Part shown: in pieces, positions 1-64,000 of the stretch
Position numbering within the stretch: the stretch's first letter is position 1
Layout: each line of letters starts with the position of its first letter
Source: Gymnodinialimonas sp. 202GB13-11
Lineage (GTDB): Bacteria; Pseudomonadota; Alphaproteobacteria; Rhodobacterales; Rhodobacteraceae
Length of the DNA: 64,000 nt
Assembly: GCF_040932485.1 (NCBI RefSeq)
Contig: NZ_JBFRBH010000001.1
Coordinates: 2,294,001 to 2,358,000 of the forward strand
Reading direction: 5' to 3'
Position numbers and translations under genes: made by a program
The notes under the pieces: model-generated
Told to the model about the DNA's origin: nothing
The model's database searches: none
Seen by the model: only the letters and a program-made list of their open reading frames with translations

Positions 1-454
1 CGCCAAGGGTGGAGACGTAGATGCCCTCAGGCCCGCAATGGATCGTGTGCGGGCGGGAATAGCCGGTCTTGGCGAAGATCTCTTCCGGCTCAATGATCTT
101 GTGGATCTTGGCCTCCAGCGGCTCTTTCACATCGATCACGTAAACACGGGACGACCGGATGCCCGGCACGATCAGATAACGGCGCTCAAGAAAGGCGTGG
201 CCCGTCAGTGGCGACAACGACGAAGAACAAGCGTTCCAACCGAAATGGTGAAATTCGTCGCCCTTGTTGGGCACGATCACCTGATGGACGATCTCGCCAT
301 AAGTCTTCGATTTCGGATCAAGGTCCACAACAGCGATGCCGTCGGGTTGGGAGCCATCGGGGCTCAGCATCACGGTGAAGCCATAGGTCTCAATCGGCGC
401 TTCCATCGCCAGCTTCGCGGATGCGTGGAATGTGGGGTCTGGTCTCAGGTTCAT
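1..454 (-). CDS. Selenium-binding protein family (SBP56), possible methanethiol oxidase, 5' part only
   Basis: The first 151 codons of a minus-strand gene run off the left edge. The ATG at 454 follows a GGAGG ribosome site. The reading contains HHFGWNACSS near residue 70, then RYLIVPGIRSSRVYVID and GYSRPHTIHC, all hallmarks of the SBP56 beta-propeller family. Bacterial members include methanethiol oxidase, a copper enzyme that turns methanethiol into formaldehyde, sulfide and peroxide, relevant to sulfur cycling from DMSP in roseobacters. The family call is firm. The enzymatic role is inference because the metal-binding C-terminal part lies outside the window. Confidence 0.85.
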   Translation of the reverse strand, partial: MNLRPDPTFHASAKLAMEAPIETYGFTVMLSPDGSQPDGIAVVDLDPKSKTYGEIVHQVIVPNKGDEFHHFGWNACSSSLSPLTGHAFLERRYLIVPGIRSSRVYVIDVKEPLEAKIHKIIEPEEIFAKTGYSRPHTIHCGPEGIYVSTLG

Positions 455-762
455 AATCGTCCTCCCATTGCAGTGTGGTGCAGTCCTCTTGGGCGGGACC
501 TTTGCGTCATCAGGCACAGCGCCTCCAGTGCAGTCCCGGAGGCAATCCGGGCCGCTCGCCATGCGTTTCGTCAAATGTCTGACAATTGACACGCTGCCTC
601 AGAATCACTGTTCCGCAAAGCGTTTTTTACAACCGGCAGTGGAATGCCGTCTGCACAATTCCTGCACGTAATGCCACCGCCCCCTGCACGGACCCCACGC
701 ACCCTGCGCAATCCGTTCCGGCAAAATCGCTGCATTGAGACGCAAGATAGCGGAGAAAACAA
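455..762. other. Intergenic region between divergent genes
   Basis: This 308-base gap separates the SBP56 gene (leftward) and the DUF4173 gene (rightward) and should hold promoters for both. No credible gene is seen. A short inverted repeat, GTCAA-N11-TTGAC, lies at 570-590 and contains a TGTC-TGACA core; it could be an operator for the leftward gene, but it is short. A GGAGAA ribosome site at 752-757 serves the rightward gene. Confidence 0.5.
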
Positions 763-2274
763 ATGAGCGGACAGTTCACAATCCGGGGCCTTCCCGATCG
801 CCTGAAACACGATGCTTGGTGGATGATTGATGCGCCCGCCAACGCCAACGCGCGCCCCGAACCCGGCCTCGGCGCGCGCATTTCAGATGGCAAGGCCGCC
901 CTGCTGGCGCTTCTGATTTTGATCGTGCTGGCCGATATCAGTTTCTGGGATCAGACGCCGGGCCTCTCCATGGCTTTGTTCTGCATGGGCCTGTCCGCGG
1001 CTATGATCGCCTTCAAACCGGTCAAGGCCACGCGCCGCGAATGGGCCATCGCCATGGGCTTCGCGTTGGTTTGCAACCTGCCGGTGATCGAGCACGCGCA
1101 ACCGCTCTCCTACGCGTTCAGCGTCGGCGGCATCGCATCCCTTCTTGCGTGGGTAGCCCAAGGCACCCTGATCCGTTGGTCCGAGGCGCTGACCCCTTTC
1201 ATCCGCGCCTCCTCCGACGGCTTGATCCTGCTGCCGACCCGCGTGATCGGCGCCGCGCGCAGCCGCAAATTCGGAACCGACTGGAAAGCGCTGGCCCGCG
1301 CGTACCTGCTGCCCATATCCGTCGCCCAGATCTTCGTCGCCCTCTTCGCCGTCGCCAACCCGCTGTTCGAACGCACATTGGCCAGTGCGACCGACATCGG
1401 CCCCCTGCGCGGTGAAACGCTTCTGCGCATCCTTTTCTGGGGTGCCGCCGCCTGCATCCTCTGGCCCTACCTGAACACGCGCGCCCTGCGGCAGGACGCG
1501 GCCTTCGACATAGCACTGCCGAATGGCGATCTCTCCGCTGGCTTCCTCAACGCAGGCTCCGTCCGCCTGTCGCTGATCCTGTTCAACGCCATCTTCGCTG
1601 TGCAAACCCTGTCGGACCTGACCATCCTGACCGGCGGCGTCGCCTTGCCCGAAGGCATGACCTACGCCGAATACGCCCATCGCGGCGCCTATCCCTTGCT
1701 GGTTACAGCGCTCCTCGCAGGCCTCTTCGCCGCGCTGACCCACAAGATGGTGGCAGAGGACAAGCGGATGCGCTGGCTCGTCTATGCCTGGCTCGGCCAG
1801 ACCCTGCTGCTGGTCTGCACCGCCGCCTTCCGCCTGTCACTTTACGTGCAGGCCTATGCGCTCACCCACCTGCGCATCGCGGCGTTCATCTGGATGGGGC
1901 TGATTGCCTTGGGCCTGATCCTCGTCGTCATCCAGATCGTGCAGGCCCGCTCCCTCGGCTGGCTGATCCGCTGGAACGCGGCCACGGCTCTGGCCACGCT
2001 CTACCTCTGCACCTTCGTCAACTTCACCCACATCATCGCAGACCATAACCTGTCGGCAGACATCCCCATCGAGCGCCTCGACCTCACCTACCTCTGCGGT
2101 CTGGGCGAGCAGGTGATCTCCGCAATGTGGGAATACGGCCCGGTCCATGACGATGTGCAATGTGGCACCCAAGGCCGACCCTCCATCGCCTTCGACGATA
2201 TCGACAGCTGGCAGGAATGGGGCTTTCGCCGCTGGCGGCTTGAAGCGTATCTTACCGCTCACCACGACTTGTGA
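763..2274 (+). CDS. DUF4173 polytopic membrane protein
   Basis: This 503-residue protein has a soluble N-terminus of about 45 residues, then roughly ten hydrophobic segments up to about residue 425, and a hydrophilic C-terminal tail. The stretch with RLSLYVQAYALTHLR followed by a tryptophan-rich helix is typical of DUF4173 (a DUF4153-like group). Function is unknown. It overlaps the following response regulator region and reads in the same direction as a regulator/sensor-kinase pair, so it may be an accessory sensor or a target of that system; this is inference from position. Start ATG is supported by GGAGAA six bases upstream. Confidence 0.8.
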   Translation: MSGQFTIRGLPDRLKHDAWWMIDAPANANARPEPGLGARISDGKAALLALLILIVLADISFWDQTPGLSMALFCMGLSAAMIAFKPVKATRREWAIAMGFALVCNLPVIEHAQPLSYAFSVGGIASLLAWVAQGTLIRWSEALTPFIRASSDGLILLPTRVIGAARSRKFGTDWKALARAYLLPISVAQIFVALFAVANPLFERTLASATDIGPLRGETLLRILFWGAAACILWPYLNTRALRQDAAFDIALPNGDLSAGFLNAGSVRLSLILFNAIFAVQTLSDLTILTGGVALPEGMTYAEYAHRGAYPLLVTALLAGLFAALTHKMVAEDKRMRWLVYAWLGQTLLLVCTAAFRLSLYVQAYALTHLRIAAFIWMGLIALGLILVVIQIVQARSLGWLIRWNAATALATLYLCTFVNFTHIIADHNLSADIPIERLDLTYLCGLGEQVISAMWEYGPVHDDVQCGTQGRPSIAFDDIDSWQEWGFRRWRLEAYLTAHHDL

Positions 2275-2285
2275 GACGACGCGCC

Positions 2286-2975
2286 ATGCCCGCCTGCCTT
2301 CTGATCGTCGATGACGATCCCAACATCCGCGACGTGATCGGCTTTGCCGCTGAGGCTGCGGGATATCACACCGACTTCGCCGCCGATGGTGCGGCGGGGT
2401 TAGCCAAAGCGCAAACTGGCGCGGCGGACTTGCTGATCCTCGACGTGGGCCTGCCCGAGATGGACGGCTTTGACGTCTGCAAAGAGTTGCGCAAAACCTC
2501 CGACGTGCCGATCCTGTTCCTGACCGCACGAGATGATGAGATTGATCGCATCCTCGGCATGGAAATCGGCGGCGATGATTACGTCACCAAGCCCTTCTCG
2601 CCCCGCGAACTTGTTGCCCGCATCAAGGCGATCCTCAAACGCTCCAACGGGCGCGCCACACCGTCCGAGACGCTCAGCCACGGCGCGCTGACCCTCGATC
2701 CGTCTCGACACCAGTGCACGTTTGCAGGCGAGGACGTTGCGCTGACGCAATCCGAATTCAACCTGCTCGAAGCGCTGCTGGCCAACCCGGACAAAGTCAC
2801 CAAACGCAACGCCCTCGTCGATGCCGTCTACGGCCACAACATCCACGTCTCCGACCGCACCATCGACAGCCATATCCGAAACATTCGCCGTAAGCTGACT
2901 GAGGCAGGCTGTGCGGACAGCATAGAAACCGTTCACGGCGTCGGCTTGCGGATGGGCCCATGCCTGCCCGCGTGA
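2286..2975 (+). CDS. OmpR-family response regulator
   Basis: The 229-residue protein has a receiver domain (about 1-115) with acidic pair D9/D10, phosphoacceptor D53 in LLILDVGLPEMDGF, the LTARD threonine and the TKPF lysine. A winged-helix DNA-binding domain follows (about 130-225) with LTQSEFNLLEAL and DRTIDSHIRNIRRKL. I chose ATG 2286 because family members begin just before the first beta strand. A GTG at 2271 that overlaps the upstream stop would add five residues. The 3' end overlaps the kinase gene by 16 bases. The arrangement recalls CreBC-type systems, but the signal is unknown. Confidence 0.9.
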   Translation: MPACLLIVDDDPNIRDVIGFAAEAAGYHTDFAADGAAGLAKAQTGAADLLILDVGLPEMDGFDVCKELRKTSDVPILFLTARDDEIDRILGMEIGGDDYVTKPFSPRELVARIKAILKRSNGRATPSETLSHGALTLDPSRHQCTFAGEDVALTQSEFNLLEALLANPDKVTKRNALVDAVYGHNIHVSDRTIDSHIRNIRRKLTEAGCADSIETVHGVGLRMGPCLPA

Positions 2976-4495
2976 CGCCCCGCAGGAAATGGCGCCCCGG
3001 TCTGGGCGGCGTGATCCTCGCCATGCTGGCGCTTGTTCTGGTCCTGCCCTTCGCGGGCCTGAACCTTTTCCGGTTCTACGCCAACCAGCTTGTGCAACAG
3101 ACCGAGGAAAGTCTGCTGATGCAGGCCGCCGTCCTGACGTCCACCTATGAGGAACTCTACCGCACCGCCGCCGACCTGCCGCCCGACCCGCTGCCATCTG
3201 ACGGCCGCCGCCCGTTCCGCCCGCTCTTTCCCGCCGTCACCGTGAACCCGCAAACCATCCTGGGGCCCCGCCCCGATGGTCTGCCCGCGACCGAACCCGT
3301 CGCCCTGCCCTATCAGCGCATCGCACCGTACCTGTCCGAAATCGCCCTCGGCGCGCAGGAGCAAACCCTAGCCGGATATCGCTTTCTCGACCGGTTCGGC
3401 ACCGTGATCGCAGGCTCGGCTGAGACCGGCGTCTACCTCGGCCATGTGCAGGAGGTTGCGCTGGCACTGAACGGCGATACCGTCTCCGTCCCCCGCGTGC
3501 GCACCCGCCCCACGGCTGAGCCGCTGATCTATCGCTTCAGCCAAGGCACCCGCGTCCGCATCTTCGTCGCCATGCCCGTCACCATCCGGGATGACATCAT
3601 CGGCGTTGTGTACCTCAACCGCACGCCGAACCACATCTTCCGCTTCCTCTACACCGAACGTCTGAACCTCTTCGGCGCAGCCATGTTCGTGCTGCTCTCC
3701 ACCGGACTGATCGGCTACCTCTTCTGGCGTTTCGTCTCGCGCCCGATCCGCTCGCTCGCGGCCCGGACCGAGACCTTCGGCGCGTCTGAGGCCCGGTGGG
3801 AGCCGCTGGATCACTATGGCACCCGCGAGATCGAAGTTCTGGCCCAGAGCTTCGGCACCATGGCCAACCGGTTGCAGGACCAGCAGACCACATTGAAAAC
3901 CTACACTGCCCATGTCAGTCACGAGATGAAGTCGCCGCTGACCGCCATCAAAGGCGCGGTGGAGCTGTTGCAGGACTCTGACATGCCGCCTGAGCGGCAA
4001 GTGAAATTCCTTGAAAACATCGCGCGCGACACGGAACGGATGGAGCAACTTCTGGCACGTATGCGCGAATATTCCGCCGTGGGCCAACTCGCGTCAGATG
4101 GTACAAGTGATCTGGCAGGGGCGCTGGAGACCATGGCCGGCCGCTTCCCCCGTCTCGACCTCAGCATGTCCGGTCCGACACGCGACGTCCCGCTCTCGCC
4201 CGAAGCGCTCGAAATCGTGTTCCGTCACCTCATCGAGAACGCGGAAAGCCACGGCGCCACGGAGGTTCGCGTTGCGGCTACGGATGACGGCTTTTCGCTG
4301 TCGGACAATGGCTCTGGTATCAGTGCTGGCAACCGCGACCGCATCTTCGAGCCGTTCTTCACCTCGCGCCGCACCGATGGCGGCACCGGCATGGGCCTGT
4401 CTATCGTGCGCTCGGTCTTATCGCAGAGCGGCGGACGGATTTCCCTGGTCGATGCCGGTCAGGGCACAACCTTCGACATTCAATTTACGACTTGA
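2960..4495 (+). CDS. Membrane sensor histidine kinase
   Basis: The 511-residue protein has TM1 at about 17-36, a periplasmic sensor region of about 195 residues, TM2 at about 233-255, a HAMP linker, a HisKA domain with phosphoacceptor H321 in AHVSHEMKSPLTAI, and a HATPase domain with DNGSGI, an F box at IFEPFF and GTGMGLSIV. It overlaps the response regulator gene by 16 bases, so the pair is surely cognate. The periplasmic domain, with LDRFGTVIAGS and GVVYLNRTP motifs, resembles Cache/CreC-like sensors. The regulated genes cannot be told from sequence; the preceding DUF4173 gene is the obvious candidate partner. Confidence 0.92.
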   Translation: MPARVTPRRKWRPGLGGVILAMLALVLVLPFAGLNLFRFYANQLVQQTEESLLMQAAVLTSTYEELYRTAADLPPDPLPSDGRRPFRPLFPAVTVNPQTILGPRPDGLPATEPVALPYQRIAPYLSEIALGAQEQTLAGYRFLDRFGTVIAGSAETGVYLGHVQEVALALNGDTVSVPRVRTRPTAEPLIYRFSQGTRVRIFVAMPVTIRDDIIGVVYLNRTPNHIFRFLYTERLNLFGAAMFVLLSTGLIGYLFWRFVSRPIRSLAARTETFGASEARWEPLDHYGTREIEVLAQSFGTMANRLQDQQTTLKTYTAHVSHEMKSPLTAIKGAVELLQDSDMPPERQVKFLENIARDTERMEQLLARMREYSAVGQLASDGTSDLAGALETMAGRFPRLDLSMSGPTRDVPLSPEALEIVFRHLIENAESHGATEVRVAATDDGFSLSDNGSGISAGNRDRIFEPFFTSRRTDGGTGMGLSIVRSVLSQSGGRISLVDAGQGTTFDIQFTT

Positions 4496-4574
4496 TGGCT
4501 GTCGCTGACGGGCTTGCTCAACAGGTCACGTCTGATCACGATGGGGCCGAGTTCCACCCGGAAAGGCCCCTTCC

Positions 4575-5672
4575 ATGACCCTGCCAACAACCATGCGCGC
4601 CGTTGTCCTGAAACGCCATGGCGGCCTTGATGGCCTGGAGTTTGAGGCCGAATGGCCCGTCCCAACGCCCGGCCCCGATCAGGTTCTGATCAAGGTGCTC
4701 GCCTGCGGCATGAACAATACCGACGTGAACACCCGCGCGGGCTGGTATTCCAAATCCGTAACCGAGGCCACGACAGGCGGCGCCTACGAGAGCCTTGATG
4801 GTGAGGCTGACAACACTTGGGGCGGCGCAGGCATCCAGTTCCCCCGCATCCAGGGCGCGGATGTCTGCGGTTTAGTCGTGGCGGCGGGTGCGAATGCCGA
4901 CCAAAGCCTGATTGGTAAGCGCGTGATAACTGACAATTGGCTGCGCGACTGGAACGATCCGCTGAACATGCACAAGACCGGCTACTACGGGTCCGAGGCC
5001 GACGGCGGCTATGCGGAATACACCGTGACAGACCACCGTAACGTAGCCGCCGTTGACAGCCCGTTGTCCGATGCGGAACTTGCCACCTTCTCCTGCTCCT
5101 ACAACACCGCCGAAGGTATGCTGGAAAAGGCAGGCGTCGGCGCGTCGGACGTCGTGCTCGTAACCGGAGCCTCAGGCGGCGTCGGCGGCGCGTTGATCCA
5201 ACTCGCCAAACGGCGCGGCGCGACGGTTGTGGCTCTGGCCTCACCCGCCAAACACGCCGATGTCGCCAAATGCGGCCCAGATGCGATCCTGCCCCGGGCG
5301 CCAGAGAACCTGAAAGCGACTTTGAAGGAGGTCATTGGCCGGGACAGTGTCACCGTCGTCGCCGACATCGTCGCCGGTGACTATTTCCCGACCCTTATCG
5401 ACGCCCTCGACCGGGGCGGGCGCTACGTGACCTCCGGCGCCATCGCAGGGCCCATCGTCAGCCTCGATGTGCGCACACTCTACCTGATGGATCTCAGCTT
5501 CTTCGGCTCAACCGTGAACCCGCCCCAGACCTTCAAAAACCTTGTGCGCTACATCGAAGCCGGGGACCTCACCCCAATGCTTGCCGCGACATATCCGCTG
5601 GAGGACTTCCACGCAGGCCAGCAGGCATTCATCGACAAGGTGCATACAGGAAATATCGTCGTGGTTCCTTAG
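4575..5672 (+). CDS. MDR-family (zinc-type alcohol dehydrogenase/quinone reductase-like) oxidoreductase
   Basis: This 365-residue protein has the GroES-like N-terminal half and a Rossmann domain with VLVTGASGGVGGALIQLAK near residue 195. No cluster of structural-zinc cysteines is visible, and the catalytic region NWLRDWNDPLNMHKTGYYG is unusual for classical alcohol dehydrogenases. This suggests a quinone-reductase-like or otherwise zinc-poor member. An NAD(P)H-dependent reduction of an aldehyde, ketone or enone is likely; the substrate is unknown. It stands alone, 80 bases after the kinase gene, and ends facing the LysR gene. A second ATG, six codons in (MRAVVLK), is an alternative start. Confidence 0.8.
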   Translation: MTLPTTMRAVVLKRHGGLDGLEFEAEWPVPTPGPDQVLIKVLACGMNNTDVNTRAGWYSKSVTEATTGGAYESLDGEADNTWGGAGIQFPRIQGADVCGLVVAAGANADQSLIGKRVITDNWLRDWNDPLNMHKTGYYGSEADGGYAEYTVTDHRNVAAVDSPLSDAELATFSCSYNTAEGMLEKAGVGASDVVLVTGASGGVGGALIQLAKRRGATVVALASPAKHADVAKCGPDAILPRAPENLKATLKEVIGRDSVTVVADIVAGDYFPTLIDALDRGGRYVTSGAIAGPIVSLDVRTLYLMDLSFFGSTVNPPQTFKNLVRYIEAGDLTPMLAATYPLEDFHAGQQAFIDKVHTGNIVVVP

Positions 5673-5760
5673 TTGCCCACAGCAGCACTAGAACTTTTGA
5701 ACCACAATTTGACGCATATGAGCCGGTATTAGATCCAGTTCTGATATTATTGGAACATCA

Positions 5761-6597
5761 CTACACAATACGCTTCAGCCAACTTGCGAACGCAGTTGCC
5801 GCTGGCTGCGCGTCATTGAAAGATAGGAAGTACCCCTCCGATCCGGAGATTTCACCCGGATCAGCGCGCACCACTTGACCGGATTTCAGGGCGTGGCCCG
5901 CCAGCACTTCGCTGACCAGCGCGACACCCAAGCCATGCGCGGCCATCTGCAGAGCCATCCCATAAGTGTCAGTGAACAGCGTAGGCTGCCCCACTGGCCC
6001 AACCTGCTCCCGCCAGGCCTGCCAACCGCTCGATGTCCCCACGGCTTCGATCAACGGCCCGTCTTCCAAGGGCATCTGAAGGCCGGGTGCCTTCAGCGCG
6101 ATTAACGTATCACTCCCCAGCAAAACCGCACCCTCGCCCGCCTGCTTGGCAGAGCCGAAACGCACTTCCACGTCCGCCCGCGCGGTGTTGAAATCATCCG
6201 CCCAGATCGCCCCCAAAAGCCGAACCCGCGCGTCAGGATGCGCCGCCTGAAACGCCGCCAAATGGGGTGCGATCACCCACTGCGCCACGCTGACCGAGGT
6301 CGCCACCGTTAGCAACTCTTCTCCCGGTGCAGCCGCGACCAAGTCTGCCGCCGCAGCCAAGCCATCCAATGACGCGCTGACCTGCGGCAGTAACCGTCGC
6401 CCATCATCCGTCAGCGCCAACCCGCGCGGCAGGCGTGTGAACAACGGCACCCGCAACCGCGTCTCCAACGCTTTGACCTGCTGACTGACCGCCGATTGGG
6501 TCAGCCCCACTTCTTCTGCCGCCGCGGTAAAACTCAGGTGCCGTGCAGCCGCTTCAAACGACCTAAACCATGTCAAAGGAGGAAGCGATTTCGCCAA
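5761..6597 (-). CDS. LysR-family regulator, GcvA-like
   Basis: The 278-residue protein has an N-terminal winged HTH (about 8-65) with FTAAAEEVGLTQSAVSQQVK, then a LysR substrate-binding domain. The opening SLPPLTWFRSFEAAARHLSF is characteristic of the GcvA subgroup. It is transcribed away from the DUF1185-hydrolase-monooxygenase-dehydrogenase operon, with a perfect palindrome in the shared 105-base spacer. It most likely controls that operon and itself in response to a pathway substrate, the usual arrangement for LysR regulators. Confidence 0.9.
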   Translation of the reverse strand: MAKSLPPLTWFRSFEAAARHLSFTAAAEEVGLTQSAVSQQVKALETRLRVPLFTRLPRGLALTDDGRRLLPQVSASLDGLAAAADLVAAAPGEELLTVATSVSVAQWVIAPHLAAFQAAHPDARVRLLGAIWADDFNTARADVEVRFGSAKQAGEGAVLLGSDTLIALKAPGLQMPLEDGPLIEAVGTSSGWQAWREQVGPVGQPTLFTDTYGMALQMAAHGLGVALVSEVLAGHALKSGQVVRADPGEISGSEGYFLSFNDAQPAATAFASWLKRIV

Positions 6598-6608
6598 GGG
6601 TCAACTCC

Positions 6609-6629
6609 GGTATTAGCGTTATTAATACC
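6609..6629. promoter_or_regulatory. Probable LysR operator palindrome
   Basis: A perfect seven-base inverted repeat GGTATTA-N7-TAATACC sits 12 bases upstream of the LysR start codon and about 74 bases upstream of the operon start. It contains the T-N11-A pattern expected of LysR recognition boxes (ATTA-N7-TAAT core). The assignment to the adjacent regulator is inference. Confidence 0.65.
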
Positions 6630-6702
6630 AAAGGCCATAATTCCCTCGTTTGTCAAAGAAACAGGCGCTTTCTACGGTCACGCGACTGAACCGGAGACGC
6701 AA

Positions 6703-7302
6703 ATGACCCCCGAAATCCGTAAAATCGTCACCTACGACGAAGAGGTGCTGATCGAAGGCTTCCGCCCTGTTGCCAAGCCGTGGCGCTTGTTCGCCGTCGC
6801 GGCTGTGGTCAAGAACCCATGGGCCGGCCGCTATGTCGATGATCTGAAACCGGAAATCCAAGCCTATGGCCCAATCCTTGGCGAAATGCTGACCGACCGC
6901 ATGATCGCGCTGGCAGGCGGCGGCGACAAGATCGAGGCCTATGGCAAGGCGGCGGTCGTTGGCCTGAACGGCGAGATCGAGCACGCCTCAGGCCTCATCC
7001 ACACGCTCCGCTTCGGCAATTTCTTCCGCGAGGCCGTGGGTGCGAAGTCTTACCTCGCCTTTACCAATACACGCGGCCCCGCCAACGCGCCCATCATGGT
7101 GCCGCTGATGGATAAGGACGATGCCGGGCGGCGGTCGCACTACTTGACGATCCAGTTCGCCACCCCCGATGCGCCCCGCGATGACGAAATCGTCGTCTGC
7201 CTCGGCGCCGCCCTCTCTGGCCGCCCGCACCACCGCATCGGCGACCGCTACCAAGACCTCAAGGATCTGGGCCATGACGTGGACAACCCGGCCGCGGTCT
7301 GA
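6703..7302 (+). CDS. DUF1185 'amino acid synthesis' family protein
   Basis: The 199-residue protein carries the family pattern: KIVTYDEEVLIEGF at the N-terminus, GLNGEIEHASGLIHTLRFGN in the middle, and IMVPLMDKDDAGRRSHYLTI toward the end. The Pfam name AA_synth is historical; the biochemical function is not established. The fold is reported to be related to small chorismate-mutase-like trimers. It is the first gene of an operon with a hydrolase, a flavin monooxygenase and an aldehyde dehydrogenase, so it may act on a ring-opened or amide intermediate; this is inference. ATG 6703 gives the family-typical length. Confidence 0.85.
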   Translation: MTPEIRKIVTYDEEVLIEGFRPVAKPWRLFAVAAVVKNPWAGRYVDDLKPEIQAYGPILGEMLTDRMIALAGGGDKIEAYGKAAVVGLNGEIEHASGLIHTLRFGNFFREAVGAKSYLAFTNTRGPANAPIMVPLMDKDDAGRRSHYLTIQFATPDAPRDDEIVVCLGAALSGRPHHRIGDRYQDLKDLGHDVDNPAAV

Positions 7303-8035
7303 CCTCTCCGGCCTCGCCTGCATCCGTGCGGGCGACGGCCCTCAGGTCGTGCTCTTGCACGGCGTGGGCCTACGGTCGGAGGCGTGGAATGCGCAGATCG
7401 ATGCGCTTTCCGCGACCCATTCCGTGATCGCCATCGACATGCCCGGCCATGGTGAGACGCCCTTCACAGATTTCACCATCGAGACCCAAGCCGCCCAGAT
7501 CCTGCGCGCCATCGACGGCCCATTCACGGCCATCGGCCATTCCATGGGCGCAATGATCGCGGTCGAACTCGCCCGCCAGGCCCCGACCCGCATCAAAGCC
7601 GTCGCAGCCCTCAACGCGATCTTCGAACGCACGCCCGAGGCGCATCAAGCCGTGCAATCCCGCGCCGCCTCCCTCGACGGCCCGTCCAACCCCGCGCCAA
7701 CGCTCGACCGCTGGTTTGGCTACACGCCGTCCCCGGAACGCACGGCCTGCGAAACCTGGCTCCGCGACGTCGATCCAGCCGCGTACAAACACGCCTACAC
7801 CCTCTTCGCCGCCTCAAACGGCCCATCCCGCAACACTTTACGAACGCTGTTCTGCCCCGCCCTCTTCCTGACCGGCGGGGATGAGCCGAATTCGACCCCC
7901 AAGATGTCCCACACCATGGCCGCCCTCGCCCCGAAAGGCCGCGCGGAGATCATCCGCAACGCCGCCCACATGATGCCAATGACCCACGCGACCTACACCA
8001 CCAACGCCTTGAAACCCCTGCTTGAAAGGACCTGA
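7274..8035 (+). CDS. Alpha/beta-fold hydrolase
   Basis: The 253-residue hydrolase has an oxyanion region VVLLHGVGLRSEAW, a nucleophile elbow GHSMGA with serine near residue 90, a plausible acid after LFLTGGDEP, and a histidine in NAAHMMPMTH. Its start overlaps the DUF1185 gene by 29 bases, and four bases separate it from the next gene, so it is co-translated in the operon. It likely cleaves an ester, thioester or carbon-carbon bond in the same pathway. The length fits the RutD/MhpC/BioH range. Confidence 0.88.
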   Translation: MTWTTRPRSDLSGLACIRAGDGPQVVLLHGVGLRSEAWNAQIDALSATHSVIAIDMPGHGETPFTDFTIETQAAQILRAIDGPFTAIGHSMGAMIAVELARQAPTRIKAVAALNAIFERTPEAHQAVQSRAASLDGPSNPAPTLDRWFGYTPSPERTACETWLRDVDPAAYKHAYTLFAASNGPSRNTLRTLFCPALFLTGGDEPNSTPKMSHTMAALAPKGRAEIIRNAAHMMPMTHATYTTNALKPLLERT

Positions 8036-8038
8036 CCC

Positions 8039-9073
8039 ATGGAGTTCTCCCTCTTCGCCCATATGGAACGGATCAGCCCCGACCAACCGCAGGACCTGCT
8101 GCGCGAAGAATTCCTGAGCCTGTGCAAAATGGCCGACGAAGGCGGGATGCGCGCCATCTGGACGGGGGAACATCACGGCATGGATTTCACGATCGCACCC
8201 AACCCGTTCCTAACGCTGGTGGACCTCGCCCACCACACCAAGAACGTGCGTCTCGGCACCGGCACCGTGGTCGCGCCCTTCTGGCACCCGATCAAGCTGG
8301 CGGGTGAGGCCGCCTCCGCCGACATGCTCACCGGCGGGCGGGTCGAACTGGGCATCGCGCGCGGCGCCTATTCCTACGAATATGAGCGGCTGATGCCCGG
8401 CATGGACGCGTGGGAAGCGGGCCAAAGGATGCGCGAAGTCACGCCGCTCCTCCCTCAACTCTGGCAAGGTGATTGCGCGCATGAAGGTGAATATTTCAGC
8501 TTCCCCGCCACCACCTCCGCGCCCAAACCTGCACAACCCGATGGCCCACCCATCTGGATCGCCGCCCGTGACCCGAACAGCCACGAATTCGGCGTCCACA
8601 ATGGCTTCAACATTCAGGTCACGCCGCTATGGCAGGGGATGGAGGAAATCGAAACGCTGATATCCCGCTTCAACGATGCCTGCGAAACTTACGCAGGGCC
8701 GCGTCCCAAAATCATGCTGCTTCACCACACCTACGTCGCCTCAGACGACGCCGACACGGCGCAGGCTGCCCAAGACCTCTCCCGCTTCTACTGCTATTTC
8801 GGCGCGTGGTTTCAGAACAAGCGCCCCGTGACCCAAGGCCTCATCGAAACGCTCACCGACGAGGAACTCAAAGCCAACAAGATGATGGCGCCAGAGAACA
8901 TGGCCCGCGATTTGACCATCGGCACCGCGCAGGAGGTCATCGACCAGATCAAGCGCTACGAAGACCTTGGCTATGACGAATACTCGTTCTGGATCGACAG
9001 CGGCATGTCTTCTGAGCGAAAACAGGCCTCCCTGCGTCGTTTCATCGACGATGTCATGCCCGCTTTTGCCTGA
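8039..9073 (+). CDS. LLM-class (luciferase-like) flavin-dependent monooxygenase
   Basis: This 344-residue protein has the bacterial luciferase fold pattern: MEFSLFAHME at the start, IWTGEHHGMDF with a flavin-site histidine pair near residue 45, RLGTGTVVAPFWHP, and GRVELGIARGAY. Such enzymes use reduced FMN from a separate reductase to oxygenate a substrate. No flavin reductase gene is present in the operon, so one must be supplied from elsewhere. The gene lies four bases after the hydrolase and ten before the aldehyde dehydrogenase. The substrate is unknown. Confidence 0.88.
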   Translation: MEFSLFAHMERISPDQPQDLLREEFLSLCKMADEGGMRAIWTGEHHGMDFTIAPNPFLTLVDLAHHTKNVRLGTGTVVAPFWHPIKLAGEAASADMLTGGRVELGIARGAYSYEYERLMPGMDAWEAGQRMREVTPLLPQLWQGDCAHEGEYFSFPATTSAPKPAQPDGPPIWIAARDPNSHEFGVHNGFNIQVTPLWQGMEEIETLISRFNDACETYAGPRPKIMLLHHTYVASDDADTAQAAQDLSRFYCYFGAWFQNKRPVTQGLIETLTDEELKANKMMAPENMARDLTIGTAQEVIDQIKRYEDLGYDEYSFWIDSGMSSERKQASLRRFIDDVMPAFA

Positions 9074-9082
9074 GGACAGACG

Positions 9083-10558
9083 ATGACCCAACCGCATTAC
9101 CAACTCTTCATCGACGGCGCATGGACCGAAGGCGCGCAGGGCCAGACCATGGCGTCTGAGAACCCAGCAACCGGCGAGCCATGGGCCACTTTCGCCTGCG
9201 CCGCGCCCGAGGATGTCGACCGCGCCATCGCCGCCGCCCGCCGTGCTCTGGATGCGCCGGCATGGCGCGACATGACCCAGACGGCGCGCGGAAAGCTGCT
9301 CTACAAGCTTGCCGATCTTATAGAGGAATATGCGCAGGAAATCGGGCGGATTGAGACGACGGATTCCGGCAAGCTGCTCGCCGAAACGGCCAGCCAATCG
9401 GCTTACGTAGGCGACTACTACCGCTACTACGCGGGCCTTGCCGACAAGATCGAAGGCGCGGTTCTGCCCATCGACAAGCCAGACATGCACGTCTTCACCA
9501 CGCGCCAACCCATCGGCGTGGTCGCGGCCATCGTGCCGTGGAACGCGCAGATGTTCCTGACGGCCACCAAGCTCGGCCCGGCGCTCGCGGCAGGCTGCAC
9601 CGTGGTCTTGAAAGCTTCTGAGATCGCCCCTGCCCCGATGCTGGAATTCGCCAAGCTCATCGAAGCCGCAGGCTTCCCACCCGGCGTCGTCTCCGTCATT
9701 ACCGGCGACGCCGAGAACTGCGCCATCCCGTTGACACTTCACCCGGACGTGGATCGCATCGCCTTCACCGGCGGGCCCGAAACGGCCCGCCACGTCGTGC
9801 GCAATTCCGCTGAAAACTTCGCCGTTACGACGCTTGAACTGGGCGGAAAATCCCCCATCCTCGTCTTCGATGACGCAGATCTGGATGGCGCCGCCAACGG
9901 CCTCATCGCCGGAAACTTCGGCGCGTCGGGCCAAAGTTGCGTCGCCGGATCGCGCGGCCTGATCCACCGCCCCATCCTCGACGCGCTTGCCGCCAAGATC
10001 GAAGAGAAGATGACCGATGTCCGCGTAGGCGACCCGCTAGAGGCCACAACCCATATCGGCCCCCTCTGCACCAACGCGCAGGTCGAAACGATCAAGACGA
10101 CCCTCGCCAAATCCACCGAACAGGGGGCCACCATTCGCTTCGGCGGCGCGCCCCTCGACCGACCGGGCAACTACATGGCGCCCACCCTCGTCGAATGCGC
10201 GGGCGCCGAGACCGAGACGCTGAAAGTCGAGATGTTCGGCCCCGTCATGTCGCTTCTGCCATTCGACACGGAGGAGGAAGCCATCGCGCTGGCCAATGCC
10301 ACGCCCTTCGGCCTCGGCTCAGGCGTGTTCACGCAAAACGTCGCCCGCGCCCATCGCGTCTCGTCACGCCTGAAGGCTGGCATCTGCTGGGTGAACACCT
10401 ACCGCGCCGTCTCGCCCATCGCGCCCTTCGGCGGGTTCAACCAATCGGGCTATGGGCGCGAGGCAGGCGTCGAGGCGATCCTCGACTACACCCGCACCAA
10501 GACGACGTGGATCAACACGTCCGATGCGCCTATGGCGAATCCGTTTGTGATGCGGTGA
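9083..10558 (+). CDS. NAD(P)-dependent aldehyde dehydrogenase
   Basis: The 491-residue protein has the usual ALDH layout: IVPWNAQMF with the oxyanion asparagine, general base glutamate in TTLELGGKSPILVF, and catalytic cysteine in FGASGQSCVAGSR. The C-terminal region includes PFGGFNQSGYGRE. The length is standard. As the last gene of the four-gene operon, it probably oxidises an aldehyde released by the monooxygenase or hydrolase. The substrate class cannot be read from sequence. Confidence 0.93.
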   Translation: MTQPHYQLFIDGAWTEGAQGQTMASENPATGEPWATFACAAPEDVDRAIAAARRALDAPAWRDMTQTARGKLLYKLADLIEEYAQEIGRIETTDSGKLLAETASQSAYVGDYYRYYAGLADKIEGAVLPIDKPDMHVFTTRQPIGVVAAIVPWNAQMFLTATKLGPALAAGCTVVLKASEIAPAPMLEFAKLIEAAGFPPGVVSVITGDAENCAIPLTLHPDVDRIAFTGGPETARHVVRNSAENFAVTTLELGGKSPILVFDDADLDGAANGLIAGNFGASGQSCVAGSRGLIHRPILDALAAKIEEKMTDVRVGDPLEATTHIGPLCTNAQVETIKTTLAKSTEQGATIRFGGAPLDRPGNYMAPTLVECAGAETETLKVEMFGPVMSLLPFDTEEEAIALANATPFGLGSGVFTQNVARAHRVSSRLKAGICWVNTYRAVSPIAPFGGFNQSGYGREAGVEAILDYTRTKTTWINTSDAPMANPFVMR

Positions 10559-10581
10559 GTTACATCCGACAGGGGGATGAT

Positions 10582-10668
10582 TGGTGCGGTCGAGAAGACT
10601 CGAACTTCCACGGGAGTTACCCCACAGCGACCTCAACGCTGCGCGTCTACCAATTCCGCCACGACCGC
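10582..10668 (-). tRNA. tRNA-Leu, anticodon GAG
   Basis: Read on the minus strand, a seven-base acceptor stem starting GCGGTCG pairs with CGACCGC, followed by discriminator A and an encoded CCA. The D arm holds TGGCGGAATTGGTAGACGC as in bacterial tRNA-Leu. The anticodon loop is TTGAGGT between CAGCG and CGCTG, giving GAG. A long variable arm (TGGGGTAACTCCC) and GTTCGAGTC follow. The total of 87 bases including CCA fits a class II leucine tRNA. Confidence 0.96.
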
Positions 10669-10763
10669 ACGTGATCAGGTAGTGCGCCGCTCTCTAGCTG
10701 GTCCGCTCTCGCTTGTGAAGGGGGCGAACGATGCGGGGCCGCACTTTTTTCATCGCCTGCATT

Positions 10764-10796
10764 GAAATGAAAACGGCGCGCCGAAAAGGCGCGCCG
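10764..10796 (-). terminator. Rho-independent terminator of the peptidoglycan-binding-domain gene
   Basis: A nine-base perfect stem, CGGCGCGCC-GAAAA-GGCGCGCCG (10774-10796), is followed on the minus strand by TTTTCATTTC. It lies 20 bases after the stop codon of the minus-strand gene. Confidence 0.8.
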
Positions 10797-10816
10797 CTCA
10801 GGTCATTGGGGTTCGT

Positions 10817-12427
10817 TTACTGCTGAACCTGGAACTGCTGCACGGCCCCAAGCGCGGTGATGTTCGGCTCCTGCGAAATCAGCGGCTCAAGCGCGGGCTC
10901 GTTCCCGGCGGGCGCAGGTGTGGGCACCTGAACCGGGGCGGGCTGCACACCAGCCACCTGCTGCGGCGCGGGGGCCACAGCTTGCGGCGCGATGGTCGGC
11001 GCAGGTGCAACAGCTTGTGGGGCGAATGTCGCAGCGCCGGGGATCACAGGAACCTGCGGCTGAAGCGCGGTCGGCGTCGGCTGAAGCTGACCGCCAAAGG
11101 TCACGGCCACAGCCTGACGGATCAGCGGCAGGCGACCGGCATCGGACGGACTGAACACAGCCGGTGCACCAGCGGCCAACGCATTCAGCGAGGCGTCATA
11201 CCATTCGTGCGCGCGATGCTCATCCTGCGTGACGCCAAAGCCTTCGCGCAGGTGGTGGCCCAGAAGCTCGCCATAGGCAGGCTCACCGGAGGCGACGAGG
11301 ATCAGGGCAGAACCCATGGCCATCTGCATGTCATCGGCACCATAGCCGACACCGAGGCAGACACGCGCGGTTGCGGCCAGTTCGGCCTGCGGAATGCCGG
11401 TGGTGATCGCAAAGCCCTGCGCGGCGGCAGTCGCCTGCTGCGGGCTAACAATGCCCACAAGGCTGGCTTGCGCGGAAACCGCTTCCGAGAAGCCCTGGCA
11501 TTGCACCGAGATCTGCTCATAGGTCATGCCGACAATTGCTTCGGTCAGGTCATGGCCCTGGTTCACGGCACTGGCGCGTGCCGTGCAGAACTGCTCGGAC
11601 AAAGCGAAGCCAGGGTTGGACAGGTTGCCAAGGGTCATCATGCCGCCATTGGCCTGGCCCTGAAGGGCGACGGCGTCACAGCGCGACGAGAGAACGGGGG
11701 CGTCAGAAGCCCCGGCGAAGAGGTTCGGAACCTCTGTCGCACCACTGGCCGATGCAGTCGTGACAGGGGCACCGCCCTCGGGCACCACGGTGGTGGTGGC
11801 TGGATTAACGATAACGGTGGTGGTCGACCCGCCTGGATTGCCCGCTACTGTGGGGCCTGTCGTACCGTTCAGCACGTCACGATAAGCAACCAAAAGCGGC
11901 GCGCCGGTCAGGCCACCCGATTGCGCGGCCCCACCATTGGTGGCCCAAAGATAAGCGCCGATCAGGTACTGCGCCTGCGGCTCGGGGAAAGAGCGGCCGT
12001 TGACGGGATACCCCAAAGCGGCCTGATAGCGCTCCACGGCGGCGCGGGTGGCCGGGCCAACCTGGCCGTCCACGAATCCGGCGTCGAAGCCGAAATAGTT
12101 CAGCGCCGTTTGCACCTGACGGCCCGCTTCCGTTGCGGGGATCGCCGGGCGTGGCGGGTTATAGGTGGCCTGCGGGCGCGGCTGCGACGGCGGGCGCGGT
12201 GTGGCGGCGGGCGGCTGACCCTGTGGGGGCGGCGCGGGGCGGATCACCTGCGGCGGGCGCTGTGGCTGTTGCGAGGCTGCAATCCCGCCAAGGATGGCTC
12301 CACCCAGCAGAAGGCCGCCAATCAGGCCGCGCGCATCGTCAACCTGCGCTTGGGCAGGGGCCGAGGCGATGGGGGTTAAGGCAATCGCTGCAATAAGCGA
12401 CGTTGTGGTCAAATACTTCGAAAACAT
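10817..12427 (-). CDS. Secreted protein with one peptidoglycan-binding domain
   Basis: The 536-residue protein has a signal peptide (cleavage near residue 27, SAPAQA), a Gly-rich hydrophobic segment, a Pro/Gln-rich linker (about 55-105), and a PG_binding_1 domain (about 110-165) with LNYFGFDAGFVDGQVGPATR. A larger alpha-helical region of unknown family follows, then a C-terminal Pro/Ala/Gln-rich tail. Placement in the periplasm or at the cell wall is likely. The middle region, with conserved-looking cysteines and MGSALILVASGEPAYGELLGHH, may be enzymatic or a binding module, but I do not recognise it. No partner gene is adjacent. Confidence 0.75.
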   Translation of the reverse strand: MFSKYLTTTSLIAAIALTPIASAPAQAQVDDARGLIGGLLLGGAILGGIAASQQPQRPPQVIRPAPPPQGQPPAATPRPPSQPRPQATYNPPRPAIPATEAGRQVQTALNYFGFDAGFVDGQVGPATRAAVERYQAALGYPVNGRSFPEPQAQYLIGAYLWATNGGAAQSGGLTGAPLLVAYRDVLNGTTGPTVAGNPGGSTTTVIVNPATTTVVPEGGAPVTTASASGATEVPNLFAGASDAPVLSSRCDAVALQGQANGGMMTLGNLSNPGFALSEQFCTARASAVNQGHDLTEAIVGMTYEQISVQCQGFSEAVSAQASLVGIVSPQQATAAAQGFAITTGIPQAELAATARVCLGVGYGADDMQMAMGSALILVASGEPAYGELLGHHLREGFGVTQDEHRAHEWYDASLNALAAGAPAVFSPSDAGRLPLIRQAVAVTFGGQLQPTPTALQPQVPVIPGAATFAPQAVAPAPTIAPQAVAPAPQQVAGVQPAPVQVPTPAPAGNEPALEPLISQEPNITALGAVQQFQVQQ

Positions 12428-12513
12428 AAGAATCTCTCCGGGGCAGCAGAAGGGGTAATCTCTCTCATATACACGGTATCAGCCGAATCGCCGAATCCAG
12501 ATGGGGGAAAACC

Positions 12514-13002
12514 CTACTTCGCCAGCACCCGCCGCCGCACCAGCAGGATGGCGAGGGCAAGGGCCACCAGACAAATGATCCAAAGCCCCATCATCGGCAC
12601 CTCCCCGAACAGCAACCGGTTCAACCGCCGCCCCGGCAGCAGCGTCAACAGCCCCGCTAAAGCCAGCCCCTGCCAATAAAGCGCCCTCATCTCCGCCCCG
12701 TGCTTTGCGCGCTGGCCCCGCCAAAGGGCGGCCAACCCTACGGAAAGGCTCCACAAAGCCCAAAGGGAGAGGAGATGGATCGGCCCGAAAGGCCCGATCA
12801 GCGGAAACAGAGAGGCCGGGATAAGCAGACCGGAGATCGCCAAGACACCCATCACGAACACCCAAAGAGCCCCTGCCCCGTGATGCAGCCAATCCCGGCT
12901 GTGCCGGAAGATCGCCACCGGCCCCAGCGTGATTGCCGCCAACGCCGCCCCGATATGGACGCGCACTGCCAAGGGGGCCTCAGTCACTATCGCCCAGTCC
13001 AT
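12514..13002 (-). CDS. DUF2306 membrane protein, copy 1
   Basis: This 162-residue protein has four to five hydrophobic helices. Motifs include VHIGAALAAITLGPVAI, DWLHHGAGALWV, GPIHLLSLWALWSL and LPGRRLNRLLFG, typical of DUF2306. It starts at an ATG overlapping the stop of the next upstream gene (ATGA), a close paralogue, so the two are translated together. The conserved histidines in helices could bind heme or metal, but no function is established. It is divergent from a membrane LytTR regulator. Confidence 0.8.
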   Translation of the reverse strand: MDWAIVTEAPLAVRVHIGAALAAITLGPVAIFRHSRDWLHHGAGALWVFVMGVLAISGLLIPASLFPLIGPFGPIHLLSLWALWSLSVGLAALWRGQRAKHGAEMRALYWQGLALAGLLTLLPGRRLNRLLFGEVPMMGLWIICLVALALAILLVRRRVLAK

Positions 13003-13493
13003 CACGCCAATGCCCCCGCACGCGGGCGGCGGTTCAGGTGGTAGAGGGCGACAGCCACAGCAACCGCGCCAATCAGCCAAAGACCCAACTCATCCCGACC
13101 GCCAAAGACTACCGCGTTCATCCGTCGTCCCGGCAGGAAATTGAACGTCCCAGCAACCAGAAGGCCGTACCAATAAAGGTTCCGAAACACGATATGATGC
13201 GCCCAGTATCGACCCTGCACCGCATGGCGCACACCCACCCAAAGCGACCAGAGCGTCAAAACCGCCAGCGCGTGGATCGGGCTGAGCGGACCGATCAGGG
13301 CAAATTCACGGATCCCGAACGACGACAAGGCCAGCGCGGCCATTGCCAGCACCCAGACATAGCCGGTGATCCTGTGCAGCCGATCGCGCCGTTTGCGCAA
13401 CAGCACGAATGGACCAAGGACAATCGAGATCAACGCGCAGGCAACATGAACCTGGATCACCGGATCAGCGGTCGTCAGGGGGGAGAGGGTCAT
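13002..13493 (-). CDS. DUF2306 membrane protein, copy 2
   Basis: The 163-residue protein is a paralogue of its downstream neighbour. It shares VHVACALISIVLGPFVL, DRLHRITGYVWV, GPLSPIHALAVLTLWSLWVG, RNLYWYGLLVAGT and LPGRRMNAVVFGG. ATG 13493 follows GGAGG by six bases; a much longer open frame upstream is opposite the LytTR gene and was not used. Four to five membrane helices are predicted by eye. The pair probably forms a heteromeric or duplicated membrane unit controlled by the divergent regulator 45 bases away. Confidence 0.8.
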   Translation of the reverse strand: MTLSPLTTADPVIQVHVACALISIVLGPFVLLRKRRDRLHRITGYVWVLAMAALALSSFGIREFALIGPLSPIHALAVLTLWSLWVGVRHAVQGRYWAHHIVFRNLYWYGLLVAGTFNFLPGRRMNAVVFGGRDELGLWLIGAVAVAVALYHLNRRPRAGALA

Positions 13494-13538
13494 CGGGGCC
13501 TCCAAGTTGTGGCAGGGATGTTCGCATTGGGGTAAGCA

Positions 13539-14360
13539 ATGGCAGCGGGTCGCATTTGGCCCAACAATGCTTACGCAAACGGCAGGCCAGACTTCGTGAA
13601 CGACACCCAATCGCAATCCGCGCTTCGTGAATGGCGGACGCTTGTGACGCGCCCGGTGACATGGGTGGTCATGGCCTCCATCGCGGCTTTGCTCACGATC
13701 ATCGGCCCGTTCGAGACGCTGACCCGGCTGAGCCTTGCGCCGCGCTTTGCCTATTGGCTGGCGATGGTTGTGCTGACCTATTCGGTGGGTTTCGCGGCCA
13801 ATGCGATAGTGAGGCGCTGGGTATCCGGTCAGAATGTGGTGATCCGTGTTTTGAGTGTCGGCCTTGCTACGGGCCTTGGCATTACGCCGGTGGTGACCGC
13901 GCTGAACTACCTGACCTTCGGCTACATTCCCGGCCCCGATGACTGGCCGCTGATCCTTGTGCAATTCTTCGCAACAGCCCTGATCGTGACGATCATATTC
14001 GAGGTCTTGACCCCACCCGCCTCGGAGGCCACGGAACAACGCCCGCCTGCCCTGCTCGACCGCTTGCCACTCGAAAAACGCGGCCCGCTCCTGTCGCTCT
14101 CGTCCGAGGATCACTACACCCGCATCCGCACCGCCAAGGGCGAAGAGATGGTCCTGATCCGCCTTGCCGATGCGATCCGAGAGGCCGCGCCAACGCCGGG
14201 CCTGCAAGTGCACCGCTCGCACTGGATTGCGCTGGCCGCCGTGAATGCCGCACGGCGTGACGGAGATCGGGCCATCGTAACCCTCTCAGACACAAGCGAA
14301 ATTCCAGTCAGCCGCGCCAACGTGCCCGCGATAAAGGAGGCGGGGCTTCTGCCCCGGTAA
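13539..14360 (+). CDS. Membrane-anchored LytTR-family transcriptional regulator
   Basis: The 273-residue protein has four membrane helices (about 40-170) and a C-terminal LytTR DNA-binding domain (about 185-273) with LLSLSSEDHYTRI, LQVHRSHWIALAAV and EIPVSRANVPAI. There is no receiver domain, so it senses through its membrane part or by protein contact. A GTG at 13596 (residue 20) is an alternative start that would remove a non-conserved-looking leader. Being divergent from the DUF2306 pair suggests a LytTR regulatory system with these membrane proteins as target or inhibitor. lipB follows after three bases. Confidence 0.85.
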   Translation: MAAGRIWPNNAYANGRPDFVNDTQSQSALREWRTLVTRPVTWVVMASIAALLTIIGPFETLTRLSLAPRFAYWLAMVVLTYSVGFAANAIVRRWVSGQNVVIRVLSVGLATGLGITPVVTALNYLTFGYIPGPDDWPLILVQFFATALIVTIIFEVLTPPASEATEQRPPALLDRLPLEKRGPLLSLSSEDHYTRIRTAKGEEMVLIRLADAIREAAPTPGLQVHRSHWIALAAVNAARRDGDRAIVTLSDTSEIPVSRANVPAIKEAGLLPR

Positions 14361-14363
14361 GCC

Positions 14364-15026
14364 ATGGTCGAATGGATCACCTCCGACGCGCTAGTCCCCT
14401 ATGACGTTGCAGTGTCCGAGATGGAGGCGCGCGCCGACGCCATCGCGCGTGGCGAGGCGGGTGAGGCCGTATGGCTACTGGAACACCCACCGCTCTACAC
14501 CGCCGGAACGTCCGCCAAGCGCGAGGATTTGAAGGACCCCGACCGCTTCCCCGTCTACGACACGCGGCGCGGCGGGCAATACACCTATCACGGGCCGGGA
14601 CAACGCGTGGCCTATGTGATGCTCGACCTCAACACGCGCGGCCGCGACATTCGCAAATACGTGGAAACGCTGGAAAACTGGGTCATCACGGCGCTGGCCG
14701 AGTTCAACGTGAAGGGCGAAATTCGCCAAGGCCGCGTCGGCGTCTGGGTCGAACGGCCCGAGAAAGCCCCCCTGCCCGACGGTTCCTCCCGCGAAGACAA
14801 GATCGCCGCCATTGGCGTGCGCATCCGCAAATGGGTCAGCTTCCACGGCATCTCGATCAATCTCGAGCCTGACCTGAGCCATTTTGACGGCATCGTTCCC
14901 TGCGGGATCGAAGGCCACGGGGTGACGTCCCTCGTCGATCTGGGCCTGCCAGTGACGATGAACGACCTCGATCTGGCCCTCAAACGCAGCTTTGACGCGG
15001 TTTTTCAGGCCCCTTCAGGCGCGTAA
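14364..15026 (+). CDS. lipB: Octanoyl-[ACP]:protein N-octanoyltransferase
   Basis: LipB moves octanoyl from acyl carrier protein to lipoyl domains of dehydrogenase complexes and the H protein, the first step of lipoate biosynthesis. The 220-residue protein has [17 protein letters not shown], a lysine region [18 protein letters not shown], and the catalytic cysteine in [14 protein letters not shown]. The length is normal. It begins three bases after the LytTR gene and may share its transcript, though the functions are unrelated. Confidence 0.95.
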
Positions 15027-15261
15027 ACGTGCACAATATTGCCTGAATCCAAGGGCCGCTGATCGCCTGCGCCAATTTTACCCACCCGATCTTCACACAA
15101 GCGCGAGATGTCGCGTTGATCCGTATACAAGGGCGCACTAAACCGTCCCCTAATAGACTCGATTTCGGGACCTATCGTGGTGCCGAAGCGCCAGACCAGC
15201 CAGCCGCCCTTCAGACGGGCGCAGGCATCAAAGCGCGATAAGACGCGAACAGGAGACGACC

Positions 15262-17163
15262 ATGGCAGACGCCACGCTCTCAGGGCACGAGGGACACGAC
15301 CGCCCGAACTTCTTTGTTCGGTGGTTCATGTCCACCAACCACAAAGACATTGGTATCCTTTACCTCTTCACCGCAGGCCTTGTCGGCCTCGTGTCGGTGG
15401 CTTTCACCGTCTACATGCGGATGGAGCTGATGGAACCGGGTGTGCAGTACATGTACATCCCGTTCGAAGCCGGTGTTGACGGCGTTCAATCCATTTTCGC
15501 CAGCCTGGGTGAGGCTTTGGCGGCTGCTGGCGGGGGCACGAACGCCTTCGCGGATCAGCTTTCCAGTCTTGAGGGCACGCTGACCAGCGCAGCGCAAACC
15601 ATTGATGGCGAAGCCATGGTGGTGGTCGAAGGCGGCCTGCGAGCCGAAACGGTTGCGGCGTTTGAGACCATGATCGCAAGCGCCAACCCTGCAGAAGCCC
15701 AGGCTTTGTTGGGCGCAATGGACCAGTTGGACGGCAACCCCGACGGCCACCTGTGGAACGTGATGATCACGGGCCACGGCGTTTTGATGATGTTCTTCGT
15801 CGTTATCCCCGCCCTCTTCGGCGGCTTCGGCAACTACTTCATGCCGCTGATGATCGGCGCGCCTGACATGGCGTTTCCGCGCCTGAACAACCTGTCCTAC
15901 TGGATGTATGTCGCGGGCACCTCGCTGGCCTTCTGCGCCACGTTCATCGACGGCGGGGCCGGCCCGGGCTGGACCTTCTATCCGCCGATCTCGGCTCAAG
16001 GGGTTGAGACCTCTCGCGCGGTGGACTTTGCGATTTTCGCCATCCACGTCTCGGGTGCGTCGTCGATCCTCGGCTCGATCAACTTCATCACCACCTTCCT
16101 GAACATGCGCGCCCCCGGCATGACGCTGCACAAAGTGCCGCTCTTTGCCTGGTCCGTTTTCGTCACGGCATGGCTGCTTCTGCTGTCGCTGCCGGTTCTG
16201 GCGGGTGCCATCACCATGCTGCTGACCGACCGCAACTTCGGCACGGCCTTCTTCGATCCGGCCGGTGGCGGGGACCCGATCCTGTTCCAGCACATCTTCT
16301 GGTTCTTCGGTCACCCCGAGGTTTACATCGTGATCCTGCCCGCGTTCGGCGTGATCTCCCACGTTGTGGCGACCTTCTCCAAGAAGCCGATCTTCGGCTA
16401 CCTGCCGATGGTCTACGCGCTGGTGGCAATCGGTGGTCTGGGCTTCGTCGTGTGGGCGCACCACATGTACACGGTCGGCATGACGCTGACGCAGCAGGCC
16501 TACTTCATGGTGGCTACGATGGTGATCGCGGTGCCCACGGGCATCAAGATCTTCTCGTGGATCGCAACGATGTGGATGGGTTCGGTGACGTTCAAGACGC
16601 CGATGCTGTTCGCCATCGGCTTTATCTTCCTTTTCACGCTGGGTGGTACAACCGGCATCATCCTGTCTCAGGCTGGCGTCGACCGGGCCTATCACGACAC
16701 CTACTACGTCGTGGCTCACTTCCACTATGTGATGAGCCTTGGAGCTGTGTTCGGTATCTTCGCCGCCGTCTACTACTGGATGGCCAAGATGTCGGGGCGT
16801 CAGTACCCCGAATGGGCCGGTAAGCTGCACTTCTACGTGTTCTTCATCGGGGCCAACCTGACGTTCTTCCCGCAGCACTTCCTGGGCCGTCAAGGCATGC
16901 CACGCCGTTACATCGACTATCCGGAGGCCTTCGCGCTCTGGAACTGGTGGTCGTCCGTGGGTGCGTTCATGTCCTTCGCATCGTTCATCTTCTTCATCGG
17001 CATCGTGTTCTACACACTGGCCGCTGGCCGTCGCGTGACCGAGCCCGCCTATTGGGGCGATCACGCCGATACGCTTGAATGGACCCTGCCCAACCCGCCG
17101 CCGGAGCACACCTTTGAGGAGCTTCCGACGCGTGAGATGTGGGACAAGCAACCAAACCACTAA
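15262..17163 (+). CDS. ctaD: Cytochrome c oxidase subunit I (aa3-type) with an enlarged helix I-II loop
   Basis: This is the catalytic heme-copper subunit, with 12 helices in the cytoplasmic membrane. Ligands are visible: H172 and H488 for heme a, H486 for heme a3, and H351, H400 and H401 for CuB, with Y355 crosslink, E353, K429, and D202 of the D channel. The C-terminus has the standard [10 protein letters not shown] and [18 protein letters not shown]. Between [14 protein letters not shown] and GHLWNVMIT there are about 98 residues (65-162), where Rhodobacter has about 17. The extra segment is Ala/Gly/Glu-rich and helical-looking. Two near-invariant positions also differ: G171 (usually Tyr) and M197 (usually His). 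An ATG preceded by GGAG supports the start. The next gene overlaps its stop codon. Confidence 0.96.
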
Positions 17164-17645
17164 TGCGCTGGTTTGAGACCACAGCACTGATCTGGATAGG
17201 CGCCCTCATCGGGGGCGCCTATTTTCTATGGACGGAGGCCGGGGCGAATTGGCTGATACAGTCACCTATCGAACGGGCCTTTCACGACACCACCTACATT
17301 GCTGCGCACCAATATTATATGAGACAGCTTCTGCTCATCCTCATCGGTGGGGCGGCTGTTTACGGTGCCATCCTGTGGTTGGGCGGCGCCGCGTTGCGGA
17401 GCATCGCGACTATCGCGGCCATTCTGTGGGGAGCAGCCCTCTGTCTGATGGTCCTTCCACAGCACATCTTCGCGGGAACGGGTATGCCCCGCCGCTATAT
17501 CGACGCGCCTGAAACCATTGTGACTTGGTACTCCGTCGCCAACATCGCCAGCCTGCTGGCAGTGCTTTGTGCCGCTTTTCTGCTTGTCCTACTGGCCATC
17601 GCGGTGGTGCAAAAGCTGCGCGAAGGCGGTCGGGCCATCACATGA
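17163..17645 (+). CDS. COX1 C-terminus-like mini membrane protein 1
   Basis: The 160-residue protein starts with an ATG overlapping the ctaD stop by one base. It has four hydrophobic helices, and its sequence follows ctaD helices IX-XII: ERAFHDTTYIAAH matches [13 protein letters not shown], and [20 protein letters not shown] matches [20 protein letters not shown]. Spacing between these motifs is 58 residues here and 59 in CtaD. H49 lines up with heme a3 ligand H486. The position of heme a ligand H488 is Tyr51. R110/R111 keep the propionate-contacting pair. It looks like a diverged, retained partial duplicate of ctaD. Role unknown: assembly factor, regulatory subunit or heme-handling protein are possibilities. 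Confidence 0.85.
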   Translation: MRWFETTALIWIGALIGGAYFLWTEAGANWLIQSPIERAFHDTTYIAAHQYYMRQLLLILIGGAAVYGAILWLGGAALRSIATIAAILWGAALCLMVLPQHIFAGTGMPRRYIDAPETIVTWYSVANIASLLAVLCAAFLLVLLAIAVVQKLREGGRAIT

Positions 17646-18115
17646 TGCCAATGGCACGCACGTTTCTGAACGCCGCCCTTTTCGCAGGGTTCGCCTTCGT
17701 CCTTTGGGGAATAATCTCGGACCTATCCGGCATTCGGGTCAGCCAGGCCACAGACGAAGGAACCTACGAGGATGCCTACTATGTCGTCGCCCACGTGCAT
17801 TTGATTATGGGCATCTTAACGGCTCTTGCACTGCCAGGGTTGAGCCACCTGTTTGTCCTGCGCAAGGCCGCCCGCGTCTGGATGCTATATGCAAGCTATG
17901 CCTGCCTGTTTCTCAGCCTTGCTGGTATGCTCCTCTGGGCCCATCCTGAATGGATTCTGGGCGATCCGGGGCCATGGCGTTACACCGATTACTCGAACCT
18001 TGCCAACCGCTTCGCTGCCGTTACCTTCACAGGCGTGGCGATGGTTCTGACCGCCAGCGTCACCAGCCTAACCTTGGCTATTCTTGAACTGATCCACCGC
18101 CGCAAATCGACCTGA
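17642..18115 (+). CDS. COX1 C-terminus-like mini membrane protein 2
   Basis: The 157-residue protein has an ATG that overlaps the previous stop (ATGA). Four hydrophobic helices parallel CtaD IX-XII. The segment EDAYYVVAHVHLIMG matches [15 protein letters not shown] and keeps both histidines (H51 and H53) that bind heme a3 and heme a in CtaD. The later loop is degenerate: GPWRYTDYSNLANR in place of [14 protein letters not shown]. It is more diverged than mini protein 1 but the same type. The CuB ligands lie in helices it lacks, so it cannot be an oxidase on its own. ATG 17645 or 17651 could also serve as start. Confidence 0.82.
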   Translation: MMPMARTFLNAALFAGFAFVLWGIISDLSGIRVSQATDEGTYEDAYYVVAHVHLIMGILTALALPGLSHLFVLRKAARVWMLYASYACLFLSLAGMLLWAHPEWILGDPGPWRYTDYSNLANRFAAVTFTGVAMVLTASVTSLTLAILELIHRRKST

Positions 18116-18120
18116 CGACA

Positions 18121-18618
18121 ATGCCGATCCAATCCGCCGATCCCGACCCGACCCCCAAAGGTCCCCCGCGCCTGCACCTTGTGCTGACGCCCTACAAAAG
18201 CCTCACGCCCGAAGGGTTCGTGTGGTTCATCGGCGTGACCGCCGCGCTGATTTCCGTACCTTTGTTCTCCATCCTCGGCACCTCCGTCTTCTGGGCGCTT
18301 TTGCCCTTCCTGATCGCAGCGATATGGGGCGTGTGGGCAGCGCTGAAACGGTCATGGCGCGATATGGATCTCTATGAGGAAGTCACTGTCTGGGATGACC
18401 TGATCCGCATCGAACGGCACGAGCGCAAACGCGACATGAAGGATTGGGAGGCAAACCCCTATTGGGTCCGTGCCACGCTCCACACTAAGGGCGGGCCGGT
18501 GCCGAACTACCTGACGCTCACCGGCGGTGCACGCGAAGTAGAGTTGGGCCGGTTCCTGACCCCATTGGAACGGGTGGAGCTCAAGGGTCTGATCGAGAAA
18601 GAATTGCGCGCCGTCTGA
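18121..18618 (+). CDS. DUF2244 membrane protein
   Basis: The 165-residue protein has two adjacent membrane helices (about 30-70) and a cytoplasmic C-terminal domain with SWRDMDLYEEVTVWDDLIRI, HERKRDMKDWEANPYWVR and a final LTPLERVELKGLIEKEL. This is DUF2244, often found near cytochrome oxidase genes in alphaproteobacteria. It lies five bases after the second COX1-like mini gene and closes the ctaD operon. Its role is unknown; a link to oxidase assembly is inference from gene neighbourhood. Confidence 0.85.
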   Translation: MPIQSADPDPTPKGPPRLHLVLTPYKSLTPEGFVWFIGVTAALISVPLFSILGTSVFWALLPFLIAAIWGVWAALKRSWRDMDLYEEVTVWDDLIRIERHERKRDMKDWEANPYWVRATLHTKGGPVPNYLTLTGGAREVELGRFLTPLERVELKGLIEKELRAV

Positions 18619-18646
18619 CCTCTGCCAAACGGCGCGCAGTCGTCGT

Positions 18647-19480
18647 CTAGGCGTCTTCGGTTACACGGTTGGTCGCCGTGTCAGGGGCAGTGACCTTGCG
18701 GCGCTCGATCGCCATTCCGATCCCAGCCTCCTTAAGCGCTGCATTGAAGGCCTTTGTGTCGATGTCCGAGGCCGCGGCTACCGCTATCAACTCCGCCAAC
18801 GCCTCCGGGGCGCGATCCAGATCAAGGTTGGCCACACTGTCGATAAGTTCGAACTCGCGCGGGTTCTCGAAAATCGGGAACGGGAAGCCGCTTTCCGCCT
18901 CGATCTGGTTCAGCGCCGAACCCGATGCCAACGGCAACCCGGCCTGTGTCTGGCTTTCGATCACTTCGCCGTCGCGGAAATAGGTCGCGCGATTCTGCGG
19001 TGTCAGCAGCACATTCGCTGGCCGATCCAACTGGGCCTCAAAGCTCAGGAATTGACCGTTGGCGACCAGCAGCGACGGAAGGCGCAGCGTGACGTAACCC
19101 CGGGCTTCATAATCCGCCGGATCGCCTGTGCCGTCACCGATAGGCTCAGGGAACGGATCAGCGGGAAGGATCGCGACCTTTGCGGTTGCATGGGCCGGGA
19201 TGGTGATGAACCGGTTCAAGCGGAACGATTTGGACGCGGCACTGCCGGACAACGAGTAGCTGAAATCGTTGTTGGTGCCAGCCACATCCACGATCACTGT
19301 GGTGTTGCCTGCAAGGGTTCGCATCGGGTCACTGACAGGCGAGGTCACAAGGTCCAGACGAAACGAAAGCGCCTTTTCCTCTAGGTTCGAGATGCTCAGG
19401 AAATAGCCCTGCAACACCGTATCGGCGGGCGGCACGGGCGATTGCGGCTTAAAGATAAGTTCGAAATGAGAAACGTTCAT
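18647..19480 (-). CDS. Uncharacterised protein, beta-rich
   Basis: I do not recognise the family of this 277-residue protein. ATG 19480 follows GGAGG at a proper distance. No signal peptide or membrane helix is seen at the N-terminus (MNVSHFELIFKPQSPVPPAD). The first 180 residues look like a beta-sandwich with alternating hydrophobic residues, and the C-terminal third is helical, ending with an acidic tail. It stands alone, converging on DUF2244 with only 28 bases between stop codons. Confidence 0.7.
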   Translation of the reverse strand: MNVSHFELIFKPQSPVPPADTVLQGYFLSISNLEEKALSFRLDLVTSPVSDPMRTLAGNTTVIVDVAGTNNDFSYSLSGSAASKSFRLNRFITIPAHATAKVAILPADPFPEPIGDGTGDPADYEARGYVTLRLPSLLVANGQFLSFEAQLDRPANVLLTPQNRATYFRDGEVIESQTQAGLPLASGSALNQIEAESGFPFPIFENPREFELIDSVANLDLDRAPEALAELIAVAAASDIDTKAFNAALKEAGIGMAIERRKVTAPDTATNRVTEDA

Positions 19481-19974
19481 AAGGGGTAGCCTCCAATAGA
19501 CTTGGTTTGCAAAATTGCGAATGGTCGTATTGTTCGTGAGAGCCCGAACATGCTGCGCGCCTATGGACCCAGGCCCGAGTAGGGAATCCCGCCATTGCTG
19601 GATGGACGACAATGAGCAGGGTCGATTCCGCAGGTGCGGACCGTCGCCCAGAGCGGCGAAATTCAGCCTAGCCTGTTAACACCTTCTTAACCCCACCATA
19701 GGAAGAAGAGGATCGGTCGACCAACCGGATCCCCAGAGTGTTTGCATTTTCTCCAATGTCAGTCCGCGAAAGCGGTCGGGGAATGGAACACTGCGCATCC
19801 GTTCCCGGACCTTTGGGTCCGGCAAACCGGTCCGCTTCGGCGGCGCCGCCTCTCTTTTCTGAACTGAACGGCCCGCCGATTCCTGAAAATCGGCCGGTTT
19901 TGAGAAATCGGTGCGCAAATCCGGCGGGCCACGGTTATCTTCCCTCCATCATTCGGATCGGGAGCGCTCTGCTC
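19481..19974. other. 494-base gap with no recognised gene
   Basis: The region holds the promoters of the two divergent genes. No conserved protein-like frame was found; open frames here lack a plausible ribosome site or a family resemblance. A near-palindrome AAAATCGGCCGGTTTT lies at about 19886-19901. A GGGAG at about 19960-19965 is the ribosome site of the AraC-type gene. Confidence 0.4.
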
Positions 19975-21060
19975 ATGGAAATCCTCGACCTTGCCCTGCG
20001 CATTGCCTCCATCGCTCTGATGGGCCTGCTGGCTTTGCTGCTGGTGCGCCAGACCCGCATCGGGTGGGAGGGGCGCATTTCATTCATTGCCGTGGCGGCG
20101 ACGGAGACCGCATTTCTGCTCAACACCACGCTCATGCCATTGGGTTTTCCGCCCGCGCTCAGCGCCAACTTGACCCTTTTGGCAAGCCTGTCGCCCAACG
20201 CAATCACATGGCTGATCGTGACAATCTTCCTCGACCCGCCGCTGCGTCGCTGGCCGTGGCTCGTTGCCTCCTCCATCGTCTCGGCGCTGTTCTACCTGCA
20301 TCAGATCATGCCCGACGCGCCGCTGGCCTATCTTTGTGCCTTCTCCGGCATGGCCCTCTACGGCGCGCTTTTCGTTCTGGCACTTTGGTCGTCTCGCGAT
20401 GACCTCGTCGATTGCCGCTGCCGTGCGCGTCCCGGATTTGCTGCCGCGATTGCAGGGCTTGGCCTGATCCTGACCGGCGGGCAGGCCTTTGGCATGTTGG
20501 AAGAAGGCACAGCGGTCATGGCGCTGCTGAAATCCACGGGCATCTTCGCCGTGACCTTCGCCTTCGCCCTCTGGATCCTCAGCCCCGATGTCACGCTTTG
20601 GCCTAGCAGCCAGAACACGCCGCCCAGCCCCGCGCCCAAACCCGCCCCGCAAGATCCCGACGCTGCGTTGATCAACCGGTTGGACGCCGCCATGGCCGAC
20701 GGCATCTGGCGGGAGGAAGGGCTGACCATCGGCGCGCTTGCCGCCCGCCTTGCCGTGCCCGAACACCGCCTGCGCCGCGCCATCAACGGCGGGCTGGGGC
20801 ATCGCAACTTTTCCAGCTTCATCAACCGCCAGCGGATCGAGGCGGCGAAGGCGCAACTGGCCGACCCCGATCTGTGTGGCAAGACCGTGCTTGAGATCGC
20901 TTATGACGTGGGCTTCGCCTCCCTCGGGCCATTCAACCGAGCCTTCCGGGCGGATACGGGCCAAAGCCCTACCGAATACCGCCGCACGGCCTGCGAGGAC
21001 CTGAGCCCAGACCTCGCCGATTCTGAAAACATCACGCCGATCCGCGCAAATCTGCACTGA
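19975..21060 (+). CDS. Membrane-bound AraC-family regulator
   Basis: The 361-residue protein has an N-terminal half with six to seven membrane helices (about 1-205), a Pro/Ala-rich linker, and a C-terminal AraC/XylS DNA-binding domain (about 240-345). The DNA-binding domain has LTIGALAARLAVPEHRLRRAIN and VLEIAYDVGFASLGPFNRAFR. ATG 19975 places the first membrane helix at the N-terminus; the longer upstream frame is not needed. Such regulators sense a membrane or periplasmic signal. A gene for a 54-residue secreted peptide follows 78 bases downstream on the same strand and is a candidate target or ligand. Confidence 0.88.
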   Translation: MEILDLALRIASIALMGLLALLLVRQTRIGWEGRISFIAVAATETAFLLNTTLMPLGFPPALSANLTLLASLSPNAITWLIVTIFLDPPLRRWPWLVASSIVSALFYLHQIMPDAPLAYLCAFSGMALYGALFVLALWSSRDDLVDCRCRARPGFAAAIAGLGLILTGGQAFGMLEEGTAVMALLKSTGIFAVTFAFALWILSPDVTLWPSSQNTPPSPAPKPAPQDPDAALINRLDAAMADGIWREEGLTIGALAARLAVPEHRLRRAINGGLGHRNFSSFINRQRIEAAKAQLADPDLCGKTVLEIAYDVGFASLGPFNRAFRADTGQSPTEYRRTACEDLSPDLADSENITPIRANLH

Positions 21061-21138
21061 TTTCCAAACCCGGCGCGCCTCGCAACGCCGGGGCACCCAT
21101 CCTCCTGAACACACGCAATCCAGATCAGGAGTTTCCCG

Positions 21139-21303
21139 ATGCGCCCCACCCTTCTTGCCGCCCTCATCGTCCTGGGTTTCGCCGCACAGGCCTCTGCCCA
21201 AAGCGTCGCTTTGCCCTCGGTCAGTTTTCCTGAACCCGGCACGTTCTGCGGCCCGTTCCAACTCTGCCAGCCCGACCTCGTAACCCAAGGCACGAACGGC
21301 TGA
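21139..21303 (+). CDS. Small secreted peptide, 54 residues
   Basis: The ATG follows CAGGAG. The peptide begins with a clear signal sequence (MRPTLLAALIVLGFAAQASA, cleavage after ASA near residue 20). The mature part is about 34 residues and contains two cysteines in GTFCGPFQLCQPD that could form a disulfide. No family is recognised. Its position just after a membrane AraC regulator suggests functional linkage; this is inference. Confidence 0.6.
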   Translation: MRPTLLAALIVLGFAAQASAQSVALPSVSFPEPGTFCGPFQLCQPDLVTQGTNG

Positions 21304-21334
21304 TCTCTCTCCCCGTCCCTTGCGCCACGCGCCC

Positions 21335-21358
21335 GCAATTTTTCGCAAGAAAAATTGC
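21335..21358. terminator. Ten-base perfect hairpin between convergent genes
   Basis: GCAATTTTTC-GCAA-GAAAAATTGC forms a perfect ten-base stem with a tetraloop, between the secreted peptide gene (rightward) and yqeY (leftward). The U/A runs lie inside the stem, so a bidirectional terminator role is plausible but not classical. Confidence 0.5.
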
Positions 21359-21403
21359 CCCCCGGCGACCGCGAAGCGGGCGCAACCCCGCAGGGGACAA
21401 CGC

Positions 21404-21435
21404 AAAGGGGCGGCTGCATCCGCAACCGCCCCTTT
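21404..21435 (-). terminator. Likely yqeY terminator hairpin
   Basis: AAAGGGGCGG and CCGCCCCTTT form a ten-base perfect stem around a 12-base loop, 22 bases beyond the yqeY stop codon. No long U run follows on either strand, so this is a GC-rich stem rather than a textbook terminator. Confidence 0.45.
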
Positions 21436-21457
21436 CAATTCATACCGCTGAAAGCGC

Positions 21458-21916
21458 TCAGCTCAGCCGGGCCTTCACCATCGGGCCAACCGCGCCGAAA
21501 TCCATCTGACCGGCATACTTGCCCTTCAGCGCGCCCATCACGCGGCCCATATCGCGGATGCTATCGGCCCCTGCCTCGGCAATCGCGGCCTCAACGGCGG
21601 CCTCAGCCTCTTCTTCAGACAGCTGGCGCGGCAGATAATCCTCGATCACGGCGATTTCCGCCTGCTCCTGCTCGGCCAGCTCAAGCCGCCCGCCCTCTTC
21701 ATAGGCGCGCGCGCTTTCCTGCCGCTGCTTGACCATCTTCGCCAGGATCGCCAGCACTTCACCATCGTCGACGCCTTCGGAATTGCCCTTGGCGCGCGCA
21801 GCGATGTCCTGGTCCTTCACGGCCGCATTGATCAGGCGCAGCGTGGACAGGCGCACCTGATCCTTTTCGCGCATTGCCGATTTGATACCGTCGGTGATCT
21901 TTGTTCTCAAACCCAT
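21458..21916 (-). CDS. GatB/YqeY-domain protein
   Basis: The 152-residue protein starts at MGLRTKITDGIKSAMREKD, preceded by a GAGGTGGGA ribosome site. It shows the YqeY pattern LSTLRLINAAVKD, IAVIEDYLPRQLSEEE and MGRVMGALKGKYAGQMDF. The fold resembles the tRNA-binding tail of GatB, and a role in tRNA amidation or another tRNA-related step is suspected for the family but unproven. It is divergent from carA, an arrangement common in related genomes. Confidence 0.93.
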   Translation of the reverse strand: MGLRTKITDGIKSAMREKDQVRLSTLRLINAAVKDQDIAARAKGNSEGVDDGEVLAILAKMVKQRQESARAYEEGGRLELAEQEQAEIAVIEDYLPRQLSEEEAEAAVEAAIAEAGADSIRDMGRVMGALKGKYAGQMDFGAVGPMVKARLS

Positions 21917-22067
21917 GGGTCTATTCCCACCTCTTGGTGTCTCGAAGGCGCCTAGATAGGGATGGTCCGGCCCATGCGCAACCCACGAGCCTTGACCCGC
22001 CCCGCCCGCGCCCTTAGACCACCGAAAGTTTGCCCGCCTGCCGCCATCAGAACCCGGAGCCGCTGCC

Positions 22068-23225
22068 ATGTCCCACGATCATCCCACCGCCTGCCTCGTC
22101 CTTGCCGATGGCACCATCTTTTATGGCAAAGGCTTCGGCGCGACCGGTATGCGCGTGGCGGAACTCTGCTTCAACACCGCCATGACCGGCTATCAGGAGA
22201 TCATGACTGACCCCTCCTATGCGGGCCAGATCGTGACCTTCACCTTCCCCCATATCGGCAATACCGGCACGACGGCGGAAGATGATGAAACCGCGGAGCC
22301 GGTCGCCGAAGGCATGGTCGTGAAATGGGACGTGACCGACCCATCCAACTGGCGCGCGCAAAAGCACTTGGTAGATTGGCTCTCCGCCACAGGTCGCATC
22401 GGCATCGGTGGTGTGGACACACGGCGGCTGACCCGCGCGATCCGGCAGCAGGGCGCGCCCCATGTTGCGCTCGCCCATGACCCGGAAGGCAAATTCGATA
22501 TTGAGGAAATGGTCGCCGCCGCCCGCGCCTTTTCGGGCCTCGAAGGGCTCGACCTGGCCAAAGAAGTGACCTGCGCGCAGAGCTACCGCTGGGATGAGAT
22601 GCGGTGGGCCTGGCCCGAAGGCTACACCAAGCGCGAAGGCCCCGCCCCGAAGGTCGTGGCGCTCGACTATGGCGCGAAACGCAACATCCTGCGCTGCCTC
22701 GCCTCCGCTGGCCTCGACGTTACTGTCATGCCCGCCACCGCCACGGCGGAGGAGGTTTTGGCCCAGTCCCCCGATGGTGTCTTCCTGTCCAACGGCCCCG
22801 GCGATCCGGCAGCAACCGGTGAATACGCCGTGCCGATGATCAAGGGCGTGCTCGACGCAGACATACCCGTATTCGGTATCTGCCTCGGTCATCAGATGCT
22901 GGCGCTGGCCCTAGGCGCGCGAACGGTCAAGATGAACCACGGCCACCATGGCGCGAACCATCCGGTCAAGGAGGTCTCCACCGGCAAGGTCGAAATTACT
23001 TCGATGAACCATGGCTTCACTGTCGACAGCCAGACCCTGCCCGATGGCGTGTCCGAGACGCATGTGAGCCTCTTCGACGGCTCGAACTGCGGCATCGCGG
23101 TGGACGGCAAACCGATCTTCTCGGTCCAGCATCACCCCGAAGCATCCCCCGGCCCACAAGACAGCTTCTACCTGTTCGAACGCTTTGCCGAGGCCGTGAA
23201 CGCCCGCGCCAAGACCCCGGCTTAA
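22068..23225 (+). CDS. carA: Carbamoyl-phosphate synthase small subunit
   Basis: CarA is the glutaminase subunit that feeds ammonia to CarB for carbamoyl phosphate, precursor of arginine and pyrimidines. The 385-residue protein has the N-terminal CarA domain (MTGYQEIMTDPSYAGQI) and a class I glutamine amidotransferase domain with nucleophile cysteine in VFGICLGHQML and HHPEASPGPQD carrying the catalytic His/Glu. carB is not adjacent in this window. Confidence 0.97.
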   Translation: MSHDHPTACLVLADGTIFYGKGFGATGMRVAELCFNTAMTGYQEIMTDPSYAGQIVTFTFPHIGNTGTTAEDDETAEPVAEGMVVKWDVTDPSNWRAQKHLVDWLSATGRIGIGGVDTRRLTRAIRQQGAPHVALAHDPEGKFDIEEMVAAARAFSGLEGLDLAKEVTCAQSYRWDEMRWAWPEGYTKREGPAPKVVALDYGAKRNILRCLASAGLDVTVMPATATAEEVLAQSPDGVFLSNGPGDPAATGEYAVPMIKGVLDADIPVFGICLGHQMLALALGARTVKMNHGHHGANHPVKEVSTGKVEITSMNHGFTVDSQTLPDGVSETHVSLFDGSNCGIAVDGKPIFSVQHHPEASPGPQDSFYLFERFAEAVNARAKTPA

Positions 23226-23328
23226 GCGTCGCCAGCGCCATCAATCGGCATTTGCAGCAAATCGTTTACGGTTTGTTAACCAGCCTCGTCCAAGTCTGGT
23301 ACTGAAACCACGAGACGAAGGGCCGATT

Positions 23329-25323
23329 TTGGACGGGGACCTCCCCCAGGAACACCGACCGCCTGAGCGGTCCCGGGCCATATCCGTCATGGCCCGCGCG
23401 GCGCCGCGTGCGCGCGCGCTTGCCCGAAGGGCGTCCGGGCAAACCTCCAAACATCACGACGAAGCCGCGCATTTGTCGGCCCTTTTGCAGGTCCGTGGCC
23501 TGATCACGCCCGCCGATCTCGCCCGGGCCGAGCGCGCACAGCGTGGCACATCCCTGCCGCTCGGCCAGGTCCTTCTGACACAAGGTGCGATCAGCGAGGC
23601 AGAGCTTCTGTCCGCCCTCACCCATATGTACGGCGTCGGGCTGGCCGATTTTGACGTCACTCCACCGGACCGCAGCCTTGCGCCGCTCCTGCCCGCCAAA
23701 GCAGCCATCGCCCATGAAGCCGTGATCTGGCAACGCAGCGGCTCCACCCTTGTCATTGCCACCAGTCGCCCCGACCGCATGGAAGAACTGCGCGCAGCCC
23801 TGCCACCCGGAACGCGCATTCTCAAGGCTCTAGCCGCCCGTGCGCAAGTGATCGAGGCGCAACGCCGTGTCTATGGCCCGCGCCTTGCGCGCGAGGCCGA
23901 GGCCCGCGTGCCGGCCCGCCATTCCTGTCGGTCTTGGCGCGGAAGCACGCTCACACGCATCTTTTTGGCCGCGGTGGGTGCTATTGCCATTGGCCTTCTG
24001 ACCGCGCCCCAAGCCGTTACCGTGGTTGTCTTCGGGTTGGCGATTGGCGTGTTCGCCGCCAACAGTGCATTGAAGATCGCAGCCCTGATCGCTTCCGTCC
24101 GCGCGGCCTCCGGCCAAGACGAGCCGCCTGAGGTCGAAAGCCAGTTTCTGCACTTGCCCACCGTCTCGATGATCGTGCCCCTGTTCCGTGAACCGGAAGT
24201 GGCCGGTGCGCTCGTCGACCGCTTGCGCCAGATCGACTATCCGCATGAACGGCTTGATGTGCTACTGGCCATTGAAGAGGAAGACCCCCTTACCCTGTCG
24301 GCCCTGCGCATGGGCACGTTGCCGCCCTGGATGCGGGCTGTGATCGTGCCACGCGGCCACCCACAGACCAAGCCGCGCGCATTGAATTACGTGCTGAACT
24401 ATGCCCGCGGCGACATTGTGGGGATCTACGACGCAGAAGACCGGCCCGAGCCGGACCAGATCCGCCGCGTTGTGCAGCGCTTTGCCGAGGTGCCGCAAGA
24501 CGTCGCCTGCCTGCAGGGGCGGCTCGACTACTACAATGCCCGGCACAACTGGCTGAGCCGCATGTTCACTGCCGAATATGCCGCGTGGTTCCGCGTGCTG
24601 CTGCCTGGGGTGCAGCGCCTTGGGCTTGTGGTGCCCCTTGGCGGCACCACCCTGTTCCTGCGCCGCGATATCGTGGAACAGGTCGGCGCTTGGGATGCCC
24701 ATAACGTGACGGAGGACGCCGAACTGGGCCTGCGGCTTGCACGGGCCGGTTACAAGACCGAGATCGTGGACACGACCACATTCGAAGAAGCCAATGCCGC
24801 CATCGGCCCGTGGATCCGCCAACGCTCTCGCTGGTTGAAGGGTTACCTGATGACATGGGGGGCCGCGATGCGCCGCCCGTCCGAGCTTTGGCGCGAATTG
24901 GGCCCCTGGCGGTTCTGCGCCCTGCAAGTTCAGTTTCTGGGGGCGGTGCTTGGCTTTCTTTTGGCGCCCTTGCTTTGGAGCTTTACGGTCAAATTGTTCG
25001 GTGTTTGGCACCCGCTGGATGCGGTGCTGTCGCCTAAGGGCTGCCTTATCCTCGGCGGGGCGATGCTGGCGGGCCTCATCCTGTCTATTGCCGTCTCTCT
25101 CTACGCCTGCCGCGCCCCGCATTTGCGCCATCTACGCCCCATGACGCCGCTGGTCGAACCCTACTACCTGTTCGGCACCGTTGCCGCTTGGGTTGGATTG
25201 GTGGAGGTGATGGCCAAGCCTTTCTTCTGGGCCAAAACGACCCACGGCGCATTTGGCGGATCAGACGCGGATCACAGCGCCGACAACGGCACCGCCGACA
25301 AACAACTTCACGCCGCTGAGTGA
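23329..25323 (+). CDS. Membrane glycosyltransferase family 2 with N-terminal MshEN-like domain
   Basis: The 664-residue protein has an N-terminal region (about 45-190) resembling the type II secretion ATPase N-domain/MshEN (LGQVLLTQGAISEAELLSAL). This domain often binds cyclic di-GMP, but the binding motif is not clear here. Two membrane helices follow (about 205-250), then a GT2 catalytic domain with SMIVPLFREPEVAG, IYDAEDRPEPDQIRR, NVTEDAELGLRL and a QRSRWLKGY motif, and then C-terminal helices. It likely polymerises or transfers sugar to an exported glycan. The TTG at 23329 has AAGGG upstream; ATG 23389 (MARAAPRARA) is an alternative. Confidence 0.85.
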   Translation: MDGDLPQEHRPPERSRAISVMARAAPRARALARRASGQTSKHHDEAAHLSALLQVRGLITPADLARAERAQRGTSLPLGQVLLTQGAISEAELLSALTHMYGVGLADFDVTPPDRSLAPLLPAKAAIAHEAVIWQRSGSTLVIATSRPDRMEELRAALPPGTRILKALAARAQVIEAQRRVYGPRLAREAEARVPARHSCRSWRGSTLTRIFLAAVGAIAIGLLTAPQAVTVVVFGLAIGVFAANSALKIAALIASVRAASGQDEPPEVESQFLHLPTVSMIVPLFREPEVAGALVDRLRQIDYPHERLDVLLAIEEEDPLTLSALRMGTLPPWMRAVIVPRGHPQTKPRALNYVLNYARGDIVGIYDAEDRPEPDQIRRVVQRFAEVPQDVACLQGRLDYYNARHNWLSRMFTAEYAAWFRVLLPGVQRLGLVVPLGGTTLFLRRDIVEQVGAWDAHNVTEDAELGLRLARAGYKTEIVDTTTFEEANAAIGPWIRQRSRWLKGYLMTWGAAMRRPSELWRELGPWRFCALQVQFLGAVLGFLLAPLLWSFTVKLFGVWHPLDAVLSPKGCLILGGAMLAGLILSIAVSLYACRAPHLRHLRPMTPLVEPYYLFGTVAAWVGLVEVMAKPFFWAKTTHGAFGGSDADHSADNGTADKQLHAAE

Positions 25324-25327
25324 GCGA

Positions 25328-25963
25328 TCACGCGCCTTGTGCTTCTTCCTTCAGGCGCACCTTAAAGGCGGTCGACAAATGCGACTTCAGCGCCTCCGCT
25401 GCGCGGTCGCCATCCTGATCGGCAATCGCGTCCACGATTGCCTCATGCTCCGCCAGCGCATCCTCGCCCCGGCCTTCCGCCGCCAAAGAGGTGCGCGCCA
25501 TCAGCGCCATGGAGCGATAAACAAGGTCCAATTGCTGCACGAGATAGCGGTTGTGCGAGGCCAGATGGATCTGGTGATGGAAGCGTTTGTTGGCGCGAGA
25601 AAGCGCCTGCGGATCACCCAGAAGCGCGCGATCCTGTTCGACCATATCGCGCAAGACGGCGACCTCCTCTGAGGCGGCATGTTTGGCGGCCAGCCGCGCG
25701 GCCAGCCCCTCCAACTCCTGCCGGACGGTATAAAGCTCCGCCATCTGCCCATGGTCCAGCGAGGCCACAATCAGCGAACGGCCGTCCCGCGTCAAAAGCG
25801 ATTGCGTTTCAAGCCGTTGCAACGCTTCGCGGATCGGCGTGCGGCTAACGCCAAAACGCTCCGCCAACTCGCTTTCCACCAGACGCGCGCCGGGGCGATA
25901 CACGCCCGCATCAATCGCATCCAAGATCATCGCATAGGCGTCTCTCTGGCTGACGTCGCTCAT
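25328..25963 (-). CDS. GntR/FadR-family regulator (FCD domain)
   Basis: The 211-residue protein has an N-terminal winged HTH with RLVESELAERFGVSRTPIREALQRLE and a C-terminal FCD effector domain with the metal-binding histidine pattern NKRFHHQIH and LAEHEAIVDAI. It is separated by 113 bases from the divergent nucleotidase gene and converges on the glycosyltransferase gene. The effector is probably a carboxylate; targets are unknown. Confidence 0.9.
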   Translation of the reverse strand: MSDVSQRDAYAMILDAIDAGVYRPGARLVESELAERFGVSRTPIREALQRLETQSLLTRDGRSLIVASLDHGQMAELYTVRQELEGLAARLAAKHAASEEVAVLRDMVEQDRALLGDPQALSRANKRFHHQIHLASHNRYLVQQLDLVYRSMALMARTSLAAEGRGEDALAEHEAIVDAIADQDGDRAAEALKSHLSTAFKVRLKEEAQGA

Positions 25964-26076
25964 GTCACGCTTCCCTTACAGTCCCTGTGCGGACGCTACG
26001 CGAGGCCCGCCCGCACTGTCCAGTATCCAGTGGTCAGTGACTTGCCCATCAGCGCACAGCCCGGTAGCCCGCTTTC

Positions 26077-26715
26077 ATGGCACAGCTCACAGACATCGAA
26101 ACCTGGGTCTTCGACCTCGACAACACGCTTTATCCGCCAAGCATGGCGCTGTTTCCGCAGGTCAACGCGAAGATGACAGAGTGGGTGATGGACACGCTTG
26201 GCGTCAGCCGCGCCGAGGCCGACCATCTGCGCCACAGCTACTATGCGGAGCATGGGACAACGCTGGCCGGGCTGATGCAAAACCACGCCGTCGACCCTGA
26301 GCCATACCTTGTCGCCGTGCACGACATCGACTTTTCCGTCCTGTCGCCCGACCCGGCGCTTGCTCGGGCGATCAAGGCCCTGCCCGGCCGCAAGATCATC
26401 TATACAAACGGCACGGCACCATATGCCGAGGCCGTTACCGCCGCCCGTGGCCTCAGCGGCTTATTCGACGCAATCTACGGCGTGGAACACGCGGCCTATC
26501 ATCCCAAACCCTCTTCCAACGCATTTGAGACCGTCTTCGCAATAGATGGCCTGTCGCCGAACCGTGCCGCGATGTTTGAAGATGAAGCCCGCAACCTTGC
26601 CGTCCCCCACGCGATGGGCCTGACCACGATCCACGTCGCGTCTGAACGTAATCCCGCAGACCACATCCACCACCACACAAGCGACCTCGCTCCCTTCCTC
26701 GCCGCACTCACCTAG
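26077..26715 (+). CDS. HAD-family pyrimidine 5'-nucleotidase
   Basis: The 212-residue HAD phosphatase has the nucleophile motif VFDLDNTLYPPS near residue 12, motif II in IIYTNGT, and motif III/IV in HPKPSSNAF and AAMFEDEARNL. The DNTLYP form and the length are typical of the SDT1/PHM8-like pyrimidine nucleotidase group, which removes phosphate from UMP/CMP-like nucleotides. It stands alone before the UbiH-type gene. Confidence 0.9.
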   Translation: MAQLTDIETWVFDLDNTLYPPSMALFPQVNAKMTEWVMDTLGVSRAEADHLRHSYYAEHGTTLAGLMQNHAVDPEPYLVAVHDIDFSVLSPDPALARAIKALPGRKIIYTNGTAPYAEAVTAARGLSGLFDAIYGVEHAAYHPKPSSNAFETVFAIDGLSPNRAAMFEDEARNLAVPHAMGLTTIHVASERNPADHIHHHTSDLAPFLAALT

Positions 26716-26889
26716 ACCCGTCCTCCTTGTTTCAAAAAACCTCGGGGCTCAGCGCGCGCTGCCCAAGCCTGATCGCCGCAGGACCGGCAGGCGCAGAATA
26801 GTCGCGTGGGCAAAGCCCACTCCGCTGACCAACGCCCCGAGACCTTCTGCCGCCTTTCCCGCAGCGCCGCAGCGCCTACCTTTCAAAAC

Positions 26890-28095
26890 ATGAACGATTT
26901 GCAAGACATCGACATTTTCGTCTCGGGCGGCGGCGTGGCCGGGCTCGCGGCGACCATCGCCTTCGCACAAGCGGGCTTCACCACCCTGTGCGCCGACCCG
27001 GCCCCACCCATCACGGATCGCGACAGCGATGGCGCGGACTTGCGCACCACAGCCTTCCTGCAACCCAGCCAGGCCTTTCTGAACCGGATTGGCCTTTGGC
27101 CGCGCCTCGCCGACCATGCCACGCCATTGCAGGTCATGCGCATCGTCGATGCGGGCGGGCCCGAACCCGTTGCCCGCGCAAGCCACGACTTTGACGCCGC
27201 CGACATCTCGGACGCGCCGTTTGGCTGGAACCTGCCCAACTGGCTTTTGCGGCGTGAGATGGTGGCCCATATCGAGAGCCTGCCGAACGCCACCTTCCGC
27301 CCCGGCACCGGCACGGCGGACGTGCTGACCCGCGCGACCGAGGCGCGCATCCGCCTGAGCGACGGCACACGCCTGCGTGCCAAGCTGATCGTCGCCGCAG
27401 ATGGCCGCAACTCCCCGGTGCGCGAGGCCGTGGGCGTGCCCGTGCAAACAACGCGCTATGGCCAAAAGGCACTGGCCTTTGCCGTCACCCATGACGCGCC
27501 GCACGGCAATGTCTCGACCGAGATCCATCGCACCGGCGGCCCGTTCACACTGGTCCCGCTGCCTGACCATGAAGGCCGGCCCTGTTCGGCCATTGTCTGG
27601 ATGGAACCCGGGCCCGAGGCGCAGCGGCTGGCCGCCCTGCCCGAGCCTGCATTCGAGGCCGAGATGACAGAACGCTCCGCCCATCTCTACGGCCCGCTGA
27701 AACTCGTTTCCCGCCGCACGATCTGGCCGATCATTAGCCAAAAGGCAGACCGCCTGACGGCTGAGCGCACAGCCTTGGTGGCCGAAGCCGCCCATGTTGT
27801 CCCACCGATCGGCGCACAGGGCCTGAATATGAGCCTGGGCGATATCGAAGCCCTATTGGATCAAGCCGAAGCCAATCGCGACGATCCCGGTGCGGCAGAC
27901 GGGCTGGCCCGATACAACCGGGCGCGCTGGCCTGAAATCTCAGCCCGCGTGGCCGGGGTCGATGCGCTCAACCGTGCCTCAATGACGGAAAGTCAGCCTC
28001 TGCGTGACATGCGCATGCGCGCGCTGGGGGTCCTGCACGCAGCCACACCCGTGCGAAAAACGCTCATGCGCATGGGGTTGGGCACCAAGGGGTAA
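26890..28095 (+). CDS. UbiH/UbiF-family FAD-dependent hydroxylase
   Basis: The 401-residue flavoprotein has the FAD dinucleotide motif DIFVSGGGVAGLAATIAFAQAG near residue 8, an RREMVAH region, the DGRNSPVREA motif and the second FAD motif GAQGLNMSLGDIEAL. This family hydroxylates the aromatic ring in ubiquinone biosynthesis or, less often, other aromatic substrates. The ring position cannot be read from sequence. ATG 26890 puts the Rossmann strand at the proper distance from the N-terminus; its ribosome site is weak. Confidence 0.9.
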   Translation: MNDLQDIDIFVSGGGVAGLAATIAFAQAGFTTLCADPAPPITDRDSDGADLRTTAFLQPSQAFLNRIGLWPRLADHATPLQVMRIVDAGGPEPVARASHDFDAADISDAPFGWNLPNWLLRREMVAHIESLPNATFRPGTGTADVLTRATEARIRLSDGTRLRAKLIVAADGRNSPVREAVGVPVQTTRYGQKALAFAVTHDAPHGNVSTEIHRTGGPFTLVPLPDHEGRPCSAIVWMEPGPEAQRLAALPEPAFEAEMTERSAHLYGPLKLVSRRTIWPIISQKADRLTAERTALVAEAAHVVPPIGAQGLNMSLGDIEALLDQAEANRDDPGAADGLARYNRARWPEISARVAGVDALNRASMTESQPLRDMRMRALGVLHAATPVRKTLMRMGLGTKG

Positions 28096-28112
28096 CGCAG
28101 CGCCCGGCTGCG

Positions 28113-29243
28113 TTACGGAAAGACCTTGTCGATCACGGCTTTCAACCGCGCCAAAGCCGCGTCGACATCGTAGAGCTTGTCGAGGCCGAACAGACCTAGA
28201 CGGAAGGTCATGAAGCCTTCAGGCTCATCCACTTGCAACGGTACACCCGCGGCAATCTGCATCCCATGCTCCATGAAGGCCGCGCCGGATTTGATCGCCG
28301 GATCGTTCGTGTAGCTCACCACCACGCCGGGTGCGCCGAAGCCCTCGGCGGCGACGGATTGGACGCCCTTCTCAGCCAACATCGCGCGGACGCCGTTGCC
28401 CAACGCCCATTGCGCGTCTTTCAGCTTTTCAAAGCCAAATTCCTGCGTCTCGACCATCGTGTCCCGGAACACACGCAGCGCGTCGGTGGGCATGGTCGCG
28501 TGATAGGCATGGCCGCCATTCTCATATGCTTTCATGATGTTGTGCCAGCCCTTGAGGTTGCTGGCGAAGGAGTTCGATTCCGTCTCTTCCATCCGCGCCA
28601 CAGCACGCTCGGACATCATGACAAGGCCCGCGCAAGGTTGTGCCGACCAGCCCTTCTGCGGGGCGGAGATCAGGACATCGACGCCCATCGCCTTCATATC
28701 GACCCAGGCGCAGCCCGACGCGATGCAATCGAGCACCATCAGCGCGCCGACCTCATGCGCGGCCTCGGCCAAGGCGGTGATGTAGGCGTCGGGCAGTATG
28801 ACCCCGGCGGAGGTTTCGACATGGGGCGCGAACACGATGCCGGGCTTGGCCTCACGGATTTTGGCCACGACTTCTTCGATGGGCGCGGGCGCGAACGGCG
28901 AGGTCGGCGCGTTGCCCGTCTGGCGCGCTTTCATCACCGTGACGTCTTTCGCAAACCCGCCCGCGTCGAGGATTTGCGACCAGCGGAAGCTGAACCAGCC
29001 ATTACGGACGACAAGCACGTCAGTGTCCTGCGCGAACTGGCGGGCCACGGCCTCCATCCCAAAGGTTCCACCACCCGGCACAAGAGCCACCGCGTCAGCG
29101 TTATAAACGTCTTTCAACATCGACGAGATATCATTCATCACGCCTTGAAATGCCTGCGACATTGAATTGAGCGAGCGGTCGGTGAAGACCACCGAATACT
29201 CCAGCAGGCCATCGGGATCGACGTTGGGCAGCAGCGCGTTCAT
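28113..29243 (-). CDS. Class V aminotransferase (alanine/serine-glyoxylate type)
   Basis: The 376-residue PLP enzyme starts at MNALLPNVDPDGLLEYSVVF after an AAGGA site. The PLP lysine is in ISAPQKGWSAQP, and DCIASGCAW carries the ring-stacking Asp region. The fold group includes alanine-glyoxylate, serine-glyoxylate and (S)-ureidoglycine aminotransferases. The substrate pair is not determined here. Two Lrp regulators lie upstream on the same strand, which fits control by an amino acid. Confidence 0.88.
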   Translation of the reverse strand: MNALLPNVDPDGLLEYSVVFTDRSLNSMSQAFQGVMNDISSMLKDVYNADAVALVPGGGTFGMEAVARQFAQDTDVLVVRNGWFSFRWSQILDAGGFAKDVTVMKARQTGNAPTSPFAPAPIEEVVAKIREAKPGIVFAPHVETSAGVILPDAYITALAEAAHEVGALMVLDCIASGCAWVDMKAMGVDVLISAPQKGWSAQPCAGLVMMSERAVARMEETESNSFASNLKGWHNIMKAYENGGHAYHATMPTDALRVFRDTMVETQEFGFEKLKDAQWALGNGVRAMLAEKGVQSVAAEGFGAPGVVVSYTNDPAIKSGAAFMEHGMQIAAGVPLQVDEPEGFMTFRLGLFGLDKLYDVDAALARLKAVIDKVFP

Positions 29244-29367
29244 GGGCGGTATCCTTCTCGAAAAGCTTGGCATGTTGCTACCCGTGCCGGATGGCGGCGT
29301 CACGGTCTATCTTGGCATACTTCGGGCACCGTGCCCCTCGTTCCGGGCCTCGTGTTTCCGATAGGCG

Positions 29368-29823
29368 TCAGCCGAGCGGGCCGGGGCGCTGTTCTTCGCT
29401 AAGCAGCACGTTGGCCTCCACATTGCCGACGCTTGGCAGGGTCATGATGCGGCGGCGCAGGACGCGCTCGAAATCGGGCAGATCGCGGGCTGTGACGCGC
29501 AGGCGGTAGTCGTAGAGTCCAAGCACATGTTCGACCGTCTGCACCTCGGGGATCGCAGTGATCGCACGCTCGAAATCTTCGAGGTTGGTGCGCGATTTGG
29601 TGGAGAGTTTGACGCCCAGAAAGACCGTCACACCGAAGCCGAGCTTTTCGGCATCGAGGCTCAGGCGGCGGCCCGCGATGATCCCGGCCTCCGTCAGGCG
29701 TTGGATACGCCGCCATGTGGCGGGCTGGCTGAGGCCCACGCGGCGGCCGATCTCGGACGCCTTCAGCGTCGCGTCACGGGCAAGGTGCCGAAGAATGGAA
29801 AGGTCTGTGGCGTCGGGGGTCAC
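29368..29823 (-). CDS. Lrp/AsnC-family regulator, downstream copy
   Basis: The 151-residue protein has an HTH with LKASEIGRRVGLSQPATWRRIQRL and a C-terminal RAM ligand domain (VLGLYDYRLRVTARDL). Its start overlaps the stop of the upstream Lrp gene by four bases (ATGA), so the two are co-translated and may form a mixed octamer or dimer. The pair is divergent from ilvC, making branched-chain amino acid control plausible. Confidence 0.93.
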   Translation of the reverse strand: MTPDATDLSILRHLARDATLKASEIGRRVGLSQPATWRRIQRLTEAGIIAGRRLSLDAEKLGFGVTVFLGVKLSTKSRTNLEDFERAITAIPEVQTVEHVLGLYDYRLRVTARDLPDFERVLRRRIMTLPSVGNVEANVLLSEEQRPGPLG

Positions 29824-30275
29824 AGCGGCAGGCTCTGCGAGTTTTTGATCGTGGCAACCTGCATCAGCGCCTCGATATCCGCGATATGCGGCAAGGTCAG
29901 GATGCGGTTGCGGTAGATCTGCTGATACTCGCCAAGGTCCTTGGCGATGATCTTCAGTCGCGCGTCGACGCGGCCCAGGAAAGTCTGGATCTCGATCACC
30001 TCGGGCACATCGCGGGCGGCATCAAGAAATTCATCGAACGCGCGCGGGTTGGTTTTATCGAGAATAATGCGAAGCGAGACCTCAACCGCATAGCCAAGCG
30101 CCTGCCAGTTGATGATCGCGTGCTGACCTTTGATGGCGCCGCTGGAGTGCAGCTTTTCCAGCCGTTTGTAGGCCGTGGCCAACGGCAAGCGCGCAGCCTC
30201 GGCCAAAGCACCCACGGGTTGGGAGGGGTCGGCTTGCAGATGGCGGAGAAGCCGCCTGTCGCTGTCGTCAAGCAT
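29820..30275 (-). CDS. Lrp/AsnC-family regulator, upstream copy
   Basis: The 151-residue protein starts at MLDDSDRRLLRHLQADPSQP; a longer frame of 14 extra residues upstream is rejected because Lrp proteins begin just before this helix. The HTH includes LAEAARLPLATAYKRLEKL, and the RAM domain includes TFLGRVDARLKIIAKDL. It faces ilvC across a 134-base spacer with inverted repeats. It probably regulates ilvC and itself; this is inference. Confidence 0.93.
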   Translation of the reverse strand: MLDDSDRRLLRHLQADPSQPVGALAEAARLPLATAYKRLEKLHSSGAIKGQHAIINWQALGYAVEVSLRIILDKTNPRAFDEFLDAARDVPEVIEIQTFLGRVDARLKIIAKDLGEYQQIYRNRILTLPHIADIEALMQVATIKNSQSLPL

Positions 30276-30320
30276 TGGATATTTATCAGAACAAAGATAC
30301 GCGCATGATTTTCTCACTTA

Positions 30321-31432
<1,112 letters not shown>

Positions 31433-31454
31433 CGGCCCGAGCGACCGCAGTTCG

Positions 31455-31491
31455 AAGGCGTGCCCCTTTGGGAGGAGGGGCGCGCCTTTTT
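31455..31491 (+). terminator. ilvC terminator
   Basis: AAGGCG-T-GCCCCT pairs with AGGGGC-G-CGCCTT across an eight-base loop, followed by a run of T residues (31487-31491). It begins 23 bases after the ilvC stop. Confidence 0.9.
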
Positions 31492-31495
31492 CATG

Positions 31496-31672
31496 TCAGC
31501 GACGGGGTGCTGTCACCGGGTTTGGGCCGGGGCCGTCTTTGGCCAGCGACGATTTCGGCGCGTCGGGGTCTTCAAGCCGCTCTTCCGTGCGCTTCTTGCT
31601 GATCGTTGCCCAGGCCAGAAAGGCCAGCATCGTCATCAGGAACAGGCCTGCGAGGAAATACCACGTCTCCAT
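31496..31672 (-). CDS. Small single-pass membrane protein, 58 residues
   Basis: METWYFLAGLFLMTMLAFLA begins one membrane helix (about 4-25). A basic/acidic stretch follows, with a Pro-rich tail ending in PNPVTAPRR. The start is chosen because the helix begins just after it; a longer frame upstream lacks hydrophobic or conserved character. No family is recognised. It converges on ilvC, and the ilvC terminator lies at its 3' end. Confidence 0.6.
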   Translation of the reverse strand: METWYFLAGLFLMTMLAFLAWATISKKRTEERLEDPDAPKSSLAKDGPGPNPVTAPRR

Positions 31673-31794
31673 TTGTCTTCTCCGGTTTGTTGCGATCTGC
31701 AAAGACAACGGGCCAGTGCGGTATGAAGTTCCACCCCTCCTCCGCGACAAAGGCGGCCTTTCCGGCTATGCTCAACCGCAGGAGGAGTGTTCAG

Positions 31795-32256
31795 ATGGAA
31801 TTCATCACGAAAGACCTGCCCGAACAAAACTACATCTACGTTGACCGCGAATGCGGCTATGGCCCTGAAATCGCCGAAGCCATGGGATCGGCCTTTGGCG
31901 AAGTCTATGGCTTTGTTCAGGAAAACGGGATCACGCCACTCTCAATGCCCCTGACGGTCTATTTGGGCATGGACCCCAAGGTGCTGCGCTTTCGGGCCGG
32001 TTTCGCGGTGTCGGCGGAAGATGCCGCGCGGGTCAACGGCACGATCAAAGCCGATACCTTACCCGGCGGCGCAACCATGACGGGTGTCCATGTCGGGCCC
32101 TATGACCGGATGAACGAAACCCATCAAGCGATGTGGGCGCATATGGAAGCCGACGGGATCAAGGGTGGCATGCCGATTTGGGAGGTCTATGTCGACGATC
32201 CCGATACGGTGGAGGCCGACAAATTGCGCACCGAGATTTATTGCACGCTTGGTTGA
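31795..32256 (+). CDS. GyrI-like small-molecule-binding domain protein
   Basis: The 153-residue stand-alone effector-binding domain follows a strong AGGAGGAG ribosome site. The pattern GYGPEIAEAMGSAFGEVYGFV, LPGGATMTGVHVGPYDRM and PIWEVYVDDPD with a conserved glutamate matches GyrI/BmrR C-terminal domains, which bind amphipathic ligands or, in some members, hydrolyse reactive compounds. It precedes a GNAT gene by 31 bases. Confidence 0.85.
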   Translation: MEFITKDLPEQNYIYVDRECGYGPEIAEAMGSAFGEVYGFVQENGITPLSMPLTVYLGMDPKVLRFRAGFAVSAEDAARVNGTIKADTLPGGATMTGVHVGPYDRMNETHQAMWAHMEADGIKGGMPIWEVYVDDPDTVEADKLRTEIYCTLG

Positions 32257-32287
32257 CCCCCTGCCCCACGCGGGCGACATCTGAGCG

Positions 32288-32899
32288 ATGAAAGTCACCA
32301 TCCGCCCCGCCCTGTCCGACGACCGCCCCGCCATTGAGGCGGCCAGCCGGGAAACGTGGGACGCGCACCGCGCGCGCCAACCCTTTGCTTTCGCCGAAAA
32401 CGGGTGGGACTTCGGCATGGCGCGCTGGCACGAAATCGCCTTTCGCGGACCAACGGCGGAACCGCTTGGCGAAAGTGGCAATCTGTTTCTGGCCGATGCG
32501 GGTGGGCAGATGGTCGGCTTCGTGTTGCTCAGCTGGCATTTGCGCGCCGATGTGGAAGATATGCCAGACGGCGCGATCCTCGATATCTGGGTCCATCCCG
32601 ATTGGCGGCACAAAGGCGTGGGGCAGAATTTAGTGGGCTTTGCCAAGGACATGGCAACAGAAGCCGACTGGGACAGTCTGACAGCGGATGTCTGGACAGG
32701 TGCGCCCTCAAGTGGGTTGTTCGAAGCGGCTGGCTTTGCGCCGCAAAGCACAACATGGCGCTTCGGCCCCGACCGTCCGGCGCGGGCACGGGTGAAACGC
32801 GAAGAAGCAAAGGCCGAGTCTGAGGATCGCTGGTGGAAATGGGCCGTACTGCTGGTGATCGTGGCTTGCTTCGCCGCCATTATGATGACCCAGCAATGA
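32288..32899 (+). CDS. GNAT acetyltransferase with a C-terminal membrane helix
   Basis: The 203-residue protein has a GNAT domain (about 1-155) with ILDIWVHPDWRHKGVGQNLV as the acetyl-CoA loop region. A charged linker rich in Lys/Glu and a C-terminal hydrophobic helix (WAVLLVIVACFAAIMM) follow. The tail-anchor arrangement would place the enzyme on the inner face of the membrane. Its stop overlaps the EamA transporter start (ATGA), so the two are translationally coupled and may act together. The substrate is unknown. Confidence 0.85.
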   Translation: MKVTIRPALSDDRPAIEAASRETWDAHRARQPFAFAENGWDFGMARWHEIAFRGPTAEPLGESGNLFLADAGGQMVGFVLLSWHLRADVEDMPDGAILDIWVHPDWRHKGVGQNLVGFAKDMATEADWDSLTADVWTGAPSSGLFEAAGFAPQSTTWRFGPDRPARARVKREEAKAESEDRWWKWAVLLVIVACFAAIMMTQQ

Positions 32900-33813
32900 G
32901 TGCCTCCCCCTCCGCGCCCGGGGCGCTCAATTGGTTTCTGATCATCGCCCTTGGCGTGATCTGGGGCACGGCGTTCATGGGAGTGTCCACCGCGCTGACG
33001 GGCCTGACGCCGTGGTGGATAACGGCGGGCCGGGTGGGCTTGGCCGCGCTGATCTTACTGCCAGTGGGCGCACTGATGGGGCAGGGATTGGGCAAGGTCC
33101 GGGGTGGGCGTGCCTGGGCCGTGATCGCCTTTATGGGTTTGATTTCAACCGCTTTACCCTTCGCACTTCTCAGCTGGGGCCTGACCCAGGTGCCGTCGGC
33201 TTTTGCGGGCGTTGCCATGGGTACGGTGCCGTTGCTGGTGCTGCCGCTCGTGGCGGTGTTCTCGCCTGACGAAGGCATTGGCCCCCGCCGGATCGTTGGC
33301 GTCGTGCTTGGGTTTGCGGGATTGGTTTTGCTGATGGGACCGGGGGCTTTTGGCGAGGGTAAATTGGCCGGGCGGCTGGCCTGTGTGGGGGCTGCGGCCT
33401 GTTATGCCGTGGGCTCGGTCGTAACACGGCGTGCGCCGCCCATTCCGCCGGTGGCCTTCGCCGCTGGCAGCATGTTGATAGGGGCCATAGCGCTTGTTCC
33501 ATTGGCCTATGCTTTCGAAGGCGTGCCAGAATTGACGCGCGCCGCCGCTCTTTGGGCCTTATTCTACGTGGCGCTTCTGCCAACGGGAATCGCCGCGATA
33601 ATTCGCGTGCGCGTGATCACGACGGCGGGGTCACTGTTCATGTCGCTGACCAGCTATATGGTGCCCCTCTGGGCGGTGATCTTTGGCGTCACGATCATGG
33701 GCGAGGCCCTGCCCGCGCAGCTATTCTGGGCGTTGGGCATCATCTTGGCGGGGATCGGCATTAGCCAATCCCGCGCAATCGCTCAGCAGCTGCGGCCCAA
33801 GACCAAAACGTAA
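32896..33813 (+). CDS. EamA/DMT-family transporter
   Basis: The 305-residue protein has ten hydrophobic helices in two EamA repeats. GVIWGTAFMGVSTALTG begins the first, and ALLPTGIAAIIRVRVI with SYMVPLWAVIFG lies in the second. It is an inner-membrane exporter or importer of small metabolites of unknown identity. The ATG overlaps the stop of the GNAT gene. Its last 31 bases overlap the convergent CAP-domain gene. Confidence 0.9.
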   Translation: MSASPSAPGALNWFLIIALGVIWGTAFMGVSTALTGLTPWWITAGRVGLAALILLPVGALMGQGLGKVRGGRAWAVIAFMGLISTALPFALLSWGLTQVPSAFAGVAMGTVPLLVLPLVAVFSPDEGIGPRRIVGVVLGFAGLVLLMGPGAFGEGKLAGRLACVGAAACYAVGSVVTRRAPPIPPVAFAAGSMLIGAIALVPLAYAFEGVPELTRAAALWALFYVALLPTGIAAIIRVRVITTAGSLFMSLTSYMVPLWAVIFGVTIMGEALPAQLFWALGIILAGIGISQSRAIAQQLRPKTKT

Positions 33814-34274
33814 TATGCCCCATTGCTGGCAAAGCCGAACTGCGTGGCCTGCGGCGCAAGGATATTGCGGCGATGGCCGTTCGAGTTCATCCAATCGGAG
33901 AAGACTTGCTGCACAGTGGCTTGCCCGTAGGCGATGTTTTCGGCCGCGAAACATGCGCTGTAATTGGCCGCGCGTGTGCGTGTCGTCAACGTAGACCCAC
34001 CGGAGCCCGTGTGCCCGAAATTGCCCGTCCGGGCCATGTCATCAGCATGGGCCTGTGCCGCCGCTTGGAGTGCCGCAGAATGGCCCAAAGGTCGGGTCAA
34101 ACCGTTGCGGGCCCGTAACGCTGAGACGCGCGCGCCAACAGTGGCGATGTCGACGCTTTGACCGAAGGTCAGCCGCGTGTCCCCGCCGGACGTGTCACGG
34201 CTGGTGACGCTTGGTGTGCAGGCCATAGCCCCGATGGCCAATGCCGCGATTGCGGCGATCGTGTGGATCTTCAT
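33783..34274 (-). CDS. Secreted CAP/SCP-domain protein
   Basis: The 163-residue protein has an N-terminal signal sequence (about 1-19); the cysteine after IGAMA could be a lipidation site, but the box is poor. The CAP domain carries the histidines and motifs HADDMARTGNFGHTGSGG, AENIAYG and WMNSNGHRRNIL. Bacterial CAP proteins of this size are periplasmic or secreted with unknown activity. The final residues (VLVLGRSC) are typical of the family. Confidence 0.88.
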   Translation of the reverse strand: MKIHTIAAIAALAIGAMACTPSVTSRDTSGGDTRLTFGQSVDIATVGARVSALRARNGLTRPLGHSAALQAAAQAHADDMARTGNFGHTGSGGSTLTTRTRAANYSACFAAENIAYGQATVQQVFSDWMNSNGHRRNILAPQATQFGFASNGAYYVLVLGRSC

Positions 34275-34462
34275 TTTGAGTGATCCCTCATTTTTTGCTC
34301 GATGCGCATAAAATGCCTGAGGCGGAGGCTTGCAGCAAGCGTGATGAAATCGGGGTTTGATGAGATTGTGGATAAAACTTTGGATAAAATTTAATGATGT
34401 TCGAAAATATGAACTATTTATAGCAAGGAAGCGTCTTTCCGGCTTTTTTGTGTCGGGAAAGT

Positions 34463-35803
34463 CTACACTTGTTCGGCAAGCTCGTGCGCAAGACGCCGCT
34501 GCTGCTCTAATGCAGTACTCAAATTCAGCGTCGTAATCTCGCCTTCAGCCACCACGCGCCGTCCTTCGACAAACAAGTCGCGCACCCGGCGTGGCCCGGC
34601 CAAGAGCAGTGCCGCCATGTCCCAGTTCCCGGCCGCCTCAACGCCGGTCATGTCCCAGATAGCCAGGTCAGCCCGGAACCCCGGGGCAATTTGGCCCAAT
34701 ACATCGCCGCGCCCCAACACTTCTGCCCCGCCTCGGGTGGCAATACGCAGTGCCTCGCGCGCAGACATCGCGGATGGGCCGGAGGCGACACGCTGCAGCA
34801 ACATGGTCTGGCGCGCTTCATCTACCAGCGATCCCGCATCGTTGGACGCCGATCCATCGACCCCAAGGCCGACCTTCACGCCTGCATCCCGCATCGCGCG
34901 TACTGGCGCGATGCCTGAGGCGAGGCGACAGTTCGAACAGGGGCAATGGGCCACGCCCGTGCCGGAGCGTGCGAACAGGTCAATCTCCTGCCCGTCGAGC
35001 TTCACGCAATGGGCGTGCCAGACATCATCGCCAGTCCAACCCAGATCTTCGGCATATTGCCCGGGACGGCAGCCGAATTTCTCGAGCGAATAGGCAATAT
35101 CTTCATCATTTTCAGCAAGATGGGTGTGCAACATCACACCCTTGTCCCGCGCCAGAAGCGCCGCATCGCGCATCAGTTCGCGGCTGACGGAGAAGGGCGA
35201 ACAGGGCGCCACGCCGACCCGACACATCGAAGCCGGGGACGGATCGTGGAAGGTGTCGATCACGCGAATGCAATCGTCGAGTATGGCGGCCTCATCCTCC
35301 ACGAGGCTGTCCGGGGGCAATCCGCCGTCCGACACGCCGATGGACATCGCGCCGCGTGTCGGGTGGAAGCGCAGGCCAATTTCGGCTGCGGCCTCAATCG
35401 TGTCATCCAGACGCGCGCCATTTGGGTAGAGATAGAGATGATCGGAGGAGGTCGTGCAGCCCGTCAGGGCCAGTTCCGCCAAGCCAATTGTCGCGGAAAC
35501 GCGCATATGATCCGGCGTGAACCGGGCCCAGATCGGATAGAGCGTCTGCAACCAACCGAACAACGCCGCGTCCTGCGCGCCGGGCACGGCACGGGTCAGC
35601 GTCTGGTAGAGGTGATGGTGCGTGTTGACCAAACCGGGCGTCACCAGACAACCCGCGCAATCGAGCGTCTCAGCCGCCGACAGGCCGTGGCCAATTTCCG
35701 AAATCTCTCCGTTTCTCAGCAGGATATCGACATCACGCGGCTCATCACCCGCATCGTTCATGGTCACGGCAAGGCCGATATTCTTTAGGACGAGCTCAGC
35801 CAC
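34463..35803 (-). CDS. Amidohydrolase, probable 8-oxoguanine deaminase
   Basis: The 446-residue protein of the amidohydrolase superfamily has metal ligands in NTHHHLYQTLTR, LHTHLAEN and AHCVKLDGQ, and the catalytic aspartate in GLGVDGSASND. The HLYQTLTRA and TSSDHLYLYP segments match the group that includes Pseudomonas 8-oxoguanine deaminase, which forms urate-type products in guanine salvage or detoxification. GTG 35803 overlaps the upstream gene stop by eight bases. The adjacent phosphatase gene probably shares its transcript. Confidence 0.85.
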   Translation of the reverse strand: MAELVLKNIGLAVTMNDAGDEPRDVDILLRNGEISEIGHGLSAAETLDCAGCLVTPGLVNTHHHLYQTLTRAVPGAQDAALFGWLQTLYPIWARFTPDHMRVSATIGLAELALTGCTTSSDHLYLYPNGARLDDTIEAAAEIGLRFHPTRGAMSIGVSDGGLPPDSLVEDEAAILDDCIRVIDTFHDPSPASMCRVGVAPCSPFSVSRELMRDAALLARDKGVMLHTHLAENDEDIAYSLEKFGCRPGQYAEDLGWTGDDVWHAHCVKLDGQEIDLFARSGTGVAHCPCSNCRLASGIAPVRAMRDAGVKVGLGVDGSASNDAGSLVDEARQTMLLQRVASGPSAMSAREALRIATRGGAEVLGRGDVLGQIAPGFRADLAIWDMTGVEAAGNWDMAALLLAGPRRVRDLFVEGRRVVAEGEITTLNLSTALEQQRRLAHELAEQV

Positions 35804-36608
35804 GGATTGCCCCCTGAACCAGCGCCATCGCTTCTGCATGGAGCGCCTCAGACGCCGCCGCGATGGCCCGCCCGCCATCGTGGACGGGGCCGCCCTCCCA
35901 ATCGGTCACGATGCCACCCGCCGCCTCGATCACTGCAATCGGCGCGGCAATGTCATAGGCGTTCAGGCCCGCTTCGATCACCAGATCAATCTGCCCGGCG
36001 GCCAAGAGCGCATAGGCGTAGCAATCGCAACCGTAGCGCACCAATTGCACCCGGTCGCGCACAGCCTCAAACCCCGTGCGATCTTCTGCCGTGCCAACTT
36101 CCGGGAAGGTTGTGAACAGGGTGGCCTCAGAGAGCGTGGCAGAGGGCGCGACGGCCAGCGGGCGTTCGCCTTGAGGGCCGGTAAGGCGCGCATGTCCCAG
36201 ACCGCCCTCAAACCGCTCACCAATGTAAGGCTGGTCGATCATTCCATAGAGCGGGCCACTGGAATTGTTCAACGAAATCAACACGCCCCATGTGGGTGTG
36301 CCAGAGACAAAACCTCGTGTGCCGTCAATCGGATCAAGGACCCATGTCAGCCCAGAGGTGCCCAGTTTGGCTTCTTCCTCTTCCCCGAGGATCGCATCAT
36401 CTGGCCTGCGTTCGGCCAGCACAGCGCGCATCGCCGCCTCACCCGCGCGATCGGCCACTGTTACAGGATCGTAGTGGTCCACCTCTTTCGAGACAGTACC
36501 AAGGGACGCGCCGCGGAAATGCGGCAGGATCGCCGCGCGCGCCGCATCGGCCATGGCATGAGCGCAGGCCACAATCTCATCCTGAAGGTCTTTGGAAAGA
36601 TCAGTCAT
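35796..36608 (-). CDS. Inositol-monophosphatase family, histidinol-phosphatase-like
   Basis: The 270-residue protein has the metal motif VLDPIDGTRGFVSGTPTWG, GEEEEAKLG and AYDIAAPIAVIEAAGGIVTDW. The TRGF form and the length fit the HisN type that dephosphorylates histidinol phosphate, although other sugar or inositol phosphates are possible. ATG 36608 (MTDLSKDL) is preferred over an ATG 12 codons upstream. It overlaps the deaminase start. Confidence 0.85.
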   Translation of the reverse strand: MTDLSKDLQDEIVACAHAMADAARAAILPHFRGASLGTVSKEVDHYDPVTVADRAGEAAMRAVLAERRPDDAILGEEEEAKLGTSGLTWVLDPIDGTRGFVSGTPTWGVLISLNNSSGPLYGMIDQPYIGERFEGGLGHARLTGPQGERPLAVAPSATLSEATLFTTFPEVGTAEDRTGFEAVRDRVQLVRYGCDCYAYALLAAGQIDLVIEAGLNAYDIAAPIAVIEAAGGIVTDWEGGPVHDGGRAIAAASEALHAEAMALVQGAIRG

Positions 36609-36676
36609 CGCAAGGTCCCGGTCCGGTTGCATCTTGGGGTGCACCGGGCCGGGGGCCGCGTCAAGCGTCCTGCCGG

Positions 36677-37063
36677 TCAGGCGGCAGCTGACTCCGACAA
36701 GACGCGGGCCAGATCGAACAGACGCCTGCGCTGGTTTTCCGGGATCGCATAGTAAGATCGGACAAGCTCCAACGCCTCCCGATCCGCAAGCAGATCGCCG
36801 GGCAGACCTTCGGCCTCATGGGGGGCGTCAGTCGCGCCCTCCTGCTCGTCCATTCCCTCAAAGAAATACGAGACCGGGATCGAAAGTGCCGCGGCCATAT
36901 CCCACAGACGTGAGGCCGAAACACGGTTCATGCCCGTCTCATACTTCTGAATCTGTTGGAATTTGATTCCGACATGGCCGGCAAGCTGTTGCTGGGTCAT
37001 GCCCACCATCCACCGGCGATGGCGGATGCGTTTGCCGACGTGAACGTCAATTGGGTGCTTCAC
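36677..37063 (-). CDS. XRE-family helix-turn-helix regulator
   Basis: The 128-residue protein starts at a GTG after GGGGGAG and reads VKHPIDVHVGKRIRHRRWMV (first residue Met). The HTH covers about 12-66 with MTQQQLAGHVGIKFQQIQKYE. The acidic C-terminal half ends with QRRRLFDLARVLSE. This class is common and highly conserved in Rhodobacterales. The target is unknown. An upstream ATG at 37087 would add eight residues but lacks the family-typical start. Confidence 0.9.
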   Translation of the reverse strand: MKHPIDVHVGKRIRHRRWMVGMTQQQLAGHVGIKFQQIQKYETGMNRVSASRLWDMAAALSIPVSYFFEGMDEQEGATDAPHEAEGLPGDLLADREALELVRSYYAIPENQRRRLFDLARVLSESAAA

Positions 37064-37285
37064 AAGGTCTCCCCCTCGATAGAACACGGTCGTCCGATAC
37101 TGGCCCTTAAGCCGTCACCAACGCCGGGGTCTGAAACCGACGCCTCCTAAGCCAAGGGTAGTGCGGCAAGGGTGGCGTTCAATGAATGGTTGTAATTTTT
37201 TCAACGATTGCCGTTTGGGCCGGGCTGGCCAAGCCAGAACGGACAGGCTAGGCCCTGTGTCCAAGCGGCGGAGAAAGGCGAAGAT

Positions 37286-38245
37286 ATGCGTGCATTTACT
37301 GTCTCGGATCATGGGGTTGCTCCGGCGGTCGTCGATGTGCCTGAACCTTCGCCCGGCCCCGGACAGGTCAAAATCCGCATCAAGGCCTGCGGGTTGAATT
37401 TCGCCGATCTGCTGATGGCCAAAGGCACATATCAGGATACGCCAGCCCTGCCCTTCACGCTTGGTATGGAGATTGCAGGTGTGGTCGAAGCGCAGGGCGA
37501 CGGCGTCACCGCGCCCGCCATTGGGGCCCGCGTGGCCGTTTTCGAGGGCGCAGGCGGCTTGGCCGAGGCCGGTGTCTTTGACGCGGCACGTTGCGTGGTG
37601 ATCCCCGATGAGATGCCGTTCGACCACGCGGCAGGGTTCATCGTTGCCTACGGGACGTCCCACCTCGCACTCACGGATCGCGCCCATCTGAAAGCGGGTG
37701 AGCGTCTGCTGGTTCTGGGTGCCGCTGGCGGTGTGGGCCTAACGGCGGTGGAACTTGGGGCCGCCATGGGGGCCGAGGTCATTGCCGTGGCGCGCGGGGC
37801 GGAGAAGTTGGCGGTCGCCAAGGCGGCGGGTGCGGCCCATGTGCTGGACAGTGATACGGCGGATATCCGGGCCGAGGTGAAGGCGCTTGGCGGGGCGGAT
37901 GTCGTCTACGACGCGGTGGGCGGCGACGGGTTCAAGGCCGCGATGCGCGCAACCAACCCCGGCGGGAGGCTTCTGGTGATCGGGTTCGCCAGTGGCGACA
38001 TCCCGCAAATTCCGGCCAATCATTTGCTGGTCAAGAACATCGACGCCATTGGCTTCTACTGGGGCGGCTACCTGCGGTGGGCGCCGGATCGGCTGGCCAA
38101 AAGCCTTGGGCAGTTGATGGACATGTATCGCGACGGCCAGTTGAAGCCGCATATCGGCGCTGTGCGTCCGTTGGACGAGGCAGGCGAGGCAATGGACCTG
38201 CTGCGGCAGCGCAAGGTCTCCGGCAAGGTTGTCGTCACGATCTAG
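37286..38245 (+). CDS. NADPH:quinone oxidoreductase (MDR family)
   Basis: The 319-residue zinc-free MDR protein starts at MRAFTVSDHG. The CGLNFADLLMAKGTYQ segment and the nucleotide motif VLGAAGGVGLTAVELGAAMGA are typical of quinone reductases that reduce quinones or enones with NADPH. The GKVVVTI end is standard. A longer frame extends 26 codons upstream but is not conserved-looking. It converges on the LysR gene with a strong shared terminator. Confidence 0.9.
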   Translation: MRAFTVSDHGVAPAVVDVPEPSPGPGQVKIRIKACGLNFADLLMAKGTYQDTPALPFTLGMEIAGVVEAQGDGVTAPAIGARVAVFEGAGGLAEAGVFDAARCVVIPDEMPFDHAAGFIVAYGTSHLALTDRAHLKAGERLLVLGAAGGVGLTAVELGAAMGAEVIAVARGAEKLAVAKAAGAAHVLDSDTADIRAEVKALGGADVVYDAVGGDGFKAAMRATNPGGRLLVIGFASGDIPQIPANHLLVKNIDAIGFYWGGYLRWAPDRLAKSLGQLMDMYRDGQLKPHIGAVRPLDEAGEAMDLLRQRKVSGKVVVTI

Positions 38246-38253
38246 GCGCGCGC

Positions 38254-38294
38254 GGAAATCTCAAGATTTCCACTCGAAAAACGGCCGTTTTTCG
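38254..38294. terminator. Bidirectional terminator between convergent genes
   Basis: Two stems lie between the quinone reductase stop and the LysR stop. One is GGAAATC-TCAA-GATTTCC (38254-38271). The other is a perfect 20-base palindrome CGAAAAACGGCCGTTTTTCG (38275-38294), which ends in a U run on both strands. Confidence 0.8.
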
Positions 38295-38300
38295 GCCCGC

Positions 38301-39155
38301 TCACATAGCCCGGTACGACTGGCGCAGGAAATCCACGAGGGAATCGAGCGGCTCCGTCCGCTTCAACTCGCTCCGGTACATGTTGATCTGGATGCGCGGC
38401 AGCGCGGGCAATGCGCCGTTATGTTCGATCTTCTCGGCATAGGGCGATTCCGTGCCTTCGATGATCGCATGAACCGCAAGATCGGCGCTGACCGTGGCCT
38501 CCACGGTGCGGATCGAGTCGGCCTCAACGGCCATTTCCCAACTGATCCCGGCCGCATCCAGCGCCGATAATGCCGGGCCACGGAAGATGCACGCATCCTC
38601 CAACGCCAGCCGCAAGGGCCGCTGCCGCCACATCTGCCCGTTCTGCGCACCAACCCAGACCATGGGCCGTTCCAGCAGCGTCTCACCGCCTCGGTCCAGA
38701 TCCTCTTCCGTGGTCAGGATCACATCGATTTCGCCCCGCGCAAAGGCGGCTTTGAGGTTGATTGTGCCCATCGACAGAAGCTGCACTTTCATTCGCGGAA
38801 AGGCCTTGTTGAAGCGTTGCAGCACTTCCGGAATGGCGGGGTAGACGACATCGTGGGGAACGCCGAGGGAAATCTCGCCCTCATATTCCTTGGCCGTCAG
38901 CCGCCCCAGCACCTCATCATTCAACTCAAGCATTCGGCGCGCGTAGCTCAGCATCTGCTCACCCGCGCCGGTCAGGTTCAGCTTGCGTTCGGCGCGGTTG
39001 AACAGGGCCACATCCAGCGCCTCTTCCAAACGCTTGAGCTGCATCGAGACCGCCGATTGCGTGAGGTTCAGAAAGCCCGAGGCTTTCGTGACACCGCCCG
39101 CATCCACAACCGCCACAAAGGCGCGGAGCGAGGTGAGGTCGAGGTTCCGGGGCAT
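38301..39155 (-). CDS. LysR-family regulator
   Basis: The 284-residue protein has an N-terminal HTH (TKASGFLNLTQSAVSMQLKRLEEAL) and a C-terminal periplasmic-binding-like effector domain. MPRNLDLTSLRAFVAVVDAGG is the common opening of this subgroup. It is divergent from the DUF1127 gene, with 123 bases between starts. The neighbouring small protein may be its target. Confidence 0.92.
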   Translation of the reverse strand: MPRNLDLTSLRAFVAVVDAGGVTKASGFLNLTQSAVSMQLKRLEEALDVALFNRAERKLNLTGAGEQMLSYARRMLELNDEVLGRLTAKEYEGEISLGVPHDVVYPAIPEVLQRFNKAFPRMKVQLLSMGTINLKAAFARGEIDVILTTEEDLDRGGETLLERPMVWVGAQNGQMWRQRPLRLALEDACIFRGPALSALDAAGISWEMAVEADSIRTVEATVSADLAVHAIIEGTESPYAEKIEHNGALPALPRIQINMYRSELKRTEPLDSLVDFLRQSYRAM

Positions 39156-39278
39156 CCATCAATCTCCGTGATGTTAAGCTTCACAATCATTCACTATCAA
39201 AATGTAATCTACCGGTCCATACATCACATATCGAAATGAACTCTCCCCATTTCGTCACAAACGCTGAAAGGAAAGCAA

Positions 39279-39503
39279 ATGGCTGATCTATCCCTGTCCC
39301 GTCCCCATATCGGTTGCAGTGCAAAGACTGCGCCAGAGGTCCGCCTGACCGTCTTTCAGCGGATTTTTGGCGTGTGGCGTCAGCGCCAACACCTCGACCG
39401 GCTCGACGCCCATATGCGCCGCGATATCGGCGTAACGGACGCCCAAATCCACCGCGAGGTGGAACGCCCGATCTGGGATGTACCCACAACTTGGCGGCTT
39501 TGA
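39279..39503 (+). CDS. DUF1127 (YjiS-like) small protein
   Basis: The 74-residue protein has the central domain GVWRQRQHLDRLDAHMRRDIGVT typical of DUF1127. Small Arg-rich proteins of this type occur widely in alphaproteobacteria, and some affect RNA turnover and phosphate or carbon metabolism. A GAAAGGAAAG ribosome site precedes the ATG. It is divergent from LysR. Confidence 0.88.
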   Translation: MADLSLSRPHIGCSAKTAPEVRLTVFQRIFGVWRQRQHLDRLDAHMRRDIGVTDAQIHREVERPIWDVPTTWRL

Positions 39504-39525
39504 GGGCGCCTCATAGCAAAAAACT

Positions 39526-39556
39526 ATCGGTCCTTGTGGTTTCCATAGGGACCGAT
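39526..39556. other. Long hairpin upstream of the Bax-inhibitor-like gene
   Basis: ATCGGTCC (39526-39533) pairs with GGACCGAT (39549-39556). The inner stem TGTGG-TTT-CCATA makes an almost continuous 14-pair stem with a three-base loop. On the minus strand it is followed by AGTTTTTTGC, like a terminator, yet no minus-strand gene ends here. On the plus strand it would end the DUF1127 transcript without a U run. Confidence 0.45.
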
Positions 39557-39636
39557 TGCTTGAAAAAGCCCCCCGCGTCACCGATATTCTCCCGTGAAGG
39601 GCCCTTTCCGGGCCTTGCCTGATTTTGGAGGACCAA

Positions 39637-40395
39637 ATGGCTGAATATCAGACGATGCGCTCCCAGGGCATGGCGACCTCCGCCGCGGAGATCGACGCCG
39701 GCCTGCGCGCGCACATGAACAAAGTCTACGGGACCATGTCGATTGGTCTGCTGGTGACCTTTGCGGTGGCTTGGGCTTTTGGCTCGAACCCGGCGCTGCT
39801 GTCGATCCTGAATGATCCTGTCACGCTGCAGCCCACGATCCTTGGCTGGGTCGTGATGTTTGCCCCGCTTGCCATGATCTTCGCGTTTGGCGCAATCATC
39901 ACGCGCGCGTCCGCGGCTGCGGCGCAAGTGTTCTTCTACGTCTTTTCCGCCGTCATGGGGGCTTCGATCGCGTACATCTTCGCGGTCTACACCGGCGCGT
40001 CGATTGTGCAGAGCTTCCTGGCCACGGCCGTCGCTTTCGCCTCACTTAGCCTTTGGGGCTATGTGACGAAGAAGGACATCTCCGGCTGGGGTGCGTTCCT
40101 GATCATGGGCCTGATTGGTGGTATCGTGCTGATGGTAATCTCGCTGGTCATGAGCGCCTTCTTCGGCATCGTGATCCCGGGCTTCGACATCGCAATCTCG
40201 CTGATGCTGCTGCTCGTGTTTGCTGGCCTCACCGCCTATCACACGCAGACGATCAAGCAGGACTACATCGACCATGCACAATATGGCGACACCGAGTGGC
40301 TTCAGAAATCCGCCATCATGGGCGCGCTGAACCTCTACATGTCGTTCATCAACATGTTCCTGATCATCCTCAGCTTCCTCGGCAATCGCGAGTAA
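39637..40395 (+). CDS. Bax inhibitor-1/YccA-family membrane protein
   Basis: The 252-residue protein has seven hydrophobic helices after a 30-residue soluble N-terminus (AEIDAGLRAHMNKVYGTMSIG). Family signatures include SYIFAVYTG-like IAYIFAVYTGASIVQSF and GALNLYMSFINMFLIILSFLG at the end. Members are inner-membrane proteins thought to modulate ion leak or proteolysis (YccA binds FtsH). GGAGGA lies five bases before the ATG. A classic terminator follows. Confidence 0.93.
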   Translation: MAEYQTMRSQGMATSAAEIDAGLRAHMNKVYGTMSIGLLVTFAVAWAFGSNPALLSILNDPVTLQPTILGWVVMFAPLAMIFAFGAIITRASAAAAQVFFYVFSAVMGASIAYIFAVYTGASIVQSFLATAVAFASLSLWGYVTKKDISGWGAFLIMGLIGGIVLMVISLVMSAFFGIVIPGFDIAISLMLLLVFAGLTAYHTQTIKQDYIDHAQYGDTEWLQKSAIMGALNLYMSFINMFLIILSFLGNRE

Positions 40396-40417
40396 GTCTG
40401 CGGAAATCTGATACCAA

Positions 40418-40445
40418 AGGGCCGGGTCTTCCCCGGCCCTTTTTT
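40418..40445 (+). terminator. Terminator of the Bax-inhibitor-like gene
   Basis: AGGGCCGGG-TCTTC-CCCGGCCCT forms a nine-base perfect stem (40418-40440) and runs into TTTTT. It lies 22 bases after the stop codon. Confidence 0.93.
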
Positions 40446-40583
40446 GTTGCAAGGGTCCTGCCGCAATGGCACGGTCGACCCACGGGGCAGCGGCGCCCCG
40501 TCAGGCCCCCGACCAACCGGATTTCCAAGGGCCCAAGGCTTGCGAATGCGACGCTTTGGACGATCCGGAGGAAGGGCCAGAAC

Positions 40584-41225
40584 ATGCCCGCACAGTTTCC
40601 CAAAATCACGCCCCTTGAGGCGCTTGCCGCCATGGCCAGCGACACCGCCCCAACCCTGCTGGACGTGCGGCTGCCAGAAGACCAAGACGGCACCCGCATC
40701 CTCGGTGCAGTCGCTGTCCCTTACGAGGATGTGGCGCAACAAGCCGCGCTCTGCCCACACGGGGCCATCGTCATCTGCCACAAAGGCCTCAAGATCAGTG
40801 CCGGGGCCACCGCTCGCCTGAACCTGCACCGTGTGACGGCGCAACGCCTCAGCGGCGGCCATATCGGCTGGGACGCGGCGGGCCTGCCGGTGACACAAAC
40901 CGACAGCCCGGCAATAATCGCAGGCCCGCTCGAGTCCAACGCAGAAGACGCTCTGGCGCTTTGGGCCGCCTGCCGCTTCATCGCCCCCCAAGCGGAGGTG
41001 CTGGAAGTGCCTCGCGCCTACTTGGACGGCGTGTGCGCCCGGTTCAACGCCAGCCAAGCACTGCCTTTGCCCGCCATACCCGGCCTCTCCGCGCTGGCTA
41101 ACAGTCTCGATACCATCACACTCGCCCTGCACGCGGCCCCGCCCTCCGCACTCTTCCCCACCTTCGACCTCGCCTTTCGCGGGGCCTTACGCCATGAAAT
41201 GGCCATGCAAGAGGTCCGGGCATGA
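40584..41225 (+). CDS. Rhodanese plus chromate-resistance-type domain protein
   Basis: The 213-residue protein follows GGAGGAAGGG. The N-terminal rhodanese-like domain (about 5-100) has LLDVRLPED and an active-site loop VICHKGLKISAG with the cysteine. The C-terminal part (about 110-213), LWAACRFIAPQAEVLEVPRAYLD, resembles the ChrB C-terminal Chrome_Resist domain in shortened form. It overlaps the chrA start (ATGA), so it belongs to chromate handling. Whether it senses, binds or reduces oxyanions is not known. Confidence 0.8.
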   Translation: MPAQFPKITPLEALAAMASDTAPTLLDVRLPEDQDGTRILGAVAVPYEDVAQQAALCPHGAIVICHKGLKISAGATARLNLHRVTAQRLSGGHIGWDAAGLPVTQTDSPAIIAGPLESNAEDALALWAACRFIAPQAEVLEVPRAYLDGVCARFNASQALPLPAIPGLSALANSLDTITLALHAAPPSALFPTFDLAFRGALRHEMAMQEVRA

Positions 41226-42442
41226 GCACAGCATCCCTTTCCCAGATGATCCGCGTCTTCGGGCGCATCGGTCTGCTGTCGTTCGGCGGGCCTGCCGCCC
41301 AGATTGCCCTGATGCATAAGGAGTTGGTCGAAGACCGCCACTGGCTGACCGAGCGGCAATACCTCAATGCGCTCAGCTTCTGCATGTTGCTGCCGGGTCC
41401 GGAGGCGATGCAGCTGGCGACTTACGCAGGCTGGCGGATGCGCGGCACACTTGGCGGGCTGATCGCGGGGCTGTTATTCGTGCTGCCCGGTGCCGCCGTG
41501 ATCCTCGCGCTGGCCTCCGCCTACGCGGCCTACGGAACAGTTCCATGGGTCGCAGCCGCCTTTCTCGGCATCAAGGCAACCGTCATCGTTATCGTCCTAC
41601 AGGCGCTACTGAAAGTCTCCGCCAAGGCGCTCAAAAACGCCATGGCCTATGCCCTCGCCGTCGCGGCCTTCGCAGCCATCTTCGCCCTCGGCATCCCTTT
41701 TCCTTTCCTCATCGCCGCCGCCGCACTGATCGGTGCGATGACCATGCAGGGGGATACATCTGAAGCCCCCACCATCACCGTCTCTGCCACACGCACGTTT
41801 GGCACCATAGCGCTGTGGGGTACGTTCTGGCTCGCCCCCCTCCTCGGCCTGTGGCTGTTCGCCCCAGCCCTCCTCGCGGACATCGCCACCTTCTTCTCTA
41901 CACTCGCCATCGTCACCTTCGGCGGGGCCTATGCGGTGCTGGCCTACATGGTCCAGGAGGTCGTGCAGGGATACGGCTGGCTGACCACCGACCAGATGAT
42001 GGATGCGCTGGGGCTGGCCGAAACCACGCCCGGACCGCTGATCCTTGTGACGCAATTCGTAGGCTTTCTGGCAGGCGAACAAGCGGGCGGCTGGGGGATG
42101 GGTCTGCTGGCCGCGCTGGTCACGCTCTGGGTCACATTCACCCCCTGCTTCCTGTGGATTTTCGCGGGCGCCCCATACGTGGAATGGATCGCCACCCGCC
42201 CCCGCCTGACCGGCGCACTGTCCGGCATCACCGCAGCGGTCGTAGGCGTCATCGCCAACCTCTCTGTCTGGTTCGCCCTCAATGTCTGGTTCACCGGGGG
42301 CACGTTCACCCTTTCAGCGCTCGACCTACGCGCCCTCGCCCTCTCAGCGCTGGCCGCCGTCTTGCTCGTATGGCGCAAATGGGACCTGCTGATCGTGCTG
42401 CCAATCATGGCAGCGGCAGGGATCGGCATATCTGTGATTTGA
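41222..42442 (+). CDS. chrA: Chromate transporter ChrA
   Basis: The 406-residue long-form ChrA has two homologous halves of about 190 residues. Half one begins FGRIGLLSFGGPAAQIALMHKELVE and contains LPGPEAMQLATYAGW. Half two has VTFGGAYAVLAYMVQEVV and ETTPGPLILVTQFVGFLAG. The FGGP and PGP motifs are the CHR family signature. It is an inner-membrane chromate/sulfate exporter. The start overlaps the preceding rhodanese-type gene. Confidence 0.95.
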   Translation: MSTASLSQMIRVFGRIGLLSFGGPAAQIALMHKELVEDRHWLTERQYLNALSFCMLLPGPEAMQLATYAGWRMRGTLGGLIAGLLFVLPGAAVILALASAYAAYGTVPWVAAAFLGIKATVIVIVLQALLKVSAKALKNAMAYALAVAAFAAIFALGIPFPFLIAAAALIGAMTMQGDTSEAPTITVSATRTFGTIALWGTFWLAPLLGLWLFAPALLADIATFFSTLAIVTFGGAYAVLAYMVQEVVQGYGWLTTDQMMDALGLAETTPGPLILVTQFVGFLAGEQAGGWGMGLLAALVTLWVTFTPCFLWIFAGAPYVEWIATRPRLTGALSGITAAVVGVIANLSVWFALNVWFTGGTFTLSALDLRALALSALAAVLLVWRKWDLLIVLPIMAAAGIGISVI

Positions 42443-42543
42443 GGTGTTGACTCGGGGCACCACGCCGGTAAAAGGCGCGTCTCTACCAGACGTTCGCGAG
42501 TGCGGCCCGGTGCCGCCCGCCCCGACTTTGCAGGAGCCTGACC

Positions 42544-42711
42544 ATGGCGAAGCCAACCACAATTAAAATCCGCCTCAACTCGTCCGCCGGTACGGGCCAC
42601 TTCTACGTGACCAAAAAGAACGCGCGCACGATGACCGAGAAGATGGTCGTACGAAAGTACGATCCCGTTGCGCGGAAGCATGTCGAATACAAGGAAGGCA
42701 AGATCAAGTAA
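42544..42711 (+). CDS. rpmG: 50S ribosomal protein L33
   Basis: The 55-residue protein begins [20 protein letters not shown] and ends with [27 protein letters not shown] is the L33 signature. No zinc cysteine pairs are present, so this is the C-minus form typical of proteobacteria. CAGGAG precedes the ATG and a strong terminator follows. Confidence 0.98.
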
Positions 42712-42735
42712 GATCCCCCCGTTCCAAAGACCGAC

Positions 42736-42775
42736 AAAAGGCCGCGCCGAGCAATCGACGCGGCCTTTTCTTTTG
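42736..42775 (+). terminator. rpmG terminator
   Basis: AAAAGGCCGCG (42736-42746) pairs with CGCGGCCTTTT (42759-42769) over a 12-base loop, followed by CTTTTG. Confidence 0.9.
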
Positions 42776-42816
42776 CTCTGGCGACAGAGCGGCCCAACAA
42801 ACAGGAGGACAGGGCC

Positions 42817-43323
42817 ATGGTTGAAGAGATCGTCATAAGAACCACCAGCGGGGCCGACCTGCCCGCCATCGACGCGCTTCTGGCTGCGTCCTACCCGGTG
42901 CTTCTGAAACCCGACTACCCGCCGTCGGTTCTCGTCACCTGCCTGCCCCTGATCACCCGCGCACGACCGGAATTGCTCCGCTGTGGCTCCTACTACATGG
43001 CCGAGGATGAAAACGGCAAAGCGCTGGCGGCAGGCGGCTGGACCCACGGTGCGCCGCAAGGCGGTGTCGGCCCCCGCGATGTGGGCCATATCCGCCACGT
43101 CGTCACGCACCCGGACGCGACACGAAAGGGCCTCGCCCGCTCGATCCTACAGCGCAGCTTCGGTGCGGCGAAGGCGTCGGGCGTGCGTTGGATGATGTGC
43201 CAGTCGACCCGCACGGCCGAGCCCTTCTACACCGCCATGGGTTTCCAGCGGCGCGGCGAGATCGACATTCTCCTGCGCCCCGGCATCGCCTTCCCGGCGG
43301 TCGAAATGATCCGCGCGCTCTGA
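42817..43323 (+). CDS. GNAT-family N-acetyltransferase
   Basis: The 168-residue protein has the acetyl-CoA-binding pattern VVTHPDATRKGLARSILQRSF near residue 100 and MMCQSTRTAEPFYTAMGFQR near residue 130. CAGGAGG precedes the ATG. The substrate is unknown. It ends before a convergent metallo-hydrolase gene. Confidence 0.9.
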   Translation: MVEEIVIRTTSGADLPAIDALLAASYPVLLKPDYPPSVLVTCLPLITRARPELLRCGSYYMAEDENGKALAAGGWTHGAPQGGVGPRDVGHIRHVVTHPDATRKGLARSILQRSFGAAKASGVRWMMCQSTRTAEPFYTAMGFQRRGEIDILLRPGIAFPAVEMIRAL

Positions 43324-43401
43324 CTCGCATCAGCGCAGCGGATCCCCGGCGCCGCGCGGACCTCTCCCCCGCGCGGCGCCCCATCTTCCGTTATCCCAAC
43401 C

Positions 43402-44094
43402 CTAGAGCTCGACCGTTTCCATCACCTCCGGGTCCAACACCCGCACGCCCGGCAACGCCGCCTTCAACGGCTCAGCCGACTGCTCCAACAACGGAAACGT
43501 CTTGTAGTGAACCGGGATCACCGTCTCGAACCGGAACAGCTTTGAGGCCGCATAAGCCGCCCGATTCATATCCATCGTGAAATGCCCGCCAGCGCACAGG
43601 ATCCCAATCTCGGGCGCATGAATACCCTGCAACACCGACATATCGGCCATCACGTCCGTATCTCCCGATACGTAGACGCACCGCCCCTCGCCCTCGATCA
43701 TGTACCCAGCCGGGTCGCCCGCATTGTACATCCGTCCATTATGGGTCAGCGACGAGGAATGGGCGGCATTCACCATTGTCACGGCCACCTCTCCAATCCG
43801 AACGGTGCCGCCCTTGTTGAACCCAACCGTTTCAACTCCATGAACCTCCGCCAGAAACCCGGCCAATTCGACGATGCCGTAAAGCGTCACGCCCAGTTCC
43901 TTCGCCATCTCCGCCACACCCTCGGCATGATCAAAATGGCCGTGGGTCAGCAAGATCGCTGTCACCCCCTCCAAAGCCTCCGCCCGCCGTTCATCAGGGA
44001 AGGACGGATTACCCTCCAACCACGGATCGATCAGCAGGACCTCGCCGCCGATCTCCAACCGCACGCTCGCATGGCCCAACCATGTGTATTTCAT
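43402..44094 (-). CDS. Metal-dependent hydrolase, UPF0173 (metallo-beta-lactamase fold)
   Basis: The 230-residue protein opens with MKYTWLGHASVRLEIGGEVL and contains the metal motif LTHGHFDHAEG, HSSSLTHNGRMYNAGDPAGYM, YVSGDTDVMADM and the late histidine in VIPVHYKTFPLL. This is the UPF0173/UlaG-like group of MBL hydrolases. The substrate is unknown. It is divergent from gatC. Confidence 0.93.
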   Translation of the reverse strand: MKYTWLGHASVRLEIGGEVLLIDPWLEGNPSFPDERRAEALEGVTAILLTHGHFDHAEGVAEMAKELGVTLYGIVELAGFLAEVHGVETVGFNKGGTVRIGEVAVTMVNAAHSSSLTHNGRMYNAGDPAGYMIEGEGRCVYVSGDTDVMADMSVLQGIHAPEIGILCAGGHFTMDMNRAAYAASKLFRFETVIPVHYKTFPLLEQSAEPLKAALPGVRVLDPEVMETVEL

Positions 44095-44216
44095 CGCTCA
44101 TCTCCCTATTTCCGCACCCTTCCAGCCTAGCCCGCCCGCCCAACGGCGCAACCACGCTTGAAGCCCCCGCGCGCCGCCGCTAAACCCGGCCCGTTCTGTC
44201 AAAGGATAAACCGCTT

Positions 44217-44504
44217 ATGTCCATCGATACCGCCACCGCCGCCAAGGTCGCGAAACTGGCCCGGATCAAAGTCGAAGAGGCCGAGCTTCCGGCCCTCGCT
44301 CAGGAATTCAACGCCATCCTCGGCTTCATCGAGCAACTCGAAGAAGTCGATTTCGAAGGCGTGGAACCGATGGTGTCGGTCACGCCGCAACGCCTGAAAC
44401 GGCGCGAGGATGTGGTCACCGATGGCGACCAGCCCGCCAAGGTGCTGTCCAACGCGCCCGACGCGCGCGAAGGCTTTTTCTCGGTCCCGAAGGTGGTGGA
44501 ATAA
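44217..44504 (+). CDS. gatC: Asp/Glu-tRNA amidotransferase subunit C
   Basis: The 95-residue GatC begins [20 protein letters not shown] and contains [18 protein letters not shown] and the final [11 protein letters not shown]. It stabilises GatA on GatB for the transamidation of mischarged Glu-tRNA(Gln) or Asp-tRNA(Asn). The stop overlaps the gatA start (TAATG). Confidence 0.97.
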
Positions 44505-45988
44505 TGTCTGATCTGAACAAACTGACCATCGCCGAGGCCCGCGACGCGCTGCGCAAGGGCGACGTGACCTCCGTTGAACTGACCGAAGCCTGCCTCACGG
44601 CCATCGACGCAGCCGACGCGCTTGGCGCGTTTGCTCACAAAACGCCCGAACTTGCCATGGACCGCGCCAAGGCGGCGGACGCGCGCATCAAGGCGGGCGA
44701 TGCGCCCGACATGTGCGGCATCCCCGTGGGCATCAAGGATCTGTTCTGCACCGAAGGCGTGGCCAGCCAAGCCGCGTCCCGCATCCTTGAAGGATTCAAG
44801 CCGGAATACGAATCGACCGTCTCAGGTAAGCTGCGCGATGCGGGCTCCGTCATGCTCGGCAAGCTGAACATGGACGAATTCGCCATGGGCTCGTCGAACG
44901 AGACCTCGGTCTATGGCAACGCGATCAACCCGTGGCGGTCTGGCAATTCCGACGCCGCGCTGACGCCGGGCGGCTCCTCGGGTGGCTCGGCCTCCGCCGT
45001 GGCTGCGGACCTCTGCCTTGCCGCCACCGGCACAGACACCGGCGGCTCCATCCGCCAACCTGCCGCCTTCACCGGCACCGTGGGCCTCAAGCCCACCTAT
45101 GGCCGCTGCTCACGCTGGGGCATCGTGGCCTTTGCGTCCTCGCTCGATCAAGCGGGGCCGATGACCAAGACGGTCCGCGACACCGCGATCATGGGCGCGG
45201 CGATGATGGGCCATGACCCGAAAGACAGCACATCGGCGGATCTGCCCGTGCCGGATTTCGAGGCGATGTTGACCGGCGATATCAAGGGCAACGTCATTGG
45301 TATTCCAAAGGAATACCGCATGGACGGGATGCCGGACGAGATCGAAAAGCTCTGGGCCGAAGGCACCGCGATGCTGAAAGATGCGGGCGCTGAGATCCGC
45401 GATATCTCGCTGCCGCATACCAAATACGCCCTGCCCGCCTATTACGTGATTGCACCGGCTGAGGCGTCGTCAAATCTCGCTCGTTACGATGGCGTACGCT
45501 TCGGCTACCGGGCCGAGATGGCGCCCGGTGACGGCATCACCGAGATGTACGAAAAAACCCGCGCCGAAGGCTTCGGGGCCGAGGTAAAGCGCCGCGTGAT
45601 GATCGGCACCTACGTGCTGTCGGCAGGCTTCTATGATGCCTACTACAACCGCGCCCGCCGCGTGCGTGCGCTTATCAAGCAGGACTTCGATGACGTCTTC
45701 GCGCAAGGCGTCGACGCGATCCTGACGCCCGCCACACCATCTGCTGCATTTGAATTGGGTAAAGAGGTCAGCGACCCGGTTGAGATGTACCTCAACGACG
45801 TTTTCACCGTGACCGTGAACCTAGCGGGCCTGCCCGGCGTAGCGGTGCCCACGGGCATGGATCGCAACGGCCTGCCCCTTGGCCTGCAGTTGATTGGACG
45901 ACCATGGGAGGAAGGCGAATTGCTCAACACCGCTTATGCGCTGGAATCCGCCGCAGGGTTTGTGGAAAAGCCCGCCCGTTGGTGGTAG
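44504..45988 (+). CDS. gatA: Asp/Glu-tRNA amidotransferase subunit A
   Basis: The 494-residue amidase-signature protein supplies ammonia from glutamine. The Ser-cisSer-Lys triad is visible: lysine in [15 protein letters not shown], the Gly/Ser loop [15 protein letters not shown], and the serine in [12 protein letters not shown]. The length is normal. It is translationally coupled to gatC; gatB is not adjacent, being elsewhere in the genome. Confidence 0.98.
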
Positions 45989-46025
45989 GTTGCCCGTCAA
46001 CGAGACGAATGAGGCGAGTAAAGTG

Positions 46026-46661
46026 ATGGTGTCCCCCCGTATTTCAGCAGGTGCTCTGGCATGTGCTCTTCTGGCCCTGGGGGCCTGTGGCGACGTTCCC
46101 AATGACGTGTCTCCGGGTTTGCAGCAGGAAACCAATCTTGGGCCCGTGGGCCAGCGGCCTACCATTGGCCAGATCTCGGCCACCCCGTTCGAGGCCGGTG
46201 AGCCTGCCGCGGCCGGACCGTCCGGTAGCATCGAAAGCATTGCAGCCGGTGCAATTGCCGAAGCGGAACAGTCCGGGTCTACTGGCGGTGGTGGTGTCTT
46301 CGACAATATCCAGCCGCAAAATGCAGCCGATGCACTTCCCCCGCCGATCATCCCGCGCGTGGCCGCCTTTGCAATCCGCACGACCCACGCGCCGGGCCAA
46401 CGCCAATGGCGACGCAACCCGTTCCGCCGCAACAATGGCGCCGATTGCGCAAGCTATGAGAGCCGCGATTTGGCGCAGGACGCCTTCCTGCGCGAAGGCG
46501 GGCCGGAACGCGATCCGATGGGCCTCGACCCCGACGGCGACGGCTTTGTCTGTGGCTTTGATCCCGCCGGCTATCGCTCAGACGCGGCTGCCGCCAACGC
46601 GCCGGAGCCGATCCCGCAATTCGGTGATCCGCTAGAAGCGCCTGTCGAACCTGCAAATTGA
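46026..46661 (+). CDS. Lipoprotein with excalibur-like calcium-binding domain
   Basis: The 211-residue protein has a signal peptide with lipobox ALLALGAC (lipidated Cys near residue 21). A disordered Pro/Ala/Ser/Gly-rich middle follows, then a C-terminal excalibur-type module at about 145-190: NGADCASYESRDLAQDAF through GLDPDGDGFVCGFDPA, with the DPDGDG calcium loop flanked by two cysteines. It is probably anchored in a membrane facing the periplasm. The tail is Pro-rich. It overlaps the amidase gene, which suggests a cell-wall link. Confidence 0.83.
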   Translation: MVSPRISAGALACALLALGACGDVPNDVSPGLQQETNLGPVGQRPTIGQISATPFEAGEPAAAGPSGSIESIAAGAIAEAEQSGSTGGGGVFDNIQPQNAADALPPPIIPRVAAFAIRTTHAPGQRQWRRNPFRRNNGADCASYESRDLAQDAFLREGGPERDPMGLDPDGDGFVCGFDPAGYRSDAAAANAPEPIPQFGDPLEAPVEPAN

Positions 46662-47346
46662 TCGCTCCATAAGAAGCCCGAATTTCGGGGAAAGGCGCGA
46701 CGGGCTTCGACCCGAACTTGTGGTGATCCATTACACTGCGATGAAGACTTGCACGGGGGCTGCGAAGGCGCTCTGCGATCCTGAACGCGAGGTCTCCGCC
46801 CATTACCTGATTGGCCGCGATGGCACGGTGTTTGAGCTGGTCGATCCCGACATGCGCGCCTGGCACGCCGGACAGGGCGAATGGCGCGGGGCGGGCGATG
46901 TGAATTCCCGCTCCATCGGGATCGAGCTGGATAACGATGGGTTTTCGCCATTCTCCGCGCCGCTCATGGCATCGCTTGAGGCGCTCCTCCTCCGCCCTGC
47001 GGGTGTCCTCGCAGCTTACGGGATTGGAGCAGAGGGCGTGATCGGCCATTCCGACATGGCCCCGGGCCGCAAGATCGATCCCGGGCGTCGGTTCGATTGG
47101 AAGCGACTGGCGCGATTGGGGGCGGCGGTCTGGTCGAACGCTGTGGGTGAGGCCGTGGATGCAGATGCGTTCCGGCGCGATGCCACAGCCTTTGGCTATG
47201 GCGCGATGGCGGATGATCTGCTGCTGGAGGTTGTGCGGATGCGGTTCCGGCCTTGGGCGCGTGGGCCACTAGATGGCACGGATTGTGCGATCATGGCAGA
47301 TCTGGCCGCGCGCTTCGGGGTTGAACGGGGTGCGGCCGGCGCGTAG
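46657..47346 (+). CDS. N-acetylmuramoyl-L-alanine amidase (amidase_2 type), unusual start
   Basis: The protein has the zinc amidase_2 pattern: VVIHYTAM, EVSAHYLIGRDG, SIGIELDNDG, IGHSDMAPGRKIDPG and a C-terminal helical region. It cleaves the muramic acid-alanine bond in peptidoglycan. The conserved leader SPNFGERRDG lies upstream of the first ordinary start, GTG 46720. The frame is open back to a TAG at 46633, and the only starts that include the leader are CTG (46642 or 46651) or ATT (46657). I place the start at ATT 46657, which overlaps the preceding stop. If GTG 46720 is used, the leader motif is lost (208 residues). Confidence 0.75.
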   Translation: MDRSIRSPNFGERRDGLRPELVVIHYTAMKTCTGAAKALCDPEREVSAHYLIGRDGTVFELVDPDMRAWHAGQGEWRGAGDVNSRSIGIELDNDGFSPFSAPLMASLEALLLRPAGVLAAYGIGAEGVIGHSDMAPGRKIDPGRRFDWKRLARLGAAVWSNAVGEAVDADAFRRDATAFGYGAMADDLLLEVVRMRFRPWARGPLDGTDCAIMADLAARFGVERGAAGA

Positions 47347-47356
47347 AGCGGGCCTC

Positions 47357-47721
47357 GCGCGGAGGGCTGGATGGCCGCTGGGGCTTTGAAAAACGCCCTA
47401 GAGGAAAGTCCGGACTCCCTGAAGAGACGGTGCCGGGTAACGCCCGGGCGGAGCAATCCGACGGAAAGCGCCACAGAGAACAGACAGCCATGCTTGCATG
47501 GTAATGGTGAAACGGTGGGGTAAGGCCCACCGGGGCCCTGGCAACAGGGCTCGCATGGCAAGCCCCACCGGGAGCAATGCCGAATAGGGACCGCATTATG
47601 GGGGCTTCACCCCGCGGTCCGGGTTGGCAGCTAGAGTGGCCGGGCAACCGGTCGCCGAGAGGAATGGTCATCCAGAGGGGTTCGCCCCTTGGACAAAATC
47701 CGGCTTACAGGCCCTCCGCGC
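47357..47721 (+). ncRNA. rnpB: RNase P RNA, class A
   Basis: The catalytic RNA of RNase P, which trims tRNA 5' ends. P1 is formed by GCGCGGAGGGC (47357-47367) with GCCCTCCGCGC (47711-47721). Universal segments are present: GAGGAAAGTCCGGACTCC near 47400, CACAGAGAACAGACAG, GGTAATGGTGAAACGGTGGG with its GGTAAGGCCCACCG partner, GCAATGCCGAATAGGG and GGCTTACAGGCCC. The ends are set by the P1 stem. It follows the amidase stop by ten bases and may share its upstream region. Confidence 0.96.
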
Positions 47722-47816
47722 AAAATTTGTTTTTAGGGGCACGCGATGCGCGCGAGGGGCTTTGCCCCCGTCCTGACGGACTCCCCCAGGATACTTTCGG
47801 CACATGGAAAACAGGC

Positions 47817-48269
47817 TCAATCGCGACGCGCTGCGAAGAAATCCTTGAGCAGGGCGGCGGCCTCCGCCTCGTGAAGGCCTGCGTAGACCTCGGGAACGTG
47901 ATGGGCCTGGGGATGCTCGAAAACGCGGGGGCCCTGTGCGACGCCCCCTGATTTCGGGTCGGGCGCGGCGTAGTAGAGGCGCTCCAGTCGCGCGGCGGCG
48001 ATGGCCCCGGCGCAGGCGGGACACGGCTCCAACGTGACCCAGAGCGCGCAGCCGGTCAGGCGTTCGGTTTCCAGCGCTGCGCAGGCCGCGCGGATCGCCA
48101 GCATCTCCGCATGGGCGGTGGGATCGTACAATTCGCGCATTCGGTTCCCCGCCCGCGCGATGATTTCGCCATCTTTCACCACCACGGCGCCAACCGGCAC
48201 CTCGCCCCGCGCGGCGGCGGCGTGCGCTTCAGCCAAGGCTTCCGGCATGAAATCGGTGAAATCGCTCAT
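47817..48269 (-). CDS. tadA: tRNA adenosine(34) deaminase
   Basis: TadA converts A34 to inosine in tRNA-Arg(ACG). The 150-residue protein has the zinc-deaminase motif DPTAHAEMLAIR, with His and catalytic Glu, and TLEPCPACAGAIAAARL with the two cysteines. The length is normal, and ATG 48269 (MSDFTDFMPEAL) is preferred. It is divergent from rluB with 52 bases between starts. Confidence 0.96.
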   Translation of the reverse strand: MSDFTDFMPEALAEAHAAAARGEVPVGAVVVKDGEIIARAGNRMRELYDPTAHAEMLAIRAACAALETERLTGCALWVTLEPCPACAGAIAAARLERLYYAAPDPKSGGVAQGPRVFEHPQAHHVPEVYAGLHEAEAAALLKDFFAARRD

Positions 48270-48321
48270 GGCCCGTTGGTTGCCGCTTTCGGGCGGGGTG
48301 TCAAACCTGTAGGGCTGTCCC

Positions 48322-49173
48322 ATGGACGGAGATCGCATCGCAAAAGTACTCAGCCGCGCCGGCGTCGCCTCGCGCCGGGAAGCCGAGCGCATGATTGGCG
48401 AGGGCCGCATCTCGGTGAACGGCAAGGTCATCGACAGCCCCGCGCTGAACGTGACCGAGCGCGACACTATTCTGGTTGACGGCAACCCGATCCCCGAAGT
48501 CGAGCGCCCGCGCCTGTGGCTTTACCACAAGCCCTCGGGCCTCGTGACCAGCGCTTCGGATGAGAAAGGCCGCAAGACCGTTTTCGATGACCTGCCCGAG
48601 GGAATGCCGCGCGTCATGTCCGTGGGGCGCCTTGACCTGACCTCCGAAGGTCTGCTGCTCCTGACCAATGACGGTGGCATCAAGCGCAAGCTGGAGCTGC
48701 CCTCCACCGGCTGGGTGCGCAAATACCGCGTGCGCATCAAGGGCGCGCCCAAGGATGAGGATTTCGCCCCCCTCCGCAAGGGCATGACGATCGAGGGCGA
48801 GCGCTTTCAGCCCATGGATATCACTTTCGACCGCCAGCAGGGCGCCAACGCCTGGGTCACCATTGGCCTGCGCGAGGGCAAGAACCGTGAAATTCGTCGC
48901 GCCATGCAAGAGATCGGCCTGGTCGTGAACCGCCTGATCCGCATCTCCTACGGGCCGTTTCGGCTGAACCAGCTCAAGGCCAGCGAAGTCGAGGAAGTCC
49001 GCCCCCGCGTGCTGCGCGACCAGTTGGGGCTGGACGCCGCCACCGAAGGCCATGCCGAAGCCAAGCCCAAGCCACGCCGCAAAAAGCCCGCTGGCGCGGC
49101 AAAACCCGGCACATCGCTGCGCAAAAAGGGCGCTAAGTCTCCTCGTCGGGGCTCTCGTCCTCCTCAAGGCTGA
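48322..49173 (+). CDS. RsuA/RluB-family pseudouridine synthase
   Basis: The 283-residue protein has an S4 domain (about 1-60, [21 protein letters not shown]) and a catalytic domain with aspartate in [19 protein letters not shown] and [21 protein letters not shown]. The group covers RluB, RluE and RsuA; overall form fits RluB (23S U2605). A basic Lys/Arg/Ala tail of about 40 residues follows. Its 3' 41 bases overlap the convergent yciB gene. Confidence 0.9.
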
Positions 49174-49753
49174 ACCGCTCGATCAGCGGGGCCTGGGACA
49201 TAAAGACGACGAATAGGAACGCGGGCAGCACGAAGGTCTCGAACGTGACCCAGAAGCGGTCCGACTGCGTGCGCCAGATGACTTCATTCGCCACGCCCAT
49301 CGCCACAAAGGCCAGCGCCAGCCGCTTAGTCATGATCATCCAGCCCTCGTCCGCCATGGGCAGCCGGTCCCCCATCAGGAACTTCAGGTAGGATTGCCCC
49401 CGCGCCAACCCGATCCCCAGCATTGCCGCGAAGAAGGCATAAACGATCGTGGTCTTCATCTTGAAGAATTGCGGGTCATTGAACCACACGGTCAGCGCCC
49501 CGAAGAACACGACCATAATCGCCGTAAACACCTGAATGCGTGAGATAACGCCTGTCAGCTTCCACAGGATCGCAATGGTGGCCAGCAGGATCGGCACAAA
49601 CGCAGCCGTGGCAATGATGAAACCGTCATATTCCGTTCCGCCGACCGTGACCGTCGTGTCCTCCAGCCGCAGATAGGCTATGAAAAACAGGATCGGCGGC
49701 CCGAGTTCGAGGCCGTTTTTCAGCCACGGATTGATTGCGCGTTCTTCAGCCAT
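49133..49753 (-). CDS. yciB: Inner membrane protein YciB/IspZ family
   Basis: The 206-residue protein has five to six membrane helices. [20 protein letters not shown] at the N-terminus, FQFFKMK-like [34 protein letters not shown] and [20 protein letters not shown] are IspZ/YciB signatures. The family supports septation and envelope integrity. It overlaps the rluB 3' end and is downstream of an EamA transporter on the same strand. Confidence 0.93.
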
Positions 49754-49762
49754 GAATGCTCC

Positions 49763-50665
49763 TTACCCACCTGCTTCAACTATCACCGCCCCCGCTGCGA
49801 TCAACCCCATCAGCGCCACGCGCGTCGGGCCGACCTTCTCTTTCAGGAAGAGCCAGCCAATGAGTGCGGCGAACACGGTCGAGGTTTCGCGCAAAACCGC
49901 CGCCTCACCCACAGTGTCCAGTCGCGTGGCCAGCATCACCGCGCCGAAGGAGAACGGCGCGATCAAGCCACCCGCCATGCCACGCAGGGCCAACGGTCCG
50001 AGCGGTGGGCGCTCTTCCATCCGCAGATAGAAGCGCAGGGCGAGGAAGGGGAACAGCAGCCCGTCGATGAAGAAGAACCAGGCGAGGAACGTGAAGGGGT
50101 CCGCCGTCGCGCGGATGCCATAGGCGTCGAACGTTGTGTAAAGCGCCACGAATAGGCCCGTCAGAACCGCAAATCCCAGCGCGGGGATCAGCGTATCGCG
50201 CGCCACGGTGATCTTGGCCATGTTGTAAGCGGCCAGCCCGTAAAGCCCGGCCAGAAGCACGGCCACGCCGATCCATTGCACCACATTGAACGTCTCGCCG
50301 AACAACAACCATGCGCCGAAGATGGTGAACAGAGGCCCCGTGCCGCGCATGACCGGGTAGACGACTGTGTAGGCCCCGCGCCGAAACGACGATAAGACGG
50401 CCCACTTGTAAGGCACATGGATCACGAAAACGCCTAAGAAAATCAGCCACATATGCGGCTCGGGCCAAGGCACGACGAAGAACGCGAAGGGCGCTGCCAT
50501 CAGGCAATAGCAGATGTCGATCACGCCCCGCGACAGAAGCGGATCATGGCGACCCTTTTGCAGCGCCCCGAACGCTGCGTGCAAAACGGCGGCCATCAGC
50601 GCTAGGATCAGGGCAAGGGTGGCCCCGGTTGGCGTGCCCTCAATACTTTGGACCCACGCACTCAC
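49763..50665 (-). CDS. EamA-type membrane transporter
   Basis: The 300-residue protein has about ten hydrophobic helices. ALILALMAAVLHAAFGALQKGRHD at the N-terminus, YPVMRGTGPLFTIFGAWLLFGE and RETSTVFAALIGWLFLKEKVG are EamA/DMT features. GTG 50665 abuts the stop codon of the upstream gene. It lies in a leftward cluster ftsY - unknown periplasmic protein - this gene - yciB. The substrate is unknown. Confidence 0.88.
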   Translation of the reverse strand: MSAWVQSIEGTPTGATLALILALMAAVLHAAFGALQKGRHDPLLSRGVIDICYCLMAAPFAFFVVPWPEPHMWLIFLGVFVIHVPYKWAVLSSFRRGAYTVVYPVMRGTGPLFTIFGAWLLFGETFNVVQWIGVAVLLAGLYGLAAYNMAKITVARDTLIPALGFAVLTGLFVALYTTFDAYGIRATADPFTFLAWFFFIDGLLFPFLALRFYLRMEERPPLGPLALRGMAGGLIAPFSFGAVMLATRLDTVGEAAVLRETSTVFAALIGWLFLKEKVGPTRVALMGLIAAGAVIVEAGG

Positions 50666-51568
50666 TTAGTTTGCAGGCGTCCAGTCGGCGGTCAGCGTCA
50701 GGCGGTCGGGAATGGCAATATCGACCGGGATGCCGGTGCGCAGATCCTCAAAGATCCGGCCGGGCAGAAAGGGCTGGTCGTTGTTCAGCGACAACGCCAA
50801 AGTCCCGCGCGGCGTCGGCAAAGTGCGAAGGAAATCCACGATTTCGACCCGCGTTTCCGGTGAAATGACCCGCTGCGGCGCGCTGGCCAGCAATCCGTCT
50901 GCCATCGCCGCAAAGAACGCCATGGAGGCGGGCGAAAGATCGTTGCCATTGGCCTCAATCGGCGGCGCAATCGCTTGCTCGAACAGGCCGTTGAAGCCGA
51001 TATCAACGCTCAGGTCCAACAGCGCGAAATTCTCGGCCTCCAAAACATAGGGCTGCCACCCGGCAGCAACGCCGTCCAGTGCGACCCCGACAAAATTGCC
51101 GTCGCCTAGATCAATGCGCAGGGAGCGGAGCGATAGCGCCTGCGTCGCCTCATCCCAACTGGAATGCAGTGAAATACTGTCTGCCGAAACCGGAACAAGC
51201 CATGCGAGGTCATCCGGCACGCCGAATTCGGTGTCGATAACCACGTCGAGGATTTCGAGCGACACAGTCGCGGGCAGGATCACATCGCCGCGGACCCAAT
51301 CCATCGCTTCCGGTGCCAGCAGGCTGGCCGCGCGCGCTGTGTAGCGCACGCCAAGGTCTTGGACGTAGATTTCCAGATCCGTGACCGAGCAAGCACCCGG
51401 GCGCGCCTCCACCGTAGAGGTCGGCGATTGCGTCACTTCCCAGCCAAATTCCGCATCAAGGATGGTGTAGATCTGGCTTTCGATCTCACCGCATTCAGCG
51501 GTGTCAAAGGCGAAAACGGGGTGGGTCAGGCCAGCGATCAGGCCAGTGGCTAGCAGAAAATGACGCAT
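50666..51568 (-). CDS. Uncharacterised periplasmic protein
   Basis: The 300-residue protein starts at MRHFLLATGLIAGLTHPVFA, a signal peptide with cleavage near residue 20. The mature protein looks like a long beta-rich fold with repeating acidic and hydrophobic strands; two cysteines (CGEIE and ACSV) lie near the N-terminus. No family is recognised. It sits between ftsY and the EamA gene with direct abutment to the latter, so it may act in the envelope or in export. Confidence 0.7.
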   Translation of the reverse strand: MRHFLLATGLIAGLTHPVFAFDTAECGEIESQIYTILDAEFGWEVTQSPTSTVEARPGACSVTDLEIYVQDLGVRYTARAASLLAPEAMDWVRGDVILPATVSLEILDVVIDTEFGVPDDLAWLVPVSADSISLHSSWDEATQALSLRSLRIDLGDGNFVGVALDGVAAGWQPYVLEAENFALLDLSVDIGFNGLFEQAIAPPIEANGNDLSPASMAFFAAMADGLLASAPQRVISPETRVEIVDFLRTLPTPRGTLALSLNNDQPFLPGRIFEDLRTGIPVDIAIPDRLTLTADWTPAN

Positions 51569-51610
51569 CAATGGCCTCGCAAAGTTATCCACAGGGGCTG
51601 TGGAGGAAAA

Positions 51611-52999
<1,389 letters not shown>

Positions 53000-53141
53000 G
53001 GGCACCCTATATCTTTGCCTGACCCAACCCACCTAATACCCGAAAGCGCGCTTGGAAAGGCCCGCCAAAACCGCCATTCTTTCGCCCGATTGTCATGGTA
53101 GACGCGTGCACAGCACGCAGACCGACCCAAAGGACCCCACG

Positions 53142-54371
53142 ATGCCCGTCATCGCCCGTTACGCCGCCATAACCCTGCCGCCGATGTTCCTGCTCTTGCT
53201 TGCCGCAACAGCTTGGGGTGGGTTCGCCTGGATCGCGCTGGCCTGGCTGACGATCGTGGCCGCCGTGGCCGACCGGCTGCTGGAGCCTCCGAAAACACCC
53301 GCACCAGAGGAAGAGACGCTGCCCTGGTCCGATACGCTGTCCTTCGGCCTCGGCGTTGGGCACCTTCTGGTTCTCATTGCCACATGCACGGCCCTGGGCT
53401 CAGCCAGCCTGACCTTCGGGCAAAGCATCGCGCTGTTCCTCGCCACGGCGAGCTTCTTCGGCCAGGTCAGCCACCCGAATGCGCATGAGCTGATCCATCG
53501 CCGCATCCCCATCTTCAAGGCGCTTGGCGCGGCGGTCTACACCTCTGTTGGGTTCGGCCACCATGTCTCGGCCCACCGGCTCGTCCATCACCGCCATGTG
53601 GGCACCGAACAGGACCCGAACACACCGCTTCCGGGAGAGTCGTTCTGGGCCTACCTGCCCCGTGCCTGGCGTGGCTCGTTCGAGACCGGGATTGTGCAGG
53701 AGATCGAACGGCTCGATCGCAAGGGCCACGGGCCGAACCATATCTCCAACCCCTATTGGCTCTGGCTTGGCGGCGCGCTGCTGACTGTGATCGCGGTGCT
53801 GACGGGCGCGGGCCTTGGCGGCCTTCTGGTGCTGATCGGGCTTGGTGCGCTCACCGGCGCACAGATCCTGATGTCGGATTACGTTCAGCACTACGGCCTG
53901 CAACGCTTGATCCTGCCCAATGGGCGTATTGAACCAGTAGCTGCCCATCACAGCTGGAACGCGCCGAAGGGCTTCTCCTCCTACCTGATGATGAACGCCC
54001 CGGCCCATTCCGAGCATCACATGCACCCCGACCAGCCTTATGAGCGTCTCGACACCGAGGCACAGGTGCCCACCCTGCCCTTTTCGATGCCGATCATGGC
54101 CATGATCGCCACCGTGCCAACCGCCTGGCACCGAATGATGGACAAGCGCGCGCTGAAGGTGATGGAGGCGGCACAGGCCGCCCATCTGGCGCCCAAACCT
54201 GCCGCGCAGTCCGCGCCTGAACCCACTCAAGCGCCCGTCACCGCCAACCCGCAAGACGCGGCCCCCAACAGCCCGGTCGTACCCAAGCAGGAGGCCCCTG
54301 AGGCCGCGCCGCTCTCCGACGACCCTGAAACGGACGCCATGCTGCAAGCAATCCGGGCCGCCACGCGCTAG
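53142..54371 (+). CDS. AlkB-like membrane non-heme diiron hydroxylase
   Basis: The 409-residue protein has membrane helices and eight-histidine motifs: NAHELIHRR, HRLVHHRHVGTEQDP and HSEHHMHPDQPY, plus DYVQHYGLQR and AAHHSWNAP. This is the alkane 1-monooxygenase/fatty acid hydroxylase type, which inserts oxygen at a terminal carbon using rubredoxin electrons. No rubredoxin gene is nearby. A C-terminal extension of about 60 residues rich in Ala/Pro/Gln is unusual. ATG 53142 (MPVIARYAA) begins just before the first helix. It is divergent from ftsY. Confidence 0.85.
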   Translation: MPVIARYAAITLPPMFLLLLAATAWGGFAWIALAWLTIVAAVADRLLEPPKTPAPEEETLPWSDTLSFGLGVGHLLVLIATCTALGSASLTFGQSIALFLATASFFGQVSHPNAHELIHRRIPIFKALGAAVYTSVGFGHHVSAHRLVHHRHVGTEQDPNTPLPGESFWAYLPRAWRGSFETGIVQEIERLDRKGHGPNHISNPYWLWLGGALLTVIAVLTGAGLGGLLVLIGLGALTGAQILMSDYVQHYGLQRLILPNGRIEPVAAHHSWNAPKGFSSYLMMNAPAHSEHHMHPDQPYERLDTEAQVPTLPFSMPIMAMIATVPTAWHRMMDKRALKVMEAAQAAHLAPKPAAQSAPEPTQAPVTANPQDAAPNSPVVPKQEAPEAAPLSDDPETDAMLQAIRAATR

Positions 54372-54374
54372 GCC

Positions 54375-55217
54375 TCAGCCAAGCGCCACACCGCGCCGTC
54401 CAGCCAGATCGGTGAAGTATTGCCAGGCGACTCGGCCAGAGCGGGAGCCGCGCGTGGCCTGCCATTCAATGGCTTCCGCACGCAAGTCCTCGTCGGAAAT
54501 CGCAACGCCAAAGGCAGCGCAATAGCCCCGGATCATCGTGAGGTACGCGTCCTGATCGCAGGCATGGAAGCCCAGCCACAGGCCAAACCTGTCACTGAGA
54601 GAGACCTTTTCTTCCACCGCCTCCGACGGGTTGATCGCCGATCCGCGCTCATTCTCGATCATGTCGCGCGGCATCAGGTGGCGGCGGTTTGACGTGGCAT
54701 AGAAGACCACGTTTTCGGGCCGCCCCGACACACCGCCATCCAGAACCGCCTTCAGGCTCTTGTAGTGCTGATCGTCGTGACTGAACGACAAGTCATCGCA
54801 ATAGAGCAAAGCGCGCACATCCGCCCCGCGCAAAAGCGCCAGCAAGCGGCCAATCGACGGCAAATCTTCACGCTGGATCTCCACTAACTTCAGCCTCGGG
54901 AAATCGCCTTCCAGCGCCCCATGCACGGCCTTCACCAGCGATGATTTCCCCATCCCCCGTGCGCCCCACAAAAGCGCATTGTTCGCGGGCAGCCCTTCGG
55001 CAAACTGGCGGGTATTCGCCATCAACGTGTCGCGGGACCGGTCGATGCCGTGCAGCAGGTCCAGAGGGACGCGGTTGACGGAATTTACGGGCTCAAGATG
55101 ATCGGGCTCAGCGTGCCAAACAAAGGCGCTGGCCGCGGTCCAATCCGGGGCAGTCGCAGACGGCGGGCGCAGGCGCTCCAGCGCCTCGGCAATCCGCTCC
55201 AACGACTTATCGTTCAA
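54375..55217 (-). CDS. DUF815 ATP-binding protein
   Basis: The 280-residue AAA-like ATPase has Walker A LLWGARGMGKSSLVKAVHGAL, Walker B RALLYCDDLSF and a sensor region VVFYATSNRRHLMPRDM. DUF815 proteins are common in alphaproteobacteria, often near tat or cell-envelope genes; the function is unknown. The ATG overlaps the tatC stop (ATGA), placing it in the tat operon. It may act with Tat substrates, but no direct evidence is available. Confidence 0.9.
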   Translation of the reverse strand: MNDKSLERIAEALERLRPPSATAPDWTAASAFVWHAEPDHLEPVNSVNRVPLDLLHGIDRSRDTLMANTRQFAEGLPANNALLWGARGMGKSSLVKAVHGALEGDFPRLKLVEIQREDLPSIGRLLALLRGADVRALLYCDDLSFSHDDQHYKSLKAVLDGGVSGRPENVVFYATSNRRHLMPRDMIENERGSAINPSEAVEEKVSLSDRFGLWLGFHACDQDAYLTMIRGYCAAFGVAISDEDLRAEAIEWQATRGSRSGRVAWQYFTDLAGRRGVALG

Positions 55218-56089
55218 AGGGTTTCGTCCTCACCCAGCACACCTTCAGCGCGCAGGCGTTTGTTGCGGGCGTGTTCGACCCAGCGGACCAGTTGGATGGA
55301 GATCTCGTAAAGGCCGTAGACCACGGTGAATAGGATCACCTGCGTTATCACGTCCGGCGGCGTCACAAGCGCGGCCAGCGTCAGGATGCCGACAACGGCC
55401 CATTTGCGCACATTGCCCAGACCCTCGGCACTCACAAGACCAGCCTTGCCCATAAGGGTCAGGACCACAGGCAATTGGAAACACAGGCCGAAGGCGAAGA
55501 TGAATTTCAGTGACAGGTCCAGTGAATCCTTGGCTGTACCAAGGAAGACAGTCTGCAGCTCATTACTGTTCTCGGACGGCACGAATTCCTGTCCAGTGAT
55601 GAAGGCGGCGAATGCCGGGATCGCGTCAGCGAAGCCGATGAAAAAGCGCATCGCCAGCGGCGTCACCACGAAATGCGCAAAGCTCGCGCCCAGCATGAAC
55701 AGGAAGGGTGAGGCGAACAGGAACGGCAGAAAGGCGTTCTTTTCCGATTTGTAGAGGCCGGGCGCCACGAACCGCCAAAGCTGATGAGCGATCACCGGGA
55801 AAGAAACGGCAAAGCCCAGGATGATCGAAATACGCACCAACACAAAGAAATATTCCTGCGGCGCATTGTAGACGATCTGCGTCGGCAGGTTCAGCTCTTC
55901 CAGAACGTCGCGCAGCGGCTCCAGGATGAAATTGTAGGCCGGCTCTGCCACCACGAACATCACCACAATGCCGACGATGAAAGCCATGACGGAGCGGATC
56001 AGCCGGGTGCGCAACTCGGCCAGATGCTCGATCAGCGGGGCGGCGCTGTCGTCCAGCTCCTCCTCTGGCGTGTTGGGCGCGTCGCTCAT
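55214..56089 (-). CDS. tatC: Sec-independent protein translocase TatC
   Basis: The 291-residue protein has six membrane helices. The N-terminal APLIEHLAELRTRLIRSV motif binds twin-arginine signals, and the helix II/III region has PQEYFFVLVRISIILGFAVSFPV. The length exceeds E. coli TatC by about 30 residues, mostly in an acidic N-terminus and a basic C-terminal tail. The start overlaps the tatB stop (ATGA) and its stop overlaps the DUF815 start. Confidence 0.97.
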   Translation of the reverse strand: MSDAPNTPEEELDDSAAPLIEHLAELRTRLIRSVMAFIVGIVVMFVVAEPAYNFILEPLRDVLEELNLPTQIVYNAPQEYFFVLVRISIILGFAVSFPVIAHQLWRFVAPGLYKSEKNAFLPFLFASPFLFMLGASFAHFVVTPLAMRFFIGFADAIPAFAAFITGQEFVPSENSNELQTVFLGTAKDSLDLSLKFIFAFGLCFQLPVVLTLMGKAGLVSAEGLGNVRKWAVVGILTLAALVTPPDVITQVILFTVVYGLYEISIQLVRWVEHARNKRLRAEGVLGEDETL

Positions 56090-56619
56090 GAGCGTTCAGG
56101 CTCCACATTGGCGGGGCCGGGATCAGCGGGTTGGATCACCTTGACCGGACCTTCCGGCGCATCGGCATCGGCCACGAAAGTAGGCTCTTCGGGTGTGGCA
56201 TCAGCAGACGCTTCCTCGGGCTCGTCCGAGGTTTCCGCTGCCCGCTCCGCCTTCATGGCGGCTATCCGCTCGCGTGTTTCGGCTTGGGCTGCGGCTTTCT
56301 TCTCGGCGATCGCACGGGTCGCGCTGCCTTCCTCGAACTTCGACGGGTCGATGTCATCCATCACGTCGCCCATCATATCCTTGGCCATAGCCTTGGGGTT
56401 GGTGAACTTCGCCGCCGCCTTCAGGTCGCGGTTCATCTGAGACATGCCGGTCTCATCCGCCGCGTCGTTCATCGCGTTGGAGAACTCCTTGGCCATCGAC
56501 CGGACACGCCCCGTCATCTGCCCCAGTTTGCGGAACATCTTGGGCAGGTCTTTCGGGCCCACGACGATCAACGCCACGATCCCGATGACCAGCATCTCCA
56601 TCATGCCAATGTCAGGCAT
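56086..56619 (-). CDS. tatB: Sec-independent protein translocase TatB
   Basis: The 177-residue protein has an N-terminal helix MPDIGMMEMLVIGIVALIV with conserved Glu8, then VGPKDLPKMFRKLGQ, an amphipathic helix, and a long charged Ala/Glu-rich C-terminal region. It forms the substrate receptor with TatC. It lies 32 bases after tatA and overlaps tatC. Confidence 0.96.
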   Translation of the reverse strand: MPDIGMMEMLVIGIVALIVVGPKDLPKMFRKLGQMTGRVRSMAKEFSNAMNDAADETGMSQMNRDLKAAAKFTNPKAMAKDMMGDVMDDIDPSKFEEGSATRAIAEKKAAAQAETRERIAAMKAERAAETSDEPEEASADATPEEPTFVADADAPEGPVKVIQPADPGPANVEPERS

Positions 56620-56651
56620 AGGCCATTCCCCTCGCCGTCAAACTCCGGGGT

Positions 56652-56888
56652 TTAGGCGTTGTCGCGTTCGGTGCGCTCTTCGGGCGTCACGTCGCGCGCC
56701 GTGGCCGCGTCTGCGGTTTCCGTGGCGTCTTCGATTTCATCGGCGTCAGGGGACTTCACACCATCCTTGAATGCCGTGATCCCCTTGCCGACTTCCCCCA
56801 TCAGGCCCGCGATCTTTCCGCGACCAAACAGGACCAGAACGACGATGGCGATCAGGATAAGACCAGCCGGTCCGATATTGTTGAGCAT
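56652..56888 (-). CDS. tatA: Sec-independent protein translocase TatA
   Basis: The 78-residue protein has an N-terminal helix (IGPAGLILIAIVVLVLF) followed by the FGRGKIAGLMGEVGKGI amphipathic helix and an acidic tail. It forms the transport pore of the Tat pathway. It is the first gene of a leftward tatABC-DUF815 operon; the promoter lies in the 121-base spacer shared with the ABC gene's 3' side. Confidence 0.96.
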   Translation of the reverse strand: MLNNIGPAGLILIAIVVLVLFGRGKIAGLMGEVGKGITAFKDGVKSPDADEIEDATETADAATARDVTPEERTERDNA

Positions 56889-57009
56889 TGCTTTTCTCCC
56901 TCGGGCACGCGCACGAACGGGGCGCGCGGCACACGTTTGTCTTTAATTCCCATGCATAGGTATGGTCTCGGGCCGTCAGATCAAAGCCCAAAAACGCATT
57001 TCCCGGCCT

Positions 57010-58089
57010 TCAATTCCGATTTGGAAACACAAAACAGCGATCCCGGCGGATCGTTAACCACAATGCTGTGCCGGGTTTAGGCAGGAAAACGTTGGGAACC
57101 GTGGCTTTGAGCATGGATCCGTCAAAGTCCATGCGGAATTCCACCAGGCTCTCGTGCCCCATGAACCGCGCCCGCTCCACCACGCCACGCGCTGGCACAC
57201 CGTCCTGCGGCGTCGGGTTGGGCCCCTTGCCCTTCCGGTCGAAGTCGATCTTCACATGCTGCGGGCGGAACACGATCTCCACCTCGCCGCCATCGGGCAC
57301 GCCGGGCGCAAGGAACTGCCCGAAGGCCGTATCAATCAACGCCCCATGAACTTCGCCCGTTATCACATTGATATCACTAAAGAACGCCGCCGCATCCTTG
57401 TCGCAAGGCGAAGTGTAGATGTTATACGGCGCACCCGTTTGAACCACGCCCCCATCGCGCATCAACGCAATCTGGTCGGCCATCCGCATCGCCTCTTCCG
57501 GCTCATGCGTGACCAGCACCACCGCCGTGCCCTCTTCCTTCAGAAGCGCCAGCGTCTCGTCCCGAATCCCGTCGCGCAAGCGGTTGTCGAGGCCCGAAAA
57601 CGGCTCATCCATCAGCATGATCCGGGGACGCGGCGCCAGCGCACGGGCCAGCGCAACCCGCTGCTGCTCACCACCCGACAGCATGTGCGGCGGCTTGTCG
57701 CCATATCCGCCCAGGTCCACCCGCTCCAGCAACTCGTCAACGCGCTTTTTGACATCTACGCCACTGCCACGCAGGCCAAACGCGATGTTCTGCGCCACGC
57801 TCAGATGCGGAAACAGTGCGAAATCCTGAAAGATCAGCCCCACGCCGCGCGCTTCCGGCGGCAGGTGAATGTCGCCATCCGACAGAACCTCTCCATCCGC
57901 CAAAATCCGACCCCGACTTGGCCGGTCGATCCCCGCAATCATCCGCAACGTCGTGGATTTGCCGCAGCCCGACGGCCCCAACAGGCACAGGATCTCCCCT
58001 GCGCGCACCGTCAGGTCGACGCCGCACACGACCTCCCGCCCATCAAAATGGGCGCAGGCATGTTCGATTTGCAGGCGGGGGGCGGTCAC
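57010..58089 (-). CDS. ABC transporter ATP-binding protein (FbpC/PotA-like)
   Basis: The 359-residue ATPase has Walker A CLLGPSGCGKSTTLRMIAG, Q loop FQDFALFPHLSV, signature MLSGGEQQRVALARALA, Walker B RIMLMDEPFSGLD and the H loop VTHEPEEAMRMAD. A C-terminal TOBE domain (about 240-359) is typical of ferric iron or polyamine importers. No permease or binding protein gene flanks it, so its partners are elsewhere. GTG 58089 is the start, facing a membrane protein/HTH operon across a 152-base spacer. Confidence 0.92.
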   Translation of the reverse strand: MTAPRLQIEHACAHFDGREVVCGVDLTVRAGEILCLLGPSGCGKSTTLRMIAGIDRPSRGRILADGEVLSDGDIHLPPEARGVGLIFQDFALFPHLSVAQNIAFGLRGSGVDVKKRVDELLERVDLGGYGDKPPHMLSGGEQQRVALARALAPRPRIMLMDEPFSGLDNRLRDGIRDETLALLKEEGTAVVLVTHEPEEAMRMADQIALMRDGGVVQTGAPYNIYTSPCDKDAAAFFSDINVITGEVHGALIDTAFGQFLAPGVPDGGEVEIVFRPQHVKIDFDRKGKGPNPTPQDGVPARGVVERARFMGHESLVEFRMDFDGSMLKATVPNVFLPKPGTALWLTIRRDRCFVFPNRN

Positions 58090-58168
58090 GTCAGGCGAAG
58101 TCCGATCATTTCAATCGGATATGGCAGGTAACAGGTTCCCTTGCCAGCGCCAAGCCTCGCATAGGTCG

Positions 58169-58230
58169 TGTCAAAAATATTTGACATCGCCAAAAGACCT
58201 ACCTAGATACACGTCAAAGATTTTTGACAT
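58169..58230 (+). promoter_or_regulatory. Promoter bracketed by two similar operators
   Basis: Two inverted repeats share TGTCAAA and TTTGACA half-sites. Site 1 (58169-58186) is TGTCAAA-N4-TTTGACA. Site 2 (about 58213-58228) is GTCAAA-GATT-TTTGAC. Their centres are 43 bases apart, about four DNA turns. Between them a promoter is visible: -35 TTGACA (58181-58186), 17-base spacer, -10 TAGATA (58204-58209). Site 1 overlaps the -35 and site 2 the likely transcription start, as in autorepression. The binding protein is likely the HTH encoded at 58662. Confidence 0.8.
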
Positions 58231-58241
58231 ATGAGGATGCC

Positions 58242-58661
58242 ATGACCAGCTATCTGAGGTTTTCGAATGCGATGACGATTGGATTTCTCATCGTTGTGCT
58301 CTGGCACTTCGGGACCGTGTTCGGCCTGTTCGGCGTGGCCCCCTCGACCCAGACTGAGATGTTCGTCCGCCTCGGCGTCATCATCGGCGTGACCATTGTC
58401 ACCTCCTTCGCCGGTGCACTTGTAATGCAAAAGCGCCAGGGCGCGCCCCTCTTGCCCGATGAACGCGAGGAAAAAATCGAACGGCAGTCCGAAGGGATCG
58501 GCGTACTTACCATCTATGTCGGTCTCCTCGTACTGGCTTGGCTGGCATTCGCCCCGCTCAATCCGATCCAATTCGTCAACGGTATTCTTGCAGTCGTGGC
58601 GGTGACCGAACTGGCGAAACTGCTCGTTGTTCTGTTCTTGCATCGCCGGGAAATCGGGTAA
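58242..58661 (+). CDS. Four-helix membrane protein, DUF2178-like
   Basis: The 139-residue protein starts at ATG after GAGG. It has four hydrophobic helices with a cytoplasmic loop LLPDEREEKIERQSEGIG, the charged pattern seen in DUF2178-type proteins. Such genes often precede a small HTH gene, as here: the HTH begins at the next base after the stop. Function is unknown. It is probably controlled by that regulator. Confidence 0.75.
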   Translation: MTSYLRFSNAMTIGFLIVVLWHFGTVFGLFGVAPSTQTEMFVRLGVIIGVTIVTSFAGALVMQKRQGAPLLPDEREEKIERQSEGIGVLTIYVGLLVLAWLAFAPLNPIQFVNGILAVVAVTELAKLLVVLFLHRREIG

Positions 58662-58886
58662 GTGAAAAAGAAGCCACCCATCACCAATTGTGTCAGCGCG
58701 CTGCGCGAGGCCCATGGCGCGATGAGCCAGGCCGACCTCGCCAAAGCCATCGGGGTCAGCCGCCAAACCATCATCGCCATCGAGCAGGGCCATTACTCGC
58801 CAAGCCTTGAGCGTGCGTTTCTGATCGCTCGGCAATTCGGTGTCGGCATCGAGGATGTCTTCGGGTGGGAGCCGGAAGACCCTTAA
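58662..58886 (+). CDS. Small XRE-family HTH regulator
   Basis: The 74-residue protein starts at a GTG one base after the stop of the membrane protein gene. It is almost entirely an HTH: NCVSALREAHGAMSQADLAK, then GVSRQTIIAIEQGHYSPSLERAFLIARQFG, ending VFGWEPEDP. The YozG-like single-domain form pairs with small membrane proteins in many bacteria. It is the probable repressor for the double operator upstream. Confidence 0.9.
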   Translation: MKKKPPITNCVSALREAHGAMSQADLAKAIGVSRQTIIAIEQGHYSPSLERAFLIARQFGVGIEDVFGWEPEDP

Positions 58887-59054
58887 GCCTGCACCAAGCG
58901 CGTTCGAACGCGCGGAAGCAACCGATTTCGAAAACGGTTGCACCAAACCACCTCAACGCGGTCTCTCATATCAACACCACAACAAACAGCCGTCCTCAAA
59001 AGCGCCGTATTTGCTCGCTAGCTCACCCGACAAATCGGATCAGGATTGGAAAGG

Positions 59055-59291
59055 GTGCACGCATTGGATGTCATTTGGTCATTTCTGCGACTGCTCTACG
59101 CAATACTGCCCTTCTTGACCCTCGCTGGTGGCCTCTTCCTCGCCCTGAGGTTATTCGTCCTGATTATCTTGGATCCCACAATCGTTGGACGGATCCTCAG
59201 AAGCCAATTCGCGGAAAAAGAGAAAGGGCTGATGCGCTCGTTCGTGATCGCCGTAGCCCTTTTCGCGATCACGCCGGTCTTGGTCTATTGA
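59055..59291 (+). CDS. Small membrane protein, 78 residues
   Basis: Two hydrophobic segments (about 5-36 and 61-78) flank a charged loop RSQFAEKEKGLMR. The start is a GTG at 59055; a TTG at 59046 would add three residues. No family is recognised. It lies 168 bases after the HTH gene and converges on AlkC. Expression is unproven. Confidence 0.5.
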   Translation: MHALDVIWSFLRLLYAILPFLTLAGGLFLALRLFVLIILDPTIVGRILRSQFAEKEKGLMRSFVIAVALFAITPVLVY

Positions 59292-59334
59292 CCCCGGCAT
59301 GGGTCACAAGATCCGGGTCACGATCAGCAACCCT

Positions 59335-60456
59335 TCACCCCCGCAGCTCAAATCCCAACCTCTCGCGCACCACTCCGTTCACCATCAACGAAAGCTCATG
59401 CGGCCCCGCCACCAGCGAATAGGTCGTGGCATCGCCCTTGAACACCTGCGTTTTCTTCAGCTTCAAAGGCTTGCCGGGCTTCACAACGCCCTGCTTCACC
59501 TTGAACACCTTGTCACTCACCGCGCCTGAGGGCCGAGTGAACCCAATCGAATAATCCACCAGAACCGGCGTCTCCTCCGCCGCTGAAAGCTCAATCTCAA
59601 CCACCACCTTGTCGCCGATCGCAGGGTCCGGCGGGATCATCTCCAACCGGTCCACATCCACCTGCGCCTTTGCCGAAAAGCCCAGCATCTCCATCGCCCG
59701 CGCATCGCCCTGCTTGATCAGCGTGCGGAGCGCATGGCTTGTCATCCACTTCAACTCCTTGGCGTCCTGCCTGCCCAGCGCGCGCCAGCCGTCGATCACA
59801 TCCATGACCCGTCCCGCATCGACCCGGCTCAGGTCGTTCATGTGGTTGCAGACCGACCGCGTCACGAACCGCGTCGGATCGGCGTGGAGCCGGTCGAGAA
59901 ACGGCAAAGGCGCCATCGGATCAATCGTGATGTTCTTGGCCCAGGGCAGGCGCGGCCGCGTCCCCTCGCTCACCAACCGCCGCACATGGTAATTCTCATG
60001 CCCCGCCCAATCGGCTAGCCGCGCCATGGTTTCGTCGGGCCAGCGGTTGAGAAAGGGTCGAATGTAGAACTCCATGCTGAAGCGCTGCGTTGCCTCTTCC
60101 AGCAGGTCCAGCGCCCGGTCGCGGTGGTCTTCCAACCCGTGTCGCACGGCGAGGATACCGGGCACCGCATGGATGAACTGCCCGAAATCATCGTCGCGCA
60201 AGGTCGGGTCCAGCCGCGCGGGCATCGCCGCTTCCAACTGGTCGGCCATCGTTGGGAAGTCCGCGGCCAACCGGGGCTCAAGGCAATCCGCAATCCATTC
60301 CAGCCGGTCCAGCAATTCCCGCTCCGCGAACCCGCTCAGAACCTCCGCCTGGAACGCCTCCGCATCAAATCCCGGCAGCGCCGAGAACTCCACCGCCAAC
60401 TGCGCAATCGTCTCCGCGTTGAACAGATGATCCTTCAGCGAAAAGCGCTCAGCCAT
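59335..60456 (-). CDS. DNA alkylation repair glycosylase, AlkC-like
   Basis: The 373-residue protein has an N-terminal HEAT-like repeat region (about 1-255) with FYIRPFLNRWPDETMARLADWA and HENYHVRRLVSEGTRPRLPW. A C-terminal region (about 265-373) resembles an Ig-like domain: VVVEIELSAAEETPVLVDYSI, KVKQGVVKPGKPLKLKKTQ. AlkC enzymes of this architecture remove 3-methyladenine and related bases from DNA. The last motif, HELSLMVNGVVRERLGFEL, is typical. A standalone gene. Confidence 0.87.
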   Translation of the reverse strand: MAERFSLKDHLFNAETIAQLAVEFSALPGFDAEAFQAEVLSGFAERELLDRLEWIADCLEPRLAADFPTMADQLEAAMPARLDPTLRDDDFGQFIHAVPGILAVRHGLEDHRDRALDLLEEATQRFSMEFYIRPFLNRWPDETMARLADWAGHENYHVRRLVSEGTRPRLPWAKNITIDPMAPLPFLDRLHADPTRFVTRSVCNHMNDLSRVDAGRVMDVIDGWRALGRQDAKELKWMTSHALRTLIKQGDARAMEMLGFSAKAQVDVDRLEMIPPDPAIGDKVVVEIELSAAEETPVLVDYSIGFTRPSGAVSDKVFKVKQGVVKPGKPLKLKKTQVFKGDATTYSLVAGPHELSLMVNGVVRERLGFELRG

Positions 60457-60557
60457 GGCGGTCCCTCCCGGAAATTCATGGTTAGCAAAAGCTGAACGAA
60501 AATCGGTATTTCGTTTCCGTTCAAAGCCTTAACCCCTCTGCTCACGCGTGAGCAAGA

Positions 60558-61337
60558 TCAGATAGTCGCGTTCGTCCCGCCGCCATCGCACAGGATATTC
60601 TGCCCCACGATGAACCCCGCATGTTCCGAGCACAGGAACGCACACATCGCCCCGAACTCGGCCCGAGTCCCATAGCGCCGCGCCGGAATCGTCGCCTCCC
60701 GCCGGGCCTTGGCCTCGTCCATCGAGATGCCTTCTTTCTGCGATACGCCGGTGTCCAGCTGGATCGCCCGGTCCGTCGCGTGGATCCCCGGCAGCATGTT
60801 GTTCACGATCACCCCGAACGGCGCCACCTGCCGCGCCGTGCCCGCCACGTAACCGGTCAGACCGGTGCGCGCGGCATTGGAAAGCCCCAGCTGCGGGATC
60901 GGTGCCTTCACCGATTGGCTGGTGATGTTCACAACCCGGCCCCAGCCCTTGTCGATCATCTTCGGCATGATTTCGGTCATCAGGGCAATCGGCGTCAGCA
61001 TGTTGGCATCCAGCGCGGCCAGGAAATCCTCCCGCCCCCAATCCGACCATAGGCCCGGCGGCGGCCCGCCTGCATTGGTCACCAGGATGTCCACGGCGCC
61101 TGCCGCCTCAAGAACCTGTCTGCGTCCCTCTTCCGACGTGATGTCAGCAGCCACTGCCACAACCTCCACGCCGTATTCATCGCTGATCGCATGCGCCGTC
61201 TCTTCCAGCGCCTCGGCCCCACGGGCATTCATCACCAGATTCACACCCGCTGCCGCCAACTGCTCGGCACAGCCCCGGCCCAAGCCCTTTGATGAGGCAC
61301 AAACCAGTGCCCGCTTTCCTGAAATTCCAAGATCCAT
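60558..61337 (-). CDS. SDR-family oxidoreductase with atypical active site
   Basis: The 259-residue Rossmann protein has the nucleotide motif CASSKGLGRGCAEQLA, VTNAGG, and NITSQSVKAPIPQLGLSNAART. At the place of the usual YxxxK the sequence is LSNAAR, so the catalytic Tyr and Lys are absent. The serine in TSQS is kept. The C-terminus SEHAGFIVGQNILCDGGGT is standard. A subgroup of SDR enzymes of the 3-oxoacyl-reductase type lacks the tyrosine in this way; some may be inactive or use another residue. The substrate is unknown. Confidence 0.85.
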   Translation of the reverse strand: MDLGISGKRALVCASSKGLGRGCAEQLAAAGVNLVMNARGAEALEETAHAISDEYGVEVVAVAADITSEEGRRQVLEAAGAVDILVTNAGGPPPGLWSDWGREDFLAALDANMLTPIALMTEIMPKMIDKGWGRVVNITSQSVKAPIPQLGLSNAARTGLTGYVAGTARQVAPFGVIVNNMLPGIHATDRAIQLDTGVSQKEGISMDEAKARREATIPARRYGTRAEFGAMCAFLCSEHAGFIVGQNILCDGGGTNATI

Positions 61338-61458
61338 CTCGACCTCCCCCGATTTGATCCAATTTCTTAAGCCTTAGCAGCGGCCCCATCTCTCCACCAG
61401 CCTTGACCCCTCCGCGCAGCGCTTGTCTAACCGTTCGCACACGATCCCGAGGACGATT

Positions 61459-62448
61459 ATGGCCAGCCATCCCCCCCTGCTCAGGTTCCAGACCTTCCCC
61501 GCAGCCGCCCTGCGCGCTGTGGCCGGGGCGAATGTGGGCGACGGGATCGGGCTGGAAGATGCGGCCCTTCCCGGCGATGTCTACCGCCTTGCCGGTGCCG
61601 CCAGTGCCGCGCATCTTGCCATCTCGGATGCAGGTGCAGGCAATCAACCTTGCGTGGCCGATGGGTCTGCCGTGGGCGATGCAGGCGATCCGCTGGCGAT
61701 TTCGGCCTGTCACATGCTCATGGGACCGTCGGGCGAAGTCGTGGAGGTCTTGATCCTGACTTTGACCTCGGACGCCAACGAAAGCCTGCACGTTCTGCCG
61801 CTTTCGGACCTCAAGCCCGACACGGAATACGAACTTGTCGGCACCGAAACGGCCTCCGCCCCCGAACGGTTCGCGGACATCGCGTCCGTCAGCTTCCTGG
61901 CCGGCACACATCTGACGATGGCCAATGGCAAGCAGGTCCCGGTCGAGCTTCTCAGCGTCGGCGACGTGCTTCTGACCCGCGATCACGGCCCGCAAGCGAT
62001 CCGCTGGATCGGCTTCCAGACCCGCCGGGCCGTTGGCGCTGCGGCGCCCGTGCGTATCACCGAAGGTACGCTCAACACCTCTCGCGATTTGCGTTTGTCG
62101 CCGCAGCACCGCTTGTTCATCTGGCAGCGCAACGACGAACTCGGCACAGGCCGTGCCGAGGTCATGGTAAAGGCAGAGTTGCTCGTGAACGGCGACACGG
62201 TCGTACGCGAGGCCGGGGGCCATGTGGACAGCTACCAGATCGTCTTTGACGGGCATGAGATCATCTACGCCGAAGGCATAGCCGTGGAATCGCTTCTGGT
62301 GACGGGCCAAACCCGCACCCTTTTGCCAGAAGATCTGGCCATCGAGGCCGGGACCGCGGCCGCAGCGTCCGCCGCGGCCTTGGAGATCAATGAAGAGGCC
62401 AGTGACATGGTTGAACGCCTGTCGCGCGCCTCGAAGGGGAAACTCTAG
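61459..62448 (+). CDS. Hint (Hedgehog/intein) domain protein
   Basis: The 329-residue protein has an N-terminal region of about 145 residues without recognised family, then a Hint domain (about 150-290) with FLAGTHLTMANGKQVPVELLSVGDVLLTRDHG, LRLSPQHRLFIW and a long HEIIYAEGIAVESL block. Roseobacter Hint proteins of this type usually have a cysteine before FxxGT; here it is serine (VSFLAGT). An ATG after GAGGA fits. The C-terminal 45 residues are Ala/Glu-rich. Processing activity is not shown. Confidence 0.85.
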   Translation: MASHPPLLRFQTFPAAALRAVAGANVGDGIGLEDAALPGDVYRLAGAASAAHLAISDAGAGNQPCVADGSAVGDAGDPLAISACHMLMGPSGEVVEVLILTLTSDANESLHVLPLSDLKPDTEYELVGTETASAPERFADIASVSFLAGTHLTMANGKQVPVELLSVGDVLLTRDHGPQAIRWIGFQTRRAVGAAAPVRITEGTLNTSRDLRLSPQHRLFIWQRNDELGTGRAEVMVKAELLVNGDTVVREAGGHVDSYQIVFDGHEIIYAEGIAVESLLVTGQTRTLLPEDLAIEAGTAAAASAAALEINEEASDMVERLSRASKGKL

Positions 62449-62813
62449 GCGGTTCCGTAAAACTCTTCCCGAACGATCTTGCCGTCGGCGACGTGGTAGA
62501 TTGCAACCTCGCTCATCTGCGAGCGTTCACCCGATGCCTTCTTGGTGACATCCATGGAAAAGATCACCGCGAACCGGTCATCGCCATGCAGGAACGGCCC
62601 CTGCACATCGCCGCCATGGACCTCAAAATTGCTGACCCACCACTCGTGTTTGCCTTTGATGCCGTCCACGCCCTTGGTTTCACGTCCCATGCCTGAGAAA
62701 TCAGCCGCTTCGACGGAGACCGCGTCGGGGTGGTAGTGGTTTTCGAGCAGCGAGGCCTCGTTCTGGGTGCGGCAGGCCTCCACCAAGGTATTGGCAATAT
62801 CAGATAGACTCAT
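62445..62813 (-). CDS. SnoaL/NTF2-like fold protein
   Basis: The 122-residue protein has the cone-fold pattern: LLENHYHPDAVSVEAADFSGMG, KGKHEWWVSNFEVHGGDV and MSEVAIYHVADGKIVREEFYG. It belongs to the nuclear-transport-factor-2-like group, which covers ketosteroid-isomerase-type enzymes and binding proteins. No catalytic role can be inferred. It converges on the Hint gene with a four-base overlap. Confidence 0.88.
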   Translation of the reverse strand: MSLSDIANTLVEACRTQNEASLLENHYHPDAVSVEAADFSGMGRETKGVDGIKGKHEWWVSNFEVHGGDVQGPFLHGDDRFAVIFSMDVTKKASGERSQMSEVAIYHVADGKIVREEFYGTA

Positions 62814-63002
62814 CTTCTCACTCCCTATTGATGTTCATGTAATGTTCACATGATGCGCGATTTCCGGCCTTTTGTCATCAAGATCAAGACAGGCTCCTGA
62901 CAGACGATGTCAGGATTTCCGTAGTTTCACGGTTCTGTGAACGCGCCTAAACACCGCCCTGCCAATTCATAGGCACGCATATCATTATAAAGGATAATTA
63001 CT

Positions 63003-63338
63003 TTGAAACTCGAGATTAAACCTACCAAAACCCTTATTGCCTTCGCCGCCGCTTTGACCATCGCGGCCCCTACTGCAGCGCTCGATATTCAGGCACCTGA
63101 CTTTGATCCCGGCCCACAATTCGATCTGCCGGGTGACATTGCTCCTCCGCAAAACGGCGGTGGCAATGGGGGCGGAAACAGCACAGGTCAGCCTGCCCAT
63201 GTAGGCGGCGACAATTTGATCGGAACGGCTTTTGTCGATCCGTGCCCGAACGGTGAGATGCAGGTTTCGTTCGAAATGGACGATGACAATCATCCGATCC
63301 CGACTTCTTTCTCGCGGGAATGTGTTGCCCTGCGGTAA
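63003..63338 (+). CDS. Small secreted Gly-rich protein, copy 1
   Basis: The 111-residue protein starts at TTG 63003, preceded by AAAGGA eight bases upstream. It has a signal peptide (TLIAFAAALTIAAPTAA), a Pro/Gly-rich middle (PPQNGGGNGGGNSTG), and the conserved C-terminus DPCPNGEMQVSFEMDDD, then HPIPTSFSRECVALR with two cysteines. It is paralogous to the next gene. No known family. Likely exported; role unknown. Confidence 0.75.
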   Translation: MKLEIKPTKTLIAFAAALTIAAPTAALDIQAPDFDPGPQFDLPGDIAPPQNGGGNGGGNSTGQPAHVGGDNLIGTAFVDPCPNGEMQVSFEMDDDNHPIPTSFSRECVALR

Positions 63339-63525
63339 GACACGGAAATGCTGAAATGGCCTGCTTCTTCGGGGCGGGCCAATCGCGCCAACCCGTCGAA
63401 ATGCCATTCGGCAAGTCCCTGCCGACCAGTCAGGAAACCCACCATATCACGGCCCCGTGATTGCCCCGTATACCTAAGGTGCGAGTATTTTTTCGCAAAA
63501 ACACCTTTTTATTCGGAGCATTTCA

Positions 63526-63861
63526 ATGACCAACCTCAAGACCTTTGCGTCGCATCTTCTGATCGCGTCCGCCGTCGTTTTCACGGCTGTCCCTGCCGTT
63601 GCCTTTGATGGCGCAACTGATTTCGCCCCCGGCGGCAATGGCCCCGACCCGTGGGAGCCCGGCGGTTTTGCCCCCAACCCGACCGGTGGTGGTGGTGGTG
63701 GCGGCGGCGGTGCCGTCAGCCATGGTGGTGGCGACGGTTACATCGCGAACACCGCGCCCGATCCATGTCCCAATGGCGAGCTGCGCGTGTCGTTTGAGAT
63801 GGACGCAGATGGCCATCCAATTCCCACGTCATTCTCGCGCGAATGCGTGGTCTTCCGCTGA
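63526..63861 (+). CDS. Small secreted Gly-rich protein, copy 2
   Basis: The 111-residue paralogue of the preceding gene has a signal peptide ending VPAVAF and a Gly-rich linker with a nine-Gly run. Its C-terminus DPCPNGELRVSFEMDAD, HPIPTSFSRECVVFR is almost the same as copy 1. GGAG precedes the ATG. A hairpin with a T-rich tail follows. Both copies share a downstream GACCAGTC spacer element, so the array probably continues past the right edge. Confidence 0.8.
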   Translation: MTNLKTFASHLLIASAVVFTAVPAVAFDGATDFAPGGNGPDPWEPGGFAPNPTGGGGGGGGGAVSHGGGDGYIANTAPDPCPNGELRVSFEMDADGHPIPTSFSRECVVFR

Positions 63862-63878
63862 TCGCTACGACCATTCCG

Positions 63879-63906
63879 GCCCGCCCTTAATCGGGCGGGC
63901 ATTTTC
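63879..63906 (+). terminator. Terminator after the secreted protein gene copy 2
   Basis: GCCCGCCC (63879-63886) pairs with GGGCGGGC (63893-63900) over a six-base loop, followed by ATTTTC. It lies 17 bases after the stop. Confidence 0.88.
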
Positions 63907-64000
63907 TTGGCGGATCCTTGCTGACCAGTCGGGAATGCCACCATTCCCAGTGTCGCCCCATGGTCACAAACTGGCCTCGGGAAACGGGATCATCGCCCTA

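Follow-up and report, generated by a model that had tools for sequence, protein, structure and literature searches.

Two small genes that follow ctaD in the window (the 64,000-nucleotide stretch of DNA analysed here) are, to judge by their sequences, members of a genuine family, non-catalytic paralogues of part of CtaD, that is rare, old and under selection. The ctaD gene itself (15262..17163, + strand) encodes a full-length aa3-type cytochrome c oxidase subunit I of 633 residues, which matches the Pfam COX1 profile from position 1 to 436 of 436 (2.6e-149) and CtaD_CoxA at 9.6e-199. Copy A (17163..17645, + strand, 160 aa) starts with an ATG at 17163 that has one base in common with the ctaD stop codon (TAATG), and the ATG of copy B (17642..18115, + strand, 157 aa) lies at 17642 within the stop of copy A (ATGA), an overlap of four bases. 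These start and stop positions agree with the preliminary description, which had placed both genes here and had each overlap its upstream neighbour. Directly after copy B comes a gene for a DUF2244 integral membrane protein (18121..18618, + strand; Pfam PF10003, 1.6e-40), and from this layout ctaD, A, B and the DUF2244 gene would apparently form one operon. At 18605..18638, where the DUF2244 gene ends and before a convergent gene, a stem of 15 pairs followed by a T-rich tail may close that putative operon; the scan matched it on the minus strand, and the frequency of terminator-like sites in the region is not above that in shuffled sequence. A scan of the region found no sigma-70-like promoter. 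A profile built from the small proteins gave three matches in the whole genome, namely copy A, copy B and CtaD, and the SURF1 and Cox11 genes lie 1.6 Mb from the locus (C1:672812 and C1:671261). As side observations, the DUF2244 gene is often next after ctaD in Rhodobacteraceae loci, and in the window's CtaD (15262-17163) helices I and II are separated by a long insert; at the loci read, full CtaD frames run from 552 to 838 residues counted stop to stop (L084 being the longest).

Both copies have significant colinear similarity to CtaD helices IX-XII. BLASTP against the window's CtaD gave 3e-16 for copy A and 1e-11 for copy B as single comparisons, phmmer against all PDB sequences gave 1.8e-13 and 2.4e-6, with every match at E <0.01 being the C-terminal third of a cytochrome oxidase subunit I, and the NCBIfam CtaD_CoxA profile gave 1e-9 and 1.4e-10. 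These searches bear out a resemblance that had previously been read from the letters. Seven small proteins combined in a profile headed by copy B match CtaD 467-577 at 99.2%; copies A and B gave no match to each other by BLASTP. In Pfam PF00115 they score 29.9 and 25.5 bits, both below the curated cut-off of 34.8 that the window's CtaD passes, and in TIGR02891 they reach 37.6 and 40.5 against a cut-off of 670.75 that the window's CtaD, at 661.2, narrowly misses too. Nothing in the BLASTP or phmmer alignments of either copy corresponds to helices I-VIII, and the CuB ligands (helices VI-VII) and the helix II haem a ligand are missing from both. Since the CuB helices are absent, neither copy can itself be an oxidase, as had been argued from the start. 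Taken as paralogues of the CtaD tail, copies A and B are close to certain on these comparisons.

The two copies keep different residues of that tail. Copy A (ERAFHDTTYIAAHQYY) retains HDT, PRRYID and a His at the haem a3 position, with Tyr at the position of the haem a His. Copy B (EDAYYVVAHVH and DPGPWRYTDY) retains both haem histidines in AHVH together with RYTDY, and has EDA for HDT, the His of HDTYY having become Glu, and PWR for PRR. The helix X haem ligands HxH are complete in copy B and incomplete in copy A. The Tyr of copy A, the two histidines of copy B and its missing PRR had been read correctly in the preliminary description. AlphaFold models, made from an input of the seven small proteins with no CtaD row, predict four long helices in each copy: 2-23, 40-73, 76-104 and 116-159 in copy A (mean pLDDT 78.3, pTM 0.65) and 2-36, 42-75, 79-100 and 118-156 in copy B (mean pLDDT 73.0, pTM 0.63, no residue reaching pLDDT 90). 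In the model of copy A, HDT starts helix 40-73 and PRRYID immediately precedes helix 116-159, while residues 33-39 fall below pLDDT 50. Taken alone, the models place the motifs of both copies at the predicted helix ends expected from CtaD.

What the family keeps was assessed over 100 columns that are at least 97% invariant in 148 CtaD tails, using 22 representatives (the near copies J_G006_A, J_G006_B and J_G008 were left out); 71 columns had a residue in 15 or more of these. The median column is retained at 31%. In members found by profiles that themselves contain both motifs, DTYYV is retained at 80-90% (D 18/20, T 17/20, Y 16/19, Y 16/20, V 17/20) and P-RY-D at 67-86% (P 18/21, R 14/21, Y 14/21, D 15/22). 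DTYYV lies where helix X begins and P-RY-D precedes helix XII, both in periplasmic-side loops of CtaD. The haem a3 His and the haem a His are each kept in 8/21, and the His preceding DTYYV and the first Arg of PRR each in 11/21. The retention of motifs against that of ligands suggests that the family keeps the periplasmic-side pocket and the subunit-II face of CtaD and not its haem ligands; the demands of the fold may be all that preserves the contacts between the two loops. Individual members depart from the pattern: the slot members of G010 and G180 are missing both motifs, that of G181 is missing DTYYV, and in the short members of G115, G194 and G305 the PRR motif is gone.

We take DTYYV and P-RY-D to be residues 369-373 and 437-442 in bovine numbering, and the oxidase in which Arg481 is numbered below to be that of Rhodobacter. 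Asp369 is a Mg ligand. In the bovine oxidase, according to excerpts of PMC10194837 and PMC5947679, Asp364, His368 and Arg438 take part in a Mg-water cluster, Asp364 and His368 form bonds with the haem a3 propionate, and a water-mediated link joins Arg439 to subunit II residue Glu198, which bridges Mg and CuA. A salt bridge between Arg481 and a propionate is described in part of PMC4321873, and His411 is given as the haem a3 ligand in a passage of PMC8617209.

Descent was compared for 21 small proteins, each of which shares 15-39% identity with the tail of its own CtaD. That identity lies within 0.03 of the median identity to 148 CtaD tails, and by identity the protein's own CtaD ranks 19th among them at best and 146th at worst, so is never the nearest. 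In a tree of the 21 with 35 CtaDs, from which four of 25 small proteins were left out (G253, J_G010, G180 and G181), 20 of the 21 group together (87/96) with L088 outside, and no small protein adjoins its own CtaD. A clade joining the small proteins of the genus with its own CtaDs is disfavoured (AU p 0.02). On these ranks and this test a recent duplication in the own lineage was rejected. A single clade of all 21 is not rejected (p 0.244) but occurs in only 4% of bootstrap trees, in a bootstrap that had not settled; long branches meet in this tree, long-branch attraction is a real danger, and the family may have had one origin or several. In G115, G194 and G305 the small proteins have a short form in common and the CtaDs form a group too, a pattern suggestive of inheritance. 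Mapped on a larger CtaD tree, the trait is clustered but patchy: it takes 17 changes, compared with 21.1 in shuffles, and at least six of the 17 are demanded by well supported branches; three rows with an unclear slot stood in that tree outside the label count, and broken copies were scored as present. No young free-standing copy of the tail was seen among the small proteins compared. Longer CtaD-like frames exist in G021 (301 aa) and G280 (313 aa), the former being a second ctaD frame (L176:1057-1962) that has no N-terminal part within the stretch read.

The small proteins are old and under purifying selection. Pairwise dN/dS, calculated with our own NG86 script, is 0.34 for copy A and 0.22 for copy B between G000 and G006, and 0.34 between G011 and G008, these being the three closest pairs; the CtaD tail gives 0.04-0.07 and DUF2244 gives 0.12-0.19, so that the small proteins of the closest pairs stand at 5-8 times the CtaD value. 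More distant pairs are higher, at 0.38 (G011/G005) and 0.55 (G008/G005), and copy A of G000 and of G006 gives 0.65 and 0.68 against G011, where synonymous sites are much changed. The preliminary description had called the two genes retained, diverged partial duplications. Homology, the position beside ctaD and the dN/dS of 0.22-0.34 uphold retention and divergence, but the duplication did not take place in the own lineage.

The small genes are rare and patchy, being kept in a minority of lineages. Within the genus, a profile search found them in five of 13 species, the own one included, with two copies each in G000 and G006 and one each in G011, G008 and G005. G010 has a frame in the same slot that begins MRWYE like the others, is without the motifs and reaches 2e-6 with a wider profile; at the loci read in G001, G003, G007, G009 and G012 the DUF2244 gene is directly next, with no small frame between. 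In the family we surveyed 394 genomes, one per genus except two of the own genus, and re-searched 83 of them in full. A relative stands directly behind ctaD in at least 13 other genera of Rhodobacteraceae (G032, G085, G108, G115, G180, G181, G194, G202, G253, G292, G305, G320 and G336); the longest frame of G181 starts with TTG, and the DUF2244 gene is at a greater distance in G108 and G305. Six further relatives (G159, G242, G257, G331, G362 and G373) lie away from ctaD with no common neighbourhood, G159 and G373 being broken and G257 perhaps so. Where ctaD loci were read regardless of a small gene, four of 85 other genera had one (1/19, 3/27 and 0/39, one of the 40 loci of the last set having no room), and two of the four were broken.

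Among 80 named ctaD loci, 78 of them with room and some genera represented several times, six have a clear small gene: L067 (a Marivivens MAG), L087 and L128 (MAGs), L088 (Octadecabacter dasysiphoniae), L095 (Pseudooctadecabacter jejudonensis) and L138 (Roseicyclus mahoneyensis), with L097 weak. Three of the six are already among the 13 genera, L067 being the locus of G320, L087 that of G202 and L095 that of G181. Searching loci with copy A alone confirmed 0 of 66 stretches, and searching with the alignment returned mainly CtaD itself. Spread beyond Rhodobacteraceae was rejected: among class-level genomes with a ctaD match, 0 of 20 loci carry a relative behind ctaD (best E 0.16). The gene next to ctaD in 16 of these 20 loci is one we take to be ctaB. 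Other frames were met at family loci. A 372-aa frame at L173:168-1286 (G320:C10) has several hydrophobic stretches and ends in DTYFVVAQTHY and GMPRRFGDY; it is a predicted second, larger degenerate subunit I-like protein. Between ctaD and DUF2244 there are hydrophobic frames of 190 aa in L177 (G004) and 167 aa in L091 that have no match at 1e-3, the L091 frame giving 1.3e-3 with the wider profile; both are possibly further diverged members. In L061 (G082) the slot, 281-712 after ctaD, is taken by an unrelated-looking membrane protein, presumably YeeE/YedE-like.

Tentatively, and with less than even confidence, we favour the reading that copies A and B act while the aa3 oxidase is being built, are dispensable, and are likely placeholders or docking partners through a surface that faces subunit II. 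Their expression, their partners and this role in assembly are what we infer, the role itself being the best of several guesses. The piece of ctaD for helices IX-XII, in some members probably preceded by a further helix, would have been copied behind ctaD well before the genus arose. Judging by the overlapping starts, the small proteins would be produced along with CtaD. Each would then offer its subunit-II-facing surface to CtaD, to CtaC or to their metal and haem chaperones, holding the place until the real tail and the cofactors are in position. Subunit I of Paracoccus passes through at least three assembly intermediates, in which CtaG comes first, then Surf1c, and the smaller subunits join at the end (PMC5249081); a substitute tail, or a protein that holds subunit II, would fit ahead of that final stage. 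Copies A and B may have divided tasks, given that A keeps HDT, one haem His and PRR, and B both haem His, the D and one Arg. SURF1 occurs in 39 of 40 genomes and Cox11 in 40 of 40, with and without small genes (the genome lacking SURF1, G202, is 71% complete); replacement of either by the small proteins was rejected, as both are present alongside. The patchiness, the motif loss in some members, the off-locus relatives and the higher dN/dS of distant pairs count against the assembly reading. A broader proposal is doubtful: that Rhodobacteraceae and kin made a class of assembly proteins out of the enzyme's own tail, which would stand in for that tail or dock the CuA/Mg site of subunit II through DTYYV and P-RY-D and so order cofactor insertion, here with two copies keeping different residues. 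The small proteins may also be a regulatory module.

The main rival is that the small proteins are accessory structural subunits of the finished aa3 oxidase or of a supercomplex, sitting permanently at the edge of CtaD or of subunit II in the manner of other small lineage-specific subunits. Such subunits could well overlap ctaD, be membrane proteins, evolve fast and in lineage-specific fashion and be missing from most relatives; however, the best kept columns are those of the inner pocket of CtaD that faces subunit II, which in the finished enzyme is already filled, and we think this explanation possible but hardly probable. Haem holding and decay are less likely. Were the proteins functionless fragments decaying after a partial ctaD duplication, their rarity, patchy occurrence, long branches and motif loss in some members would be expected. 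The preliminary description had named degradation by stops as a sign of decaying pseudogenes; broken frames do occur in G032, G108 and G292, but those of the other 10 of the 13 genera are open. These open frames and the dN/dS of the three closest pairs argue against decay, as do frames kept open after divergence to 15-39% identity with CtaD, the 80-90% retention of DTYYV and the overlapping starts, and we regard decay as improbable.

Haem A holding or delivery would have the helix X histidines serve as half-sites carrying haem to CtaD. Copy B has both of them and copy A that of haem a3, and the small proteins of G011 and G008 keep both together with PRRY. Across the representatives, however, the retention of each His is near the median column, the helix II ligand and the CuB helices are absent, and SURF1 is present anyway. 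Haem holding, suggested earlier, is thus not supported as a family trait, and we judge it quite improbable. It is very improbable that the genes are a translational spacer, whose translated RNA would set the dose of ctaD and DUF2244 with the protein as a by-product: the tight overlaps from ctaD to A and from A to B would suit this, but the protein-level constraint and the two conserved motifs would be left unexplained.

A protein with CtaD's subunit-II-facing face, encoded right behind CtaD, is a natural probe of assembly order. The family is also a bacterial pseudo-enzyme made from part of a membrane enzyme, and among its natural variants some have lost the haem ligands, some PRR and some both motifs. 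No described function had been known for such proteins, and among the matches listed from the open literature (subscription journals and preprints being outside its scope) no described counterpart of free-standing CtaD-tail proteins was found.

Of known systems, the nearest is CtaD/Cox1 itself (PF00115, TIGR02891), with which the small proteins have helices IX-XII, DTYYV and PRRYID (copy A nearly all of both) and the gene neighbourhood in common; unlike it they are about 160 aa long against 633, have no CuB helices and no helix II haem a ligand, and fall below both cut-offs. Surf1 and CtaG/Cox11 resemble them in a possible role beside CtaD in assembly (PMC5249081 and excerpts of PMC9145763), but are separate families and are additionally present in carrier genomes. 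COX4-like proteins, too, are small membrane proteins, encoded within COX operons or close to them; as part of PMC4013037 describes them they are related to subunit IV, whereas the only subunit that copies A and B match is subunit I. Mitochondrial cox1-c, the separated C-terminal piece of cox1 reported by Gawryluk and Gray 2010 as described in excerpts of PMC5664110, also puts a C-terminal part of subunit I on a gene of its own. Gene fission of that kind, with a parent CtaD without the missing part, was rejected here on the full Pfam COX1 profile: cox1-c is a true fission in which about 25 residues complete a shortened cox1 (same excerpts), whereas in this locus CtaD is complete and the extras are four-helix paralogues.
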